64,000 nucleotides of DNA from Planctomycetota bacterium (GTDB lineage Bacteria > Planctomycetota > Phycisphaerae > Phycisphaerales > SM1A02): positions 1 through 64,000 of the forward strand of contig JAPLMU010000126.1 in NCBI GenBank assembly GCA_026386795.1, given 5' to 3'. Below the pieces are notes generated by a model. It did not search any database, was not told where the DNA came from, and saw only the letters and a list, made by a program, of their open reading frames with translations. A program made the position numbers and the translations under genes. Shown one piece after another: positions 1 to 64,000 of this stretch (position 1 is the stretch's first letter; every line of letters starts with the position of its first letter).

Positions 1-16
1 ATTACTATTCACCCCT

Positions 17-1333
17 ATGAAGTTTCAGTCTCCCAAGGGCACGCGCGATTTCTATCCAGCCGAGATGGCCGTGCGCCGTCGCATTGAAGCCGCGTGGCGC
101 GACGCCAGTATTGCATTTGGTTACGACGAAATTGACGGGCCAACCTTCGAGCATCTTGAGCTCTACACCGCAAAGAGCGGCGAAGGAATCATCAACGAAC
201 TCTTCAGCTTCCGCCGCGCTGGTGGTAGTGATGACTACGCGTTGCGCCCAGAATTCACGCCGACACTTGCGCGCATGGCTGCGGCGCGCGCTGCGCAGTT
301 GCCGATGCCAGTGAAGTGGTTCGCGGTGCCGAATTTCTTCCGCGCCGAACGTCCGCAGCGCGGCCGTCTGCGCGAGTTCTATCAGTGGAATGTCGATCTT
401 CTCGGCGCTGAGGGCCCGGCGATCGATGCGGAAGTGATTGGCGTGGCTGTTGCCGCACTCGCGCGGCTTGGCCTGCGCGCCACCGATGTGCGGGTCAAGA
501 TCAGTCACCGCGTGGCTGCCGCCAATGTCGTGCGTGCGCTCGGTGTTGCAGATGAATCCGTAGCAGGCGCATTCGAACTGCTTGATCGCCGTGACAAGAT
601 GCCGCCGGAGGAATTCACCAAGCGTGCTGCAGCGCTCGGTCTCGCGGGCGATGGGCTTGCTCGCTTCGAGGCGGTGGTGCGAACGCGCGTGCAGATCACC
701 GATGACATTGGCGTACTCGCCACTACCGCTGGAATCGCGCCGGAATCGCTCGCGGAATTAGTTCTCCTGCGCGACGCACTGGTTGCCGCAGGACTCGCTG
801 AATGGTGCGAATTTGACCTCGGAATCGTGCGCGGGCTCGCCTACTACACCGGCACCGTATTTGAGATTCACGAAGCATCAGGCGGCGAACGCGCCATTGC
901 CGGCGGCGGCCGCTATGACGGACTCATTGAACTCTTCGGCGGACCAAAGACGCCGGCAATTGGCTTCGGTATGGGCGATGTAGTGCTTGGGTTGGTGCTT
1001 GCTGATCGTGGCCTCTTGCCCGCCGATGGAACTGAGTTGCTTCCACGACCGGATGCGTTCATCATCGCTTTGGCTGACCCCGCCGCCGATGCGGAGTTGC
1101 CGCGCCTTGTTGCGCGACTTCGCAGCGATGGACTTCATATTCGCCACAGTTACAAGGCCACTCGCAATGTTGGCAAGTTGCTCGCAGACGCGTCCAAGCA
1201 GCGCGCGCGATTTGCTGTTCTTCTTGGTGCCGAACTTGCTGATGGCCAGGTGATGCTGAAAGATCTTGCAAGCGGTGAGCAGCGCCCAGTAGCGCTGACG
1301 GAATTGCCCGCGTTCCTCCGCGCGCCTGCATGA
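17..1333 (+). CDS. hisS: Histidyl-tRNA synthetase
   Basis: 438-aa ORF; class II aaRS motifs (PKGTRDFYP, RPEFTPTLAR, FRAERPQRGRLREFYQWNVD, GLAYYTGTVFEI). Confidence 0.97.
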   Translation: MKFQSPKGTRDFYPAEMAVRRRIEAAWRDASIAFGYDEIDGPTFEHLELYTAKSGEGIINELFSFRRAGGSDDYALRPEFTPTLARMAAARAAQLPMPVKWFAVPNFFRAERPQRGRLREFYQWNVDLLGAEGPAIDAEVIGVAVAALARLGLRATDVRVKISHRVAAANVVRALGVADESVAGAFELLDRRDKMPPEEFTKRAAALGLAGDGLARFEAVVRTRVQITDDIGVLATTAGIAPESLAELVLLRDALVAAGLAEWCEFDLGIVRGLAYYTGTVFEIHEASGGERAIAGGGRYDGLIELFGGPKTPAIGFGMGDVVLGLVLADRGLLPADGTELLPRPDAFIIALADPAADAELPRLVARLRSDGLHIRHSYKATRNVGKLLADASKQRARFAVLLGAELADGQVMLKDLASGEQRPVALTELPAFLRAPA

Positions 1334-1986
1334 AACGCATCCTCGTCATCGTCGCCGTCGAAGCTGAACGTGCCGCACTCGGCGCGCGTTGTGTTGCTTC
1401 GCCCGCGGTACGGGTGGTTGTTGCGGGTATCGGTCGCACCAATGCGGCGGCTGCTGCAGCAGAGACACTCGCAGAAGCGCGCGCAGCAGGCACGCCGTTC
1501 GTTGCAGTTATTTCAACTGGCATCGCTGGCGCGTTGCCGGGCTCGAATCTGTCGATCGGTGCAGTGATCGTTGCTGATGTTTGCATCTACGCAGAGGAAG
1601 GCATCGCACTCCCTGAAGGTCAGGGTGATATGCGCGCGCTCGGCTTCCCACTCGGCGATTTCGAAGGGAACCGCGTACCTGTTGACGCTGCACTGCTCGT
1701 GGCGTTCCGTGCACTTGGGACCGCGTGCGCGATTGCGACCGTGGCGACATGCTCCGGCACTGACGCCGCGGCGCTCGCCGTGCGCACGCGAACCGGCGCG
1801 ATGGCCGAAGCGATGGAAGGTGCGGCGGTGGTGCATGCAGCGCGACGCGCGGGCGTTCCTGCAATTGAGATTCGATCGATCAGCAACACCACGGGCGACC
1901 GACCAAAGCAGCGGTGGGACATCGCGGCCGCGTTCACTGCGCTGGCGCGTGTTGGCGACGAGATTCTGAAATTCGCTCAATCGTGA
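1330..1986 (+). CDS. mqnB: Futalosine hydrolase / MTA-SAH nucleosidase-like phosphorylase fold
   Basis: ATGA overlap with hisS; nucleosidase motifs (ISTGIAGAL, EAMEGAAVVHAARRAGVPAIEIRSISN). Confidence 0.82.
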   Translation: MKRILVIVAVEAERAALGARCVASPAVRVVVAGIGRTNAAAAAAETLAEARAAGTPFVAVISTGIAGALPGSNLSIGAVIVADVCIYAEEGIALPEGQGDMRALGFPLGDFEGNRVPVDAALLVAFRALGTACAIATVATCSGTDAAALAVRTRTGAMAEAMEGAAVVHAARRAGVPAIEIRSISNTTGDRPKQRWDIAAAFTALARVGDEILKFAQS

Positions 1987-2048
1987 TCGGTGGTTGCACG
2001 ACCCGGCGGCGCGCGTATGTTTCGCAGCGCCTGGCGCTCTTTCGTTTG

Positions 2049-2588
2049 TTAGTTCCAGAGCGCGCCGGCTACGGCGATGATCCAGATCGCTATCCCGAAA
2101 CCAACTTTCACCAAGACGCCCACCATGCGACCTGCAGCCGCTGCGGCGGCTGGCAATACGAGGCCCATGGCGGAGCGATCTCCATAGGTCATCTCACCGA
2201 TGAATGCACCCACTGCGGCGCCGATGAGCGCGCCCGCAAGTGTTCCGGCGAGTGGGATGAATGCAAGCAACACCGTTCCGACGAGCGCGCCTGCAAACGA
2301 GCCGAGAATCGCACCCCATGCACCGCGCGCGCGTGCGCCGCCGACGCGCGCGCCCGCGGCACTCATGGCGGTCTCGCACACCTCGCCGAAGACGGCAAGC
2401 AGGAAGAGTGCGAGCAGCGTCCATCCGCTGTAGAGCGGAGCGCCGTTCCCCGCGAGTGACCACAGTTGTGCAGCGCCCACCAACATCAACATCGCCCAAT
2501 TGCCGGGCAGTGTGAGGAGCGTCATGAAGAGGCAGCCGCCGCCGAGGACAGCCATCAGAAGTGCCACCACGATTGTTTCGCTCGTCAT
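2049..2588 (-). CDS. DUF456-like small integral membrane protein
   Basis: Gly-rich TM protein with LPGNWAM and the GAxxGAxxG glycine-zipper pattern typical of DUF456; start at internal Met. Confidence 0.7.
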   Translation of the reverse strand: MTSETIVVALLMAVLGGGCLFMTLLTLPGNWAMLMLVGAAQLWSLAGNGAPLYSGWTLLALFLLAVFGEVCETAMSAAGARVGGARARGAWGAILGSFAGALVGTVLLAFIPLAGTLAGALIGAAVGAFIGEMTYGDRSAMGLVLPAAAAAAGRMVGVLVKVGFGIAIWIIAVAGALWN

Positions 2589-3118
2589 GTGTCGATCCTC
2601 TTCCAGGAGCCGTCCGGTAGCGCAGTCATGACGGTGCGGGCGCCATCCGACCAGTGCAGTTCGATTTCCGTGCCTCTCAGGCCGTGCGCGAGCCAAGTTC
2701 CGGCGCGTACCGGTGTCACCGTACCGCGGTCCGCGCTGAGTTGTTGCGCACCACTCAGGGAAAGATACGCCGCGCGGTGTGCGCCGATCCGATCCGCGGT
2801 GGTGGATTCGCCAACCGCCAGTCCTCCGGGGTCATGCGCCGTCCGCCATGTGGCGCAGACGAGGTCGTCGTCGTTGGCCGGCGCACGCGTTGCGAGTAGC
2901 ACATCAAAGTGGTCGCCCTGCGCACCGCCGGTATGGCGAAGAACCGCGGCCGGTTGCGGAAGGGACTTGCCAGTCAGCACAGGAAATGGCGGCGCGGGTT
3001 CGGTCACGCCGATATCATCCCACGAACCCCGCGGACGCCGTCCGCTGGGTGCACACGCTGCCAGGAGGGCACATGCCGCACATGAATTCAACGCACGGAC
3101 GCACTTTCCCAATCGCAC
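2585..3118 (-). CDS. Hypothetical lipoprotein
   Basis: N-terminal signal with LLAAC lipobox; ATGA-type overlap with the downstream DUF456 gene. Confidence 0.6.
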   Translation of the reverse strand: MRLGKCVRALNSCAACALLAACAPSGRRPRGSWDDIGVTEPAPPFPVLTGKSLPQPAAVLRHTGGAQGDHFDVLLATRAPANDDDLVCATWRTAHDPGGLAVGESTTADRIGAHRAAYLSLSGAQQLSADRGTVTPVRAGTWLAHGLRGTEIELHWSDGARTVMTALPDGSWKRIDT

Positions 3119-3780
3119 TTCTCATGGCCCACGTTGTGGCGCTCCCGCTCTTGCTGGCAGGGTGCAAGGCAACGGACAGCGCGGAGTCGCGTTCCAAAGA
3201 AGCCAACGAACGACTTCGCTACGGTCAATATGCAGAGGCAGCAGCTGCCGTCGAGCCGATCGTTCGCGATCAGCCCGGCGATTGGCGTGCGCAGTTTGCG
3301 TATGGTCGCGCAATGCTCGGTCAGGGCAAGCTTGAGGACGCGCGTCGTTCGCTCGACCGCGCTTACCAGCTCCAGCCTGCGAACGAAGAAATCGTGACCA
3401 GCCTTGCAGAGTGCATGGCACAGCAGAAGGATGTCAAGGATGCGTATCAGTTGCTGCGCGCCTTCGGCAAGGACTTCCGATCATGGCGCGCATACCTCGC
3501 GCTGAGTCATGTGGCAGAAGACTCTGGCGATCCGGACACCGCATCGACCAGTGCGATGGATTCCATCAAGGTCAACGAGCCGCTTCCGGGCCAGCGTGCC
3601 TCGATCGAGCCGTACATGCGCGCCGCTGATTTGGCGTTCAAGTTCGGCAAGGAGGCCGACGGTGTGCGCCGCTTGCGTCAGGCGTATGGCATTCTTCCAA
3701 CCGATCCCCGTATCACGGAAGCATTGGCTGCGCACCAAGTTGCCATTGGTAAAGACACCGCACTTCCACTCGGGCCGTAA
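3073..3780 (+). CDS. TPR-repeat lipoprotein
   Basis: Signal peptide with LLLAGC lipobox, TPR-like helices; AGGAGG about 5 nt upstream of ATG 3073 supports the internal start. Confidence 0.75.
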   Translation: MPHMNSTHGRTFPIALLMAHVVALPLLLAGCKATDSAESRSKEANERLRYGQYAEAAAAVEPIVRDQPGDWRAQFAYGRAMLGQGKLEDARRSLDRAYQLQPANEEIVTSLAECMAQQKDVKDAYQLLRAFGKDFRSWRAYLALSHVAEDSGDPDTASTSAMDSIKVNEPLPGQRASIEPYMRAADLAFKFGKEADGVRRLRQAYGILPTDPRITEALAAHQVAIGKDTALPLGP

Positions 3781-3818
3781 TGGCGCTGCATTTCCCCGCA
3801 TGACGCTCCGCACTCTGC

Positions 3819-4775
3819 ATGACGCCTGATTCCGCCAATCCCCGTGAACGGTGGCTGAGTTGGCTCGGCACGCTTGGCGATCTCGCGCGCTTGCGCACGC
3901 TTCGGCTTCTTGAGCGCGAAGAGCTCGGCGTTGGCGAACTTGCGCGTGCATTGCAACTGCCGCAGAGCACGGTGAGTCGCCACCTGAAGCCGCTCTTTGA
4001 GCAGGGCTGGGTCGACAAGCGCACCGAAGGAACGCAGAGCCTCTATCGAATGACACCGGCAGCGCTTGCAACCGACATGCGCGATCTGTGGCGCATGAGC
4101 CGTGAACACTTAGGCAGCGCTGCTTCGTTTGAAGAAGACGATGCGCGCCTTGCGGAAGTGATTGCGGCGCGCCGCGTAGATAGTCGCACATTCTTTGGAC
4201 GCATCGGCGGCGACTGGGATGAGTTGCGCCGCGAATTGTTCGGTGATGCATTTGTGTGTGAGGCATTGCTGGGATTGCTTCCTCCCGACGCAGTAGCGGT
4301 CGACTTTGGTTGCGGCACTGGCGAAGCAGCAGAGAGGCTCGCGCCGGTGGTTGGTCGCGTGATTGCGATTGATCGTGAGCCAGCCATGCTTACGGCTGCG
4401 CGCAAGCGACTCAAGCGATTTGCGAATGTGGAATTTCGGCAGGGCGATTTGCTCGCGCCGCCACTCGCCGCAGGCGAAGCTGATATCGGCATCGTCATGC
4501 TCGTCTTTCATCATGTGGACGATCCCGCTGCGATGTTGCGCGCTCTTGCGCCCGGATTTCGCACGGGCGGGGCGCTCTTGGTGGTTGACATGGCGAGCCA
4601 TGATCGATCCGGTTACCAACAGACCATGGGCCACCGCCACCTTGGCTTTTCTGAGCAGGATTTGCAAGGTTTCGCCCGTGGCAGCGGTTTCGCACTGCGC
4701 CGTCATACGCGCTTGCGTCCGGACACCAGCGGTAAGGGTCCCGGATTGTTTGCAGCGCTCTTTGTTCGTGGATGA
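3819..4775 (+). CDS. ArsR-family HTH + SAM-dependent methyltransferase-like domain regulator (SahR-like)
   Basis: N-terminal winged HTH (LARALQLPQSTVSRHLKPLFEQGWV), C-terminal class I MTase motif I (VAVDFGCGTGEAAERLA); near ahcY. Confidence 0.85.
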   Translation: MTPDSANPRERWLSWLGTLGDLARLRTLRLLEREELGVGELARALQLPQSTVSRHLKPLFEQGWVDKRTEGTQSLYRMTPAALATDMRDLWRMSREHLGSAASFEEDDARLAEVIAARRVDSRTFFGRIGGDWDELRRELFGDAFVCEALLGLLPPDAVAVDFGCGTGEAAERLAPVVGRVIAIDREPAMLTAARKRLKRFANVEFRQGDLLAPPLAAGEADIGIVMLVFHHVDDPAAMLRALAPGFRTGGALLVVDMASHDRSGYQQTMGHRHLGFSEQDLQGFARGSGFALRRHTRLRPDTSGKGPGLFAALFVRG

Positions 4776-4844
4776 TCCCACCGCCAGGTGAACCGAGCGA
4801 TGTGCGTGGGGCTCACAAGGCATGAAACGTACAGCGCGTAAGAC

Positions 4845-5435
4845 TCACTTTGATCCCGCGTCCAGCCACGCAGCAATGATCTTTGATTGCTTGTCCTTCT
4901 TAAGCGCACGGAACTGGTTTGCGTCAGCAACTGTTGCAAATCCAATCACCTTTCCATCCCATGTCACCGGCGCCGCTTGAGCGGTCAGTGTTTCGCCAGT
5001 GAGCGGGCACATCGCATTGTGGATTCCTTTCTGCGGCAGCACTTGTGCGGCGCCCAACTTGTTGCGCTTTGCGCGCGGTAGTGCAGCAAACTGTGCCGCA
5101 TCAGCCGCCGAGTTGAATCGAATTTGCCACTGTCCGTAATAGCCAACATGGCCAGGTCCAACCACGGGCTCCTGCGTGATCGGGTCGATGCACTCGGGTT
5201 CGATCTTTGCTGCTGTTGCTGCTTGCGCGGCAGGGCGATCGATAACATCCGCACCCGTGGTCTTCTCGCCGCTGCCACTTGATGGTCTGATTGAAGGGTT
5301 GTCCACCACGTCGGAACTGTTCGCCGCAGCGCTTCCATCGTTCGGTGGCGCCTGGTACAGGTCGGCCTTGTTCGAGGCGCAGGCGACGAGTGTCGTGGCA
5401 ACAATGAACCCTGCAAGCGGCGCGGTGATCTTCAT
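4845..5435 (-). CDS. Lipoprotein with YHS-like segments
   Basis: Signal peptide and TLVAC lipobox from internal Met (MKITAPLAG); CPLTGETL and [10 protein letters not shown] segments resemble YHS domains. Confidence 0.55.
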
Positions 5436-5509
5436 GCGCGCAGGATCGCGTCTTTTTGGTCTGAATGGGGGCACCGCGTGTTATTTATTTGTTTCAGGCG
5501 ACCAATATT

Positions 5510-5538
5510 TTGCCCAATGGGCTCCTGTGCGCTACAAT
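5510..5538 (+). promoter_or_regulatory. Predicted sigma70-type promoter of ahcY (TTGCCC-17 bp-TACAAT)
   Basis: -35 TTGCCC at 5510-5515, 17-nt spacer, -10 TACAAT at 5533-5538, 70 nt upstream of the ATG. Confidence 0.65.
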
Positions 5539-5564
5539 CATCCTTTCATCCGGATGAACGGATG
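5539..5564. promoter_or_regulatory. 26-bp near-perfect inverted repeat, candidate SahR-type operator
   Basis: CATCCtTTCATCCGGATGAAcGGATG; one symmetric mismatch pair; core TTCATCCGGATGAA is a perfect palindrome; directly downstream of the -10 box. Confidence 0.65.
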
Positions 5565-5607
5565 GATAGTCCTCTGGTTCGTCGGAAACACTCTTAACGG
5601 AGCCCCC

Positions 5608-7122
5608 ATGCCTGCTACTGCCACCGCTACCACTACCGCCGCCAACCCGTTCCTCACCAATTCGCGCCTCTCCCTCACGGAGTTCCTGCCTTTCAAGGTG
5701 AAGGACATGTCCGCTGAGACCGTTCGCTTCGGTCGCAAAGAGATCGAACTCGCCGAGATCGAGATGCCGGGCCTCATGGCCTTGCGCGCTGAGTACAAGG
5801 GCAAGAACCCGCTCAAGGGTGCACGCATCATCGGCAGTCTGCACATGACCATTCAGACCGCGGTCCTCATTGAGACCTTGGTTGAGCTCGGCGCTGAAGT
5901 GCGTTGGTGCAGTTGCAACATCTTCAGTACGCAGGACCACGCTGCCGCCGCTGTCGCTGTTGGTCCAAACGGTACCCCTGAGAAGCCAACCGGTATCCCG
6001 GTCTTCGCATGGAAGGGCGAGTCGCTCGATGAGTACTGGTGGTGCACTTGGCAGGCGCTGCACTTTGCAGATGGCAAGGGACCGAACATGATCCTCGATG
6101 ACGGTGGCGACGCCACGCTCCTCATCCACAAGGGTCTTGCCTTTGAGAAGCTCGGATCCGTGCCAACCGCCACCACTGAGGACAGTGAGGAATACACCGT
6201 CATTCTGCAGCTCCTCACCGCGCTGCAGCAGAAGCATGCTGGCTACTGGACCAAGACCGCGCCGAACGTGATTGGCGTGACTGAGGAAACCACCACCGGC
6301 GTGCATCGTCTGTACCAGATGCAGGAACTCGGCGAACTCCTCTTCCCAGCGATCAATGTCAACGACGCTGTCACCAAGAGCAAGTTTGACAACCTCTACG
6401 GTTGCCGTCACTCACTGGTTGACGGAATCATGCGCGCCACCGACGTCATGCTTGCCGGCAAGGTTGCCGTGGTCTTTGGATACGGCGACGTCGGCAAGGG
6501 TTCGTGCCAGAGCCTGCGTGGCCAAGGCTGCCGCGTGAAGGTCACGGAAATCGACCCAATTTGCGCGCTGCAGGCGTGCATGGAGGGCTACGAAGTCGTC
6601 ACCCTCGCCGATGCCGTTGCAACTGCTGACATCTTCATCACCGCCACCGGCAACAAGGACATCATCCGCGCCGAGGACATCCTGAAGATGAAGGACAAGG
6701 CGATCATTGGCAACATCGGTCACTTTGACAATGAGATTGATATGGCCGGCCTGAAGAAGACCCCTGGCACCAAGTGCGTCAACATCAAGCCACAGGTTGA
6801 TGAGTGGAAGCTTCCGAACGGCAAGAGCATCATTATGCTTGCCGAAGGACGTCTCTTGAACCTTGGCTGCGCTACTGGTCACCCAAGCTTCGTGATGAGT
6901 TCCAGCTTCTCCAATCAGGTGATTGCGCAGATTGAACTGTTCCTCAACCACAAGAAGTACGCGAAGCAGGTTTACACCTTGCCGAAGAAGCTTGATGAGA
7001 AGGTGGCGCGTCTGCACCTTGGGCAGCTGGGTGCCAAGCTCACCGAACTCCGCAAGGATCAGGCTGAGTACTTGGGCATTCCTGCCGACGGTCCGTACAA
7101 GCCAGACCACTACCGCTATTGA
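5608..7122 (+). CDS. ahcY: S-adenosylhomocysteine hydrolase
   Basis: Highly conserved AhcY motifs ([56 protein letters not shown]-terminal YKPDHYRY); internal start at 5608. Confidence 0.98.
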
Positions 7123-7158
7123 GTAGCGGCGGGGTTCGCCCCGCACTGATTGACATTC

Positions 7159-7190
7159 ACAGGGCCCGCGGAGCGATCCGCGGGCCCTGT
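7159..7190 (+). terminator. Intrinsic terminator of ahcY
   Basis: ACAGGGCCCGCGGA-gcga-TCCGCGGGCCCTGT perfect 14-bp stem followed by cgttt. Confidence 0.8.
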
Positions 7191-7239
7191 CGTTTATGAG
7201 TGGGACGCGGCGTGGTGTTGCGTGGCTACCATTGAACGC

Positions 7240-8187
7240 ATGGATTTGTCTCCGTCCAAACCTTCGGCGCTGCCCGACCTTGCGGCACTCTCTGCTGCGG
7301 ACCTGTTGTTTGCACTGATTTCTGCAGATGATCTTGCGGCTCATGTTGCACGCTCGCTCGCTGAAGACCTCGGTGCCGCCGGAGACGTCACCGGCGAAGC
7401 AATGATTTCTGCCGATGCGCGTGCCACGGCTGTGGTGCGATTTCGTTCGCCGGGTATTGCATGCGGCGCGCCGCTTGTGGCGGAAGTGCTTCGCCAAATA
7501 GCACCCGGCACACGCCTGGCACATCACGCCGCCGACGGGGAGCAGCTGGCGGCGGGAGCAACTTTCATTTCACTGGAAGGCCCCTTGCGCGGCATCTTGA
7601 CAGCGGAACGGACGCTCCTCAATTACGTTGGTCATCTCTCCGGCATTGCCACGCTCACTGCGCAGTACGTGGAGCAGGCGCGAGGGACGCGTGCATCCAT
7701 CTGCGATACCCGTAAAACCGTTCCCGGCATGCGCATGCTGGAGAAGTGGGCGGTGCGATGTGGTGGCGGAACGAACCACCGCATTGGGCTTTTTGACGCC
7801 ATGCTCATCAAGGACAATCATGTGGCCGGACTCAGTCCCAGCGATATGGCCAAGCGCGTGGCAAGCGCGGCAGCCGCAGCGCGTTCCCGTACGCCCTTGC
7901 GCTTTGTGGAGGTGGAATGTGACACGCTCGAGCAGTTGCAAGCGATGCTTGGTCTCCCCAAGGACACGGTCGACATGGTGCTCTTGGACAACATGACGAT
8001 CGGGCAACTTGCGGAAGCAGTGGGCATGCGTGATGCTGCGGCGTCGGGCGTGCTCCTCGAAGCGTCAGGTGGCGTGCATCTGGAAAGCGTTGCCGCCATT
8101 GCAGCAACAGGTGTTGACCGAATTTCTATCGGGGCGCTGACGCACTCCGCTGCCTGCCTTGATGTTGGTCTTGATATCGCGGTGTAG
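7240..8187 (+). CDS. nadC: Nicotinate-nucleotide pyrophosphorylase (carboxylating)
   Basis: NadC motifs (EDLGAAGDVT, ERTLLNYVGHLSGIAT, CDTRKTVPGMRMLEKWAVRCGGGTNHRIGLFDAMLIKDNH). Confidence 0.96.
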   Translation: MDLSPSKPSALPDLAALSAADLLFALISADDLAAHVARSLAEDLGAAGDVTGEAMISADARATAVVRFRSPGIACGAPLVAEVLRQIAPGTRLAHHAADGEQLAAGATFISLEGPLRGILTAERTLLNYVGHLSGIATLTAQYVEQARGTRASICDTRKTVPGMRMLEKWAVRCGGGTNHRIGLFDAMLIKDNHVAGLSPSDMAKRVASAAAAARSRTPLRFVEVECDTLEQLQAMLGLPKDTVDMVLLDNMTIGQLAEAVGMRDAAASGVLLEASGGVHLESVAAIAATGVDRISIGALTHSAACLDVGLDIAV

Positions 8188-8285
8188 CTACTTCGCCGTG
8201 TTGCAGCCACTCGCGCATTACCGGGAGTGCGGTACGTGGTAACGAGTAAGCGAATCACCTTGCGATGGGACCCAGAAAACCCCCG

Positions 8286-8335
8286 CCACGTTGCGATCCA
8301 TGGCCAGATCCCACGTTGCGATCCATGGCCAGATC
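8286..8335. repeat. Perfect tandem duplication of a 25-bp unit
   Basis: CCACGTTGCGATCCATGGCCAGATC x2, exactly adjacent. Confidence 0.95.
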
Positions 8336-8366
8336 GGTCGGTCATTTGAAGCACGAAGTACGGCGA

Positions 8367-8717
8367 ATGGGAATGAAATTTATGAGCAGTGCCCGCCAAA
8401 CACGGTCATGGCATACCGCGATCGTGCCGGCGACGGATGGATTCTCTGCGTTGGCGCCGGTCTATGCGGAATCCCTCAAGGATGTTGCACTCGCTGACCA
8501 TGACCCCACGCCGGCGGCCGCCGCGCGGTTGACCAATCGCGAAAGTCAGGTATTGGAGGCGCTGATGAAGGGCCAGTCCCTGGCAGCCATCGGTACATCC
8601 CTCAAAATCAGCCGGGCCACGGTTGCCACGCTGGCGTCGCATTGCTACAAGAAGTTCGGCGTCTCCGGCCGGCAGCAGCTTGCAGCCGTGGTCATGGGTG
8701 GGCAATCCAACAAGTGA
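8367..8717 (+). CDS. LuxR/GerE-type HTH transcriptional regulator
   Basis: C-terminal LTNRESQVLEALMKGQSLAAIGTSLKISRATVATLASHCYKKFGVSGRQQL; no receiver domain; start uncertain (8367-8382). Confidence 0.75.
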   Translation: MGMKFMSSARQTRSWHTAIVPATDGFSALAPVYAESLKDVALADHDPTPAAAARLTNRESQVLEALMKGQSLAAIGTSLKISRATVATLASHCYKKFGVSGRQQLAAVVMGGQSNK

Positions 8718-8920
8718 TCAGGAAGCCTGGCAGTCAGTTCCATGAAGGGGGGAGCGGAGCAAAAAGGGAGCTCGTTACATTCCGGATGACATGTCTTTTT
8801 TAGCAGTTTGTAACGATTTTAGGATCTGACGCGCACGGGCAGGCTTCCGCCCCGCGTATATCTCACGAGGTGTGACTGAACAGCCTGATCATCACGTCAT
8901 CCATTTCGAAGGAGCCTCGT

Positions 8921-9745
8921 ATGCGTCTTGATCGAACCCTGCTGTGTGTCGTGTGTGCTGTTGTGTCTGTAAATCCCTGCTACGCCGAGCGTCGGCACGA
9001 TGATGGCACCGGCACCCGTGATGATTCTCTTTGGTCGGAGACCGAGTCTCGCGACAGTTCGAGATCAGGAAAGTCCAAGTGCGGCATTTCCCAGAGTAAT
9101 GGGAAGATTCGTATCGACAGCAAGAAGGGCAAGGGCGGCTCCGCTGCATACGAATCGGAGTGGAAGGTCGATTGGACGGACAGCTTTGTCATGGAGTTTG
9201 AGCATGAACTCAAGAGCAGTCGCCCGAGCAAGACTTCGCAGAGCGCCACGAGTGGTATGGCTCTCGGATTTGGAACATTCGATATGGCGTCGGGCTGGAC
9301 CGATGGCGTGAACCTGGTGGTGACCCGTACCAAGACCGAGCGCACCCTGACTGCCTCTGTTCGTGTAGGTGGCGTGGTGGTGGATTCCGCTACGACGAAC
9401 CTTGCGTATGGCGCGCATGACTTCAAACTTGTCTGGACGAGTGTTGGCGGCGCTGTGTCGCTCGCCGTGCGGTTGGATGGATCCACGTCGCCGCTGTTGT
9501 CGCTGTCTGGGCTGGAAACCCGCTTTGCCGGGCATGAAGCCGAAGGCATGGGCGTATCGCTCTTCGGCACGTCTGCCGGAAACTTCAAGTTTGAAGCCAG
9601 CTTTGATGATGTCTCCTTCTCTGGCGACGACTACAACGACGATGACGACAGCGGCTTTGATGACGACGACGGATCGGATGACGCCGACGAGGACGGAGCT
9701 GACGACACCAACGAGGACGGAGATAGCGGCGACGACTCCGATTGA
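8921..9745 (+). CDS. Exported protein with highly acidic C-terminal tail
   Basis: N-terminal signal sequence; beta-rich middle; last 39 aa contain 21 Asp and 2 Glu; GGAG upstream of ATG. Confidence 0.7.
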   Translation: MRLDRTLLCVVCAVVSVNPCYAERRHDDGTGTRDDSLWSETESRDSSRSGKSKCGISQSNGKIRIDSKKGKGGSAAYESEWKVDWTDSFVMEFEHELKSSRPSKTSQSATSGMALGFGTFDMASGWTDGVNLVVTRTKTERTLTASVRVGGVVVDSATTNLAYGAHDFKLVWTSVGGAVSLAVRLDGSTSPLLSLSGLETRFAGHEAEGMGVSLFGTSAGNFKFEASFDDVSFSGDDYNDDDDSGFDDDDGSDDADEDGADDTNEDGDSGDDSD

Positions 9746-9800
9746 GGCGCAGCGCTGCTTGCCCACCTGCTTGATTGGATTCGGCTACCCTTGTCAATCT

Positions 9801-9839
9801 CCACGGTCTCGGTGTCGAAGGTCGACACCGAGACCGTGG
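9801..9839 (+). terminator. Intrinsic terminator
   Basis: CCACGGTCTCGGTGTCGA-agg-TCGACACCGAGACCGTGG, perfect 18-bp stem followed by tcttt. Confidence 0.75.
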
Positions 9840-9861
9840 TCTTTCCGAAAGCATCGTCATT

Positions 9862-10524
9862 ATGAATCGCTCAGTTATCAACTCACTCATCGTGGCTAGT
9901 TTGTCTATGGCCTTTATCGCTTGTGAAGCAGCCGGTCCGAAGCGCATTGACACCGCGACCGCCAGCATGTCGGACACCAAGGACATGCTGACGCGCGGAA
10001 GTACCGAGGTCACCGGAGCATTGGCCGCCGCCGAGGCGATCGGTGTCACCCCTGACTTGAAGGCAAGTTACGAATCGTTCTCCAAGTCACTGAGCACGCT
10101 CGAGAAGACCGCAGACCAGGTTCGCGATCGTTGGGCATCGCTGACAGCCAAGGCGCAGAGTTACACCGACACATGGCAGAAGGAAGCGGATCTTCTGAAG
10201 AGTGAAGCAGCGCGTACGGCTGCTGCAACGCGCCGCGATTCGTTCACGGCCCGTATCACCGCCATCCGCACTTCGATGGGTGAAGTCAAGACCTCCTACG
10301 AAGGCTTTGTGGCTGACATGTCCGACATCCATGTGTTGCTCGCCAACGATCTCACTGCTGATGGAATCAAGTCGGTGAAGCCACTGCTTGCCAAGGCAAA
10401 GAAGGACGCAGATACCGTCCAAGCCAAGGCAACCGCAGCAACCAAGCTGCTTGAAGATGCCATCGCCAGTTCAGCAACCATGTTGCCAACGCCGCCTGCT
10501 GCTGCTCCGGCCGCTGCGAAGTAA
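9862..10524 (+). CDS. DUF2959-like coiled-coil lipoprotein
   Basis: Signal with AFIAC; long Ala/Lys coiled coil with DRWASLTAKAQSYTDTWQKEA pattern. Confidence 0.6.
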   Translation: MNRSVINSLIVASLSMAFIACEAAGPKRIDTATASMSDTKDMLTRGSTEVTGALAAAEAIGVTPDLKASYESFSKSLSTLEKTADQVRDRWASLTAKAQSYTDTWQKEADLLKSEAARTAAATRRDSFTARITAIRTSMGEVKTSYEGFVADMSDIHVLLANDLTADGIKSVKPLLAKAKKDADTVQAKATAATKLLEDAIASSATMLPTPPAAAPAAAK

Positions 10525-10555
10525 GTAAGTACTGCTTGAATGCAAAGGTGTAATA

Positions 10556-10607
10556 CGCGGCGTGACCGTGATGAACTCGTTCATCACAGTCACGCCGCGA
10601 TCTTTAT
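10556..10607. terminator. Intrinsic terminator between convergent genes
   Basis: CGCGGCGTGACcGTGATGAa-ctcg-tTCATCACaGTCACGCCGCG followed by atctttatt. Confidence 0.7.
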
Positions 10608-10644
10608 TGATTTGCCGGCTATTTCGGACGCTGGCGCGTTGCAG

Positions 10645-13242
10645 TTAGCTCACCAATTCCCGCACGGAGCGCTTCATCAGCGCGCGCACGGCGGGCATGG
10701 CGCTGGCAATGGTCATCACTAACAGAACCGCCCAGCCGATGGCAAGCGGAGCGAGTGGCGGCTCAAAGGCAATTTCCTGCCCGCCAAGTTCTTTGTGCCA
10801 GAAGACGCCCATGCGCGCCAAATGGAGTCCAAGCGCAGTTCCGATGCCTGCACCAGCAATCGTGAGGAGCAGCACTTCGCCAAGTACCAGTCGCGCTAAG
10901 AGTCCAGGCGTTGCGCCGGTGGCGCGCAGTACGCCGTATTCAAATGTGCGGGCTCCAATATTTGCAGCAACTACATTTCCAACACCGAAGCACGCGAGTG
11001 CGAGTGCAGCGAAAGCGATAGTGCTAGTGATCATCAGGATGCGGTCGCCGATTTCGAGAATCGTCTTGCGGATTGCGCGACCGCTTGCAAATACTGCGCC
11101 GGGCACGCGGTCAGTGACGGCGTCGCCCAGCTGCGTGTCGAATTCCGGCGGTCGTGCATCATCAACATCAACCTGCAGGATGAATGCTTCGCGGCTGCCG
11201 AAACTGCGGGCCACTTCGTCAAAGTCCATGAAGACGCAACTGACAGCGTTCTCTGTGTAGACACTGCGGATGCCAAAGAACTGCACCGCTACATCGAGCC
11301 CTGCAGCCCCAACCACGCCGACGATTTCGTATTCCTTCTCAGTCTTGCCGCCGCCAAGGCGAATGTGATCGCCAGTCTTTTTCCCGCGCGCTATCAAGAA
11401 CTCCTTCGCCACCAGAATGCCCGCGCCACTCTTGAGTTTCGGCAGCGCGCTCTCTGGCGAACCTTGGATCCATTCGAGCCGATTCAGTGCCAAGAATTCC
11501 TCAGGCGGGAACCCAATACACACCACGTTTGGAGTGCCAATGCCCTCCACTCCAAACACTGTTTCGCCGATCACTTTGAGCGGTAGATAGCCAATCGGCA
11601 CGGTTCCTTGCACGCCCGGTATCGCCTTGATTCGATCTTGCTCAGCGACGGTCATACCGTTCGCTTTGAAGACAAAGCCATCAGAGATGCGCACGCGTTC
11701 ACTGATGTCGCGCACCACCGCCGTGCCGTTGGTCCACGTGCTAGTCAGGATGGAGACGCCCACCATGAGTGCACCGGCGGTGAATCCCAATCGATACGGG
11801 GCCTGCTGCACGGCGCCGGACAGCAATCCGCGCGGTACGCGAAGAGCGCGCTCGATGCCGCCGCTCAGCACCGTGGCCACCACCCAAAGCGCTGGCACCG
11901 AAAGCATGAACCATCCCGCGTGCAGCAGCGGGATCCCCAGCAATGAGTACGTCCAGAACCGCGCCGTTCCACCCGGCACAAGTAGTAGGAGCGCCACTTG
12001 CGCCCCGAGGCAAGCGAGACCCACAACGCCGAGCCACACAATGCCGGCGCGTCGCGGGGCGCGCACTCGTGGCGCCAGCGCTGCCAGTGGGCTGGTACTT
12101 GATGCTTGCCATGCGGGCCACAACGATCCGCCAATGCCGGCGATGAGGCTGCCGCCAATAGCCAGCCCAACGCCAGCCCAACTCATGAAGAATCCATCGG
12201 AAAGCCACTCGCGGAACCACCAACGGAGCAGGGCGGCCAGTGCCACCCCCAGTGGAACGCCAGCAATTCCCCCCGCGCCGCACAGCGCTGCGCCCGCCCA
12301 CACTTGGCTCATGAATACCTGTCGACGGCTTGCGCCAACGCAGCGCGCAATCGCCAATTCTTTCTGCTGCTCCGCCACGGCGGTGGTCATGCCGGTGCCC
12401 ACAATAAACGCGCAACTCATAAATGCAATCGCGCTGATGAGTACGAACCCCAGTCGCAATGCCAGCATTTGCTTGTCGAAGCCAGTGGTGTACAGCTCGC
12501 TTGGCTCAAGCGACAATGGCTCTTTGAATTCAGGCGCATGGAGCGCCACCCACGCAGGGACATCGGTGCCAGCTTTCAGTGCCACCATGACGGTGGTGAC
12601 TTGGTCGCTGCCATTGGCCTCAACGAGCGTCGAGCGATCAACCACTACATAGGGCCGCTGCAACGCCCCGAGCGCGGCGCGGTCAATGATGCCAGTCACG
12701 GTCAGTGCAATCGGGTCGCCGAAGCGTTGCACTTGCAATTGATCACCGACAGCGCACGCAAGTGCCTTGGCAGTGAGCGGATCAACAGCAATTTCGCCCG
12801 CTTGTATTGGCAGGCGCCCCACACGCATTTCCTGCATTCGAAAGCGTGCGTCAGATCCCGCTTCAAGTCCACGCGTCTGCGCTACTACGCGTCGTGGCTT
12901 GCCATCATCGTCGCGTCCACCGTCGGCGCGTATGAGTGAGAGCGAGCCGCCAAGACTTGTTGCAACCGCGTCAATCCCTGGAAGTGCGCGCACGCGCTCG
13001 GCTTCTTTGCCATCGAATGCAGCGCCGAAACGATTGACCAGCCGCGCGTCGGTGGCGCCGATCGAGCGCCGCAGGCTTGCTTCCGCATTTCCGCGCGCCG
13101 ATTCCAGTCCACAGGCAACCGCTGCTACGAGCGCGCTCGAAAGCATGACGGCAATGGCCAAGAGCGCGGTTCTACCGCGTCTCGCTGCCAAGCCCTGACG
13201 CGCGAACCACCAGGTCGCTCGCATGCATGCCTTTCGTATCAA
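10645..13242 (-). CDS. ABC transporter permease, FtsX/LolCE-MacB type (two FtsX domains)
   Basis: 865 aa; N-terminal TM plus periplasmic domain, repeated C-terminal TM cores; overlaps the end of the ATPase gene. Confidence 0.88.
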   Translation of the reverse strand: MIRKACMRATWWFARQGLAARRGRTALLAIAVMLSSALVAAVACGLESARGNAEASLRRSIGATDARLVNRFGAAFDGKEAERVRALPGIDAVATSLGGSLSLIRADGGRDDDGKPRRVVAQTRGLEAGSDARFRMQEMRVGRLPIQAGEIAVDPLTAKALACAVGDQLQVQRFGDPIALTVTGIIDRAALGALQRPYVVVDRSTLVEANGSDQVTTVMVALKAGTDVPAWVALHAPEFKEPLSLEPSELYTTGFDKQMLALRLGFVLISAIAFMSCAFIVGTGMTTAVAEQQKELAIARCVGASRRQVFMSQVWAGAALCGAGGIAGVPLGVALAALLRWWFREWLSDGFFMSWAGVGLAIGGSLIAGIGGSLWPAWQASSTSPLAALAPRVRAPRRAGIVWLGVVGLACLGAQVALLLLVPGGTARFWTYSLLGIPLLHAGWFMLSVPALWVVATVLSGGIERALRVPRGLLSGAVQQAPYRLGFTAGALMVGVSILTSTWTNGTAVVRDISERVRISDGFVFKANGMTVAEQDRIKAIPGVQGTVPIGYLPLKVIGETVFGVEGIGTPNVVCIGFPPEEFLALNRLEWIQGSPESALPKLKSGAGILVAKEFLIARGKKTGDHIRLGGGKTEKEYEIVGVVGAAGLDVAVQFFGIRSVYTENAVSCVFMDFDEVARSFGSREAFILQVDVDDARPPEFDTQLGDAVTDRVPGAVFASGRAIRKTILEIGDRILMITSTIAFAALALACFGVGNVVAANIGARTFEYGVLRATGATPGLLARLVLGEVLLLTIAGAGIGTALGLHLARMGVFWHKELGGQEIAFEPPLAPLAIGWAVLLVMTIASAMPAVRALMKRSVRELVS

Positions 13243-13972
13243 AGCCGCCGGCGACGATGCCGTCGCGAATCACAAACACATGTTTACAGTGCGCGGCCGC
13301 GGCGGGCTCGTGCGTCACCATCAGTACCACCATCTGTCGTTCATGCGCAAGTGCGTCCAACATCTTCCACATGCGTTCGCTGTTGGCACTATCAAGCGCG
13401 CCGGTTGGTTCATCAGCAAACAAGACTGATGGTTCAAAGAGCAACGCACGCGCAATCGCAACTCGCTGTTGCTCACCACCGGAAAGCGCTTCGGGTCGAT
13501 GCGTCGCACGGTCCGCAAGGCCAAGCGTCTCGAGTAATTCGCGAGCGCGCTTCTCGAGCGGACCGCGCGCAGCACCATCAAGGATGCCCGGAAGCATGAC
13601 GTTGTCGACAGCGTTCAGTGTGGGAAGCAGGTTGTATTGTTGAAATACCACGCCGACCCGCTTGCGGCGGTGCAGGGTGAGTTCCCGTTCGTTCATCTGA
13701 TCGATGCGCGAGCCGGCAACTTCAATTTCCCCAGAATCGGGGCGATCCAGTCCCGCTAAGAGGTACAACAGCGTGCTCTTGCCGCTTCCCGACGAGCCCA
13801 TGATTCCATAGAAGCCGGGCTCGCGGATCTCAAGATCCGCGCCGCGCAGGGCTTCCACCGCTCGCTCGCCCGTGCGATAGGTCTTGCAAACAGCGCGGGC
13901 ACGAACGAACACTGACCCTTCCGCGTTCAGGGACGGAGTTCCGATTGAATGAGTCGGGTTGCTGCTATTCAT
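13172..13972 (-). CDS. ABC transporter ATP-binding protein (LolD/MacB-like)
   Basis: Walker A GSSGSGKST, signature ALSGGEQQRVAIARAL, Walker B VLFADEPTGALD. Confidence 0.95.
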   Translation of the reverse strand: MNSSNPTHSIGTPSLNAEGSVFVRARAVCKTYRTGERAVEALRGADLEIREPGFYGIMGSSGSGKSTLLYLLAGLDRPDSGEIEVAGSRIDQMNERELTLHRRKRVGVVFQQYNLLPTLNAVDNVMLPGILDGAARGPLEKRARELLETLGLADRATHRPEALSGGEQQRVAIARALLFEPSVLFADEPTGALDSANSERMWKMLDALAHERQMVVLMVTHEPAAAAHCKHVFVIRDGIVAGGFDTKGMHASDLVVRASGLGSETR

Positions 13973-14034
13973 GTGCCATCACTCACGCGCCATGGGCTCA
14001 GAGTGATAGGCGCTGTGCAGACCCGCGTCATGGA

Positions 14035-14418
14035 TCAGTGACCGTTCTTTGTGTCGTACGTCTTTGAATCCATCAAGTCTGCCGCCTTGGAAAGGTCGCA
14101 GCCTGAGAGTCGCACGAGCCAGCCCTTTCCGTAGGGATCACTATTCAATAGCGATGGATCCTTGTGAGCAACTTCGTTGCTTGCGACGACGGTGCATGCA
14201 CAAGGAACATAAATCTCGCTGCTCGTCTTCACACTCTCTACCTCGCCAACGGTTCCGCCCGCGGTAACCGCGGTGCCGTCGGACTTCATTTCAACGAAGG
14301 TGATGTCGGTGAGCGCATCAGCAGCGTGTTGTGTGATGCCCATGGTGACCGTTCCGTCGGTCTCCTGACGGAACCATTCGTGAGTCTCGCTGAACCGGCA
14401 GTTGGTGGGGGTGGACAT
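14035..14418 (-). CDS. gcvH: Glycine cleavage system H protein
   Basis: ETHEWF, GITQHAADALTDITFVE, lipoyl-Lys region VESVKTSSEIY. Confidence 0.93.
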   Translation of the reverse strand: MSTPTNCRFSETHEWFRQETDGTVTMGITQHAADALTDITFVEMKSDGTAVTAGGTVGEVESVKTSSEIYVPCACTVVASNEVAHKDPSLLNSDPYGKGWLVRLSGCDLSKAADLMDSKTYDTKNGH

Positions 14419-14539
14419 CAATCTTCTCCTGAATGCGGTACATCGGGGCAAATTCGCACATGCGGATCAGCCGTCGAGGCGGGAATCATAGCCGTGCGTG
14501 TAGACTCTGAGGCGCGGCTCGTCTGTCGCACCCCACCCC

Positions 14540-15364
14540 ATGCTTCTCACTATCTCTTCCCGATCCCTGCAGTATGTAAAGCGTGCAAAGCGCGCACTTG
14601 AACCGATGGAGATTCCGGAGTTCGCGGCCGAGGAACTGGGAGTAAAGGGCATTAACGCAAACACGGCGCTGCTGCGCGGCATGGTCGCTAAGGATCTTGA
14701 GCGTCTGCGCGACCGCGCCGACCGCGCCCGCTGCCCGATTCTGGTGCTCGTGGACGAGGCAGCGCTGGACTTTGGACCCGACGCAGGCCCTGCATCTATT
14801 CAGCGCATTGAGCGTCTCGGAATGGCAGCAAGCAAGCTCGGAGCGCCCGCCGTCGCGGTGGAACTCAGCGCACTCCCGGCGACCAACTTTGATGCCTACG
14901 CTGCCAACATCAAGCGTTCCTTGGTTGCGCTTGATCGATTCGATACTCATCTTCTGCTGCGCCCCGGTACTGGTCCCGCTGGGGATCCCCTGAAGATTGC
15001 GGAGCTCATCAAGAAGATCGGCGGCTTCCGGATCGGCAGCATGCCCACCTTTGCGCATGCGGCTGGCACCAGTGACCCAGAGGGAACGCTACGCAAACTC
15101 TCCCCGTACGCGCAGGCCGTTGAAGCCAGCATCAAGGGCTTTGGCAAGACCGGCAAGCATGACGCTTGGGACCTCGCCAAGATGCTTGATGCCGTGCGCA
15201 CGGTGGGCTACCAGAACACACTCTGTATCGACTACGCCGCCAAGGCTGACCCAGTCGGCAACATCGAACTTGCCCGCGATCTCTTTGCTGCTGAGATTGA
15301 TCCGGTGGACGATGAGGGCGAGGATGAGGAAGAGGCCGAGGGCGAGGCCGAGGTGGCCTCGTGA
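14540..15364 (+). CDS. TIM-barrel (xylose isomerase-like) protein with acidic C-terminus
   Basis: Alternating beta/alpha pattern, C-terminal Glu/Asp-rich tail; ATGA-type overlap with cmk. Confidence 0.5.
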   Translation: MLLTISSRSLQYVKRAKRALEPMEIPEFAAEELGVKGINANTALLRGMVAKDLERLRDRADRARCPILVLVDEAALDFGPDAGPASIQRIERLGMAASKLGAPAVAVELSALPATNFDAYAANIKRSLVALDRFDTHLLLRPGTGPAGDPLKIAELIKKIGGFRIGSMPTFAHAAGTSDPEGTLRKLSPYAQAVEASIKGFGKTGKHDAWDLAKMLDAVRTVGYQNTLCIDYAAKADPVGNIELARDLFAAEIDPVDDEGEDEEEAEGEAEVAS

Positions 15365-16083
15365 CTGCGCCGGCAGGCGTGATCGTGACGATGGATGGCC
15401 CGGCCGGCACGGGAAAGAGCTCAGTTGCCTGGAAACTTGCACAACGCCTCGGACTTGAGGTGCTCGATACCGGCGCGATGTACCGAGCTGCTGCAGTCGT
15501 TGCGCTTGATGAAGGCGTGCCCGCCGATGACGGCGTAGCCCTCGCCGCGCGTATTGCCGAAGAAGGTCTCGCATTCGATTGGTCGTTCCGTCCGCCGCGA
15601 CTTCTGCTTGGCGGTCGTGATCTCACCGAACGTATTCGCGACGCTGATGTGAATGTTGCAGTGAGCGTTGTTGCGCGCCAGCCGGCACTGCGGGCGGCGA
15701 TGGTTGAAGCGCAACGTGCTATTGGTCGCGCGCATCCACGACTCGTAACAGAAGGTCGCGATCAAGGGTCCGTTGTGTTTCCGGATGCCATCGTTCGCTT
15801 CTATTTGGATGCGCATCCCGAAGTACGTGCGCGACGTCGTGTTGATCAAATGCGCGCGCAGGGTCGACCCGCGGATTACGAAGCAGTGTTGCGAGCCATT
15901 CAACAGCGCGACCATCTTGATGAAACGCGCGTCGATGGACCGCTCGTATGTGCGCCCGGTGCGCAACGAATCGATACGAGCGGCCTCACGCTTGATCAAG
16001 TCGTCCTAGAACTTGAGCGTCGAGCGCGGGTTGTTGTTCCGTCAGACTTTCTGGCACCGTCACGAGCGGTGCAGCCGGCATGA
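15361..16083 (+). CDS. cmk: Cytidylate kinase
   Basis: MDGPAGTGKSSVAWKLAQRLG, LDTGAMYRA, RDQGSVVFPDA. Confidence 0.95.
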   Translation: MTAPAGVIVTMDGPAGTGKSSVAWKLAQRLGLEVLDTGAMYRAAAVVALDEGVPADDGVALAARIAEEGLAFDWSFRPPRLLLGGRDLTERIRDADVNVAVSVVARQPALRAAMVEAQRAIGRAHPRLVTEGRDQGSVVFPDAIVRFYLDAHPEVRARRRVDQMRAQGRPADYEAVLRAIQQRDHLDETRVDGPLVCAPGAQRIDTSGLTLDQVVLELERRARVVVPSDFLAPSRAVQPA

Positions 16084-16829
16084 TCACGCTCTTTCAGGCG
16101 AAGCGCCGGGCTCCCGGCCGCGGCGCGGTGAGTGTTGCGTGGTTCAGCGCCTGCGCCTTCATCGTGTTCTACACATTGCGCCTGATTTGGGGATTTCGCT
16201 GCACCGGGCAAGAGCGATTGCCACGGCAGGGCGGCATTCTGGTGGTGAGCAATCATCAGAGTTTGCTTGATCCACCAGCATGCGGAAGCGCCACGCGTGA
16301 GCGTCCGTACACCATCATTGCCCGCGAGAGTTTGTTTCGATTTCGCCCGTTCGCAATGCTGATTCGTAGTTACGGCGCTGTGCCGATTGAGCGCGGCTCA
16401 GGTGATCTTGGCGCATTGCGCATGGCGATCAAGCAATTAGCCATGGGGCGCGCCGTGTTCATGTTCCCGGAAGGGACGCGCAATGACGATGGTCGTACCA
16501 AGGCATTCAAGCCCGGCATTGCGCTGCTCGCGCGGCGTGCGAAGGCAACGATTGTTCCAATGGCCATTGAGGGCGCGCACGACATTTGGCCAAAGTCGCG
16601 GCGCTGGCCGTTCTTGCGAGGCAAACTCCAGGCGGAGATCGGCGAGCCCATTCCGCCAGAGACGGTGGAACTCTGGTCCGCTGAGGGGCCGGATGTGTTC
16701 CTCGAAAATCTTCGTTCGCGCATAGAGGAATTGCGCATGCGCTGTCGCGCGAAATTGCGTGAGCGCACGCGCGGTGCATTCCCGCCACCGGGTCCAGCTG
16801 ATCGTCCTTATTGGGAAGACGACGCGTGA
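16080..16829 (+). CDS. 1-acyl-sn-glycerol-3-phosphate acyltransferase (PlsC family)
   Basis: NHQSLLDP (acyltransferase motif NHxSxxD) and FPEGTRNDDG. Confidence 0.93.
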   Translation: MITLFQAKRRAPGRGAVSVAWFSACAFIVFYTLRLIWGFRCTGQERLPRQGGILVVSNHQSLLDPPACGSATRERPYTIIARESLFRFRPFAMLIRSYGAVPIERGSGDLGALRMAIKQLAMGRAVFMFPEGTRNDDGRTKAFKPGIALLARRAKATIVPMAIEGAHDIWPKSRRWPFLRGKLQAEIGEPIPPETVELWSAEGPDVFLENLRSRIEELRMRCRAKLRERTRGAFPPPGPADRPYWEDDA

Positions 16830-18109
16830 TGTCCGACGCGCATGATGCTCTCGGTGAAGGTGATTCATCGCGTGCTCCGCGAGATTCGAGTCGGTCATCG
16901 CATGGCACGCCGCTTGAGCCGCGCATTGCAGCGGCATGGGTGGCGCGCAAGTTGCGCGAGGCAGGGCACCGAGCGTTCTTCGCCGGAGGCTGCGTGCGCG
17001 ATGCAATCTTCGGTCATGATGCTGCGGATTATGACGTTGCAACCAGCGCCGTTCCTGATGAAATTCGGCAGGTTTTCCCGCGCGCTATGGGCGTTGGCGA
17101 GTCCTTCGGAGTGATGCTTGTCCGCCACGGCGGTCGCTCCGTAGAGGTTGCAACATTCCGCGCTGACGGCGTGTACATCGATGGCCGACGGCCTGATGCA
17201 GTGCGTTTCAGCGACGATCGCGAGGATGCACTGCGCCGCGACTTCACCATCAATGGGCTCTTTGAAGATCCAGAGACGGGTGAGATCATTGATCATGTTG
17301 GTGGTCGCGCTGATCTTGCGGCTGGTATCCTGCGCGCTATCGGTAGCGCTGATGACCGCTTGCATGAGGATCGTCTGCGGGCATTGCGCGCTGCGCGGTT
17401 CGCTGCGCGATTTGGGCTTGTGATTGACCCCGACACCGAAGCCGCAGTACGCCGCATCGCACACGATCTCACGGGGGTGAGTCGAGAGCGCATCGGCAAC
17501 GAAGTGCGGCGCATGCTGATGCACCCGAGCCGTGCGCGTGCAGTTGAACTCATCGAGACGCTCGGGCTTGGAGCGGCGGTGTTGGGCGAACGCGCGGACA
17601 GTTGCGACTACGCGCTTCTTGCTGCGCTCCCGCCGGCGGCAGGCGTCGAAGAATCGCTCGCCGCGTGGATGCTGGTCCGCCTCCCCGCTGATACATCGCC
17701 TGTCCGTCAACGCCGCTGGCGAGAGGCACTGATCCTTTCCAATGACGAGTCAGACATGCTGGCTGCGATCCTGGCCATTCGTCCCCGGATTGTGGGCACA
17801 TGGATCGATGGAGATCGGGCACTCCGCAAGCGCCTTGCCGCGGCACCTGGGTTCGCGGGTGCCATGGCAATTCTCCGGGCAGAGCGCCATCCCGTGGCTG
17901 TCACGGTGGATGCAGACGTGCCCGGTCTGCGCGCCGAGGGGATTCAGCCGGTGCCATTCGTCACTGGAGATGACTTGGTGGCCATGGGTATGCGCCCGGG
18001 ACCAGCCTTTCGCCCCATGCTTGACCGGGCGTATGACTTGCAGCTGAATGGCGGTTTTTCTGATCGAGATGCCGCACTTGCCGTCGTTCGAGAATGGCGG
18101 GACGGGTAA
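16811..18109 (+). CDS. CCA tRNA nucleotidyltransferase / poly(A) polymerase family
   Basis: FFAGGCVRDAIFGHDAADYDVATSA and RRDFTINGLFED, RALRAARFAARFGL. Confidence 0.92.
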   Translation: MGRRRVMSDAHDALGEGDSSRAPRDSSRSSHGTPLEPRIAAAWVARKLREAGHRAFFAGGCVRDAIFGHDAADYDVATSAVPDEIRQVFPRAMGVGESFGVMLVRHGGRSVEVATFRADGVYIDGRRPDAVRFSDDREDALRRDFTINGLFEDPETGEIIDHVGGRADLAAGILRAIGSADDRLHEDRLRALRAARFAARFGLVIDPDTEAAVRRIAHDLTGVSRERIGNEVRRMLMHPSRARAVELIETLGLGAAVLGERADSCDYALLAALPPAAGVEESLAAWMLVRLPADTSPVRQRRWREALILSNDESDMLAAILAIRPRIVGTWIDGDRALRKRLAAAPGFAGAMAILRAERHPVAVTVDADVPGLRAEGIQPVPFVTGDDLVAMGMRPGPAFRPMLDRAYDLQLNGGFSDRDAALAVVREWRDG

Positions 18110-18121
18110 ACTTTAAAATCC

Positions 18122-19438
18122 ATGAAGCCGATCCTCCTGCTTGCCGCCTTTACTGTCTCGGCCGCCGCATTTGCGCAGTCCGATGCACCCGCTACTGCTC
18201 CCACAACGGCCCCCGATGCCGCACCGCAGCAGGAGGAAACTCCCGCCCCGGCCACAGCGCCAGTGGTTGCGCCCGCCGCGCCGGTGAAAGCACCGCCGCC
18301 GTTCACGCTCGGTCGCACCGCTAGCAACAAGGGTGGCAAGAGCCCGTATGCCACCGACACGCAGTTGGATCACCCCCCGGTCGTCTATGTGATCCCCATG
18401 GAGGGCTACATGGGGATCGATATCAGTGGACTGGTCTACGACAAGATCATCAAGGATGTGAAAGAGAAGAAGCCGGACCTGATCGTCTTCCGACTCAACT
18501 CCGCCGATGGTCGCATGAACGAGAAGTACATGGAAGCGGTCGACAGCGCCCGCAAGGATGACAAGATCGATCCGCGGCGGCTCGCCAGCGGCATCACTGA
18601 TTACCGTGACGTTGCCGCCAAGCTCCACAATGAGTTGAATACGTATCCAATGGTGATGTACGTGCAGGATTCGCGCGGCATCTCCTGCGTCTATGCGCTC
18701 GCGTGGCCGTACATGTTTATGGCGCCCGAGGCGCGCATTGCTGGTCTTGACATCGTGGCGTCGCTCGGCGGCGGCAACGATGTTGACATCAAGGCAAAGA
18801 TGTTCAGCGCCTGGACGAGTATCGCCAAGGGAATTCTTGAACTCGGCGGTCGTCAGCAGGAGCTCTACGATTCCCTCGTTCGTCCAGATCGCACTCTGAG
18901 TGCCGACATCGAAGGGCGGACCACCAAGTGGCGCTCGGATACCGCGGGATCGTGGTACGTGATCGATACATCGCTTGAAGCTGCGGCTCGATTTAGCGCT
19001 AAGTCAGCCGAGGACACCGGCCTCACGGACGGCATCGCCGTGGATATTCCGGATCTCCTGTTCCTACTTGGGTACCCGGAGTACACGCTTTCCGAAAGCG
19101 GGGAGAAGATCTTCCGTGACTACAACTCCACATGGCGCAAGCAGTTCGTGGAGAGCAAGAAGTGGATGGAAGACTTCCAGCAGCCGATGGAGCAAGCGAG
19201 CGACCTCGGTAAGCGCAAGCAGATCCTCGAGAAGATGCAGAAGATGTTCAAGCAGTACCCGTCTTTCGCAAAGATGTGGGAATGGACCCGCGGACTCACA
19301 GACGATCAGCTGAAGATTCTCATTGAGCAGCTCACCGAACAGATCCGCGGTAACAATCAGAAGAAGTCGGGATCAGGAACCACCGGCGGGACTACCGGCG
19401 GCAAGGGGCCGGCAGGTCCGATGGGTCCAGGTCGATAG
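18122..19438 (+). CDS. Exported ClpP/crotonase-fold protein (NfeD/SppA-like), probably catalytically divergent
   Basis: Signal peptide; DLIVFRLNSADG and MVMYVQDSRGISCVYALAWPYMFMAP align with the SPGG and Ser-nucleophile regions of the 19522 paralogue. Confidence 0.6.
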   Translation: MKPILLLAAFTVSAAAFAQSDAPATAPTTAPDAAPQQEETPAPATAPVVAPAAPVKAPPPFTLGRTASNKGGKSPYATDTQLDHPPVVYVIPMEGYMGIDISGLVYDKIIKDVKEKKPDLIVFRLNSADGRMNEKYMEAVDSARKDDKIDPRRLASGITDYRDVAAKLHNELNTYPMVMYVQDSRGISCVYALAWPYMFMAPEARIAGLDIVASLGGGNDVDIKAKMFSAWTSIAKGILELGGRQQELYDSLVRPDRTLSADIEGRTTKWRSDTAGSWYVIDTSLEAAARFSAKSAEDTGLTDGIAVDIPDLLFLLGYPEYTLSESGEKIFRDYNSTWRKQFVESKKWMEDFQQPMEQASDLGKRKQILEKMQKMFKQYPSFAKMWEWTRGLTDDQLKILIEQLTEQIRGNNQKKSGSGTTGGTTGGKGPAGPMGPGR

Positions 19439-19521
19439 CGCGTTGTCCATACAGCATCAATAGTTCAAGCAATCGCCACCATCGCGCGCTGACAACGAGC
19501 GCGCCCGAAGCAAGAGAATCC

Positions 19522-20937
19522 ATGCGCACACTCACCTCCATCGCACTCGCCGCCGTACTTGCAGTCGCAGCACCCGGTCTTTATTCATCTGCCCATGCGA
19601 TGCCCCAGTCGGGCTCGAAGCAGCAGCAAGTCAAACTCATCAAGGGCACATGGTGGGGCTCGGTGGGCGACCGCGTGGAGATTGTGGTCAAGGATCAACT
19701 TGCAACGCGAACCATGACCGGCACGGTCACCAAGATTGATTCTGACAAGGGCATTGTCACCGTGGATGCGGAGATCGACGGCAAGAAGGTCAGTCGTCCT
19801 GTATTCACAAGCACCATCGTTTCGATCAAGCCGGTTGGTGGCGCCGCAGCGCCTGCTCCAACTGGCACTGCTGGAAACGCAACGACCGGTTCGTCACCCA
19901 CAGACGGCGCCAAGAGCGCAACGGATGCGGCAGCCACGCCGACCAAAAAGCCATCTGGCAAGGTTGACGCGCAGGGCTATCAGCTTGATGAGAACGGCTA
20001 CCGCATCGCCCCGCAGAAGGGCGTGTTCATACTTCCGTTTGTTGGTGGCGTCGGCGCAACCGCGCGCGCCTATGAAATCGAACAGATGGGCAAAGAGGCT
20101 GACAAGTGGGGCCCAGGCCAGATCATCATCTTGGACATCGATAGCCCGGGCGGGCTGGTGACCGAGATCTTCAAGATTGTGGACGCGATCAAGTCTGTCC
20201 GCGAACGACATCGTGTGGTGGCGTGGATCCGCGAGGCTATTTCGGCCGCCGCGGTCACTTCCATGCAGTGCGATGAGATCTACTTTCGAACCATGGGTGC
20301 TGACGGCGCAGCCATGATGATCGCCGGAAGCAACAGCGTTTACGGTGAGCCACTCGACAGGTTCCGCGTTGAACTTGGTGACATCATTGAGAAGAACGGC
20401 CGCCCGCGCATGGTGTTTTTGGCGATGGTCTTGTCGAAGGACGTGTTGACTTACACCAAAGATCCGGTGACTGGAAAGCCAACCTTTCATGACAAGATCA
20501 CCGGTCTTCCGGGCGAGGTAGTTCTCTCGAACGACAAGGACAACCTGACTTTCAATGCCAGTAACGCGCTCGATTGTGGATTCAGCAAGGGGACAGCCGA
20601 CACTGGCGCGGATTTTGCGCCGCTCCTCGGACTCAAGGAGTGGTACGAAATCAGCGACTACGGCGTGAAGATGGCCGCGGCATGGAAGAAGTTGCATGAG
20701 GAGTGTGAGAAAGATCTCGCCTTGCAGATGCAGCGAATGGAAATCCCGCGCGCCGGTGGGCCATCGGAGCAGCTCTCCGTGCAGATCCAAATTATGGAGA
20801 AAGTCGTAGCGTGGCATAAGCGCTGCCCGCCATGCGTCGACGGCAAGCTCGACATCGATCAGTTGAAGAAGCAACTCAAGCAGATGCGCAAGCAACTCTC
20901 CGATATGCGCAAGAAGAGCAGCGCCCCTGGTGGCTGA
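19522..20937 (+). CDS. Exported ClpP/SppA/NfeD-like serine protease-fold protein
   Basis: IIILDIDSPGGLVTEIFKIVDAI and VVAWIREAISAAAVTSMQCDEIYF match the ClpP-class SPGG and Ser regions; signal peptide. Confidence 0.7.
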   Translation: MRTLTSIALAAVLAVAAPGLYSSAHAMPQSGSKQQQVKLIKGTWWGSVGDRVEIVVKDQLATRTMTGTVTKIDSDKGIVTVDAEIDGKKVSRPVFTSTIVSIKPVGGAAAPAPTGTAGNATTGSSPTDGAKSATDAAATPTKKPSGKVDAQGYQLDENGYRIAPQKGVFILPFVGGVGATARAYEIEQMGKEADKWGPGQIIILDIDSPGGLVTEIFKIVDAIKSVRERHRVVAWIREAISAAAVTSMQCDEIYFRTMGADGAAMMIAGSNSVYGEPLDRFRVELGDIIEKNGRPRMVFLAMVLSKDVLTYTKDPVTGKPTFHDKITGLPGEVVLSNDKDNLTFNASNALDCGFSKGTADTGADFAPLLGLKEWYEISDYGVKMAAAWKKLHEECEKDLALQMQRMEIPRAGGPSEQLSVQIQIMEKVVAWHKRCPPCVDGKLDIDQLKKQLKQMRKQLSDMRKKSSAPGG

Positions 20938-20957
20938 TCGAATGTTCAGCTGCTGAG

Positions 20958-22001
20958 TTAGCCAACTTCGCGGCGCTGAAACAGCGCCACGGCAACGCAC
21001 ATCACAGCGACAATCATTGCGGCCCCGTATGCAACGGATGGCATGAGATATGCCACGGGAATATCGCGCTTCTGCTGGATGGCATCGGAAAGCCAGAACA
21101 CTTGGAAGTTTGGGACGACGGCGTAGGCCACTTTGAGGAGCGCCAATTGGGCGTGATTTGCATCAAGCGCGGAGCCAGCTGAGCCATCCTTCGCGAGGCG
21201 TTCAAGCATGCCGCCGATATCGCGCAAGCGGCGTGCAATCAACCAGTCGCTCATGAGCCCGATGACGAACGCACCGAAGGTGATGCCCAGCGTGACCACT
21301 TGTCCAAAGCGAGTGGAGACAGCCACGGCGATGCTCGCGAGCACGCAGAGCCCGAGCCACATCATGGCAATGGCAACCCAAATGCTTCCCTTGAACTGAC
21401 CGGACGGAAGCACCGGGGTCCAATCCTTGGCAAAGAGCAGGCTGAGCACGTAGGCGATTCCTAAGAGAGGAATGCCGAACCCCAAAATTGACGCCGGGAA
21501 ACTCCATCCGTAGAAATAATTGCACCAGATGGCTGCAGCGAAGGTTGCACCAATAGCCAAGATCCCGAAGGTCAGGACCGGATAGTGGTAGCTCGTGGTG
21601 ACAGTCGGCATGGTGCCATGCATCTCCACCAGCATGAAGACCAGCGAGAGAAAGAGGGTGCATGCGCTGAGTGCTGCCGCTACCCCGAGGAATTTGCCCC
21701 ACACAAACACAGGTCGGCTGACCGGCTTAGAGATCACGGTCAGCACTGTGCGATTGTCAATTTCCCGACTGAGGGCGTTGGTTGCCAAGAATCCAGCGAG
21801 AAGCGTGCCGCAGACAAAGATGGTTGAGAGCGCGATATCCACAAACATCCGCTGGTCGTCCATCAGCGTGAAGCCGCTGAAGGGGATACTGAGGATGATG
21901 AGAAGCGTCCCCGCCACCATGACGGCCAAAGCAACCGGTTGGCGGACGCACTCAATGGCGGTGTTACGGGCGATGGCCCAAAGCTGTTCGAGGAAGTTCA
22001 T
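20958..22001 (-). CDS. ABC-2-type transporter permease
   Basis: Six-TM-type pattern; FLATNALSREIDNRTVLTVISKPVSRPVFVWGKFLG is typical of ABC-2 exporter permeases; start at internal Met. Confidence 0.8.
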   Translation of the reverse strand: MNFLEQLWAIARNTAIECVRQPVALAVMVAGTLLIILSIPFSGFTLMDDQRMFVDIALSTIFVCGTLLAGFLATNALSREIDNRTVLTVISKPVSRPVFVWGKFLGVAAALSACTLFLSLVFMLVEMHGTMPTVTTSYHYPVLTFGILAIGATFAAAIWCNYFYGWSFPASILGFGIPLLGIAYVLSLLFAKDWTPVLPSGQFKGSIWVAIAMMWLGLCVLASIAVAVSTRFGQVVTLGITFGAFVIGLMSDWLIARRLRDIGGMLERLAKDGSAGSALDANHAQLALLKVAYAVVPNFQVFWLSDAIQQKRDIPVAYLMPSVAYGAAMIVAVMCVAVALFQRREVG

Positions 22002-22111
22002 CGGGTGATTTGATCGGTCCAGGACGGGGCGGCGACGACGGGAATACAGTACCCTGACGCACCAACGCGTGTGCTCGGAATGCCGCCGTTTCCCCGCAGG
22101 ATTTCCTTCCG

Positions 22112-24283
22112 ATGCGAACTGACCAGTACGCCTACCAGCAAGCCACCCGTATCGCCGGACTCGGACTGATTTTGCAACTTGCAATCGGTCTTGTCCTCTT
22201 TGTGGTGGGAAGCGCGGTGGGAAGCACTGCCTTCGTCCAGGGCAGCACGATTGTGTTCGTGGGCGTAGCGGTGTGGGCGGTGCTGATTGTCATCTTTCAC
22301 CAGCACCGCCTAGCGGCGATCGAGGCGATGGAGGCCGATGACCTGCGATCCGCTGGTGCTGATTCAACAGTCTTTGCGTCCGAACGCGCCGGCGAGTCGT
22401 TGGTGGCGGCTAAGCGGCTGCAGCGCCTCAATCGGATTCTGCTGCCGGGAGTAAGTCTCTTGGCTGCGGGTGCGCTTGCCCTCACTGGGGTAAATGCGGC
22501 GCGGTACATCTCGAGCCTCGACTTCCGCCCTGGCACCGATCAACCGATCATTGATGTCACTCCTTTCTCAGTGGGTTTCGCCACAGGCTGGCAGCTAGCG
22601 ATCTGTGTATCGCTCGCTCTGATTGCGTTCATCTTCTCGCGCTTTGTTGCGGGCATGTCCAAGCAGCCCGCGTGGCAGAATCTGCGCGGTGGTGCTGGCT
22701 TCATGGTGGCGACGGCGTTGGTGCTTTCGGCGATAGCGGTTGGCTTGGTGGCCAATTCGTTTGGTAAGCCGAAGTGGCTTGAGCCAATCGTGCTCGCCAT
22801 CGGAATTGGGCAGGTGATCTTTGCGGGTGAAATCATCCTCAATTTCATTCTGGCGCTTTACCGCCCGCGACGAATTGGCGACAACCCGCGCGCGCCGTTC
22901 GATTCACGCATTCTGAGCCTGCTTGCCGCGCCAGACTCGATCGTCCGCTCCATCAATGAAGCGGTCAATTACCAGTTTGGATTCGATATCACATCAAGCT
23001 GGGGCTACCAGCTCATGTTGCGCAGCACGGCGTGGTTGTTGGTGCTTGGCGCCACCGTATTGGTAGCGCTGTCATGCGTTGTCGTTGTACCCCCTGGTCA
23101 ACAAGCGGTGCGTCTCCGCGGCGGCGCGATTGTCGGCGATGTCTACGAAGGCACCGTGATGCTCAAGTGGCCATGGCCGATTGAGACCGCATCGGTGCAG
23201 GATGTGGCCAGGCTACGCAGCGTGGTGCTCGGCGCCCGTCCAGTAAAGGTCGGTCGCGTCAATGTTTGGAGCGAAGAGGAGAACAACGATCCAGATCGCT
23301 ATCCGTACATGGTTGCCGCGCCGCTGCTCTCCGAGCAGGTGCAGAAAGATCTGAGCGGTCGATCCGATGCTGACGCGCAGCCGGACGCATCCGCAGCCGC
23401 TGTTTCTCAGCGCTTTGCGCTTGTTGATGCCGACATCGTGATGAATTACCGCATTGCGCCGAAGGGGCTGCTCGACTGGCTTGCCTTCGCGTCTGATACG
23501 CGCGTTCGTCGCACCGCGTCAGACATGCGCGAGCGGATCTTGCGCGATATTGCCCTCCGCGAAGTCACTCGATACCTTTCCACGCAGCCGATGGACGCAG
23601 TACTCAGTCCGCGTGGCGATTCACTCGTCCGCTCTTTGCGCGAGCGTATTCAAGCGAGCTTTGATGCCGCGAAAACTGGCGTGGAAGTCGTGGCGATTCA
23701 GGTGCCGACACTGCGCCCGCCCGCCGGGCGCGGCGCGGGGATGTTCGAAGAGATTTCTATTGACATGCAGAACGCTCGCAAACTGCGCGAAGAGGCAGAC
23801 CGTATGTCGCGCGCATCGATGGCGGCAATTGCAGGCAGCCCAGAGCGGGCCGAAGGAATCGTGACGGCGATCGCTGCACTGGAGAAGATCGAACGCGAGA
23901 GCGGCGCTGACAGTGCGCTCGCCTCAGAGAAGCGAGCGGCTGTTGAACGCTTGGTCGTCGATAGCAAGGGTGGCGCTGCGCGCGTCGTTTCGCAGGCGCG
24001 CGCGAAGCGATGGGCGATTGTCATGGGTGCTGCTGGAGATTCAGCTGAGGTGCTCGGGCAGGCTCCTTCGTTCCATGCGGCGCCTGAACTCTATAAGCAG
24101 TTTCGCACCATGCAGGTGCTCGGTCGCGCGCTTGCGGGTGTGCGCGTCAAGTATGTCCTTGGCGAGTCGGTGGCTGGTCGTGCCGACATTGATGTGACTA
24201 TGAAGCAGGCTGAGTCTGGATTGAACTTGGCTGATTATCTTGAGAAGAAAGAAAAGCCCCCAACAGCTGGGGAAGGTAAGTAA
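22112..24283 (+). CDS. SPFH/band 7 (HflK-like) protein with multi-TM N-terminal extension
   Basis: Several N-terminal TM helices then PPGQQAVRLRGG and a band-7-like region. Confidence 0.78.
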   Translation: MRTDQYAYQQATRIAGLGLILQLAIGLVLFVVGSAVGSTAFVQGSTIVFVGVAVWAVLIVIFHQHRLAAIEAMEADDLRSAGADSTVFASERAGESLVAAKRLQRLNRILLPGVSLLAAGALALTGVNAARYISSLDFRPGTDQPIIDVTPFSVGFATGWQLAICVSLALIAFIFSRFVAGMSKQPAWQNLRGGAGFMVATALVLSAIAVGLVANSFGKPKWLEPIVLAIGIGQVIFAGEIILNFILALYRPRRIGDNPRAPFDSRILSLLAAPDSIVRSINEAVNYQFGFDITSSWGYQLMLRSTAWLLVLGATVLVALSCVVVVPPGQQAVRLRGGAIVGDVYEGTVMLKWPWPIETASVQDVARLRSVVLGARPVKVGRVNVWSEEENNDPDRYPYMVAAPLLSEQVQKDLSGRSDADAQPDASAAAVSQRFALVDADIVMNYRIAPKGLLDWLAFASDTRVRRTASDMRERILRDIALREVTRYLSTQPMDAVLSPRGDSLVRSLRERIQASFDAAKTGVEVVAIQVPTLRPPAGRGAGMFEEISIDMQNARKLREEADRMSRASMAAIAGSPERAEGIVTAIAALEKIERESGADSALASEKRAAVERLVVDSKGGAARVVSQARAKRWAIVMGAAGDSAEVLGQAPSFHAAPELYKQFRTMQVLGRALAGVRVKYVLGESVAGRADIDVTMKQAESGLNLADYLEKKEKPPTAGEGK

Positions 24284-24286
24284 CCC

Positions 24287-25207
24287 ATGAATCGCACCAT
24301 CGGCATCGTTGTCGGCGCGCTCATCGTGCTTGTGCTTGTGCTCTACAACACCACCTACACGGTGAACTTCCATGAAATCGCGATCGTTACGCGTTTCGGG
24401 AAACCCGCCGGGGTGATTACCGAGCCGGGCCTGCACATGAAGGCACCATTCTTCATCGATCAGGTCACGCGGCTTGATACGCGGCAGCAACTCATTGAGA
24501 GCCCGCTTGAAACTGTGCTTACGCGCGATGGTCAGCAAGTATTGGTGCAGGCTTTCATGACATGGCGCATTGACACCACGCCTGAAGAAGCGTTGCGATT
24601 CTTCACGAGCTACGCATCGGTTGAGGGTGCATCCAACGCGCTGGAGACGCAACTTCAGGGAGCGCTCCGGGCCATCGGTGGTTACGCATTCGGCGATCTC
24701 GTTGGGCAGGGCGGAAAGCTTGCCGATGCAGAGACTGCGATCCTTGGTGATCTGCAGAAGACGCGTCTTGCGGGCACCATGCCGGTGAGCGTTGGCATCT
24801 CGCAGGTTGTTCTTCCGAATAAGACCACTGTTGCAGTACTTCGTCGCATGGCGGCTGTGCAGGAGACGCTGGCAAATCTTGAGGAAGCGAAGGGCGCCAG
24901 CGCCGCTGAGGCCATCAAGAGTCAGGCGAAGAGCCAGGCTGACATCATCATGAATTTCACTGATCAATGGGCCGCCCGTATCGAAGGAAAGGGCAACGAA
25001 GAGGCCACGCGTTACTACCAAGAGATGAAGGGCGAGGCAGAGTTGGCGATCTTCCTGACGTGGCTTGACACGCTGAAGGCGTCGCTCAGTTCGAGCACCA
25101 CCTACATCACTGATACAACGCGCGCTCCATTCCATCTCATCAATCTCGATGCGCCGGTGAACGCGCAGGGCATCCCGCAGCCGGGCAATGCAGCAAAGAC
25201 AAAATGA
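24287..25207 (+). CDS. SPFH/band 7 protein, HflC-like
   Basis: TYTVNFHEIAIVTRFGKPAGVITEPGLHMKAPFFIDQVTRLDTR is classic HflC. Confidence 0.92.
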   Translation: MNRTIGIVVGALIVLVLVLYNTTYTVNFHEIAIVTRFGKPAGVITEPGLHMKAPFFIDQVTRLDTRQQLIESPLETVLTRDGQQVLVQAFMTWRIDTTPEEALRFFTSYASVEGASNALETQLQGALRAIGGYAFGDLVGQGGKLADAETAILGDLQKTRLAGTMPVSVGISQVVLPNKTTVAVLRRMAAVQETLANLEEAKGASAAEAIKSQAKSQADIIMNFTDQWAARIEGKGNEEATRYYQEMKGEAELAIFLTWLDTLKASLSSSTTYITDTTRAPFHLINLDAPVNAQGIPQPGNAAKTK

Positions 25208-25253
25208 TGAGTTTCGCACCGATCACTTGCACGCTTAGCAAGGACCAACGCTG

Positions 25254-26672
25254 ATGATGGACTCGAATCCCAACCCCAATCTTGCGCCTGCAGCCGACGA
25301 AGCGCCACGCCGCGGCGCGAGTGCGCAGTACACGGTGTCAGCTGGCGCTGGGGCTGAGGCGGCAATGCGGCAGGCAATGGATCCTGCCAATCAGTCGCTC
25401 GGCGAGGCGCTGCGCCTGAGTTACCGCGTGTTGCAGGTGGCAATCTTGGCATTGGTGGTGGTGTTCCTGTTCAGCGGATTCCAGACCGTTCAGGAAGGGC
25501 AGACCGGCGTCAAGACATTCTTTGGACGGATTGTCGGCGCTCCTGGTGATGAGCAAGTGTCCCCTGGTTTGCAGCCGTTCTGGCCGTATCCAGTTGGAGA
25601 GATTGTGTTGCTTCCCCAGAAGGATGCGGTGGAACTCAATAGCGAATTCTGGCCGCGCTTTAAGCAGGGAATAACCACGGTGGAACAGGCGGCTGCAGCC
25701 ACCACTCCCGAGGATCCGATTCGTCCCGGTCTTGATGGCTCGCTGATTACGGCTGACGGTGACCTGGCGCATGTTCGCATTGCCGCCGAATACACCGTCG
25801 AGGACGCAGTGCGCACGCTTGACCAATTCCAGCCAGAGGCACTTCGCGAAGTCGTCCGTCATGCGCTTGCGCGTGGGATGGTCCAGACGGCGGCGCAGTT
25901 CACGTTGCAGGAATTGCTTGAAAATCGCGATGGACCCGAGCAGGCGCTTCGCCAGCGTGCGCAGTCAACGCTCGATTCCATGAAGTCTGGTGTGAAGCTT
26001 GGCATAGTGACCATTCCTGAGAAGATCGCGCCGCTTGCTATTCGCAATACGTTCAGCCGTGTGCAAGAGGCTCGCGAGAACGGCAAGTTGGCGCTTGAGA
26101 AGGCGCAGCAAGAAGCCAACGGCACGCTCGTCGGAATGGCCGGAGCGGACTACGCGCAGATCTTGGATTTGGTGCAGCGCTACGAAACGGAACTCACGCG
26201 CGGTGACCTGACCGCTGCGGATGCGGTGATGCAAGAACTTGGTACGCGCCTCGAAGGCGGTACGAATGTCGGACAGACATCTGCAATCATCGCTCGCGCG
26301 CAGGCGTACCGAGCATCAGTGCGCGCAACGCTCGGTAAGGAAGTCGGTCGACTCAATGGGCTTGCGCCGTCGTTCCGAGAGAATCCGCAGCAACTGGTGC
26401 GCAAATTGTGGCTTGACGCGGTTCGGCAAGTGCTTTCATCGCCCACCGCGGAGATGCTTGCGGCGCCTGACGCGGGTGGCCCGGTCCGCATCAATCTTGA
26501 AAGTTCGAACGAGGTGATGCAGGCCCGTCGCCAGAACGAAGTGCAGCGCCGCAAGATGGAAGCGATGAAGACCAACTCTTCCAACTTCCAACTTGGAAGT
26601 CGGCAGATCACCATCGATGAACCTGGTCGTCGCCTTGATCGCAGTGCCCAGAAGGGCTTTGGCCGCGACTGA
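25254..26672 (+). CDS. SPFH/band 7 protein, HflK-like
   Basis: FSGFQTVQEGQTGVKTFFGRIVG...VSPGLQPFWPYPVGEIV followed by a long band-7/coiled-coil region. Confidence 0.88.
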   Translation: MMDSNPNPNLAPAADEAPRRGASAQYTVSAGAGAEAAMRQAMDPANQSLGEALRLSYRVLQVAILALVVVFLFSGFQTVQEGQTGVKTFFGRIVGAPGDEQVSPGLQPFWPYPVGEIVLLPQKDAVELNSEFWPRFKQGITTVEQAAAATTPEDPIRPGLDGSLITADGDLAHVRIAAEYTVEDAVRTLDQFQPEALREVVRHALARGMVQTAAQFTLQELLENRDGPEQALRQRAQSTLDSMKSGVKLGIVTIPEKIAPLAIRNTFSRVQEARENGKLALEKAQQEANGTLVGMAGADYAQILDLVQRYETELTRGDLTAADAVMQELGTRLEGGTNVGQTSAIIARAQAYRASVRATLGKEVGRLNGLAPSFRENPQQLVRKLWLDAVRQVLSSPTAEMLAAPDAGGPVRINLESSNEVMQARRQNEVQRRKMEAMKTNSSNFQLGSRQITIDEPGRRLDRSAQKGFGRD

Positions 26673-26692
26673 CGTCGGCAAGGAGTGCTCGC

Positions 26693-27883
26693 ATGGCAAC
26701 TGACGCGACGAATAATGACATTGTGGTGGACGCAGTTGGCCTGACCAAGGTGTTCAGCGATTTCTGGCTCCGCCAGAAATCGATCGCCGTTGATGGCATC
26801 TCCTTTGAGATTCGCCGCGACGAGATCTTCGGACTGCTTGGCCCGAACGGCAGTGGCAAGAGCACCACCATCAAGATGATTCTTGGCTTGTTGCATCGCA
26901 GCAAGGGGAATCTTTCGGTGTTCGGCAAGGAACCCACGGATGTCGCCGTCAAGCGGCGCATTGGCTACCTGCCGGAAGAGAGTTACATGTACCGGTTCCT
27001 GACACCGGTTGAGACCCTTGATTTCTACGGCAAACTCTTCGGTCTACCGCGCGCAATTCGTCGCAGTCGCATTGACGAATTGCTGGAAATGGTTGGCATG
27101 ACGCACGCCGCGAATCGCCCGGTTGGCGAATTTTCCAAAGGCATGGCGCGGCGTCTGGGAATCGCGCAGGCACTTATCAATGATCCTGATCTACTCATTC
27201 TTGATGAACCAACATCGGGTCTTGATCCGCTCGGTTCGCGCCAAGTGAAAGATTTGCTTCTTGACCTTGGGCGACGCGGCAAGACCATCCTGCTCTCCAG
27301 TCACCAACTTGACGATGTGCAGGATGTGTGTGATCGCATGGTGATCCTCTACGGCGGCAAGATTCGCAGCGAGGGCACCGTGGACGAGCTGCTCGAAGAC
27401 TCCGGCCGTACCGTCATCACTACGCCGCGACTCGACGCAGCCACCGTCACCAAGATTGAGCGGATCATCCGCGAGACCGCACACGTTGAAGTCGAGCGCG
27501 TGGCCGCGCCGCGACAGCGCCTCGAGGACCTCTTCCTGCAGATTGTTGAACGTGCGCGCAATGATCGTGCCGCAACAAGCGGGGCGGGCGCAGGCGGACC
27601 AACAGCGGCGTTCCTGCGTGGCGAAGAGAAGGAAGGCGGTGGGCTGATTGCTGATCTTGAAGCGGTTATTCAGGCCCCCAAACCTGTTGTTACCACTGTG
27701 CCGGCAACACCAACTGCTGATACTGCGGTGCTTGACGCGCTCGTGAGTGGCAAGCCTGTGACTGCCGCCACCAAGGCTGAACCGGGCGCGCCTGCACCGA
27801 AGACAACGAAGGCTCCGGAACCACCAAAGGATGTCGATCGATCGGTCATCGATGATCTGCTTGGCGGAGGCGGGAATCCGTGA
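26693..27883 (+). CDS. ABC transporter ATP-binding protein with C-terminal extension
   Basis: Walker A GPNGSGKST, signature FSKGMARRLGIAQAL, Walker B LLILDEPTSGLDPLG; about 100-aa Ala/Pro-rich tail. Confidence 0.95.
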   Translation: MATDATNNDIVVDAVGLTKVFSDFWLRQKSIAVDGISFEIRRDEIFGLLGPNGSGKSTTIKMILGLLHRSKGNLSVFGKEPTDVAVKRRIGYLPEESYMYRFLTPVETLDFYGKLFGLPRAIRRSRIDELLEMVGMTHAANRPVGEFSKGMARRLGIAQALINDPDLLILDEPTSGLDPLGSRQVKDLLLDLGRRGKTILLSSHQLDDVQDVCDRMVILYGGKIRSEGTVDELLEDSGRTVITTPRLDAATVTKIERIIRETAHVEVERVAAPRQRLEDLFLQIVERARNDRAATSGAGAGGPTAAFLRGEEKEGGGLIADLEAVIQAPKPVVTTVPATPTADTAVLDALVSGKPVTAATKAEPGAPAPKTTKAPEPPKDVDRSVIDDLLGGGGNP

Positions 27884-29937
27884 CCGCACTCGTGGCGCGG
27901 CTCCATCGCTGGATCGGCGAGCGCATGGCAACGCGTGCGGCGCGCATTCTGGCAACCGTTGCCATTTTGGTAGCGCTTGGTCTGATCGCGTGGCCGCTCA
28001 TGACGACATCGCTCTCTCTGCAGACGCAGCGGGCAGCCATCTTGAAGTCACTTGAAAAATGCTCTGCGAAAGACCGTGATCCGGCCGCCATGCAACTCAT
28101 GCAACGCGGCATGGTGACAGTTGGTGACCGTGAATACGGCGGTCCTCGTGTCGTCGGTCGGGCCGTCGATCTCTTTGATGATGCAGGCTTGATGCCAGCT
28201 GATGTGAAGCTGGAACTTTCTTGGCGCTTGCTCGGTGACCAGGTTCCACTGTGGATGCCCTATGTTCTGGTGCGTTCCCCGCTACTGGTGATCACGGTAT
28301 TGGCACTGAGCGGTATCGGTGCACTCGCAGTCGTGTGGATTGGGCTGCTGCTCCCGGCTCTTGAAGTGGGAGGCACGGTCGCGGCGGCGGCAACCTTCTG
28401 TTGGTGGATGGGCTGGCCCGTTGCCACGCAGTGGTTGATCAGTTCCGCACTTTCGCTATTGCTCTTTGCATTTCTCTGGAACGGCGCGCGCGCGCTTCTT
28501 GGCGTTCGTTCCGGCCCATTTGCAGTGGCATCCAACACGGCGCTCGAAGGCATACGCACCTTGGCACTTCCTGGATTTGCGCTACCCATCGCAATGATCG
28601 TCCCGTTTCTTGCGCTTTCGCGGGAGCGCGGCGAGGCGCTGTTGCAGGCGATTCCGGGATTCCTTGACTGGGGTCACACCGCGTTCTACACAATGGCTGC
28701 GCTCTTCGTGATCGTCTTCGGTTGCGCGAGCACCGCGTTTGAGATTCGCGATCGTCAAGTGTGGTCTGTGGTGACAAAGCCGATTTCGCATGGTGGCTGG
28801 CTGCTCGGAAAGTGGATCGGCACGTTTGCGCTTGGGTTTTCCTTGGTCGTCGGTGGTGGTCTGCTGCTTGCTGCGGGCACTTCGTACCTTGCTTCACAGA
28901 AGCCACTTGACGAGCGTGATGCCCGCGATGTACGCGACACAGTGCTCGTTGGTCGCGTTGGGTTTCGACCGGAGTTTGAGACGCTCCCGCCTGAGCGATT
29001 GCGAGAGATCATCGACCAGACGATTGAGGGCGACTCGGTACTCAAGGCGGATATCGCCAACGGTCTTGCTGATGAGTCACAATCGCGCCGCAGTATTGCC
29101 ACGGCGAAGCAGCGAGAGTTTCTCAATCAGCAGCGCCGCATCGGGCCGGGCGAGAGCCGGGAGTTCGTGTTTCATGGGCTTTCCGGAGTCGTTGCGCAGC
29201 AGCGCGGCATTTCGCTCCGGTACAAACTGCATGGTGGCGGCGAGGATGAACATAAGAAGTTCCCAGCCATGTTCCAGTACACCACCGGTAGCGGTGCAGG
29301 TATGTGGGAACTGCGCGAGTGGACCCCGGGCGAGGCCTATACCCTCGATATTGATCCGAAATTTGTGGACCAGCAGGGCGATCTGAACATCAGAATCTTC
29401 TCAGCGGGCTGGGACGAAGAGAAAAAGCAGCCGATTCCTTTACAGTTGACCATCTTTGTCGAAGATGATTCGCTTGAAGTGATGGCCGCCGAATCCACCT
29501 TTGTAGGGAACCTTGCTTCAGCTGTGATTGTTGATGGGTGCAAACTCGCGTTCCTTGCAGCGCTCGCAGTTGCCGGCGGTTCACTCTTAAGCTTTCCGAT
29601 CGCAGTGCTACTCACCTTTGGCGTCTTTGCGATGGCGACGCTGACGCCGTTCTTAGCAACATCCATCAAGTACTACTATCCCGATGAGAAGAGCGGCATC
29701 ATCATTTGGATTTTCCAAGCGGCGGTATTGGCGATTGCCCGAACCGTTGAATTCCTGCTGAGTGGATTTGCGGCGCGTAGCCCCAGTGATTCGCTTGCTC
29801 AGGGGCGCTCCATCACGTGGTCAACACTGTTCGATACGGTTGTGGGCATCGGTCTCGGTTGGACGGGCGGAATTTTGCTTATCGGCTGGCTTGGCATTCG
29901 TCGGAAGGAGATCGCCGTTTACAGCGGCAACGGCTGA
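27880..29937 (+). CDS. ABC-2-type exporter permease with large extracytoplasmic domain
   Basis: ATGA overlap with the ATPase gene; STAFEIRDRQVWSVVTKPISHGGWLLGKWIG and multiple TM segments. Confidence 0.8.
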   Translation: MTALVARLHRWIGERMATRAARILATVAILVALGLIAWPLMTTSLSLQTQRAAILKSLEKCSAKDRDPAAMQLMQRGMVTVGDREYGGPRVVGRAVDLFDDAGLMPADVKLELSWRLLGDQVPLWMPYVLVRSPLLVITVLALSGIGALAVVWIGLLLPALEVGGTVAAAATFCWWMGWPVATQWLISSALSLLLFAFLWNGARALLGVRSGPFAVASNTALEGIRTLALPGFALPIAMIVPFLALSRERGEALLQAIPGFLDWGHTAFYTMAALFVIVFGCASTAFEIRDRQVWSVVTKPISHGGWLLGKWIGTFALGFSLVVGGGLLLAAGTSYLASQKPLDERDARDVRDTVLVGRVGFRPEFETLPPERLREIIDQTIEGDSVLKADIANGLADESQSRRSIATAKQREFLNQQRRIGPGESREFVFHGLSGVVAQQRGISLRYKLHGGGEDEHKKFPAMFQYTTGSGAGMWELREWTPGEAYTLDIDPKFVDQQGDLNIRIFSAGWDEEKKQPIPLQLTIFVEDDSLEVMAAESTFVGNLASAVIVDGCKLAFLAALAVAGGSLLSFPIAVLLTFGVFAMATLTPFLATSIKYYYPDEKSGIIIWIFQAAVLAIARTVEFLLSGFAARSPSDSLAQGRSITWSTLFDTVVGIGLGWTGGILLIGWLGIRRKEIAVYSGNG

Positions 29938-29940
29938 CCG

Positions 29941-31905
29941 ATGCGCGATCGCACCATCCAGATCCTTTCGGTTCTCGCAGCCGTGGCAGCGCTATTCACT
30001 GCATCCGCGCTGCTGCCGCGCATCGTTGCGGCAAGTGATGAAGGCAAGTTGCGCTACACCGATGTTTCGGTGGAGGGCGCACCGCCAATCGTTGCCATCG
30101 GCGCGGCAGTGGGTGCATTGCGCGGTCTCGTCGTGGATTATTTATGGATTCGCCTGCAACAGATGCGCGAAACCTCGCAGTTCTACGACGCGCGCCGATT
30201 GGCTGATCTCATCACCAAGTTGCAACCTCGTTTCGGCGAAGTATGGGCATTCCACGGTCACAACTTGGCGTACAACCTTTCGGTAATGACCAGCACGCCT
30301 GAGGAGCGCTGGAAGCTCGTCAATGAAGGCATTGACTTGGTTCGCAACAAGGGCATTCGCTACAACCCAAATGACCTGATTCTTTACAAGGAATTGGGTG
30401 GGTGGTTTGCGCACAAGATTGACGGCCTCAGCGATGACGCGCATCTCTATTACAAGCGCGAATTTGCTAAGGAGTGGCACCTGCTTCTTGGTGAGCCACC
30501 GCCTGGCTCCGAGGATCGCGCCGCATGGCTGCAGGCGATTGTCGATGCTCCAGACACCTACGAGGAACTGATAGCGCGCGAACCCGACGTTGCCACAATG
30601 CTTGCGACGCTTGAGGCGAAGATGCGCGTGTTCGACCCGAAGTACAAAGTGAAGTTGGACCGCGACTTCCTGTTCACGCACGGGCGCTGGCACTCGGTGC
30701 GAACTGGTGCGGGTTACGCCAAGCTCTTCAATCTGCAGGATCAATTCCGTCGCCGGGATCCGGTGTATGCATCGGTGGACGATGTCTTCTCAGATCCAGC
30801 GAACGCCAAGGCGATTGATCAGTTGGTGACGTTCCTCCGTAAACGTGTGCTTATTGACGATTACAACATGGATCCCGCGCGCATGGCTCGCTACACGCGT
30901 GAGTTTGGTCCATTTGACTGGAGACATCCGCAGTCGCATGCGTTCTACTGGTCAAAGATGGGCGCAGAAATTGGCTCAGAGCGCTACAACAATGACGAGG
31001 ACATCTACCGGATCCTCAATGATGATCGCACAACCATTCAGGCTATGCAGGCGCTCGCTCACTCTGGGCTGATGCGCGTCGATCCGTTCTCAACCGACAA
31101 CCCAACACGGCTCTATGACATTCGTTGGATCAAGGCTATTGATCGCTATTTCCGCGAGCTGTACAGCAAGCATTTCAAAGCACGCGGCGGTGGTCCGGAC
31201 ACTTTTGTTGACTTCTATGAGAACTTCATGGCGCAGGCAGTGCGCGAGCTCTATCACGCAGGTGAGGCAGAGGAGGCGCAGAAGCTCCTTGATGAGCTCG
31301 ACAAATTATGCGGTCGCGGTGGCTTGATCCCAAACAATAAATATGTTGCTCCCCTCGATGTATTCGTGCGCAACGCGACATTCGGCGATTATGAGATGGT
31401 TCCCGATGTGGCGCGCACGGATGTCGCGGCCATCCTTCGTCGCGGTTTCTTGGAGGGATACTTGGTCGGCAAGAAGAAGGTGCTTGATGATGCGTTGGTG
31501 TATGCGCGCGATCTCACTGAGTACTTCCGTACCAACCGATTCACTGACTTTCGTACCAAGATGGGTGACGCGCGCCTCGCTGATTTGATTGGATCGCTCG
31601 AGCGCAGCGTTGAAGATGTTCTTGTGAGCATCATGCAGGACGGCTCGCTTCCGCTTGTTGACCGGCTCACGGTGTACAACCGCCTGCCGGAAGATCAGCG
31701 CGCCATGGTCTACGACTCAGCACGCGCGCGCATTGAGGCGGATCTGGCAGCGAGCCCGCTTGGCTCGGGCGGCGCGAAGGCGGAGAATCTGTTCCCAGAG
31801 CCGCCGAACATGGATGCCTACCGCGCCCGCAAGGCGGAGCGCGAGAGCAAGCGCGCGGCTGAGGACAAGGCGCGCCAAGAAGGTTCGATGGACCGCAAGC
31901 GCTGA
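29941..31905 (+). CDS. Conserved membrane-anchored protein with TPR-like helices, unknown function
   Basis: N-terminal TM helix; LVVDYLWIRLQQMRETSQFYDARRLADLITKLQPRFGEVWAFHGHNLAYNLS TPR-like; 3 nt after the permease. Confidence 0.65.
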   Translation: MRDRTIQILSVLAAVAALFTASALLPRIVAASDEGKLRYTDVSVEGAPPIVAIGAAVGALRGLVVDYLWIRLQQMRETSQFYDARRLADLITKLQPRFGEVWAFHGHNLAYNLSVMTSTPEERWKLVNEGIDLVRNKGIRYNPNDLILYKELGGWFAHKIDGLSDDAHLYYKREFAKEWHLLLGEPPPGSEDRAAWLQAIVDAPDTYEELIAREPDVATMLATLEAKMRVFDPKYKVKLDRDFLFTHGRWHSVRTGAGYAKLFNLQDQFRRRDPVYASVDDVFSDPANAKAIDQLVTFLRKRVLIDDYNMDPARMARYTREFGPFDWRHPQSHAFYWSKMGAEIGSERYNNDEDIYRILNDDRTTIQAMQALAHSGLMRVDPFSTDNPTRLYDIRWIKAIDRYFRELYSKHFKARGGGPDTFVDFYENFMAQAVRELYHAGEAEEAQKLLDELDKLCGRGGLIPNNKYVAPLDVFVRNATFGDYEMVPDVARTDVAAILRRGFLEGYLVGKKKVLDDALVYARDLTEYFRTNRFTDFRTKMGDARLADLIGSLERSVEDVLVSIMQDGSLPLVDRLTVYNRLPEDQRAMVYDSARARIEADLAASPLGSGGAKAENLFPEPPNMDAYRARKAERESKRAAEDKARQEGSMDRKR

Positions 31906-31920
31906 TGTAGCCTTCGCGCC

Positions 31921-32525
31921 ATGCGCACGCCTCCTCCTGCAATTCTGGCTATTGGGAAGAACTACGCGGACCACGTTGCCGAAATGGGTGGCAAGGCGCC
32001 GGACGCATTGGTGATGTTCATGAAGAACCCATCGTCCGTATGTGCCGATGGTGACGCGATCGTCATTCCATCCATCTGCGATGAGCACGGTCCGCAGGTT
32101 GACTTCGAAGGCTGTCGGTCATCGGCGGTTACGCGGTGGCGAACGATGTCACTGCACGTTGGTGGCAGCGCGAGGGTGGTGGCGGCCAGTTTTGCCGCGG
32201 CAAGGGCTTTGACACATTCTGCCCGATCGGTGCGATCACACCAACGGCTGCGATCCCGGATCCGCAGGCACTCCGTATTGTCACTCGGCTCAACGGGGTG
32301 GTGATGCAGGATGCTTCGACATCCATCATGTTGCACTCCGTGGCGCGGATTGTCTCGGAGCTTTCGCGTGGCACGACGCTTCGAGCTGGCACGGTGATTC
32401 TCACCGGAACGCCATCCGGCGTCGGATTTGGCCGTACCCCTCAGGTGTTCTTGAAGGCAGGCGACGTTGTGGAAATTGAAATCGCGGGCGTCGGTCGGAT
32501 CAGCAATCCGGTGCAACATGCCTGA
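31921..32525 (+). pseudogene. Fumarylacetoacetate hydrolase family protein, disrupted by internal deletion/frame change
   Basis: Frame 1 gives MRTPPPAILAIGKNYADHVAEMGG...PQVDFEG; frame 3 resumes as LSVIGGYAVANDVTARWWQ...ILTGTPSGVGFGRTPQVFLKAGDVVEIEIAGVGRISNPV; about 20 residues of the family core missing near 32110-32120. Confidence 0.8.
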
Positions 32526-32745
32526 GCGCAGTCACGCAGCACGCGCATGTATCGGCGCAATTCATTTCTACCAACGCCGTATCGCATGGATCACACGCGG
32601 CTGGTGCCGCTTCCATCCTTCGTGCTCGGTGTACGCAGTCGAAGCCATCGAGCGTCACGGCGCGGTGCGCGGATCATGGCTTGCGAGTTGCAGAATCGCG
32701 CGATGCAATCCGTGGGGCGGATGCGGCCACGACCCAGTGCCGTGA
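32518..32745 (+). CDS. yidD: Membrane protein insertion efficiency factor
   Basis: FHPSCSVYAVEAIERHGAVRG...RIARCNPWGGCGHDPVP. Confidence 0.93.
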   Translation: MPERSHAARACIGAIHFYQRRIAWITRGWCRFHPSCSVYAVEAIERHGAVRGSWLASCRIARCNPWGGCGHDPVP

Positions 32746-32768
32746 TGACTGATGATGTGTGGTGCTGA

Positions 32769-33146
32769 TTACGGCTGATCCACATGCGGTGGGATTAATG
32801 CATGCAGCGCGCGCGCCGACTGATCCAAGGCGTTCCGATACCGTTCAGCGTCCCACTCTTCATGGCGGCGCGCGACCAACACAAGATCGAGTCCCGTTGG
32901 CAGCTCATGTTGCAGCGCGCGGAATGCCTCGCGCAGGAGGCGCTTCAATCGGTTGCGCGCAACAGCATTGCCCACCTTGCGGGAAACGCTCAACCCGATG
33001 CGCGTGATCGGCAGCCCATTGCGGGCCGCGTAGACGATGATCCCGCCGCAGTCCTGACGGCGCCGCAGCGCATAGGCACGGTCGAAGTCCTCGCCGCGTT
33101 TGACGTGTAGGAGGGCCGGGAATCGTAGATTTCCGCTTGGAGGCAT
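32769..33146 (-). CDS. rnpA: Ribonuclease P protein component
   Basis: ARNGLPITRIGLSVSRKVGNAVARNRLKRLLREAFR; start placed at MPPSGNLRF. Confidence 0.92.
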   Translation of the reverse strand: MPPSGNLRFPALLHVKRGEDFDRAYALRRRQDCGGIIVYAARNGLPITRIGLSVSRKVGNAVARNRLKRLLREAFRALQHELPTGLDLVLVARRHEEWDAERYRNALDQSARALHALIPPHVDQP

Positions 33147-33189
33147 CGGAGGAGGGTACCGGGGCGGGGGTGCGCATATTCTCGGCTCT

Positions 33190-33217
33190 TTGCGGTTGCG
33201 CGGGGCAGGGCTATACT
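33190..33217 (+). promoter_or_regulatory. Predicted promoter of rpoZ (TTGCGG-16-TATACT)
   Basis: -10 TATACT at 33212-33217, -35-like TTGCGG at 33190-33195. Confidence 0.5.
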
Positions 33218-33291
33218 GCTCGGCTCGCGATTGGGCGGTGCCCTCCGCGTTTGGTCCACGCACATTCGGTCATTCCCATCGGAGCCTGCTC

Positions 33292-33516
33292 GTGATTGAC
33301 GCATTGAAGAGCGATGAAATCGTCCAAAAGCTTGGTGGTCGTTTCAAGTTGACCGCCCTGATCCAGCGTCGCCTCGGCGAACTCGTTGACGGCGCCCGTC
33401 CGCTCGTTGAGCGTAATGGTCGCACGGACTTCGAGGTTGTCATCGATGAGATCGTGCACGAGAAGATCACCATTGACTGGGAGGCGAGCGGGCTCGAGGC
33501 TCCGCCGCGTCGCTGA
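33292..33516 (+). CDS. rpoZ: DNA-directed RNA polymerase omega subunit
   Basis: VIDALKSDEIVQKLGGRFKLTALIQRRLGELVDGARP; GTG start. Confidence 0.82.
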   Translation: MIDALKSDEIVQKLGGRFKLTALIQRRLGELVDGARPLVERNGRTDFEVVIDEIVHEKITIDWEASGLEAPPRR

Positions 33517-33593
33517 CTTCGCATTCAGATCGGAGCGCTCCGGATTGACCGGTGCCCCGATCCCGCGCATACTGTCTTTGTCCCGTTCCACCC

Positions 33594-33680
33594 GGAGAGG
33601 TGCCTGAGCGGTTGAAGGGACTAGTCTCGAAAACTAGCAGCGGGCTTGCCTGCTCGTGGGTTCGAATCCCACCCTCTCCG
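33594..33680 (+). tRNA. tRNA-Ser (anticodon CGA)
   Basis: 87 nt; acceptor GGAGAGG/CCTCTCC, anticodon stem CTAGT/ACTAG with loop CTCGAAA, long variable arm, GGTTCGAATCC T-arm; no encoded CCA. Confidence 0.96.
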
Positions 33681-33684
33681 CTTC

Positions 33685-33713
33685 GCTCGCCCCGCAATCA
33701 TCGCGGGGCGAGC
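33685..33713 (+). terminator. Intrinsic terminator after tRNA-Ser
   Basis: GCTCGCCCCGC-aatcatc-GCGGGGCGAGC followed by ttgctttt. Confidence 0.8.
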
Positions 33714-33765
33714 TTGCTTTTGTATTGGGCTGCCATGATGCAGCGACGCGTCTCGTGATGTCTCG

Positions 33766-34623
33766 TCAGAGCCGCGTCGCTTGTGTGTCGCGAATCCATC
33801 CAGAGCGGCCGTCAGGAAGTTCGATGCGCAGCCAATCCGGGCGCACTTCGATCACCGTGCTCTCGACTCCCGGTCCAAGCGTCTCAACGAATGCGGGTTC
33901 GAATCCATCACCGTTGCCCTTACGGAGCGTGACGCCAGTCTCCACCAACACTGCGCGCGGGCGGCTGATATGGATGTACTCGTCGGCGATCGCGCTGCCG
34001 CCGAAGAGTGTTGTTCCACACAGTAGCGAGACGATCGTAATGCGCCATCCAGCTTTCGATTTCGTGCCCGCACCGCCGCGCTGTATGGCGGGACGGATGA
34101 GCCATGCGGCAAGAGCACCCCAGAAACCAAGCCAGCACAGCCAACCCAGCGTGAGCCGAATTGACCGGGGCACCACGTGCCACCAGAGTGCCACGGAATC
34201 CACAAGCAGTGTGCCGCCCGTTCGTTCGAATGAACTCTTCACGCCGGCGCGCGCGCGTGCCAGGTTGTGTTCAAGGTCGGAATCACCGGGCATGAAGCGC
34301 TCGGCGCGCAAGTATGCGGCGATCGCGTGACCGATGTCGCCAGATTCCATGTAGGCATTGCCGAGGTTGAATTCAAGTGGTCCGTTCTCGGCGCCCGCCG
34401 CGCGGATTCGTTCCCAAAGCTTGGTACTTTCGCGGAATGCGTCGAGGCTTGCGGCAGCATCAGTGCGTCGAAGTTGGACTCCGCGCTCATAGGCAACCTG
34501 CGCATCACGCGCTGCGCCGAGTGAACGGTCGTAATCAGTAGCGGATGCTTTCGATCCACTCAGTGCAGCCATCACGATGCACAGTACTACGCCAAATTTC
34601 ATGAACCAATTGGACCAATTCAT
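33766..34623 (-). CDS. BatE-like TPR protein with C-terminal SH3-like domain
   Basis: TPR region (LEFNLGNAYMESGDIGHAIAAYLRAERFMPGDSDLEHNLARAR), two TM helices, SH3 tail (LRIELPDGRSGWIRD). Confidence 0.8.
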   Translation of the reverse strand: MNWSNWFMKFGVVLCIVMAALSGSKASATDYDRSLGAARDAQVAYERGVQLRRTDAAASLDAFRESTKLWERIRAAGAENGPLEFNLGNAYMESGDIGHAIAAYLRAERFMPGDSDLEHNLARARAGVKSSFERTGGTLLVDSVALWWHVVPRSIRLTLGWLCWLGFWGALAAWLIRPAIQRGGAGTKSKAGWRITIVSLLCGTTLFGGSAIADEYIHISRPRAVLVETGVTLRKGNGDGFEPAFVETLGPGVESTVIEVRPDWLRIELPDGRSGWIRDTQATRL

Positions 34624-36446
34624 CGTGCGTCCCCCTTCGCGGTACGCAGGCGCGCTGCGTCGAGTGAATCGATCGCGCGCTGAGCTTCGGCAGCAAGTTC
34701 GGCGGGAGCGGCAGCCCCGGCATAGCGGGCACGATCACAGTGCCCAAGGAACTCAGCGATGCGGGTACGGAGTTCATGATTCACACCGGCAGTCGCCAGC
34801 ACGCGTTCAAGGTCCCCGCGCGTGAGCGTTCCTGCTGGGCGGCCCGTCATGTCTTCTACAAATCCGGTGATGGCTCCGGCAAGTCCGGCTGCGTCGGTTG
34901 CCGCGCGGAGACGACCGTCGGCAGTGCGGCGCGCCCGGCTGCGACGTGAGAGACCGCCGTCGCGCGCGTGCCTTGCCCGGTGCCAACGGACGGCGAGTGC
35001 GCCCGCGGCGGCAATGGGTGGGACGAAGAGGCCCGCTAGTTCGAGTGGCCCCGTGCTCAGCCGTTCGTCTGCAAGCAGCGCATCGGTGACCGGCCGATTT
35101 GCTACCAAGCCGCTCTGCACTTCGGTCAGTTGCGTTCCTGGTGTTGACGCATCGTTCCCAGTCGCACCAGCGCCGCTGACGATCTTTGAGAGATCCATCT
35201 GATTGGCGGGAGTGACTGTGATCGGAACCGGCTGGCTACGACTCACAACATATTTGCGATTCTGCGGGTCAAACGCGCTGTATTCGATCGGCGGGATCGC
35301 GGCTGTTCCGGCGCGCAGGGGTCGCACAGTGACGGTAAATCGCTTGGTGCTGCCACTGACGACTCCGGAAAGCGGCTCATTTGGAACTCGGAACTCTCGG
35401 GCGAGCGTGGCGTCGGCTGCGAGGGCGGGGGGCTGCAGCGTTTCGAGATTCGCGCCGCCGCGGATATCGGTGATCGCAAGTGTCAGCGTCACAGGATCGC
35501 CGACAGCAACAGTCGTTGGCTTGGCGGTGACGGCAATCGCGAATGCACCCACCGCACCGCTAAATGAAGCAGGTCGGTCAATCTCCGGAAGAGGAAGAAT
35601 GGTCACGCCCGATGCAGTCGCCGTTATCGAGAGCGGCCGTGATTCGCTGATCGTGAGTTGGCGATCAAGAAAGAGGTTCTGCACTTCACGCAGCGCAAGC
35701 GGATACGTCATGCGAATGCGGACCGTGCCGATTTCCGGTGCACCTGTCTTCGGCGGCCACGTGCGGCGCGTCAATTCATAGTTGAAGTATGTGTCACCAT
35801 TCCGAATTTCCTGCTGCGCACGCGGCGCGGCGTTACGCTGCCTGAGTTCGCCGACTTGCTGCTCAAAGACGCCCCATTCGCTGCCCTGTAGATCAACGAG
35901 TTGCCACATCTGTGACTCGTTCAATTGACCGTACGTGGCATCCTTGTAGGCGCGAACGCTGATCCGAAGAATCAGGTCGAGCGGCTGACCAACATAGCCC
36001 TCAGCCGGCAGGCCAATGACTTCAGCGGAAAGAAGGTTGCCAGCGTCACTCTTCAAGACTTGAACGCGCTGCGGCTTGCTGCGGATTTCCTTTCCGTCAA
36101 CCTCCACAGAGAGCGCGGGAATGTCGATGCTGCCTGCTCGTTCGGGCGTGATTTCGACTGCGTAGGTCACCGTGGACGAATTGCGCACGCGACCGTTGCG
36201 TAGTTCGGTCATGGACTGCCGGCCGCGTTCGATCACACGAACTGTTGCGCCAGCGATTTCCGGAGCGACCGGCGGCTTCACATCACCGGCATCGGTGACT
36301 TCGATGGTCACCAGTATCGGTGCGCCTTCGTATGCATTGCCCTCCGGCATGCGGAAGTGCGCGTCTCCCGCGGCGGCGGTTCGCAGCAGGGAGAGGGAGA
36401 GGCAGAGGAGGATGGCGAGGATCGTTACACGCATTCGGGTGATCAC
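34620..36446 (-). CDS. BatD-like protein
   Basis: Signal peptide; repeated beta domains with PALSVEVDGKEIRSKP, FDPQNRKYVVSRSQPVPITV; ATGA overlap chain with neighbours. Confidence 0.82.
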   Translation of the reverse strand: MITRMRVTILAILLCLSLSLLRTAAAGDAHFRMPEGNAYEGAPILVTIEVTDAGDVKPPVAPEIAGATVRVIERGRQSMTELRNGRVRNSSTVTYAVEITPERAGSIDIPALSVEVDGKEIRSKPQRVQVLKSDAGNLLSAEVIGLPAEGYVGQPLDLILRISVRAYKDATYGQLNESQMWQLVDLQGSEWGVFEQQVGELRQRNAAPRAQQEIRNGDTYFNYELTRRTWPPKTGAPEIGTVRIRMTYPLALREVQNLFLDRQLTISESRPLSITATASGVTILPLPEIDRPASFSGAVGAFAIAVTAKPTTVAVGDPVTLTLAITDIRGGANLETLQPPALAADATLAREFRVPNEPLSGVVSGSTKRFTVTVRPLRAGTAAIPPIEYSAFDPQNRKYVVSRSQPVPITVTPANQMDLSKIVSGAGATGNDASTPGTQLTEVQSGLVANRPVTDALLADERLSTGPLELAGLFVPPIAAAGALAVRWHRARHARDGGLSRRSRARRTADGRLRAATDAAGLAGAITGFVEDMTGRPAGTLTRGDLERVLATAGVNHELRTRIAEFLGHCDRARYAGAAAPAELAAEAQRAIDSLDAARLRTAKGDAR

Positions 36447-37771
36447 CAGTCCTTGATCGGCTTACGGCCGCGCGCGGCTTCGGCCTGCACTTTGCGCTCC
36501 TGCGCGGCGCGTCGTTCGTGCTCGCGATCGCGCACCGACTGCAGGAGGCGGTCAGCCTGATCCTTGGTCATTTGACCATCCTTTGGCTGCCCCGGCTCGC
36601 CAGGCTTCGGCTCCTCTGGAGGCTTCTGATCTTCAGGGGACTTTGCGTCCTGATCCTTCTTGTCGTCCTTGTCCTTCTTGTCGCCTTGATCCTTCTTGTC
36701 GCCCTGATCCTTCTTGTCGCCTTGATCCTTCTTGTCGTCTTGATCCTTCTTGTCGTCCTGGTCCTTCTTGTCGTCCTTGTCCTTCTTGTCGGCCTGGTCC
36801 TTTTTGTCGCCCTGGTCCTTTTTGTCGCCCTGGTCCTTTTTGTCGCCTTGATCCTTCTTGTCGCCTTGGTCCTTCTTGTCGTCCTTGTCCTTCTTGTCGC
36901 CCTGATCCTTCTTGTCGTCCTTCTTCTGCTGCTCGTCTTGCTTCTTCTTCAGCTCTTCGAGGGCGCGAATGAGGCGCAGGCTCTGCTCCGCGTTTGCGCG
37001 GGATTCTTGATCAGCGGGGTTCGCGTAGGCCGCGTCTTTGAATCCTCCAAGACTCTTGTTGGCATCGGCAATCGCTTGCTTCAGTGCCTCGGGATCGATC
37101 TTGGCCTCGGGATCGATCTTTGCCTCGGGGCCTTCTTTCGCCTCGCCAGTCGCTGCAGTGCGCTGCTCGTCAAGCATGCGCTGCGCGGCTTCGGCCTGCG
37201 TTCGCGTTGCGCTGTAGAAACTGGCAGCGCGGTTGTATAGGCTCGATGCACTCAGCGCAGCGTCGGTATGTTCGCCGTTCGATGCTGCATTGCTTGCTCG
37301 CGCGAACGCCTTGGCGGCATCCTGGAACTTGCCTGCTTTGTAGAGCGAAACACCCATGTTGTACGCAGCGTCGGCGGCATCAGGCCGTGCCGCGAGCGCG
37401 GCTTCGTATGCGGCGGCAGCGCCGGCAAAGTCACCGCTCTGATGCGCTGCCTCGCCCGCGCGAACGGCGCTGCGGAAATCAACTGGTTCATGCGCCGTCT
37501 CAGGCGCGCGAACCTTCTCGCTCTGTTGCCCACCGTCTTGCCCGTTGCCTTGCGCCGCGGGCATTGCTGCCCCAGGCGCACTCTTCGCGCCTGCCATCGG
37601 CGGAGTCTGTCGCGCGGCCGCTGGTGCACTCTTCGCGCCTCCCATCGGCGCATCCGCCCGCCCAGCATCCGCCCGAGGTGCGTTCTGCCGCGTCGTGGGA
37701 TTCACTTGACCGAACGCGTGGAGCGCAATCGAGGCCACCAGACCCAATGCAATCGCTGTAGTCCGATTCAT
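36443..37771 (-). CDS. BatC-like TPR protein with KKDQGD low-complexity region
   Basis: TPR (DAAYNMGVSLYKAGKFQDAAKAFARA) plus 15 hexapeptide repeats; start at internal Met. Confidence 0.82.
   Translation of the reverse strand: MNRTTAIALGLVASIALHAFGQVNPTTRQNAPRADAGRADAPMGGAKSAPAAARQTPPMAGAKSAPGAAMPAAQGNGQDGGQQSEKVRAPETAHEPVDFRSAVRAGEAAHQSGDFAGAAAAYEAALAARPDAADAAYNMGVSLYKAGKFQDAAKAFARASNAASNGEHTDAALSASSLYNRAASFYSATRTQAEAAQRMLDEQRTAATGEAKEGPEAKIDPEAKIDPEALKQAIADANKSLGGFKDAAYANPADQESRANAEQSLRLIRALEELKKKQDEQQKKDDKKDQGDKKDKDDKKDQGDKKDQGDKKDQGDKKDQGDKKDQADKKDKDDKKDQDDKKDQDDKKDQGDKKDQGDKKDQGDKKDKDDKKDQDAKSPEDQKPPEEPKPGEPGQPKDGQMTKDQADRLLQSVRDREHERRAAQERKVQAEAARGRKPIKDW
36644..36913. repeat. 18-bp coding minisatellite, 15 units (hexapeptide KKDxxD)
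   Basis: Units such as gtcgcctt/ctgatccttctt repeated without interruption; encodes (KKDQGD/KKDKDD/KKDQDD)n on the minus strand. Confidence 0.93.
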
Positions 37772-38817
37772 TGCGCACCATCCTCCGTCTTGGGCGCGCG
37801 GCGCGCTGGGATGACGCTTCCAACAAGGAGGAAGACAAATGCGAGTCCAGCAAACCACTGGAAGCGCGGGGTGCGACGCGTGACCGTTGCATCTTCAAAT
37901 TCCTTGCGTTCAAGCGCGCCGACAGTCTGCGCGTAGGCACGTGCCATATCAACGCGACCAGTTCCGGCTGGAATGAATGCGCCGCCACCTGCAAGCGCGG
38001 TCTCGCGGAGGACGCGCTCGTCCATCTTGCTCCACACTTCCTGACCGTCGTAGACGAGGTATTGAACCCCGTCCTTGGTGCGAGATTCCGGAATGCGCGC
38101 GCCTTCCCGGGAGTCCCCGATTCCAACTGCATACACATGCACTCCGTTCTTCTCGAGTACGGCCTTTGCAGTGGCAATTGGATCGGCATCGCCGGTGTCG
38201 AGGTCTTCGCCGTCCGAGAGGATGATGATGGCGCGGCTTCCAGCAGATGCCGGCGGGAAACTCGCGGCCGCGAGTGCAATGGCGTTCGCCAATGCGGTGC
38301 CGCCGCGCGCACCGGAAAGTGGAACGAGTTCCCCGAGCGTGGTACGGAATGCCCCGTAATTCAGAGTGAGTGGAACGCGCATCGCCGCAGTACCAGCGAA
38401 TTCAACCAGTCCGATGCGGTCCCCGCCAAGGGACTCCACGGTCTCCTCTACAAATTGCCGCGCGCGTGAAAGGCGGTCAGGCGTTGCATCTTGCGCGGTC
38501 ATTGACCGGCTGACATCCATAACGAAGAAGACATCTGCGCCGCGGCGCTTCACCTCTTCAACTTGAGCGCCCCAGCGCGGGTCCATCAGTGCAGGAACCA
38601 ATGCCGCCAGCGCAGCCAGCGCCAGCACAGCACGCACGAAAGGCCGCGCTGCATTGGCACGCGGCGCGATGGAACGCAAGAGCGGCGCATCAGCAAACGA
38701 AGCGATAGCGCGCGCGCGTCCGCGCGTTCGGATGACTACAAGCACCACCAGTGCAAGCACTGCCCAGATCCAATTCAGTGCTGCAGGATTGGCAAACATG
38801 AAGTCCATGGGATTCAT
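37768..38817 (-). CDS. BatB-like von Willebrand factor A membrane protein
   Basis: MIDAS motif DVSRSMTAQD, RIGLVEFAGTA, IILSDGEDLDTGD; TM helices at both ends. Confidence 0.87.
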   Translation of the reverse strand: MNPMDFMFANPAALNWIWAVLALVVLVVIRTRGRARAIASFADAPLLRSIAPRANAARPFVRAVLALAALAALVPALMDPRWGAQVEEVKRRGADVFFVMDVSRSMTAQDATPDRLSRARQFVEETVESLGGDRIGLVEFAGTAAMRVPLTLNYGAFRTTLGELVPLSGARGGTALANAIALAAASFPPASAGSRAIIILSDGEDLDTGDADPIATAKAVLEKNGVHVYAVGIGDSREGARIPESRTKDGVQYLVYDGQEVWSKMDERVLRETALAGGGAFIPAGTGRVDMARAYAQTVGALERKEFEDATVTRRTPRFQWFAGLAFVFLLVGSVIPARRAPKTEDGAQ

Positions 38818-39899
38818 GGCAACATCCTCCAACGCGTCTGCGCGAGCAGCAGTTCAGCGGCGATCAATAGAAACGCAATCAAGAGGAGCGGCGGAAATTG
38901 CACGCCGGCAATGTCGGAACCTTCAACCGCAAGATCGCGGAACTGCAAGTAGCGCCGCTGTTCGGTGGTGGTCTTCTCAAGACGATTGATAGTTTCGTAG
39001 ATCGACTCCAAACTGCGTGAGTCGGTAGCGCGGAAGTACTGACCGCCAGTGAGCGTGGCCATCTCCTTCAAGAGTTTCTCGTCGATGTGTACGGGTACCG
39101 GCACGAGCCGCGTACCACCAAACGGCATTTGCATTGGGTAGGGCGCCTCGCCGATCGTTCCCATCCCCACGGCGTACAAGGTGATTCCGTAGGTCTTGCA
39201 AATTTCAGCAGCAGTCGTTGGAGCAATATCGCCGGCGTTATTTTCGCCATCGGTGAGGAGAATGATCACCTTGCTCTTTGGCTTCGGAAGATCGCCGCCG
39301 CGTTCCGTGGCGTCGCGGAGCCGCTCCGCAGCGAGTGCCACCGCTTCGCCAATTGCCGTGCCGTCCTCGCCGCGATTGCCGGCAACAGTAACCGTATCAA
39401 GCACCTGTACGAGGTAGTCGTGATCAAGCGTGAGCGGGCAGATACTGTCGGCGTACCGGGCGAACGAGATGAGCCCGATGAGATCACTCGGACGACCATC
39501 AAGTCCAGCGCCACCAAGAACGAATCGCCCGGCAACTTCTTTCAGCGCCGTCAATCGATCAGCGCGCTCGCCATCCTTCTGGAAGTCCATTGCCAGCATC
39601 GAACTTGACCGGTCAACCACGATCTCGATGGCGACGCCTTCGACATAGACGCGGGTTTGCTCGTTGGCCTTGATCGGGCGCGCGATGCATACGGCGAGCG
39701 TTACCAGCGCTGCCATCCGCAACAGCAGCGGCAACCACCAAGTGCGAGAAACGAGCGTGGCGCCGGCCGCACGCAGCGGCGCAACCGAAGGAAATCCGAT
39801 CGTGGCGCGCGAGCGAGGGCGGGCAACGGCAATCCATGCCATTGGAACAGCCAAGAGCAGCAACAGCCACCACACACTGCTTTCGTGGAATCCGTTCAT
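38814..39899 (-). CDS. BatA-like von Willebrand factor A membrane protein
   Basis: MIDAS motif DRSSSMLAMDF, LIGLISFARYADSICPLTLDHDYL, LLTDGENNAGD. Confidence 0.88.
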   Translation of the reverse strand: MNGFHESSVWWLLLLLAVPMAWIAVARPRSRATIGFPSVAPLRAAGATLVSRTWWLPLLLRMAALVTLAVCIARPIKANEQTRVYVEGVAIEIVVDRSSSMLAMDFQKDGERADRLTALKEVAGRFVLGGAGLDGRPSDLIGLISFARYADSICPLTLDHDYLVQVLDTVTVAGNRGEDGTAIGEAVALAAERLRDATERGGDLPKPKSKVIILLTDGENNAGDIAPTTAAEICKTYGITLYAVGMGTIGEAPYPMQMPFGGTRLVPVPVHIDEKLLKEMATLTGGQYFRATDSRSLESIYETINRLEKTTTEQRRYLQFRDLAVEGSDIAGVQFPPLLLIAFLLIAAELLLAQTRWRMLP

Positions 39900-40906
39900 G
39901 ACTCCGCCTCGCTTGGAGGCGGGGCGGTTCGCTCGACAAATCCGCGCATGGCGGTGAGGGCGTGCGCGCAGGTGTCAGTCCCCGGGCGTGCCGCCGCAAA
40001 TTTCACCATGTCCGCGCTGCGTAAAAACGCACCGAGCGTGCGCTCGTGTTCCCCAGCAAGATTCGGATGGTGCGCCGCTTGCCCAAGGAATTCCTGCGTG
40101 GTCTGATCGGGCGCAGCAATCTGGTAACGCCTCTCCACATACGTGCGAACAACATCAGAAAGACGAACGAAGAATCCTTCCACATCACCGCGCTCGGGGA
40201 GCCGCTGCGATTCCAAGATGTCAAACTCGCGGCGCGCCCATTCATCGGGTGCAACCGGAATCACCACGGGCTGATGTGTTGGTCGACGCATGAGCCACCA
40301 GACAAATCCGCCAGCAATAGCGGTTGCACCTGCAGCAATCAGCCACCACCACCACGCGCGTGTATCGATTTCAACTGGCCCGCGAATGTCAGACGCCAAT
40401 TCGGTCAGAGGAAGGTTGCCGCCGAGGAGAGTCGTGAGCGTGATGCTGGTAGCGGGCACCGTGACAGCCGTCTTGGTTCCATCAGCACTGGTCATGGAAA
40501 CTGTGACGGCAGGCACATCAAGCGTTCCCGCTTCCCATGCAACAAGTTCCGCCACCATGCTTGTTTGACCGGCAGCGGACGGCTTGCTCAATGCCGGGCG
40601 TACATCAAAGCGCCCGAACGTTGTTCCAATTTCAGGAAGTTGCAGCGACACGTCAGCTGGCGTGGTAGCGACGATTTGCATCGTGATTGATGCGCCAGGC
40701 TGCCAGTGCTGCGCATCGAGCGTTCGAGTCACGCTGAGCTTGCCTTCTTTGACTTCCTGCACCACACGCGACTGCTTGGGCGCGCGTTCCGTTGCGCGCG
40801 GGACAGGGCGCGGCGCAATGACCGGCGCAGTGCTCGAGTCTTGCGCAAGCGCCGGCCCACTTACAGTGAGCAAGGCGGCGATGAAAGTCGCAAGCGTCTT
40901 CTTCAT
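39896..40906 (-). CDS. Bat-operon membrane protein (DUF4381-like)
   Basis: Signal peptide, beta domain, TM helix (WWWWLIAAGATAIAGGFVWWL), cytoplasmic helical tail; located between the DUF58 gene and batA. Confidence 0.65.
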   Translation of the reverse strand: MKKTLATFIAALLTVSGPALAQDSSTAPVIAPRPVPRATERAPKQSRVVQEVKEGKLSVTRTLDAQHWQPGASITMQIVATTPADVSLQLPEIGTTFGRFDVRPALSKPSAAGQTSMVAELVAWEAGTLDVPAVTVSMTSADGTKTAVTVPATSITLTTLLGGNLPLTELASDIRGPVEIDTRAWWWWLIAAGATAIAGGFVWWLMRRPTHQPVVIPVAPDEWARREFDILESQRLPERGDVEGFFVRLSDVVRTYVERRYQIAAPDQTTQEFLGQAAHHPNLAGEHERTLGAFLRSADMVKFAAARPGTDTCAHALTAMRGFVERTAPPPSEAES

Positions 40907-41808
40907 CGTGCCCTCCGTGCCTCGCGGCGGCGGAAGAACGTGGTAAGCGGCGCAACAAAGTCGCTACCAGTCTCCACGCGGATCGCTTCCGAGCGGAGTT
41001 TGCGAAGTGTTTCGTCGAGCAAGGATCCTTCGGCCGCAGCCAGTTGCGCGAATCGATTGCGAACCGCCTTTGATCCAAGGTCAACCACAATGCACTCGCC
41101 AGTTTCTTCGTCCATGAATTCAGCGAGTCCAAGTGCTGGCAGCGCATGCTCACGGCGATCGCGAATCAGGACAGGAATCACATCGTGTTTCATGCGCGCA
41201 ATGCGTAGCGCGTCTTCCCAAGGCTCGCCGCCTTTGGCAGAGACGGTATTGGAACGCCAATCGCTGATCACAAAGAGCACCGAGCGACGGCTGAGCATGC
41301 GAGTTGCCTCGGCAACAGCACCACCGATGTCCGTGCCACGGCTCGTTGGTTCGAAAGCCAACAGATCACGAACGATGCGCAACACATGGCGCGAACCCTT
41401 TCGCGGCGGAACAACAAGTTCGACGCGATCGGTGAAGCAGACGAGGCCAACACGGTCGTTCGAACGAATGGCGCTGAATGCGATCGTCGCCGCGATTTCC
41501 GCAGCCAATTCGCGCTTCAATTGCGCATGCGTTCCGAAGGAAAGTGAGCCGCTCAGGTCAACCGCCAACATCACCGTGAGCTCGCGCTCTTCGCGGAACA
41601 ACTTGACGTGCGGAAAACCTGTGCGAGCGCTGACATTCCAATCAATAGAGCGAACGTCATCGCCGTACTGATACGGGCGGACTTCTTCGAATTCCATTCC
41701 GCGTCCCTTAAATGCGGAACGGAACTGGCCCGCCATCACGTCGCTCACCAGGTGAGACGTGCGGATTTCGATGCGGCGGACCTTGCGAAGCAGTTCAGAC
41801 GTCTGCAT
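40903..41808 (-). CDS. DUF58 domain protein
   Basis: GRGMEFEEVRPYQYGDDVRSIDWNVSARTGFPHVKLFREERELTVMLAVDLSGSL. Confidence 0.95.
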   Translation of the reverse strand: MQTSELLRKVRRIEIRTSHLVSDVMAGQFRSAFKGRGMEFEEVRPYQYGDDVRSIDWNVSARTGFPHVKLFREERELTVMLAVDLSGSLSFGTHAQLKRELAAEIAATIAFSAIRSNDRVGLVCFTDRVELVVPPRKGSRHVLRIVRDLLAFEPTSRGTDIGGAVAEATRMLSRRSVLFVISDWRSNTVSAKGGEPWEDALRIARMKHDVIPVLIRDRREHALPALGLAEFMDEETGECIVVDLGSKAVRNRFAQLAAAEGSLLDETLRKLRSEAIRVETGSDFVAPLTTFFRRREARRAR

Positions 41809-41816
41809 GGCGTTGG

Positions 41817-42818
41817 TCAGGGAACGGGGACATGCTCAAGAAGCGCGCGCACAACATCATCGGAGGTCTTCTCCAACGCTTCGGCTTCATAACTGAGACC
41901 AAGGCGATGGCGAAGTACGGCGTGCGCCACATCCTTGACGTCTTGCGGTACTACGAACCCGCGACCATCGATGAATGCCTTGGCACGCGCGGTCTGCGCA
42001 AGGGCCAGCGTCGCACGCGGCGAGGCCCCGTATTGCAGCAGATCTTTCACCGGCACCTTGTACGCAGCGGGATCGCGGCTCGCAACAACCAAGGCGACGA
42101 TGTAGTCCTTAATGCTGTCGTCCACAAAGATCTCGTCAACCACGGCGCGTGCAGCGCGGATCTCTTCGGGTTGCATCACCGGCTTCACGGAAATCTTGCC
42201 AGTGGTGCGCGACATTCGATCGAGAATCTGCCGCTCTTCCGTGCGCGTTGGGTAGGTGATCACGATCTTCAATAGGAACCGATCCACCTGCGCCTCGGGG
42301 AGCGGGTAAGTGCCTTCCTGTTCAATTGGATTCTGCGTAGCAAGCACCAAGAATGGGTCGTCCATCTTGAAGGTCTCGCCGCCGATGGTCACTTGTCGTT
42401 CCTGCATCGCTTCAAGCAGCGCGCTCTGCACCTTGGCGGGTGCGCGATTGATTTCGTCGGCGAGGACGATGTTGGCGAAGACCGGACCCTTCTTGACGCT
42501 GAACTCATGCGTGGCGGGGCTGTACACCATGGTTCCGATCAAGTCCGACGGCAAGAGATCGGGCGTGAACTGGATGCGATGGAACGACGTGCGAATGGCA
42601 GCAGCAAGCGTGGCAACCGCGGTCGTCTTTGCGAGTCCCGGAACGCCTTCGATCAGAATGTGCCCGTTGCACAGCAGGCCGATGATCAAGCCTTCAAGCA
42701 GTTCGTGCTGCCCGACAATGACTTGCTGTAGTTCCTGCTTCAGGAGCGCGAACGGCGGATGAGCCGCCTTCACCTTCTGCTCAATGGCACCGATATCGTG
42801 TTGGGTGATCGTGGTCAT
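41817..42818 (-). CDS. MoxR-family AAA+ ATPase
   Basis: EGVPGLAKT Walker A, LADEINRAPAKVQSALLEAMQERQVTI, LATQNPIEQEGTYPLPEAQVDRF. Confidence 0.97.
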   Translation of the reverse strand: MTTITQHDIGAIEQKVKAAHPPFALLKQELQQVIVGQHELLEGLIIGLLCNGHILIEGVPGLAKTTAVATLAAAIRTSFHRIQFTPDLLPSDLIGTMVYSPATHEFSVKKGPVFANIVLADEINRAPAKVQSALLEAMQERQVTIGGETFKMDDPFLVLATQNPIEQEGTYPLPEAQVDRFLLKIVITYPTRTEERQILDRMSRTTGKISVKPVMQPEEIRAARAVVDEIFVDDSIKDYIVALVVASRDPAAYKVPVKDLLQYGASPRATLALAQTARAKAFIDGRGFVVPQDVKDVAHAVLRHRLGLSYEAEALEKTSDDVVRALLEHVPVP

Positions 42819-42870
42819 AGTGTTCTCATTTCGTGTCAAAGACAGTGCGTGGGGAAGTCAGGATATTCGT

Positions 42871-43740
42871 TCACCATCCATAGGCGTGGACGATGGCTTG
42901 TGTCCCGGAGCGTGCGTAGCCAGCCTCCGCAAGCGCCGCATAGGTGCGCTCAGCGGCGGTGGCACAGGGCAAGTCCAGGCCCAAGGCACGCGCTTCATCG
43001 AGCGCGATACGAAGGTCCTTCAGGAAGTGTTCGATGAAAAATCCGGGTGCAAAGTCAGATTTTAAGATTCGTGGGGCTAAGTTGGTCAGTGACCAGCTTG
43101 CCGCCGCGCCGCCGCCGACCGATTGAAGCACAGTTTCCGGATCCAGTCCGGCCCGCTTGGCATAGGAAAGTGCCTCTGCCATCCCCAGCATGGTGCCGGC
43201 AATGAGCAGTTGATTCACCATTTTGGTGTGCTGCCCGGCGCCGGGGGGCCCCTGCAGCACGATCGTCTTGCCAACAAGACTTAAAAGCGGCTGAGCCGCT
43301 TGGAAAGCAGCATCCGTCCCGCCGCACATGATGGAAAGGGTGGCGTTGCGGGCCCCGATATCTCCGCCAGAGACGGGTGCATCGATGGCGAGCGTGCCAG
43401 CCGCTGCAGCACGTTCGGCGATGCGGCGTGCAAGGGCGGGGCTGCTCGTAGTGAAATCAATGAGGAGCGCGGGGGCGCGCTTGGCGGCCAGCGTGCCGTG
43501 TGGTCCAAGGTGCGCAGCTTCGACATCTTCTGGATAGCCAACCATGGAACAGACGATTTCCGCCTCTTCAGCCAAGTCCCGCGCTGATTCTGCCCACCGT
43601 GCCCCCTCGGCAAGTAGCGATTCCGCCCGTGCCCGTGTGCGCGTATGGATGATCAGCGGATGACCCGCCTTCATCAGATGCCTTGCCATGGATGCGCCCA
43701 TGACGCCCGCTCCGATCCAACCGATGGTTCCGTGTGCCAT
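42871..43740 (-). CDS. 3-hydroxyisobutyrate dehydrogenase-family NAD(P)-dependent oxidoreductase
   Basis: GWIGAGVMGASMARHLMKAGH Rossmann motif, DAPVSGGDIGARNATLSIMCGG, KMVNQLLIAG. Confidence 0.92.
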   Translation of the reverse strand: MAHGTIGWIGAGVMGASMARHLMKAGHPLIIHTRTRARAESLLAEGARWAESARDLAEEAEIVCSMVGYPEDVEAAHLGPHGTLAAKRAPALLIDFTTSSPALARRIAERAAAAGTLAIDAPVSGGDIGARNATLSIMCGGTDAAFQAAQPLLSLVGKTIVLQGPPGAGQHTKMVNQLLIAGTMLGMAEALSYAKRAGLDPETVLQSVGGGAAASWSLTNLAPRILKSDFAPGFFIEHFLKDLRIALDEARALGLDLPCATAAERTYAALAEAGYARSGTQAIVHAYGW

Positions 43741-43867
43741 GGCTAAAGCCTAGCCGGACGCGGCCCTGTAGGTGCCGATAAGCATCACTGACTTTCGCGC
43801 TTGCGGCAACGGCGGGGTCCGCTACACTACGCGGCTCGGCGCAGCCTGCCTGCGCGAGGAGAACACC

Positions 43868-44185
43868 ATGCCGAACACCGCAACGAGCCCCACCGTCCAG
43901 TTCACCATCACCGCCATTCCAGTCGAGCACCGTCGCCAACAGACGCTGCTTCGTCTCATGCGCATGAACCCCGGTGTGCAGGGCGCGTTGAACCGCCTGA
44001 AGCGTGAGCGTCTCCGCAGCGGCAATCGCCGGACTGCCCGAGCTGGTCGCATCTGGCTTGCTCGTGAAGAATGCACCCGCGTTGTCTTTGTTGAGAAGGG
44101 TGCAACCTTCACGCTCCGTATGACTCCGCAGATCGCTGCGGACGTGAAGAGTGTTGAGAAGTACCTCGAAGCAAAGGCGGGTTGA
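43868..44185 (+). CDS. Small basic hypothetical protein
   Basis: 105 aa, aggagaacacc before ATG; Arg-rich centre (LNRLKRERLRSGNRRTARAGR). Confidence 0.55.
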   Translation: MPNTATSPTVQFTITAIPVEHRRQQTLLRLMRMNPGVQGALNRLKRERLRSGNRRTARAGRIWLAREECTRVVFVEKGATFTLRMTPQIAADVKSVEKYLEAKAG

Positions 44186-44208
44186 GCGCCGTCACTGGCG
44201 CTCCCATC

Positions 44209-44937
44209 ATGCATATTTTCATGGCACTCTGTGCGGGACTTGGACTCTCTGCAGCCTGCGGGTTGCGGGTGTTCCTGCCGCTCTTCGTTGCATCAATCGC
44301 CGTCCGCGCGGACATGCTGGTTGTTGGTCCGTCATTTGAATGGCTTGGCGCAACCCCGGCGATCGTCCTCTTTGGCACCGCAACGGTTGTTGAAATTGTG
44401 GGATTCTTGGTTCCATGGGTCGATCACGCACTCGACCTGCTCGCAGCGCCGCTCGCCGCGATCGCGGGTGCTGTGTTGATGACGAGTCAGCTTGACATCA
44501 TGATGCCCGGCGACGTGGCAAGTGCCTTGCCGGCCACACCCCTTCTGCACCCCGCAGTTGCGTGGTCACTCGGAATCATTGTGGGCGCGATGACGGCATC
44601 GGGTGTTGAAGCCGCTTCGATTGCTGGTCGTGTCTCGAGTTCGGTGCTCACCATTGGCTGGCTCAATCCAATCTACGGAATGGCCGAAACCGTGCTTGCG
44701 GTCATCGCCACGCTTTTGGCTGTTTGGGTGCCAATTCTTGCCGGAGGCATCGTCCTTCTGCTTCTGCCGATCGTGCTGTTTGCGGTCTGGCGCATCCTTG
44801 CCTGGCGTCGAAAGCACCGCAAGGCTCATGAGCAGAAGTTGCAGCAGGCTCGTGAGCGAATCGCCACCTCAATTTCGCATCACGCCGACCGCATGGGAGC
44901 GGCCTCGGGCGGCACCGGTGCGGCACCGTCGGTCTGA
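44209..44937 (+). CDS. DUF4126-like membrane protein
   Basis: ACGLRVFLPLFVASIA...EWLGATPAIVLFGTATVVEIVGFLVPWVDHALDLLAAPLAAIAGAVL. Confidence 0.75.
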   Translation: MHIFMALCAGLGLSAACGLRVFLPLFVASIAVRADMLVVGPSFEWLGATPAIVLFGTATVVEIVGFLVPWVDHALDLLAAPLAAIAGAVLMTSQLDIMMPGDVASALPATPLLHPAVAWSLGIIVGAMTASGVEAASIAGRVSSSVLTIGWLNPIYGMAETVLAVIATLLAVWVPILAGGIVLLLLPIVLFAVWRILAWRRKHRKAHEQKLQQARERIATSISHHADRMGAASGGTGAAPSV

Positions 44938-44973
44938 CGCACGTCATCGCCGCATCTCTCGGGCGCGCACACC

Positions 44974-45720
44974 ATGTCAGACTTCAGCGCACTGTGTCGC
45001 GACTTCTGCATCAACCAGAAGCTTGCACTCAAGATGGACTTGCCCGCCGCGCGCGAGCCAGTACTTGATCTCTTTGGCCGCCTCCGCAAGGAGATGCCGC
45101 GCCTTTCAAGCCTGCACCGATATCCCGATGGTGAAGTGGCGTTGGAGTCCGGCGAAGATGATCGGGAATTTCTGTGGATCGGTATGCGTCAGACGTCCTT
45201 GAAGAGCGGCTGGGTGAATCCCACGACTCTTGAAGATGCGTATCGAATGCATCGCACCGTGCTTGAAGTGGCGCCATACTTTCTCTCAATCAGTCCGCTG
45301 GATGTTGATCACCTTGAATTGGTGTACGCATTCGACTTTGAGTGCGAAGGAAATCGCGACGAAGTTGTGCTTGATGCGCTTCTCGGTGGCTCGGCACTGG
45401 GTGAATTTGCCGAAATCGCAACGGACAACGTTCTTGATTCGCAGCCTTTCTTGGCAATTGCGCTCTCAGATGCTCCGGACATGCATGTCTACCTTGAGGT
45501 GAAGACGCGGCTGCCACGCGGCGGCGAACCGGCGGCGGGGCGCGATGGTCTTGATCCGCTGAGTGTCATGCTCACCGTCCGTCGCACCGGTCCAGTGAAG
45601 TCATTGGAAGAGTTGCCGACCATACTCGCGGCGCTCGCTGGACATGGTGAACGACTTGTTGAGCAGCGGCTCATTCCGCGGATTCTGATGCCCCTGAGCG
45701 AGCGCATCAACCGTCACTAA
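44974..45720 (+). CDS. Conserved hypothetical protein
   Basis: 248-aa ORF with consistent coding character; no domain recognised. Confidence 0.5.
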   Translation: MSDFSALCRDFCINQKLALKMDLPAAREPVLDLFGRLRKEMPRLSSLHRYPDGEVALESGEDDREFLWIGMRQTSLKSGWVNPTTLEDAYRMHRTVLEVAPYFLSISPLDVDHLELVYAFDFECEGNRDEVVLDALLGGSALGEFAEIATDNVLDSQPFLAIALSDAPDMHVYLEVKTRLPRGGEPAAGRDGLDPLSVMLTVRRTGPVKSLEELPTILAALAGHGERLVEQRLIPRILMPLSERINRH

Positions 45721-45756
45721 TTCGTTTGGTTGACAGTGCCGGGTCCCGCGGTTCGG

Positions 45757-46443
45757 TCACGCCTTCGTAGTGATCCAGCGCAGCAACATGGGCGTGTCAG
45801 TGAGGTCGTGGACTGCAAGGTCTGCCCCCGCCGCGCGCAGCGAATCAACATCAAAGTGTCCAGTTGCAACGGCAATCACGCGCGCACCGGATGCATGCGC
45901 GCAATCGACATCAGCTGGGGTGTCGCCAATAATGATGACATCCTGTGGAGCCACCGGTCGGCCGTGGTGCTCGGCGTAGCGACGCATGGCAACTGGCACC
46001 AAACTGCGGCGATCTGGACCGTCGTCGCCCCACGCATTGATTACGAAGTGCGTCGGATCGATCCCCGCATGGCGAACCTTCAGGTTGCCAGTGAATTCGT
46101 AGTTTCCAGTGAGGAGCCCGATGGTGAGCCCATCAACAGCGCGGGTTGCGTCGACGAGTTCTTTGGCGCCACGAAATCGCTCCACCGTGTTGTTGTCTGC
46201 AAGTCGACGTTCAAGGTGTTCGCCGTAACTGCGCTTGAACATTGCGTGCGAGGCAGCGTCAGTGGGGTAGCCGTGCACGCGCGCCAGATCGCGCCAAATA
46301 AGCGTATCGAGCCGACCGTGGATCTCAATCTGAGAGAAGTCCGGGTCAATCCCGTGCAGGTCACGCAGCGTGGCAGTCATGGCATGCACGCCCGCACTCA
46401 ATGAGTGGAGCATGGTGCCGTCGATATCAAAGAGAACCAGCAT
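45757..46443 (-). CDS. HAD-superfamily hydrolase (phosphoglycolate phosphatase-like)
   Basis: [46 protein letters not shown]. Confidence 0.92.
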
Positions 46444-46461
46444 GTGGGGCTTGGGTGGCGG

Positions 46462-47658
46462 TCAGGCGACCGCGGTGCAGACTTTGCGTGCGGCATCGGC
46501 AAGGTCAGTGGCCGATTGCATAGTTGGAAGTTCGGCGCGAGCGGCGTCAAGAATCATGCGAGCCTCGGCAACATTGGTTCCTTCGAGGCGCACCACAAGC
46601 GGCACCTTGAAACCAACATTCTTGGCCGCGGCAACGATCGCGCGAGCAACGCGGTCGCACTGCATGATGCCTCCGAAGATGTTCACCAAGACGCCCTTGA
46701 CTGCAGCGTCAGAGAGGATGATCCGGAATGCCTCAGTGATGGCCTCTTCAGTTGCGCCGCCGCCAACATCGAGGAAGTTGGCTGGATCGCCGCCATGCAG
46801 TTTGATGATGTCCATGGTGCTCATCGCCAAGCCCGCGCCGTTCACGAGGCAGCCGATGTTGCCATCGAGAGCTACGAAGTTCAGTTCAAATTCCCGAGCG
46901 CGCATCTCTGAGGCGTTCTCCTCGGTAGGGTCGAACATGGCGCGTAGGTCGGGGTGGCGAAAGAGGGCGTTGTCGTCAAAGTTGAACTTCGCGTCGATGG
47001 CAATCACTTGGCCATCGGGATGCGCCGCGCTTGCGGGTGTGACCACGAGCGGGTTGATCTCGGCAAGCGTCGCATCCTTGGCGAGGTAGAGCGCGGCAAG
47101 TTTCATCATCGCGTCAGCGGCTTGCGCCACCTGCTTGCCTTTGAAACCCAAGTTGAATGCAGTCTGACGCGCTTGGAATGCAGCGAGTCCGGTCAGCGGG
47201 TCGAGGGCCACCTTGATGATGGCATCGGGGCGCGTCTCGGCAATATGCTCGATCTCAACGCCGCCCTCGGCGCTGGCGATCAACGTATTCGTGCGGCGCG
47301 TGCGGTCCATGACGATTGCCAAGTAGTACTCCTTGGCAATGTCAACGCCAGCAGCGATCAAGATGCGCTTCACTTCAAGTCCTTCCGCCGGAGTCTGCGG
47401 ACTCACCATGCGGTGCGACAGCATGAACTTGGCAGCGGTCTCTGCTTCTTCGGCGGTCTTGCAGACCTTGACGAATCCAGCCTTGCCGCGCCCGCCCGCA
47501 TGGACCTGTGCCTTGACGACCACGATGCCCACGCCGGATGCAAACAGTGCGCGCGCCTCAGCCGCGGCATCTGCCACGGTCTCCACCATGCGTCCTGGTG
47601 GGACGGGAATTCCAAAGTCTGCGAGGAACTGGCGTGCCTGATATTCGTGGATCTTCAT
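46462..47658 (-). CDS. sucC: Succinyl-CoA ligase (ADP-forming) beta subunit
   Basis: [59 protein letters not shown]. Confidence 0.97.
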
Positions 47659-47710
47659 GGGTTGTATACCTTCCATCCCGGCGGGGTGCCGAGCCCCAAA
47701 GTGTACGGGA

Positions 47711-48415
47711 TCAACGGTCTGCTGCACCCGCTCGACGGATGTTGCGCGCCTTCAACCACTCCCAAATGATGGGCAGCACGCTCACGATGACGATTCCAAT
47801 GACCACTTTTTCGAAGTGGCGCTGTACCCATTCGAGGCCACCAAGTGTGTAGCCCGCAGTCAGTAGAACCCCCACCCACAACGCGGCACCGAGCACGTTG
47901 TAGACCAGGAATTTGAGATATGTCATTGCGCCAATTCCCGCAACGAACGGCGCGAAGGTCCGCACGATCGGTACGAAGCGAGCAATCACCACCGCGCGTC
48001 CGCCGTGCTTCTCAAAGAAGGCGTGGGTGCGTTCGAGGTGTTCGCGGCGCAGCCACCGGAGCCGACCGCTGAACGCCACCGGGCCGATGGCGCGACCAAT
48101 GTGGTAATTGACCCCGTCCCCTAAGACCGCTGCTGCAAAGAGGACAGCGGCCATGATCTCAATCCGCACGGTGGGTGCGGCGCCGCTCTGTTGCGCCACG
48201 CTGGCAACGGTTGCGCAGACGGCGCCCGTGGCAAAGAGAAGGCTGTCGCCGGGCAGGAACGGTGTCACTACCAAGCCCGTCTCGGCAAACACAACCAGTC
48301 CAAGCATGGCGTAGGTGAGACCAGCACCGAGCGTCTCCACGATCTGAGCGAGATTCTCGCGCAAGGCGCCCGGTTGCGAGACCAGCTGCCAGAGATCATG
48401 AAGGAAGGGATCCAT
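47711..48415 (-). CDS. DedA-family membrane protein
   Basis: FAETGLVVTPFLPGDSLLFATG, GDGVNYHIGRAIG, FFEKHGGRAVVIARFVPIVRTFAPFVAGIGAM. Confidence 0.95.
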   Translation of the reverse strand: MDPFLHDLWQLVSQPGALRENLAQIVETLGAGLTYAMLGLVVFAETGLVVTPFLPGDSLLFATGAVCATVASVAQQSGAAPTVRIEIMAAVLFAAAVLGDGVNYHIGRAIGPVAFSGRLRWLRREHLERTHAFFEKHGGRAVVIARFVPIVRTFAPFVAGIGAMTYLKFLVYNVLGAALWVGVLLTAGYTLGGLEWVQRHFEKVVIGIVIVSVLPIIWEWLKARNIRRAGAADR

Positions 48416-48464
48416 GGTGGAGTGAGCGGCGGAGTGAGCCCCGTTGGGCGTTCTAGAAACAGTC

Positions 48465-48489
48465 GCGGCCCAGCGTGAAGCCGGGCCGC
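48465..48489 (-). terminator. Hairpin downstream of tRNA-Ser(GCT), probable terminator
   Basis: GCGGCCC-agcgtgaagcc-GGGCCGC; T-rich on the minus strand (GACTGTTTCT). Confidence 0.5.
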
Positions 48490-48500
48490 AGACGTGAAAG

Positions 48501-48592
48501 AGGACGGGGCGGGATTCGAACCCGCGTTACGGAGTAATACCCCGTAAACCGGTTTAGCAAACCAGCGCCTTCAGCCACTCGGCCACCCGTCC
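48501..48592 (-). tRNA. tRNA-Ser (anticodon GCT)
   Basis: Reverse complement: GGACGGG TGGCCGAGTGGCTGAAGGC...CTGGT TTGCTAA ACCGG...GCGGGTTCGAATCCCGC CCCGTCC; long variable arm. Confidence 0.95.
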
Positions 48593-48649
48593 AGGGTGAA
48601 GAAAGAAGTCTAGCAGAGAGCTTCGGCCGTTGCCATCAGCGCCTCACGG

Positions 48650-49096
48650 TCACTGCGCGTCGTAGAGTTCAAGGATGCCCGTGGGCGCGTCGTAGGCGCC
48701 TCCTCGCAGCTGCGCCAATGCGGGAACGGCAGACGTGCAGTACGCCAGGCGCCCCTGTTCGAAACTTGCGGTGAGGAGCCGAGTCCCGGCGCTCGTCCTG
48801 ATAGCAATGTGTGTCCAGCGTCCATTGCGCTCGACGGTCACGAGCGCGGCCGGTGGGATGGTGACATGTGTCAACATGCCAGCACGATCAATAATTGCGG
48901 TCAATTCGACTGCAGCGTCCGGTTTGGACCGCGTGCACTCATGTTCCCAACTGCACTCAAGGTGCAGAACGGCCGAGCCATAGGACTGTCGCCCATCGAG
49001 GGCTTCGGTGCTGATGGTCCACGCAATTTCCAGTCCTGCCATATGAGCATCGCGGAACGGTCGATGAGTCACTGGATGCGGAGGTGCGATCGTCAT
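48650..49096 (-). CDS. Hypothetical protein
   Basis: 148-aa ORF between the tRNA and the subtilase terminator; no recognised domain. Confidence 0.35.
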   Translation of the reverse strand: MTIAPPHPVTHRPFRDAHMAGLEIAWTISTEALDGRQSYGSAVLHLECSWEHECTRSKPDAAVELTAIIDRAGMLTHVTIPPAALVTVERNGRWTHIAIRTSAGTRLLTASFEQGRLAYCTSAVPALAQLRGGAYDAPTGILELYDAQ

Positions 49097-49220
49097 CGTC
49101 GTTGCACCTCGGCGAGCCGCTCGGGGGCTTCGCTCGTGCAGGGTTGGTCTTTGGCAGAAGAGAAAAGCACGAGAGAAATGTATGCTCGATAGGGACTTTC
49201 GGTAGTGAATTCACGAAAGA

Positions 49221-49248
49221 AAGCCCCCGACCAATTGGCCGGGGGCTT
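49221..49248 (-). terminator. Intrinsic terminator of the subtilase gene
   Basis: AAGCCCCCGaCCAATTGGcCGGGGGCTT hairpin just past the stop; T-rich on the minus strand. Confidence 0.8.
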
Positions 49249-49281
49249 CATGAGAGCGTTCGTTACGACCGAAACTAGAGA

Positions 49282-52200
49282 TTACGGGGCGCCGCCCGGA
49301 TTGAAGATATCAACGGCGATTGCAAATGCCAAGAGGTCATGCAGAACGCTGTATCCCGAGTTTGTCAGGCCGCAGGTGTACACGCGCGCATACGCCGTCG
49401 ATCCACCGGTGGAATTTGACAGGATGTAATCATTGACGCTGCCGGGGATGGTAAACGCGCCACCGCCACCCGCAGGGGAGAGTGACGCACTGCCAGAGGC
49501 CATCCAGCGACGCATGCGATGGTTATAGAAGTAGACCACCTCAATAACCGGCAGGTTATATGACACACTGGAGTTCGATGCCAAGCCGATCGATGTGACG
49601 TTCTGTGTCGAACTGAGCGACGACACCTTGAGTTGCAAGTCAGTGGTGCCGCCACCGAGCGGATAGAAGAGAGGAGGTCCGTAGCCAGCCCCCTTGGAAC
49701 CGGCGCGGCGTCGCAAGGCGCCGATGCGCAATGGATTGCCGTCGAGCTGGCGGAGTGAGAAACTAGAGCCGCCTTCGTATGTTCCACAGATGATGTTGTA
49801 GAGCACTGGCGTTCCGCCAAAGGTGTTGGCGACGACCCATGAAACGGTGTTGGTTGCGCGCGGGAATCCGCCGATCGGAGCAACGATCGCTCCATTCACT
49901 TGCAGGTCGATGTCGCCAACATTCGGCGAGCCAGACTCCGGGTATCCAGGCATCTGCGGCGATGCGTAGTCGATGCCGCACTGCTGGTGGATATTCGACT
50001 GAGTACTGATCGCATTGCGGAGTACCCGTGGTGGCAGTGGAGCACCGAACCATGCGATGGAGAAACTCTGCACTCGAGCGCACCATCCAGAAATGATCGG
50101 AGCGGCAGCGCTGGTTCCGTTGAAGACCGACGTGTAACTGCGGAGACGGTTGATTTGGAGCGGATCATTCGAAGCGTTGGTGCCTCTGAACAGGTCGCCG
50201 TAGCCTGTGCTGGTAACGCCGGTGCCCCATCCAGAGAGATTTACGTTGCCGGTATTGTTCTCGGTGCTGGTGAAGTTTGAGAAGTTCAGGCGGCAGTAAC
50301 CGTTGCCTGGGAATGGTCCAGGAATTGACACATCGGTGGTCAATTGACCCACCTGGAACCCAGGCCAGCAGGCGCCCACTATGACTGCTCCAGAGTCGCC
50401 ACCGGCGCCGCCTGGTGATGTGATGACCGGAACGGCGTCGTTTCCCGCAGAGATCACGGTGGTGATCCCTGCGTTGGTCGCCGTAGTAACGAGGTCGAAC
50501 ATCATTGGGCTTGCAACAACCGTGTTGCCGCCGCCAGAGCCGATCGACATGTTGATGATGTCGCCTTCGTCAAGCGCGATGATTGCGTTGGTGTAGGCGT
50601 TCTCAATGCGCGAGCCTTCCTCGCGGCTCACGATGGGGTAGAAACTGAGGTCGGCGCCATCGGCAATGCCGGTGATACCGATGCTATTTCGCTCTGCACC
50701 AATGATCCCCAAGACAGCCGTGCCGTGATTGGGGTCAAGCGGCGGCGAGATCACCAAGACCTGTGTCTGGTTTGGCTCAGGAAAGACGACATTGATGAGA
50801 TCTTCGTGGTTGACATACGCCGCGTGTTCAATGACGGCAACTTCCACACCCTGGCCGCGCCCATTCTGCGCGGGGTTGATACCGAGTTCCGTAAGGAGAA
50901 CCTCGTACGCCGGCAGATCCAGTCCGCCGCCGCGGTACCCCGAATTAATCACAGCGAGTGTGCCCAAGTTGGAGGCGGTGTTGCGTCGCTCCAGGTCTCC
51001 GGGGAAAGTGCTCGCGCTGACGGTCGGGGCCTTGAGGGGATAGGTCAGGGCGGGCGGCGCGGTTGCTGGCAGGGTGTCGAATGGTCCGAGGACAGGTTCG
51101 CCAATGGTGTAGTCCTGATAGCCGCGTGCATTGCCGGAAGTGCCGTCAACATTTTCACGCCTACCTGCGGTGAGCAGCGGCGTTGCCCCTCCTGGAGGGA
51201 ACACGTCTGTTGGAAGTGATTGGGTGGTGCAGGGTCTGCCGAGGACGGTGCCGGCTGGAGAATTCTCTGCGACTGCAACGCAATTCAGATCCCATTCAAT
51301 GACGCAGCATGATGGATCCCTGCGGCACACAAAGACGCAGCAACTCACTTGGTTGCAGCCGCCGAATGTGTGCTCGACGAAGCAGCCACTTGAGAACGCG
51401 AGGTACGCGCCTTCAAGGCTCGGGTCCGGGCGCGCTTGCTGTGGCACGTCCGTTGATGGGATGCCCTCATCGCTCACTGCAGCGTTTGGATAGATCACCG
51501 GAACCAACGATCCGGAAATGAACGCGCCAGTTGTTGAATCGGTGTTGTATGCGAGCAGTTGAGACGTAAGAGTTGAAGCTGGGGCGATTGTCTCAACGAT
51601 GCCGTACACCAAGACCTTGCTCGGTGCTGGGGCTGGCGGTGGGCTGACCGGTCCACGCATCGCGAAGCACGGGTCGTACTTGTAGGTGCTTGGAATAGAG
51701 ACCGCAGAACCGCCGCCACCCTGAATCGCTGGGCTCGAGTCGTAGACGGTGCTGGTGCAAAAGATGTTGGCGTAGGTTGCGCAGACGGCGTCCCAGCCCT
51801 GATTTCCGTCGACATTGTCGCAGCCAGGGACCAGCGCTTTAACGCTTTCGCAGCAGACGGTGTTATTGCATCCGTAGCGGCAAGCAGGAAGCGAGCCATC
51901 GGGCGCGGTGCATGCGCCCGTGTCATTGCAGCCCTGACCACCACCGAGAGTCGAGCAGCGACTGTTGGGAGAAGTGGTATAGCAGTTGGTAATACCAGTG
52001 CCATCGCCGGGGCCGTTTGCTCCGCAGCCGTCTTGTTGAGCACGGTTCGTTCCGCCGCCGTCGGGGATCATGATCCGTTCGATTTCAACCCATTCAACGA
52101 TGTCGAGGTTGTTGAACGTGCGCGCTGCCTCAACGAGTTTCTCGGGCTGGACATCCACATAAACGATGCCGGCCAAATCTGCCTGCGCCATCTTGCTGAT

Positions 52201-52638
52201 GCGTTCTGCGCGCATTTCAAAGGCGCGGAGTTCTTCTGGCGTGCGGCGCAATGCTTGGCGCACTGTTCCGCCAAATCCCTTGAGAATTTCAGTGACTTCC
52301 GGAATGGGATCGCCGTTGGCGCCGCGAACAGTGGTGCTGGAAATGCGGTCGGCTCGGACCTTGAGTTCGTCGCGGAACTTCACGCCAAGTTTGCCGTTCC
52401 ATTGCGGACGACCGGAGATTGGGTCCTCAGGGAGGATGATGTCAGCGGAGCGTTGCTTTGGACGCACGGCGCGAGGCGCAAGTCCGGTTGATGGCTGCGT
52501 GCTCAGGTCATCAACCTTTGCCGACACTGGAGCGGCAGCGGCGGTACCAAGCTGCTTGTCCGGGATGATCGGAGCGGCGGCGAGGAGCACAGTCACGATG
52601 CCAGCGGCGCAAGCCGTTGAGGCAAGACGAATCAACAT
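49282..52638 (-). CDS. Large exported S8 (subtilase) family protein with cysteine-rich inserts
   Basis: Signal-like N-terminus; DPNHGTAVLGIIGA (His), FNGTSAAAPIISG (Ser), VAVIEHAAYVNHEDL at the Asp position; two cysteine-rich segments. Confidence 0.87.
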   Translation of the reverse strand: MLIRLASTACAAGIVTVLLAAAPIIPDKQLGTAAAAPVSAKVDDLSTQPSTGLAPRAVRPKQRSADIILPEDPISGRPQWNGKLGVKFRDELKVRADRISSTTVRGANGDPIPEVTEILKGFGGTVRQALRRTPEELRAFEMRAERISKMAQADLAGIVYVDVQPEKLVEAARTFNNLDIVEWVEIERIMIPDGGGTNRAQQDGCGANGPGDGTGITNCYTTSPNSRCSTLGGGQGCNDTGACTAPDGSLPACRYGCNNTVCCESVKALVPGCDNVDGNQGWDAVCATYANIFCTSTVYDSSPAIQGGGGSAVSIPSTYKYDPCFAMRGPVSPPPAPAPSKVLVYGIVETIAPASTLTSQLLAYNTDSTTGAFISGSLVPVIYPNAAVSDEGIPSTDVPQQARPDPSLEGAYLAFSSGCFVEHTFGGCNQVSCCVFVCRRDPSCCVIEWDLNCVAVAENSPAGTVLGRPCTTQSLPTDVFPPGGATPLLTAGRRENVDGTSGNARGYQDYTIGEPVLGPFDTLPATAPPALTYPLKAPTVSASTFPGDLERRNTASNLGTLAVINSGYRGGGLDLPAYEVLLTELGINPAQNGRGQGVEVAVIEHAAYVNHEDLINVVFPEPNQTQVLVISPPLDPNHGTAVLGIIGAERNSIGITGIADGADLSFYPIVSREEGSRIENAYTNAIIALDEGDIINMSIGSGGGNTVVASPMMFDLVTTATNAGITTVISAGNDAVPVITSPGGAGGDSGAVIVGACWPGFQVGQLTTDVSIPGPFPGNGYCRLNFSNFTSTENNTGNVNLSGWGTGVTSTGYGDLFRGTNASNDPLQINRLRSYTSVFNGTSAAAPIISGWCARVQSFSIAWFGAPLPPRVLRNAISTQSNIHQQCGIDYASPQMPGYPESGSPNVGDIDLQVNGAIVAPIGGFPRATNTVSWVVANTFGGTPVLYNIICGTYEGGSSFSLRQLDGNPLRIGALRRRAGSKGAGYGPPLFYPLGGGTTDLQLKVSSLSSTQNVTSIGLASNSSVSYNLPVIEVVYFYNHRMRRWMASGSASLSPAGGGGAFTIPGSVNDYILSNSTGGSTAYARVYTCGLTNSGYSVLHDLLAFAIAVDIFNPGGAP

Positions 52639-52807
52639 GGGTCAAGTCTCCAGCCCGGCGATCCTTCGCGCGGGCTTCAGGTAACGACAACAACACAGGC
52701 CAAGGAGGCGCCTCCTAGATGGCCTTTCTCAAAGTCCATACGCAAGTTACTCGCCTCGTGATGCGGGATCAAGGCAATCTCGGCACCTATCAGGTCAGAT
52801 TCGCAGA

Positions 52808-54160
52808 TCAGCCACGCCCGGGAGCGGCGGCCGGATTGCGTCCGGCGGGAGTCAGCACCCGATGCCCGATATCTCGGCGAAAGAAGGCTCCCGGGAACCG
52901 AATTCGGCTCGCGGCAAGATTTGCCAGTTCCTGCGCTCGGCGCAGATCGGCGGCGAGCGCGGTGACGCTCACAACTCGCCCGCCCGTCGTGACGGTGTTT
53001 CCTTGAGGATCCTTAGCGGTTCCGGCATGAAAGATGAGCACATCTTCGCCTAGACCCGCCACCTTTGCGGCTGTCTCCAAACCTTCGATCACTTGACCAG
53101 GGCGAACCTTGCCCGGATAGCCCTCGCTGCAGACCACAACGCAGCAGGCCGATCGGGGGTCAAAGGACAATTCGTTGCCGTCCAGTTCGCCGCCGGCCGT
53201 TCGCCAAAGGATTTCCACTAAGTCGCCCTGCAGGCGCGCCATCAGTGGCTGGGTCTCAGGATCGCCAAATCGGGTGTTGAATTCGAGTACCCGTGGGCCG
53301 CCCGCGGTGAGCATCATCCCGGCGTACAGGACGCCTCGGAACTCGATTCCCTCGCGGCGGAGTGCATCAACGGTGGATACCAACACGTCGCGGCTGACTT
53401 CCTCCATGACCGCATCAGTTGCCAGGGGCGTCGGGCAGTACGAACCCATACCGCCGGTGTTCGGACCGACATCTCCCTCGCCGACCTGCTTATGGTCTTG
53501 GCAGGGATCAAGCACTGTGATCGTCTTTCCGTCGACCAAAGCAAGCACGCTGATTTCTTGACCGGAGAGTCGCTCTTCAATCACTACCGTTGAGCCAGCA
53601 TCGCCAAACTCACGACTGCCCATGATGCGCGCGAGCGCTGCAAGGGCTTCTTCGCGGTCCTCGCACACAACGACGCCCTTGCCGGCGCAGAGGCCGGACG
53701 CCTTGATGACGAGGGGCGTATCGCGCGCCTCAACATAGGTGCGCGCTTGTTCATAGTTGGAAAAACTGCGGCCATCTGCGGTGGGAACGCTTGCGAGTCG
53801 CATCACGGTCTTGGCATATGACTTATCGAATTCAAGTCGTGCACCTTCGCGCGTTGGTCCAAAGATGCGGCGATTGGGAGCAGCAAGGTCATCGACAATT
53901 CCCTCTGACAGCGGGCCTTCCGGACCGACCACGACCAGATGAATGTCGTTCTTATCAAGCCAACTTTTCAGAAAGAAGCGCTCGCGTGGCGAGAGTGGTG
54001 CGTCGCAGCGTCGACCCAGCGCGGCCAGGCCTGCATTGGCGTCTGATTGCACCCAGAGCGTTCCGAGGCGGGGTGATTGCCGCAACTTCCACGCGATGGC
54101 GTGCTCGCGACCGCCGGTTCCAAGGAGGAGGACATTGCAGGTAGCTGGTACGTCGGTCAT
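52808..54160 (-). CDS. purD: Phosphoribosylamine-glycine ligase
   Basis: NVLLLGTGGREHAIAWKL, IKASGLCAGKGVVVC, ARLEFDKSYAKTVM, NTGGMGSYCPTPL, EFNTRFGDPETQ. Confidence 0.97.
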   Translation of the reverse strand: MTDVPATCNVLLLGTGGREHAIAWKLRQSPRLGTLWVQSDANAGLAALGRRCDAPLSPRERFFLKSWLDKNDIHLVVVGPEGPLSEGIVDDLAAPNRRIFGPTREGARLEFDKSYAKTVMRLASVPTADGRSFSNYEQARTYVEARDTPLVIKASGLCAGKGVVVCEDREEALAALARIMGSREFGDAGSTVVIEERLSGQEISVLALVDGKTITVLDPCQDHKQVGEGDVGPNTGGMGSYCPTPLATDAVMEEVSRDVLVSTVDALRREGIEFRGVLYAGMMLTAGGPRVLEFNTRFGDPETQPLMARLQGDLVEILWRTAGGELDGNELSFDPRSACCVVVCSEGYPGKVRPGQVIEGLETAAKVAGLGEDVLIFHAGTAKDPQGNTVTTGGRVVSVTALAADLRRAQELANLAASRIRFPGAFFRRDIGHRVLTPAGRNPAAAPGRG

Positions 54161-54297
54161 GGCTGGAAGTGCATCGTGTGACATGGGGAGTGGCTGAAGA
54201 ACCGAGCGAGTCTAGCGCAGTTTCTGCTACCCTTCGCCGCCCGTCCGAGATCGGAAATCCTGAGCCGGGAACGCCGCCCAATTTGGAGACCACCCGC

Positions 54298-55755
54298 ATG
54301 CGTCTTGCACGCGCCACGACCCTCGCTACCGTTGCCACCCTCGCCATGGCCTTCCTGTGCGGGTCTTTCGCCCGCGCCGATGACGCCAAGGCTGTCGATG
54401 CTCTGAATGCGCCCGCCAAGGTGATTCAGGAGAAGAGCAAGAGTTGGAAGGGGGTGCTCGACGCCTATGTGGAGATGAGCGCGCCGCCCATGAAGTTGGG
54501 TCCGGCTTTCAATGTCCTCGCCGTTTGGCCGGGGATGGCCGACTGGTCCAAGGTCAAGGACTGGGCAGCCGCCAATGGAAAGATGGCGAAGGCACTGCTT
54601 GGCGCTCAAACGGCTGTTGCGTTTGCCATGCCGTACGGTCGGACGAGTGTTCCGCCGGTCTACGTCGAGAAGGGTGCGTTCATTGGAATTGGTGACGGCC
54701 TCACGGTGTATTCGTCCGATGTCGCTTACTTGAAGCCGCTCGCTGTGATCAACACATTCGTTGCGGCGGAGATGTACCGACTCGGTCAAGAGAAAAAGTA
54801 TCAAGAGGCGTTTGAACTTGGTATCGCCTCACTGAAGTTCTTGCGACAGGTCGCCGACCAGCACCTGCTTGAGGAGAAGGTCTTCGCAATGGAAGCGATG
54901 TGCGACATGGCATCGGTGCAGCGCGATGTGCTGCAGACATTCCTTGCCGATATTCCCGCGCCAGTGGTTAAGAAATTCGCACTCACCGGGTACGCATTCA
55001 TTCATCCAACCGATGGAGAACGCTTGCGGCGCATGGAAATGCCTGAGGGCGACCGTGTTCTGGCAGAGGCGCTCATCATGCAACTCTTTGATGCGCAGGG
55101 GCAGCCTGATACTGCGAAATTCGCGGCAACAATGGGTGATTTGCAGGCTCGCAAGGAGCCGCTCGCGCGCTTTGGTGCAGCGAAGCGATGGACCGAAATT
55201 GCAGATGTGCACGGCTCACTTGATTCCACGCGCGCGCGTTTGACGGGCATCTACGACGATTGGTGGCGTCGCTGGCGCGTTCGTTACTACGACGGACTGC
55301 TCGACAACCCGACGGTACTCAGCCGCACCAACAAGATGCGCTACGCGATGGTGTTGGCAATGGCCAATGACATTCAGCGCCTGTTTGCACTGCGGCAACG
55401 CCTCAACGCAGAATTGAATGGCACCGTGTTGGCGTTTGGAGTGGTTGCCGCGTACCGCGATAGCGGCATTTGGCCGGGTGGTATCGATCGTACCTACACG
55501 CAGTACACAATTAAGCGCTTCGACTTTGATCCGTGGGATCCAGCTGCGGGTCGTTGGCAGTACGAGAATGTTGCATCGCCGCGCGCTATCGAGAGTGAAT
55601 TTGGGCGCTTGCAGATTTCCGGCGGCGTGTTGTATGCGCGCGGTGTGGACAAAGAAGACGGCAGCGCACAGAAGCAAACCAATGATGGATTGACTGGCGA
55701 CTTCGTTGCATGGCCTGCGCTGCGTGCGCTGAGTCGAACTGCTGGTGGAAAGTGA
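54298..55755 (+). CDS. Exported hypothetical protein
   Basis: Signal peptide (ATLAMAFLCGSFARADD) then 450 aa with no recognised domain; ATG at 54298. Confidence 0.65.
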   Translation: MRLARATTLATVATLAMAFLCGSFARADDAKAVDALNAPAKVIQEKSKSWKGVLDAYVEMSAPPMKLGPAFNVLAVWPGMADWSKVKDWAAANGKMAKALLGAQTAVAFAMPYGRTSVPPVYVEKGAFIGIGDGLTVYSSDVAYLKPLAVINTFVAAEMYRLGQEKKYQEAFELGIASLKFLRQVADQHLLEEKVFAMEAMCDMASVQRDVLQTFLADIPAPVVKKFALTGYAFIHPTDGERLRRMEMPEGDRVLAEALIMQLFDAQGQPDTAKFAATMGDLQARKEPLARFGAAKRWTEIADVHGSLDSTRARLTGIYDDWWRRWRVRYYDGLLDNPTVLSRTNKMRYAMVLAMANDIQRLFALRQRLNAELNGTVLAFGVVAAYRDSGIWPGGIDRTYTQYTIKRFDFDPWDPAAGRWQYENVASPRAIESEFGRLQISGGVLYARGVDKEDGSAQKQTNDGLTGDFVAWPALRALSRTAGGK

Positions 55756-55785
55756 CTACGAGCATTGCTCGCAGACAGGAAGCAC

Positions 55786-56766
55786 ATGTCCGAAGTAAAG
55801 ATTGAGCAGGTAGTGATCATTGGTTCCGGTCCCGCAGGCTGGACCGCGGCGATTTACGCAGCACGAGCCAACTTGGATCCGGTGGTGTATGTGGGAGTTC
55901 CCGCAACCAATCCCGCGCCAGTGCTTCCGGGTGGTCAGTTGATGCTGACCACGGAAGTAGAGAATTACCCGGGATTTCCGCACGGCGTTACGGGTCCGGA
56001 CATGATGGCCAAGTTCCGCGAGCAAGCGGAGCGATTTGGCACGCGAGTGGTCGACGCCAATATTGATCAATGTGATTTCTCCAAGCAGCCATTTCGAATG
56101 GTTGATTCGGACGGCAAGACAGTGCTGGCGCGCAGTGTGATTATTTCCACCGGCGCAACCGCCAACTGGATGGGCTTAGCCAACGAGATCCGCCTCGCCA
56201 TGAATGGCGGCGGCGTCAGTGCATGCGCCGTCTGCGATGGCGCGCTGCCCGTCTACCGCAATCAACCGCTCGCGGTCGTTGGTGGTGGTGACACCGCGAT
56301 GGAAGAGGCGAGCTACCTGACCAAGTTTGCCAGCAAGGTCTATGTGATCCATCGTCGCGACACGTTGCGCGCTAGCAAGTCCATGCAGGACCGCGTGCTT
56401 TCAAATCCGAAAGTGGAGATGGTGTGGGACAGCGCGGTTGATGACGTCATTGGCGACGAGCGACTTGAGTCGGTGCGAGTGAAAAATCTCAAGACTGGCG
56501 CGTTGCGTAGCCTTGATGTCCGTGGACTGTTCATCGCCATTGGCCATTCGCCGGCGACCAAGTTCCTGCAGGGCTCGGGTGTTGAACTTGACGCAAAGGG
56601 TTATGTGGCGTTGCACACGCGTGCCAGTACCACCAATATTCCGGGCATATTTGCCGCGGGCGATGTGGCGGATCAGCAGTATCGCCAAGCAGTGAGTGCC
56701 GCGGGCATGGGTTGCCAAGCTGCCCTTGATTGTGAACGATGGCTTGCAGAACAGGGCGTGCACTGA
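55786..56766 (+). CDS. trxB: Thioredoxin reductase
   Basis: IIGSGPAGWTAAIYAARANL, CAVC redox motif, VVGGGDTAMEEASYLTKFASKVYVIHRRD, GIFAAGDVADQQYRQAVSAAGMGCQAAL. Confidence 0.96.
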   Translation: MSEVKIEQVVIIGSGPAGWTAAIYAARANLDPVVYVGVPATNPAPVLPGGQLMLTTEVENYPGFPHGVTGPDMMAKFREQAERFGTRVVDANIDQCDFSKQPFRMVDSDGKTVLARSVIISTGATANWMGLANEIRLAMNGGGVSACAVCDGALPVYRNQPLAVVGGGDTAMEEASYLTKFASKVYVIHRRDTLRASKSMQDRVLSNPKVEMVWDSAVDDVIGDERLESVRVKNLKTGALRSLDVRGLFIAIGHSPATKFLQGSGVELDAKGYVALHTRASTTNIPGIFAAGDVADQQYRQAVSAAGMGCQAALDCERWLAEQGVH

Positions 56767-58073
56767 TGGCTGGCATGCTCGGTGGCAAAGAACGCTGGGT
56801 GGCCACGGGCTCCATCGGCGCGCTGATCGCGGGAATGATTGTTGGCGAATTGCTGCACCGCGGCGGGGCAACGGCGACTGTCTCTGGTTTCTCTGTTGCC
56901 GGCGACTTGTTGTTGGTTCGCCCGCTGATGATGTTGGTGCTCCCGTTGATCTTCACGAGCGTGGTTGCCGGCATTACTTCGTTGGGTGACCCTTCGCGAC
57001 TCGGGAAGTTAGGTCTGAGTACGAGTGCCTATTTCTTGGCGACCATGCTGGTGGCTGCCACTCTTGGAGCAACGCTGGTGACGCTCGTTGGTCCGGGGCT
57101 TGGGCTCGCGCCTGCGGATGTCACAGCACTCACGACGAGCGGCATCGAACGATTCGAGGCCGCTCCGAAATTGACGCAGGCGGCCGCATCGGGCGAGCAG
57201 GGGCTTGGCACCGCGTGGCTACAGATTGCGCGGCAGTTGATTCCTGCCAATCCATTTGCATCAATGGCCGAGGGGCAGCCGCTTGGGATGATCATCTTTG
57301 CGATCGTTCTTGGAGTCGCGCTGGCACTGAGCGGTGACGCTGGTAATTCTGCGGCACGCGTCCTAAACGGATTGAACGAAGCACTCTTGCGCGCGGTGGG
57401 TTGGGTGCTCTGGATTATTCCGATCGGCGCGTTCCTCTTGGTGAGTGCAAGTGTCGGCAAGGTTGGGCTTGCGGAACTGCTTGGGCCGCTTGGGCTGTAC
57501 ATGTCGGTGGTGATTGGCGGTCTGATCATTCACATGTTCATCGTGCTGCCGATCTTCCAGATTGTTCTTGGTGGAGGCAATCCTTTCAAATTCATGTGGG
57601 CGATGCGTGAGGCTCTGGCCACCGCATTCGCGACGGCGAGCTCGAGCGCAACGCTCCCTGTGACTATCAGAGTGTGTGAGACCGAGGGCGGTTGTTCGCA
57701 GCGCGCAACGCGCTTCTGCGCACCGCTCGGTGCGACGCTCAACATGGACGGCACTGCGCTGTACGAGGCCGTGGCAGTGGTGTTCCTCTTTCAACTGTAC
57801 GGCGTGCAGCTTTCCTTCGGAGAGCTTGCAGTGGTAGTGGCCACCGCCACGCTTGCAGCGGTTGGCGCGGCTGGTATTCCAAGCGCAGGCTTGGTGACGA
57901 TGGTGATCGTGATCACTGCGGTCAACGCGTCGCTCGGCAGCGCGAAGTTGCCGGTGGGTGCGATGGGAATCGTGATCGGCGTTGACCGATTGCTTGACAT
58001 GTGTCGCACCACAGTGAATGTCTGGGGCGACATGGGCGCAGCGCGGATCATGACACGGATCGCGCCGGACTAA
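56766..58073 (+). CDS. Dicarboxylate/amino acid:cation symporter (DAACS family)
   Basis: RPLMMLVLPLIFTSVVAGITSL, ATASSSATLPVTIRVCE, GATLNMDGTALYEAVAVVF; start codon overlaps the trxB stop (TGATGG). Confidence 0.95.
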   Translation: MAGMLGGKERWVATGSIGALIAGMIVGELLHRGGATATVSGFSVAGDLLLVRPLMMLVLPLIFTSVVAGITSLGDPSRLGKLGLSTSAYFLATMLVAATLGATLVTLVGPGLGLAPADVTALTTSGIERFEAAPKLTQAAASGEQGLGTAWLQIARQLIPANPFASMAEGQPLGMIIFAIVLGVALALSGDAGNSAARVLNGLNEALLRAVGWVLWIIPIGAFLLVSASVGKVGLAELLGPLGLYMSVVIGGLIIHMFIVLPIFQIVLGGGNPFKFMWAMREALATAFATASSSATLPVTIRVCETEGGCSQRATRFCAPLGATLNMDGTALYEAVAVVFLFQLYGVQLSFGELAVVVATATLAAVGAAGIPSAGLVTMVIVITAVNASLGSAKLPVGAMGIVIGVDRLLDMCRTTVNVWGDMGAARIMTRIAPD

Positions 58074-58093
58074 CTCGCAAATTTCGACGCCAA

Positions 58094-60112
58094 TCAAGTG
58101 GTGAAGCGCGAAACTTCGCTGTCGAGACCATCCACTGCGTCGCGCAGGTGCTTGGTTGCGTTATTAAAATCGCCGAGTGCCGCAGCGGTTCGCGCCGTGC
58201 CATCAGCGAGTCGGCCCATCGCATCGCGAATCTGATCCGCGCCAATCGACTGGGCGCGCATGCCAACGGTTACTTGCTCAAATCGCCCCGAGATTCCCTG
58301 TACAGCGGAGATGATTTCACCAAGACTCTGCGAGATGTCGCTGATCTCCTTGACACCCACTTGTACTTGGTTGGAGAAGGTTCCCATCTCCTTGACGCCG
58401 GCTTTCACGCTTCCCTCCATCTCGCGCACCATGCGTTCGATGTCGAGTGATGCCACCGCGGTCTGCGTGGCGAGGTAGGCGATCTCTCGGGCCACGACGA
58501 GGAATCCGAGACCGTGTTCACCGGCCTTCTCGGCCTCAATCGCCGCATTGATCGACAGCAGATTGGTCTGATTGGCCACCTTCGCCATGGTGACGATGAC
58601 AAGATTGATTCGATCGGCGCTCTCGCTGATCTTGGTCAGTTTGTCACCAAACAATGCAGTGCTCTTAGCCATTTGCTGCATGGTGGAGTCCATGCCTGCA
58701 AGGTTGGTGCGACCCTCTTCGGCGCGATGGCCGGTTTGCGAGGCCATTTCGTTGACCTCATTCATGGTGCGCAACAATTCCTGGCTCGTGGTGGAGATCT
58801 CGTGGACCGCAGCGCATGCTTCTGTCGTAGCGGTTCCGTGATCCTCGATGACCTGTTTCTGCTCAGCGCCAGTCGATTGCATCACAGTCGCCGTGGCATC
58901 AAGCGTGGCCGTGGACATCTGGATGCGACCAATGAGCGCGCGCAGATCAGTGGTCATGGTGTGGATGGCGCCGAGTAGCGCTCCGGTTTCGTCCTCAGAG
59001 ATGGTGCCCATCTCAGCGCGCAGATCGCCGGCCGCCACCTGGCGCGCAACAGCAACCGCTGCACGGATAGGTGTGGAAATGGAGCGTGCCACGAAGAGTG
59101 CCGTGATGACCACGCCAATGCCCAAGGCAATGGTGAGCGCGATGATCAGATTGCGTTGAAAGTTAAGCAAGGCGAAGGCTTCGCTCGCATCCTGCTTCAC
59201 CAACATGCCCCAGCGGTAGCTTGGCAGGTAGCACCATGCGGCACACACTTCAACGCCGCGGCCGTCGGTCACGGTGCCGTATCCGCGGCTTCCGCTCGCG
59301 GCATTTTTAGCCGTTGCCTCGCCGAACTTTCCAGTGGGCAGGTGGAACTTGAACGCAGTATCGGGATCAGTGCGGGTTGGGGAAGTGACAGTGATGCCCG
59401 TCGGGTCCCCTTGAACGGTCACGATGTCGCCAGTTTCGCCGAGTCCAGTGACATCGGCGAGCATGCGCCAGACCTGATCAGGACCAAGGCCGCCGGCCGA
59501 AACACCAATCACGCGGCCATCGCTGACGATGGGGCTCGTGATAAACATGATCGGCTCGCGTGATGGGCCATAGGGCTGAAAGGCCGTGATTTCCGACTGC
59601 AACAGCGTGCGTGCGCGGTCGAAGCCGGCGGTCAATTCAGAGGTCGCGAGCTCGCCGCTGAGAATTGATGATCCAACAGTGAATGATGAATCGACAGACA
59701 ATCGAATGATGCCTGCAGTGTCAATAAGCAGGAGCCTTTTGTATCCAAGCGCCGCGGCGGTTCGGTCAATATTGATCGCTGATTTCTTCGTGCCCTGCGG
59801 ATCACTGATGGCATCTTCATTCAGCCGAGCCATCGCTTGTCGCATGCCTGCAGCTCCGGCCATGGCGGCGGCATCAGCGAGCCTTTCAAGTGCGTAGGTC
59901 TCAAGTTCGCTGGACTTGGCCGCATTGATTTGCACCAGTTTCTCGCGCACCGAACCTTCGAGCGCTTGTGTTGCGATGCGCGCGGTGATCACGGCGAGCG
60001 CAATGCACGGCACCAATGAGATCAGTAGAAACCATGCCAGCAGCCGCCCAGCGATCGATCGATACATGGCAATTCGGTTGTCAGCAACTGCTGGTTTAGC
60101 GGGCTTGTTCAT
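58094..60112 (-). CDS. Methyl-accepting chemotaxis-type protein with dCache-like sensor, HAMP and MA domains
   Basis: Two TM helices, Cache-like ectodomain, ISTPIRAAVAVARQVAAGDL HAMP, INAAIEAEKAGEHGLGFLVVAREIAYLATQTA signalling hairpin. Confidence 0.93.
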   Translation of the reverse strand: MNKPAKPAVADNRIAMYRSIAGRLLAWFLLISLVPCIALAVITARIATQALEGSVREKLVQINAAKSSELETYALERLADAAAMAGAAGMRQAMARLNEDAISDPQGTKKSAINIDRTAAALGYKRLLLIDTAGIIRLSVDSSFTVGSSILSGELATSELTAGFDRARTLLQSEITAFQPYGPSREPIMFITSPIVSDGRVIGVSAGGLGPDQVWRMLADVTGLGETGDIVTVQGDPTGITVTSPTRTDPDTAFKFHLPTGKFGEATAKNAASGSRGYGTVTDGRGVEVCAAWCYLPSYRWGMLVKQDASEAFALLNFQRNLIIALTIALGIGVVITALFVARSISTPIRAAVAVARQVAAGDLRAEMGTISEDETGALLGAIHTMTTDLRALIGRIQMSTATLDATATVMQSTGAEQKQVIEDHGTATTEACAAVHEISTTSQELLRTMNEVNEMASQTGHRAEEGRTNLAGMDSTMQQMAKSTALFGDKLTKISESADRINLVIVTMAKVANQTNLLSINAAIEAEKAGEHGLGFLVVAREIAYLATQTAVASLDIERMVREMEGSVKAGVKEMGTFSNQVQVGVKEISDISQSLGEIISAVQGISGRFEQVTVGMRAQSIGADQIRDAMGRLADGTARTAAALGDFNNATKHLRDAVDGLDSEVSRFTT

Positions 60113-61464
60113 GGTGCCGGGGTCTCGCGCAGGGCAGGTGCTTGCGGTGGTGCGCGCGTCGGATCTGTGGCTGGTGCAATCCACTTCCCGCCCCAACTAC
60201 GGTTGAGGTCTACAACAAATTTCTCCCACACCTCGCGCGGGCGGGAGGATGGAAACGGGTCCGTCGTTTCGAATACGTCCAATCGATACCGGGCGCCAAG
60301 TGTGTTGCGTCTGCGGATCCACGGCGATGGTTCCTTCAGGGGCATTCAAACTTTGCCGACGAAGGGCGTAACGCACCGCGCGGACATCCGTGGTGCCCGC
60401 CTCGCGTACTGCTTGCGCCCAGAGTTTGACGCTGAAATACGCAGTTTCCATCACATCTTGCACGGTGCGGTCGCGCCCGTAGCGTGCCTTGAATGCGTTG
60501 ACGAACACAACATTCTCCGGTCGGTCGATGCTCTGGAAGTAACTCCACGATGCAGCGGCATCGTGTGCAATTCATTCTCGCCGAGAGCAAACGTGAGCAC
60601 TGGTGTCTTGAGCGGGTCAACCCCAGCCGCGCGTAGTGCTTGTGCAAATGCCAGTGCCGAATCGCCGACGACGGAACTGAGCACTACATCGGGCTTCGTT
60701 TCCAGAATTACGCGCACGGCCTCGGACGCGTCCATGCTCCCAAAGGGCATGTACATCTCGCGCACCTTCTCAGCACCAAGGGCCGCCAATTGATCAGAGA
60801 TGATCGCATTGACGCAGTGCGGCCAGACATAATCGGAGCCGATCAGAAGGAACCGCCGCGCCTTTAGTTTCTCGTGACACCATTGAACCGCTGGTGTGAT
60901 TTGCTGATTCGGCGCAGCGCCGGTGTAGACGATGTTTGGGGATTGCTCCAATCCCTCGTATGCCATGGGGTAGACCAATAGATGGTCGGCAGCCTCAACA
61001 ATGGGCAGCACACCCTTGCGGCTCGCGCTGGTCCAGCAGCCAAAGATGACGCATGCGCCGTCTTTACTGATGAGTCGATCAGCTTGCTTAGCGAACGTTG
61101 GCGGATCGGAGGCGCCGTCAGCAATGACCCATTTCACCGGTCTCCCAAGCAAGCCGCCTTCAGCATTGATTTCCTCAAGCGCAAGCACTTCAGCATCAAT
61201 CATCGACAATTCACTGACAGCCATGGGGCCCGTCTGCGACTGGAGAATTCCAACGATGATGAGGCTTCGGTCGTTGAGCAGGCGGTCAAATCCGCGCCAA
61301 GCCAACGTGATGACCACGCACGCGACAAGCAGCAGTCCGATGCGAAGCATCCAGCGGCGTCGGTTTGAATGCACGGGCGTAGTGGTTGCCACAGTTGCAG
61401 CGCCTACGAGCGCAGCGCGGTTTGGTTTGCTTGGAGTGTTCGGATCAGTGTGATGGTTGGCCAT
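60109..61464 (-). pseudogene. Membrane-anchored ABC-type urea/amide (UrtA-like) substrate-binding protein, interrupted by two frame changes
   Basis: IIVGILQSQTGPMAVSELSMIDAEVLALEEINAEGGLLGRPVKWVIADG...; continues in another frame as AASWSYFQSIDRPENVVFVNAFKARYG...HTWRPVSIGRIR, then back to the first frame as RLDVFETTDPFPSSRPREVWEKFVVDL; stop overlaps the MCP start (ATGA). Confidence 0.82.
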
Positions 61465-61471
61465 CGTTGCT

Positions 61472-63268
61472 TTACGACTTCTTCTCTAAGAGGGTCACTT
61501 TCATGCCGCAGTCAAGAATCTGTTGCTCGTCGATCGGTCCAGGCGCATCGATCATGAGATCGCCGCCGGACTGTGTCTTCGGGAACGCGATGACATCGCG
61601 GATGTTGTCGGTGCCGACCAAGTGCATGAGCAGTCGATCAAGCCCGAAGGCGATGCCTCCGTGCGGCGGGGCGCCGTGCCGAAGGGCGCTGAGTAGGAAG
61701 CCGAATTTGGCGTCCGCATCTTCCTTGGTGAGTCCGATGAGCTTGAATACCTTCTCCTGCACATCCATCCGGTGAATACGAATGGAGCCGCCTGCGATTT
61801 CGCTGCCGTTGACAACAAGGTCATAGCCCGCGCTCAGGCACTTGCCTGGCTCGCTCTCCAACAGGTGGAATTGGTCAGGATTTGGGCTTGTAAATGGGTG
61901 ATGCATAGCCACCCAACGCTGCCCATCTTCGTCCCAGTCGAACATTGGGAAGTCAATGACCCAGAGGAATCGCCACGCAGATTCATTGACAAGACCAAGA
62001 TCGCGACCGACCTTTAGGCGAAGTTCGCCGAACGCCTTGGTGGCCGTGTCCCAATGATCGGCAACGATGAGCACGCTGTCGCCAGCCTCGAGTGCCAGTC
62101 GTGCCACGAGGGCGTCCTTGAATGGATCAAGATGCTTTGCGATTCCGGTCTCGAATCCAGCGGCGGTGAACTTGGCAACCGCCACGCCACCCGCCTTGAA
62201 TTGCTTGACGAATTCCGTGTAGCCATCAGTCATCTTGCGCGTCAGTTTCTCCGCGCCGCCTGGAACGCGGATTGCCTTCACGCAGCCAGCTCTGCCGGCG
62301 CGGGTCTTCTCGATCGCTTGTTGGAAGACTTGGAATTCACTGCCAGCAACGATGTCGGTGATCTCGCGAATTTCCAACGGATTGCGTAGATCGGGTCGGT
62401 CGATGCCGAATCGATCCATTGCCTCTTGCCACGTCATCTGTGCGATCTCGCCAATGTCGTAGCCGAGGATGTCATGCCACACTGCGTGCGCGAAGCCACC
62501 CATCATGGTCATCACATCTTCGCGCTCGACAAAGCTCATTTCCAAGTCAATTTGACTGAATTCTGCTTGACGGTCGGCGCGCGGATCCTCGTCGCGCAGG
62601 CACTTGCAGATCTGAATGTAGCGATCGAATCCAGCCACCATCAGGATCTGCTTGAAGAGCTGCGGACTCTGTGGCAGGGCGTACCACATGCCTTGGTGGA
62701 GTCGCGCTGGAACGATAAAGTCGCGCGCGCCTTCAGGCGTGCTCTTGATGAGAAGCGGGGTCTCTACTTCAGCAAATCCGTTGGCCGCGAAGTAGTCGCG
62801 CGCCAGCTTCGTGACCTTGCTGCGCGTGCGCAAGATGTGCTGCATGCGTGGGCGGCGCAGGTCGATGTATCGGTACTTGAGGCGGATTTCCTCGTTGATC
62901 TTCTCGGCGTCGTGATCATCGGGCAGGATGGGCGGATTTTCCGCCTTGTTGAAGATCTCAAGTTCTTCGGCAGCGAGTTCCACCTCGCCAGTGGCGAGTT
63001 TGTGATTTGGCTCACCGGAACGGAGACGAAGAATGCCGCGCACGCCGATCACGTCTTCGCGGCGGAGCGCCTTGGCTTGCTGCACGAGTTCGGGGCTGGC
63101 ATGTTCGAGATTGAAGACCACTTGGCAGAGGCCGTCTCGATCCCGAATGTCCACGAACAAGAGTCCGCGACCTTGGTCGCGATAGGTGTTCACCCATCCG
63201 TTGAGGGCGATTGTCTTACCGGCATCGGCAAGGCGTGGCTGTCCGCAGGTGTGCGTGCGCTTGAGCAT
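61472..63268 (-). CDS. aspS: Aspartyl-tRNA synthetase
   Basis: MLKRTHTCGQ, GWVNTYRDQGRGLLFVDIRDRDGLCQVVF, FAEVETPLLIKSTPEGARDFIVPARLH, GIAFGLDRLLMHLVGTDNIRDVIAFPKTQSGGDLM. Confidence 0.98.
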   Translation of the reverse strand: MLKRTHTCGQPRLADAGKTIALNGWVNTYRDQGRGLLFVDIRDRDGLCQVVFNLEHASPELVQQAKALRREDVIGVRGILRLRSGEPNHKLATGEVELAAEELEIFNKAENPPILPDDHDAEKINEEIRLKYRYIDLRRPRMQHILRTRSKVTKLARDYFAANGFAEVETPLLIKSTPEGARDFIVPARLHQGMWYALPQSPQLFKQILMVAGFDRYIQICKCLRDEDPRADRQAEFSQIDLEMSFVEREDVMTMMGGFAHAVWHDILGYDIGEIAQMTWQEAMDRFGIDRPDLRNPLEIREITDIVAGSEFQVFQQAIEKTRAGRAGCVKAIRVPGGAEKLTRKMTDGYTEFVKQFKAGGVAVAKFTAAGFETGIAKHLDPFKDALVARLALEAGDSVLIVADHWDTATKAFGELRLKVGRDLGLVNESAWRFLWVIDFPMFDWDEDGQRWVAMHHPFTSPNPDQFHLLESEPGKCLSAGYDLVVNGSEIAGGSIRIHRMDVQEKVFKLIGLTKEDADAKFGFLLSALRHGAPPHGGIAFGLDRLLMHLVGTDNIRDVIAFPKTQSGGDLMIDAPGPIDEQQILDCGMKVTLLEKKS

Positions 63269-63576
63269 GGTGGGGGGGTTCAGGGTGAAGGGTCAAGGAT
63301 AGTCTTGCGCCGAGCAGCACGCCGCCCCCTCGCTTACCGAGGATCCCGTGCTCACTGCGGGTGCTCGCACTCGCAGCACACATGCATGCGCAATCTGGAA
63401 CCCGCTCCCCTGGCCGCACTCGCCGGAGAGGACTGGGCCGCGCTCAGCGGCCGTCCTCGTAAGGCGAATGCGGGCCAGTAAGAAAGCCGGTTTGGAAACC
63501 GCGCACCCCGGCCGCGCCCGATCGCCAATCTCGTGTCGCCGCTCATGAGCCCGTTTGCATTTCCTATGCTGCGCGT

Positions 63577-64000
63577 GTGGCAACCGTCCTTGTTACTGCG
63601 TTTGAACCCTCCGGGGATGCCCACGCGGCACCGCTCGTGCGGGCGTTGCGTGAGATGGCTCCCGATGTTCGTGTGGTCGGCTGGGGCGGCCCCAAGATGC
63701 GTGCTGCTGGCTGTGAGATTGCGGGCGAAACTGCGCGTGACGGTGCGATGACGCTCGTGGGGTTGAAGAAGATTGCCGAGGTACGGCGCATCGTTGCGGA
63801 CATTCGCGCATGGACCGTTGCCAATCCAGTAGATGTTCATATTCCCGTTGATAGCCCTGCTGCGAATTGGCATATTGCTTCGTGGATGAAGCATCATGGC
63901 CGTGGTGCTGCCGGCGGATCACGCGTGGTGAATTTGGTAGCGCCGCAACTCTGGGCGTGGGCGCCGTGGCGCATTCGTAAGTGGCGACGTACCAGTGATG
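63577..64000 (+). CDS. lpxB: Lipid-A-disaccharide synthase, 5' part, truncated by the window edge
   Basis: VATVLVTAFEPSGDAHAAPLVRALREMAPDVRVVGWGGPKMRAAGCEI...MTLVGLKKI...IPVDSPAANWHIA...NLVAPQLWAWAPWRIRKWRR; GTG start. Confidence 0.8.
   Translation, partial: MATVLVTAFEPSGDAHAAPLVRALREMAPDVRVVGWGGPKMRAAGCEIAGETARDGAMTLVGLKKIAEVRRIVADIRAWTVANPVDVHIPVDSPAANWHIASWMKHHGRGAAGGSRVVNLVAPQLWAWAPWRIRKWRRTSD

Follow-up and report, generated by a model that had tools for sequence, protein, structure and literature searches.

A putative SahR-like ArsR-methyltransferase repressor and its palindromic operator at the ahcY promoter of a Planctomycetota bacterium

The effector domain of SahR is methylase-like, and S-adenosylhomocysteine (SAH) releases SahR from DNA. 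The regulon of this ArsR-family protein was reportedly described by Novichkov et al. in 2014, in Desulfovibrio and other Proteobacteria. In a reconstruction across Proteobacteria, SahR appears as an SAH-responsive regulator of sahR, ahcY, metH, metF and metK that recognises a 20-bp palindrome, and the consensus of gamma-SahR and SamR takes the form ATC-10nt-GAT (PMC4239095). SAH-dependent binding of SahR in Desulfovibrio is cited in PMC8877191, and PMC7950407 also belongs to the SahR literature. SamR of the Xanthomonadales, a distantly SahR-like ArsR protein that regulates methionine genes, has a 24-bp palindrome of the same ATC-10nt-GAT form; its regulon includes genes of methionine biosynthesis but not ahcY (PMC4239095), whereas ahcY is the main target at the locus described here. 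Two further systems invite comparison. The ArsRM protein of Brevundimonas sp. M20 is likewise an ArsR-methyltransferase fusion in a met operon and recognises a palindrome within the promoter of its own gene, but it is reported to methylate arsenite and its palindrome, CTTTATATAAAG, is unlike the operator found here (PMC10190100). The SAH riboswitch found upstream of ahcY (Rfam) shares the gene and the proposed signal, but is an RNA element.

The locus lies in a window of 64,000 nucleotides, by which we mean the whole stretch of DNA analysed (contig C134), from a genome of 2.79 Mb that is 87% complete. It comprises the following features.

3819-4775, plus strand: gene for a 318-aa protein with an ArsR-type HTH and a class I SAM-methyltransferase-like domain (Pfam HTH_5 and Methyltransf_11), the proposed SahR-like repressor by domain content and linkage.
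4845-5435, minus strand: divergent lipoprotein-like gene between the regulator gene and ahcY; start probably at 5435, the longest ORF running from 5474.
5510-5515, plus strand: -35 hexamer TTGCCC of the ahcY promoter, by its sigma-70-like sequence pattern.
5533-5538, plus strand: -10 hexamer TACAAT, ending one base before the inverted repeat.
5539-5564, plus strand: 26-bp inverted repeat CATCCTTTCATCCGGATGAACGGATG, the putative operator, by sequence and a score of 48 bits with the family matrix.
5540-5555, plus strand: less well conserved dyad ATCCTTTCATCCGGAT, overlapping that at 5548-5563 with an offset of 8 bp, by conservation across sites.
5548-5563, plus strand: most conserved dyad ATCCGGATGAACGGAT, ATC-N10-GAT, by conservation across sites and exact matches to ATCCGGATNNNCGGWT.
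5545 (roughly 5544-5547), plus strand: predicted transcription start within the operator, placed from the position of the -10 hexamer.
5599-5602, plus strand: likely Shine-Dalgarno sequence GGAG, as read from the sequence.
5608-7122, plus strand: ahcY, the controlled gene, encoding a 504-aa S-adenosylhomocysteine hydrolase (TIGR00936, 616 bits).

We propose that the inverted repeat is very probably the operator of a SahR-like repressor of the ArsR family, encoded at 3819-4775, which would block the ahcY promoter until SAH accumulates. The resemblance to SahR extends to the combination of an ArsR HTH with a SAM-methylase-like domain, the linkage to ahcY, a palindromic operator of about 20 bp, and a core set of targets that here comprises ahcY, metH and metK and in relatives also takes in metF, metK and the regulator gene. 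The operator, however, is built from ATCC/GGAT half-sites and does not match the SahR DNA motif, its one likeness to described sites being the ATC-10nt-GAT spacing seen in those of gamma-SahR and SamR; the recognition helix is of the PQST type rather than GQSR or SQPR; and the hosts are Planctomycetota and other phyla. In this genome no operator site stands before metF or before the regulator gene itself, so that the autoregulation typical of SahR is not seen. Since both the operator sequence and the recognition helix differ, and the effector is put forward only by analogy, we name the system a SahR-like variant and not SahR proper.

An earlier note on this DNA had described a promoter, TTGCCC-N17-TACAAT (5510-5538), directly abutting a 26-bp inverted repeat, and the sequence is as it claimed: the two hexamers are separated by a spacer of 17 nt, and both promoter and repeat lie upstream of the ahcY start codon, an ATG at 5608. 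This promoter is the sole sigma-70-like match between 5380 and 5700, where shuffled sequences would be expected to give 0.1. The 14-bp core of the repeat (5545-5558) is indeed a perfect palindrome and is unique in the window even when 2 mismatches are allowed, and a matrix scan of the window at an 8-bit cut-off found no second site beside the ahcY operator. The axis proposed for the repeat (5551/5552) stands in part: across 118 distinct sites it gives the best overall symmetry, but the most conserved base pairs belong to a second dyad, whose centre lies 4 bp further downstream. The operator can thus be described as a pair of ATC-N10-GAT dyads that overlap with a stagger of 8 bp, the downstream member being the more conserved. 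Five ahcY leaders of relatives (L094, L105, L107, L110 and L231) carry the operator with a short central deletion, for example CCATTCATCCGCTGAATGGATGAA, and the fusion gene alongside these deleted operators is apparently still intact. The lipoprotein-like gene at 4845-5435, which has no Pfam or NCBIfam match, shares with ahcY the intergenic region that holds the operator, and the operator may affect this divergent gene too.

The genome-wide distribution of the site, obtained by pattern searches with matrix scoring applied to individual loci, is confined to genes of the SAM cycle. The 20-bp core CCNTTCATCCGGATGAANGG occurs exactly twice in the genome, once before ahcY and once about 40 bp ahead of metH, against a chance expectation for extra exact copies of ~4e-5 (2.79e6/4^18). 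Relaxing the core to ATCCGGATNNNCGGWT brings in a single further exact match, about 40 bp upstream of the metK ATG, and the three sites score 48 (ahcY), 45 (metH) and 31 bits (metK). Their products catalyse SAH hydrolysis (AhcY), homocysteine remethylation (MetH) and SAM synthesis (MetK). Weaker hits on C24 and C36, inside dnaJ and inside another apparent coding stretch, with matrix scores of at most 4, were set aside as chance. The palindrome before ahcY is not a chance occurrence, and the genome-wide scan that the earlier note had called for thus returns the SAM-cycle genes ahcY, metH and metK only. That note had recognised the operator at ahcY, but not its second dyad, the regulator or the sites at metH and metK.

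The phylogenetic footprinting of ahcY leaders that it had also suggested finds the palindrome conserved among relatives. A copy within 2 mismatches is present in 144 of the 201 genomes of the order, while a reversed control pattern gave only a handful, and the genes that follow the operator in relatives are ahcY, metH, metF, metK and the regulator gene. Searching by pattern favours loci that resemble the consensus, and our main arguments lean on loci chosen by protein; when ahcY leaders were picked by protein similarity alone, nearly all carried the operator, some as the centrally deleted variant. In families f2 and f6, in Pirellulaceae, and in Gemmatimonadota, Acidobacteriota and Myxococcota, the operator stands directly before the fusion gene or a fusion-ahcY operon, a position in which it is absent from the genus members examined. 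A matrix trained without those fusion loci gives at least 12 bits in 55 of the 79 loci versus none of 140 control stretches inside genes, and most of the loci that fall below 12 bits have no adjacent ahcY.

The same alignments bear on the possibility that the element works in RNA, as a riboswitch or attenuator hairpin, which we consider to be extremely improbable. Although the 22-nt stretch 5545-5566 taken alone folds as a hairpin (z = -4.0), the leader as a whole is no more stably folded than its shuffled versions (z = -0.5), and the left arm of the operator lies upstream of the predicted start. The only Rfam matches in the window are two tRNAs, with no SAH or SAM riboswitch among them, and across the 118 sites the pair frequencies lie near the expectation for independent columns, and so give no covariation of the RNA type. 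The operator, moreover, is found at variable distances before the different genes. A riboswitch or attenuator was therefore rejected on Rfam, covariation and leader folding, and the preference for a protein site expressed in the earlier note is borne out.

The candidate for that protein is the ArsR-methyltransferase fusion, whose gene lies one gene upstream of ahcY. It is near-universal in the family: 137 of 151 genomes contain a strongly scoring copy. Of the 54 genomes in which a single contig carries this gene and ahcY, 49 have it on the ahcY strand, no more than 6 kb upstream. The protein is 97% identical to its homologue in Phycisphaerales bacterium UBA966 (Planctomycetota), the nearest named relative, and 36% identical over both domains to a Desulfovibrionaceae ArsR-methyltransferase that adjoins ahcY. 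Searches of NCBIfam returned a generic ArsR/SmtB model as the best match and no SahR model. A confident structural model (pLDDT 90) shows two domains, and the top match among solved folds is Rv2258c, solved with SAH, with an overall superposition that is weak because the domains are arranged differently. The ArsR-plus-methyltransferase layout is shared with the Brevundimonas ArsRM, which also sits in a met operon (PMC10190100), and it could be argued that the fusion is an arsenite-methylating regulator of that kind and its operator part of arsenic resistance. The recognised targets, however, are SAM-cycle genes, and the window protein has Cys147 and Cys165 as its only cysteines. Cys165 belongs to the SAM motif and does not vary across the alignment, and Cys147 is not conserved; As(III) cysteines besides the SAM motif, as used to define ArsRM, are absent from the window protein. 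We regard an arsenic role as barely credible.

The proposed pairing of protein and operator can be examined where the fusion gene has been lost. Three species of genus g12 (G066, G150 and G156, 93-98% complete) have no fusion gene, and their metH leaders score at the level of shuffled sequence (-15, -15 and -12, respectively), as do the ahcY leaders of G066 (-13) and G150 (-17); the ahcY leader of G156 is only 78 bp long. Siblings in g12 that retain the fusion have metH leaders of 31-39 bits and ahcY leaders of 20-36. The metH genes of G066 and G150 (L253, L254) are divergent and branch away from the other metH genes of g12, suggesting replacement of the gene together with loss of the regulator, so that for these two species only the ahcY comparison is strictly orthologous, and the lack of a metH site could stem from exchange of the gene instead of loss of the site. 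The ahcY tree is compatible with different numbers of losses in g12. In the less complete genomes G175, G201, G240 and G248 the sites are kept while the fusion gene was not found, which assembly gaps may explain; the genomes are mostly metagenome bins, so the absence of a gene from an incomplete one is weak evidence. The claim of the earlier note that a repressor operator lies at the ahcY promoter is thus supported by footprinting, by the site list and by co-loss with the candidate regulator, repression itself being inferred.

A further line of evidence comes from the recognition helix, which in the window protein reads LPQSTVSRHLK. PQST helices and close variants pair with ATCC/GGAT operators, whereas fusions with xQSR or SQPR helices (Thermodesulfobacteriota, Sumerlaeota, one planctomycete, Leptospira and rhizobia) have other palindromes or none recognisable, and all four xQSR-helix fusions are without a site of the ATCC/GGAT type. 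In the operator from Sumerlaeota, ATCAGCATATCATGATACGTTGAT, the ATC/GAT spacing is retained and ATCA stands where ATCC is found here. The palindromes before alpha-proteobacterial and Leptospira relatives (ACATAAACATATCTTTATGT, ATATCAAGATATCTTGATAT) differ from the operator here. At L199 and L208, 24-bp palindromes (ATCAGCATATCATGATACGTTGAT and ATCAGCGTGTTATGATGCGCTGAT) precede fusion-ahcY genes of the xQSR type, with an ATC/GAT spacing much as here. Fusions with an AQSS helix (L156, L169) pair with a variant palindrome, ATCGC...GCGAT, possibly as a third specificity class. In an annotated record of Leptospira interrogans (L292) the genes for the ArsR-methyltransferase, AhcY, a 4Fe-4S binding protein and MetH are consecutive, and a perfect 24-bp palindrome, GGATATCAAGATATCTTGATATCC, precedes the regulator gene. 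It is also conceivable, though we consider it doubtful, that two dimers of the repressor, or one tetramer, would occupy the two overlapping 16-bp dyads, allowing stepwise switching of the SAM cycle by SAH or the SAM:SAH ratio; whether the half-site is ATCC or ATCA would then depend on the minor difference between PQST and xQSR in the recognition helix.

This correspondence also weighs on whether the palindrome might be bound by an unrelated transcription factor, with the ArsR-methyltransferase gene a mere neighbour or further target. The lack of a site before the fusion gene of this genome would be in keeping with such a factor, but the fusion gene and the sites are lost together in genus g12, the site precedes the fusion gene in several phyla and the operator class tracks the recognition-helix class, so we judge it very unlikely. 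The pairing of the predicted regulator at 3819-4775 with the operator is well supported by these comparisons of sequence.

The direction of control and the nature of the signal can be approached through the placement of the promoter elements. Within 45 nt upstream of the operator, TTG[AC]C is found in 20 of 39 ahcY leaders and 42 of 54 regulator leaders, with ~8% expected. In leaders with recognisable boxes, these hold a constant position with respect to the operator: the -10 element mostly begins 7-11 bp before the 20-mer in ahcY leaders of relatives and overlaps its left edge in regulator-gene leaders. An operator on or just after the -10, as in these leaders, fits a repressor. A variant of our proposal keeps the operator and the ArsR-methyltransferase protein, but has the protein sense SAM or the SAM:SAH ratio, or act as an activator. 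It gains from the presence of metK and metH among the targets besides ahcY, from the suggestion that SamR, a distant SahR relative, senses SAM (PMC4239095), and from the methyltransferase-like fold, which could bind SAM or SAH, the structure of Rv2258c having been solved with SAH. Set against this, ahcY is a target throughout, the SamR regulon lacks SAM-cycle genes except metK (PMC4239095), and the position of the site argues against activation; we consider this variant unlikely. The effector of the fusion protein could nevertheless be SAM or another ligand. From the operator position and the SahR precedent we infer repression over activation, and by analogy SAH would be the effector; direct binding and the start site are likewise presumed.

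We propose the following mechanism for the SahR-like repressor. Its winged helix would bind the 26-bp element, covering the predicted start and the -10 edge, and the bound repressor would keep RNA polymerase off the ahcY promoter. Accumulating SAH would then occupy the methyltransferase-like C-terminal domain and the repressor would leave the DNA, so that ahcY, metH and metK would be expressed together, providing respectively for the hydrolysis of SAH, the conversion of homocysteine to methionine and that of methionine to SAM.

SAM-cycle control of the SAH type was previously described in Proteobacteria, and the open-access literature searched contains no SahR-type account in Planctomycetota or Gemmatimonadota. 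The putative operator and its recognition helix form a distinct class outside Proteobacteria, with no earlier report in that literature. The system offers a testable wiring of the SAM/SAH balance for Planctomycetota, Gemmatimonadota, Acidobacteriota and Myxococcota, for which that search found no SahR report, and the paired classes of operator and recognition helix make the DNA specificity of an ArsR subfamily directly testable.
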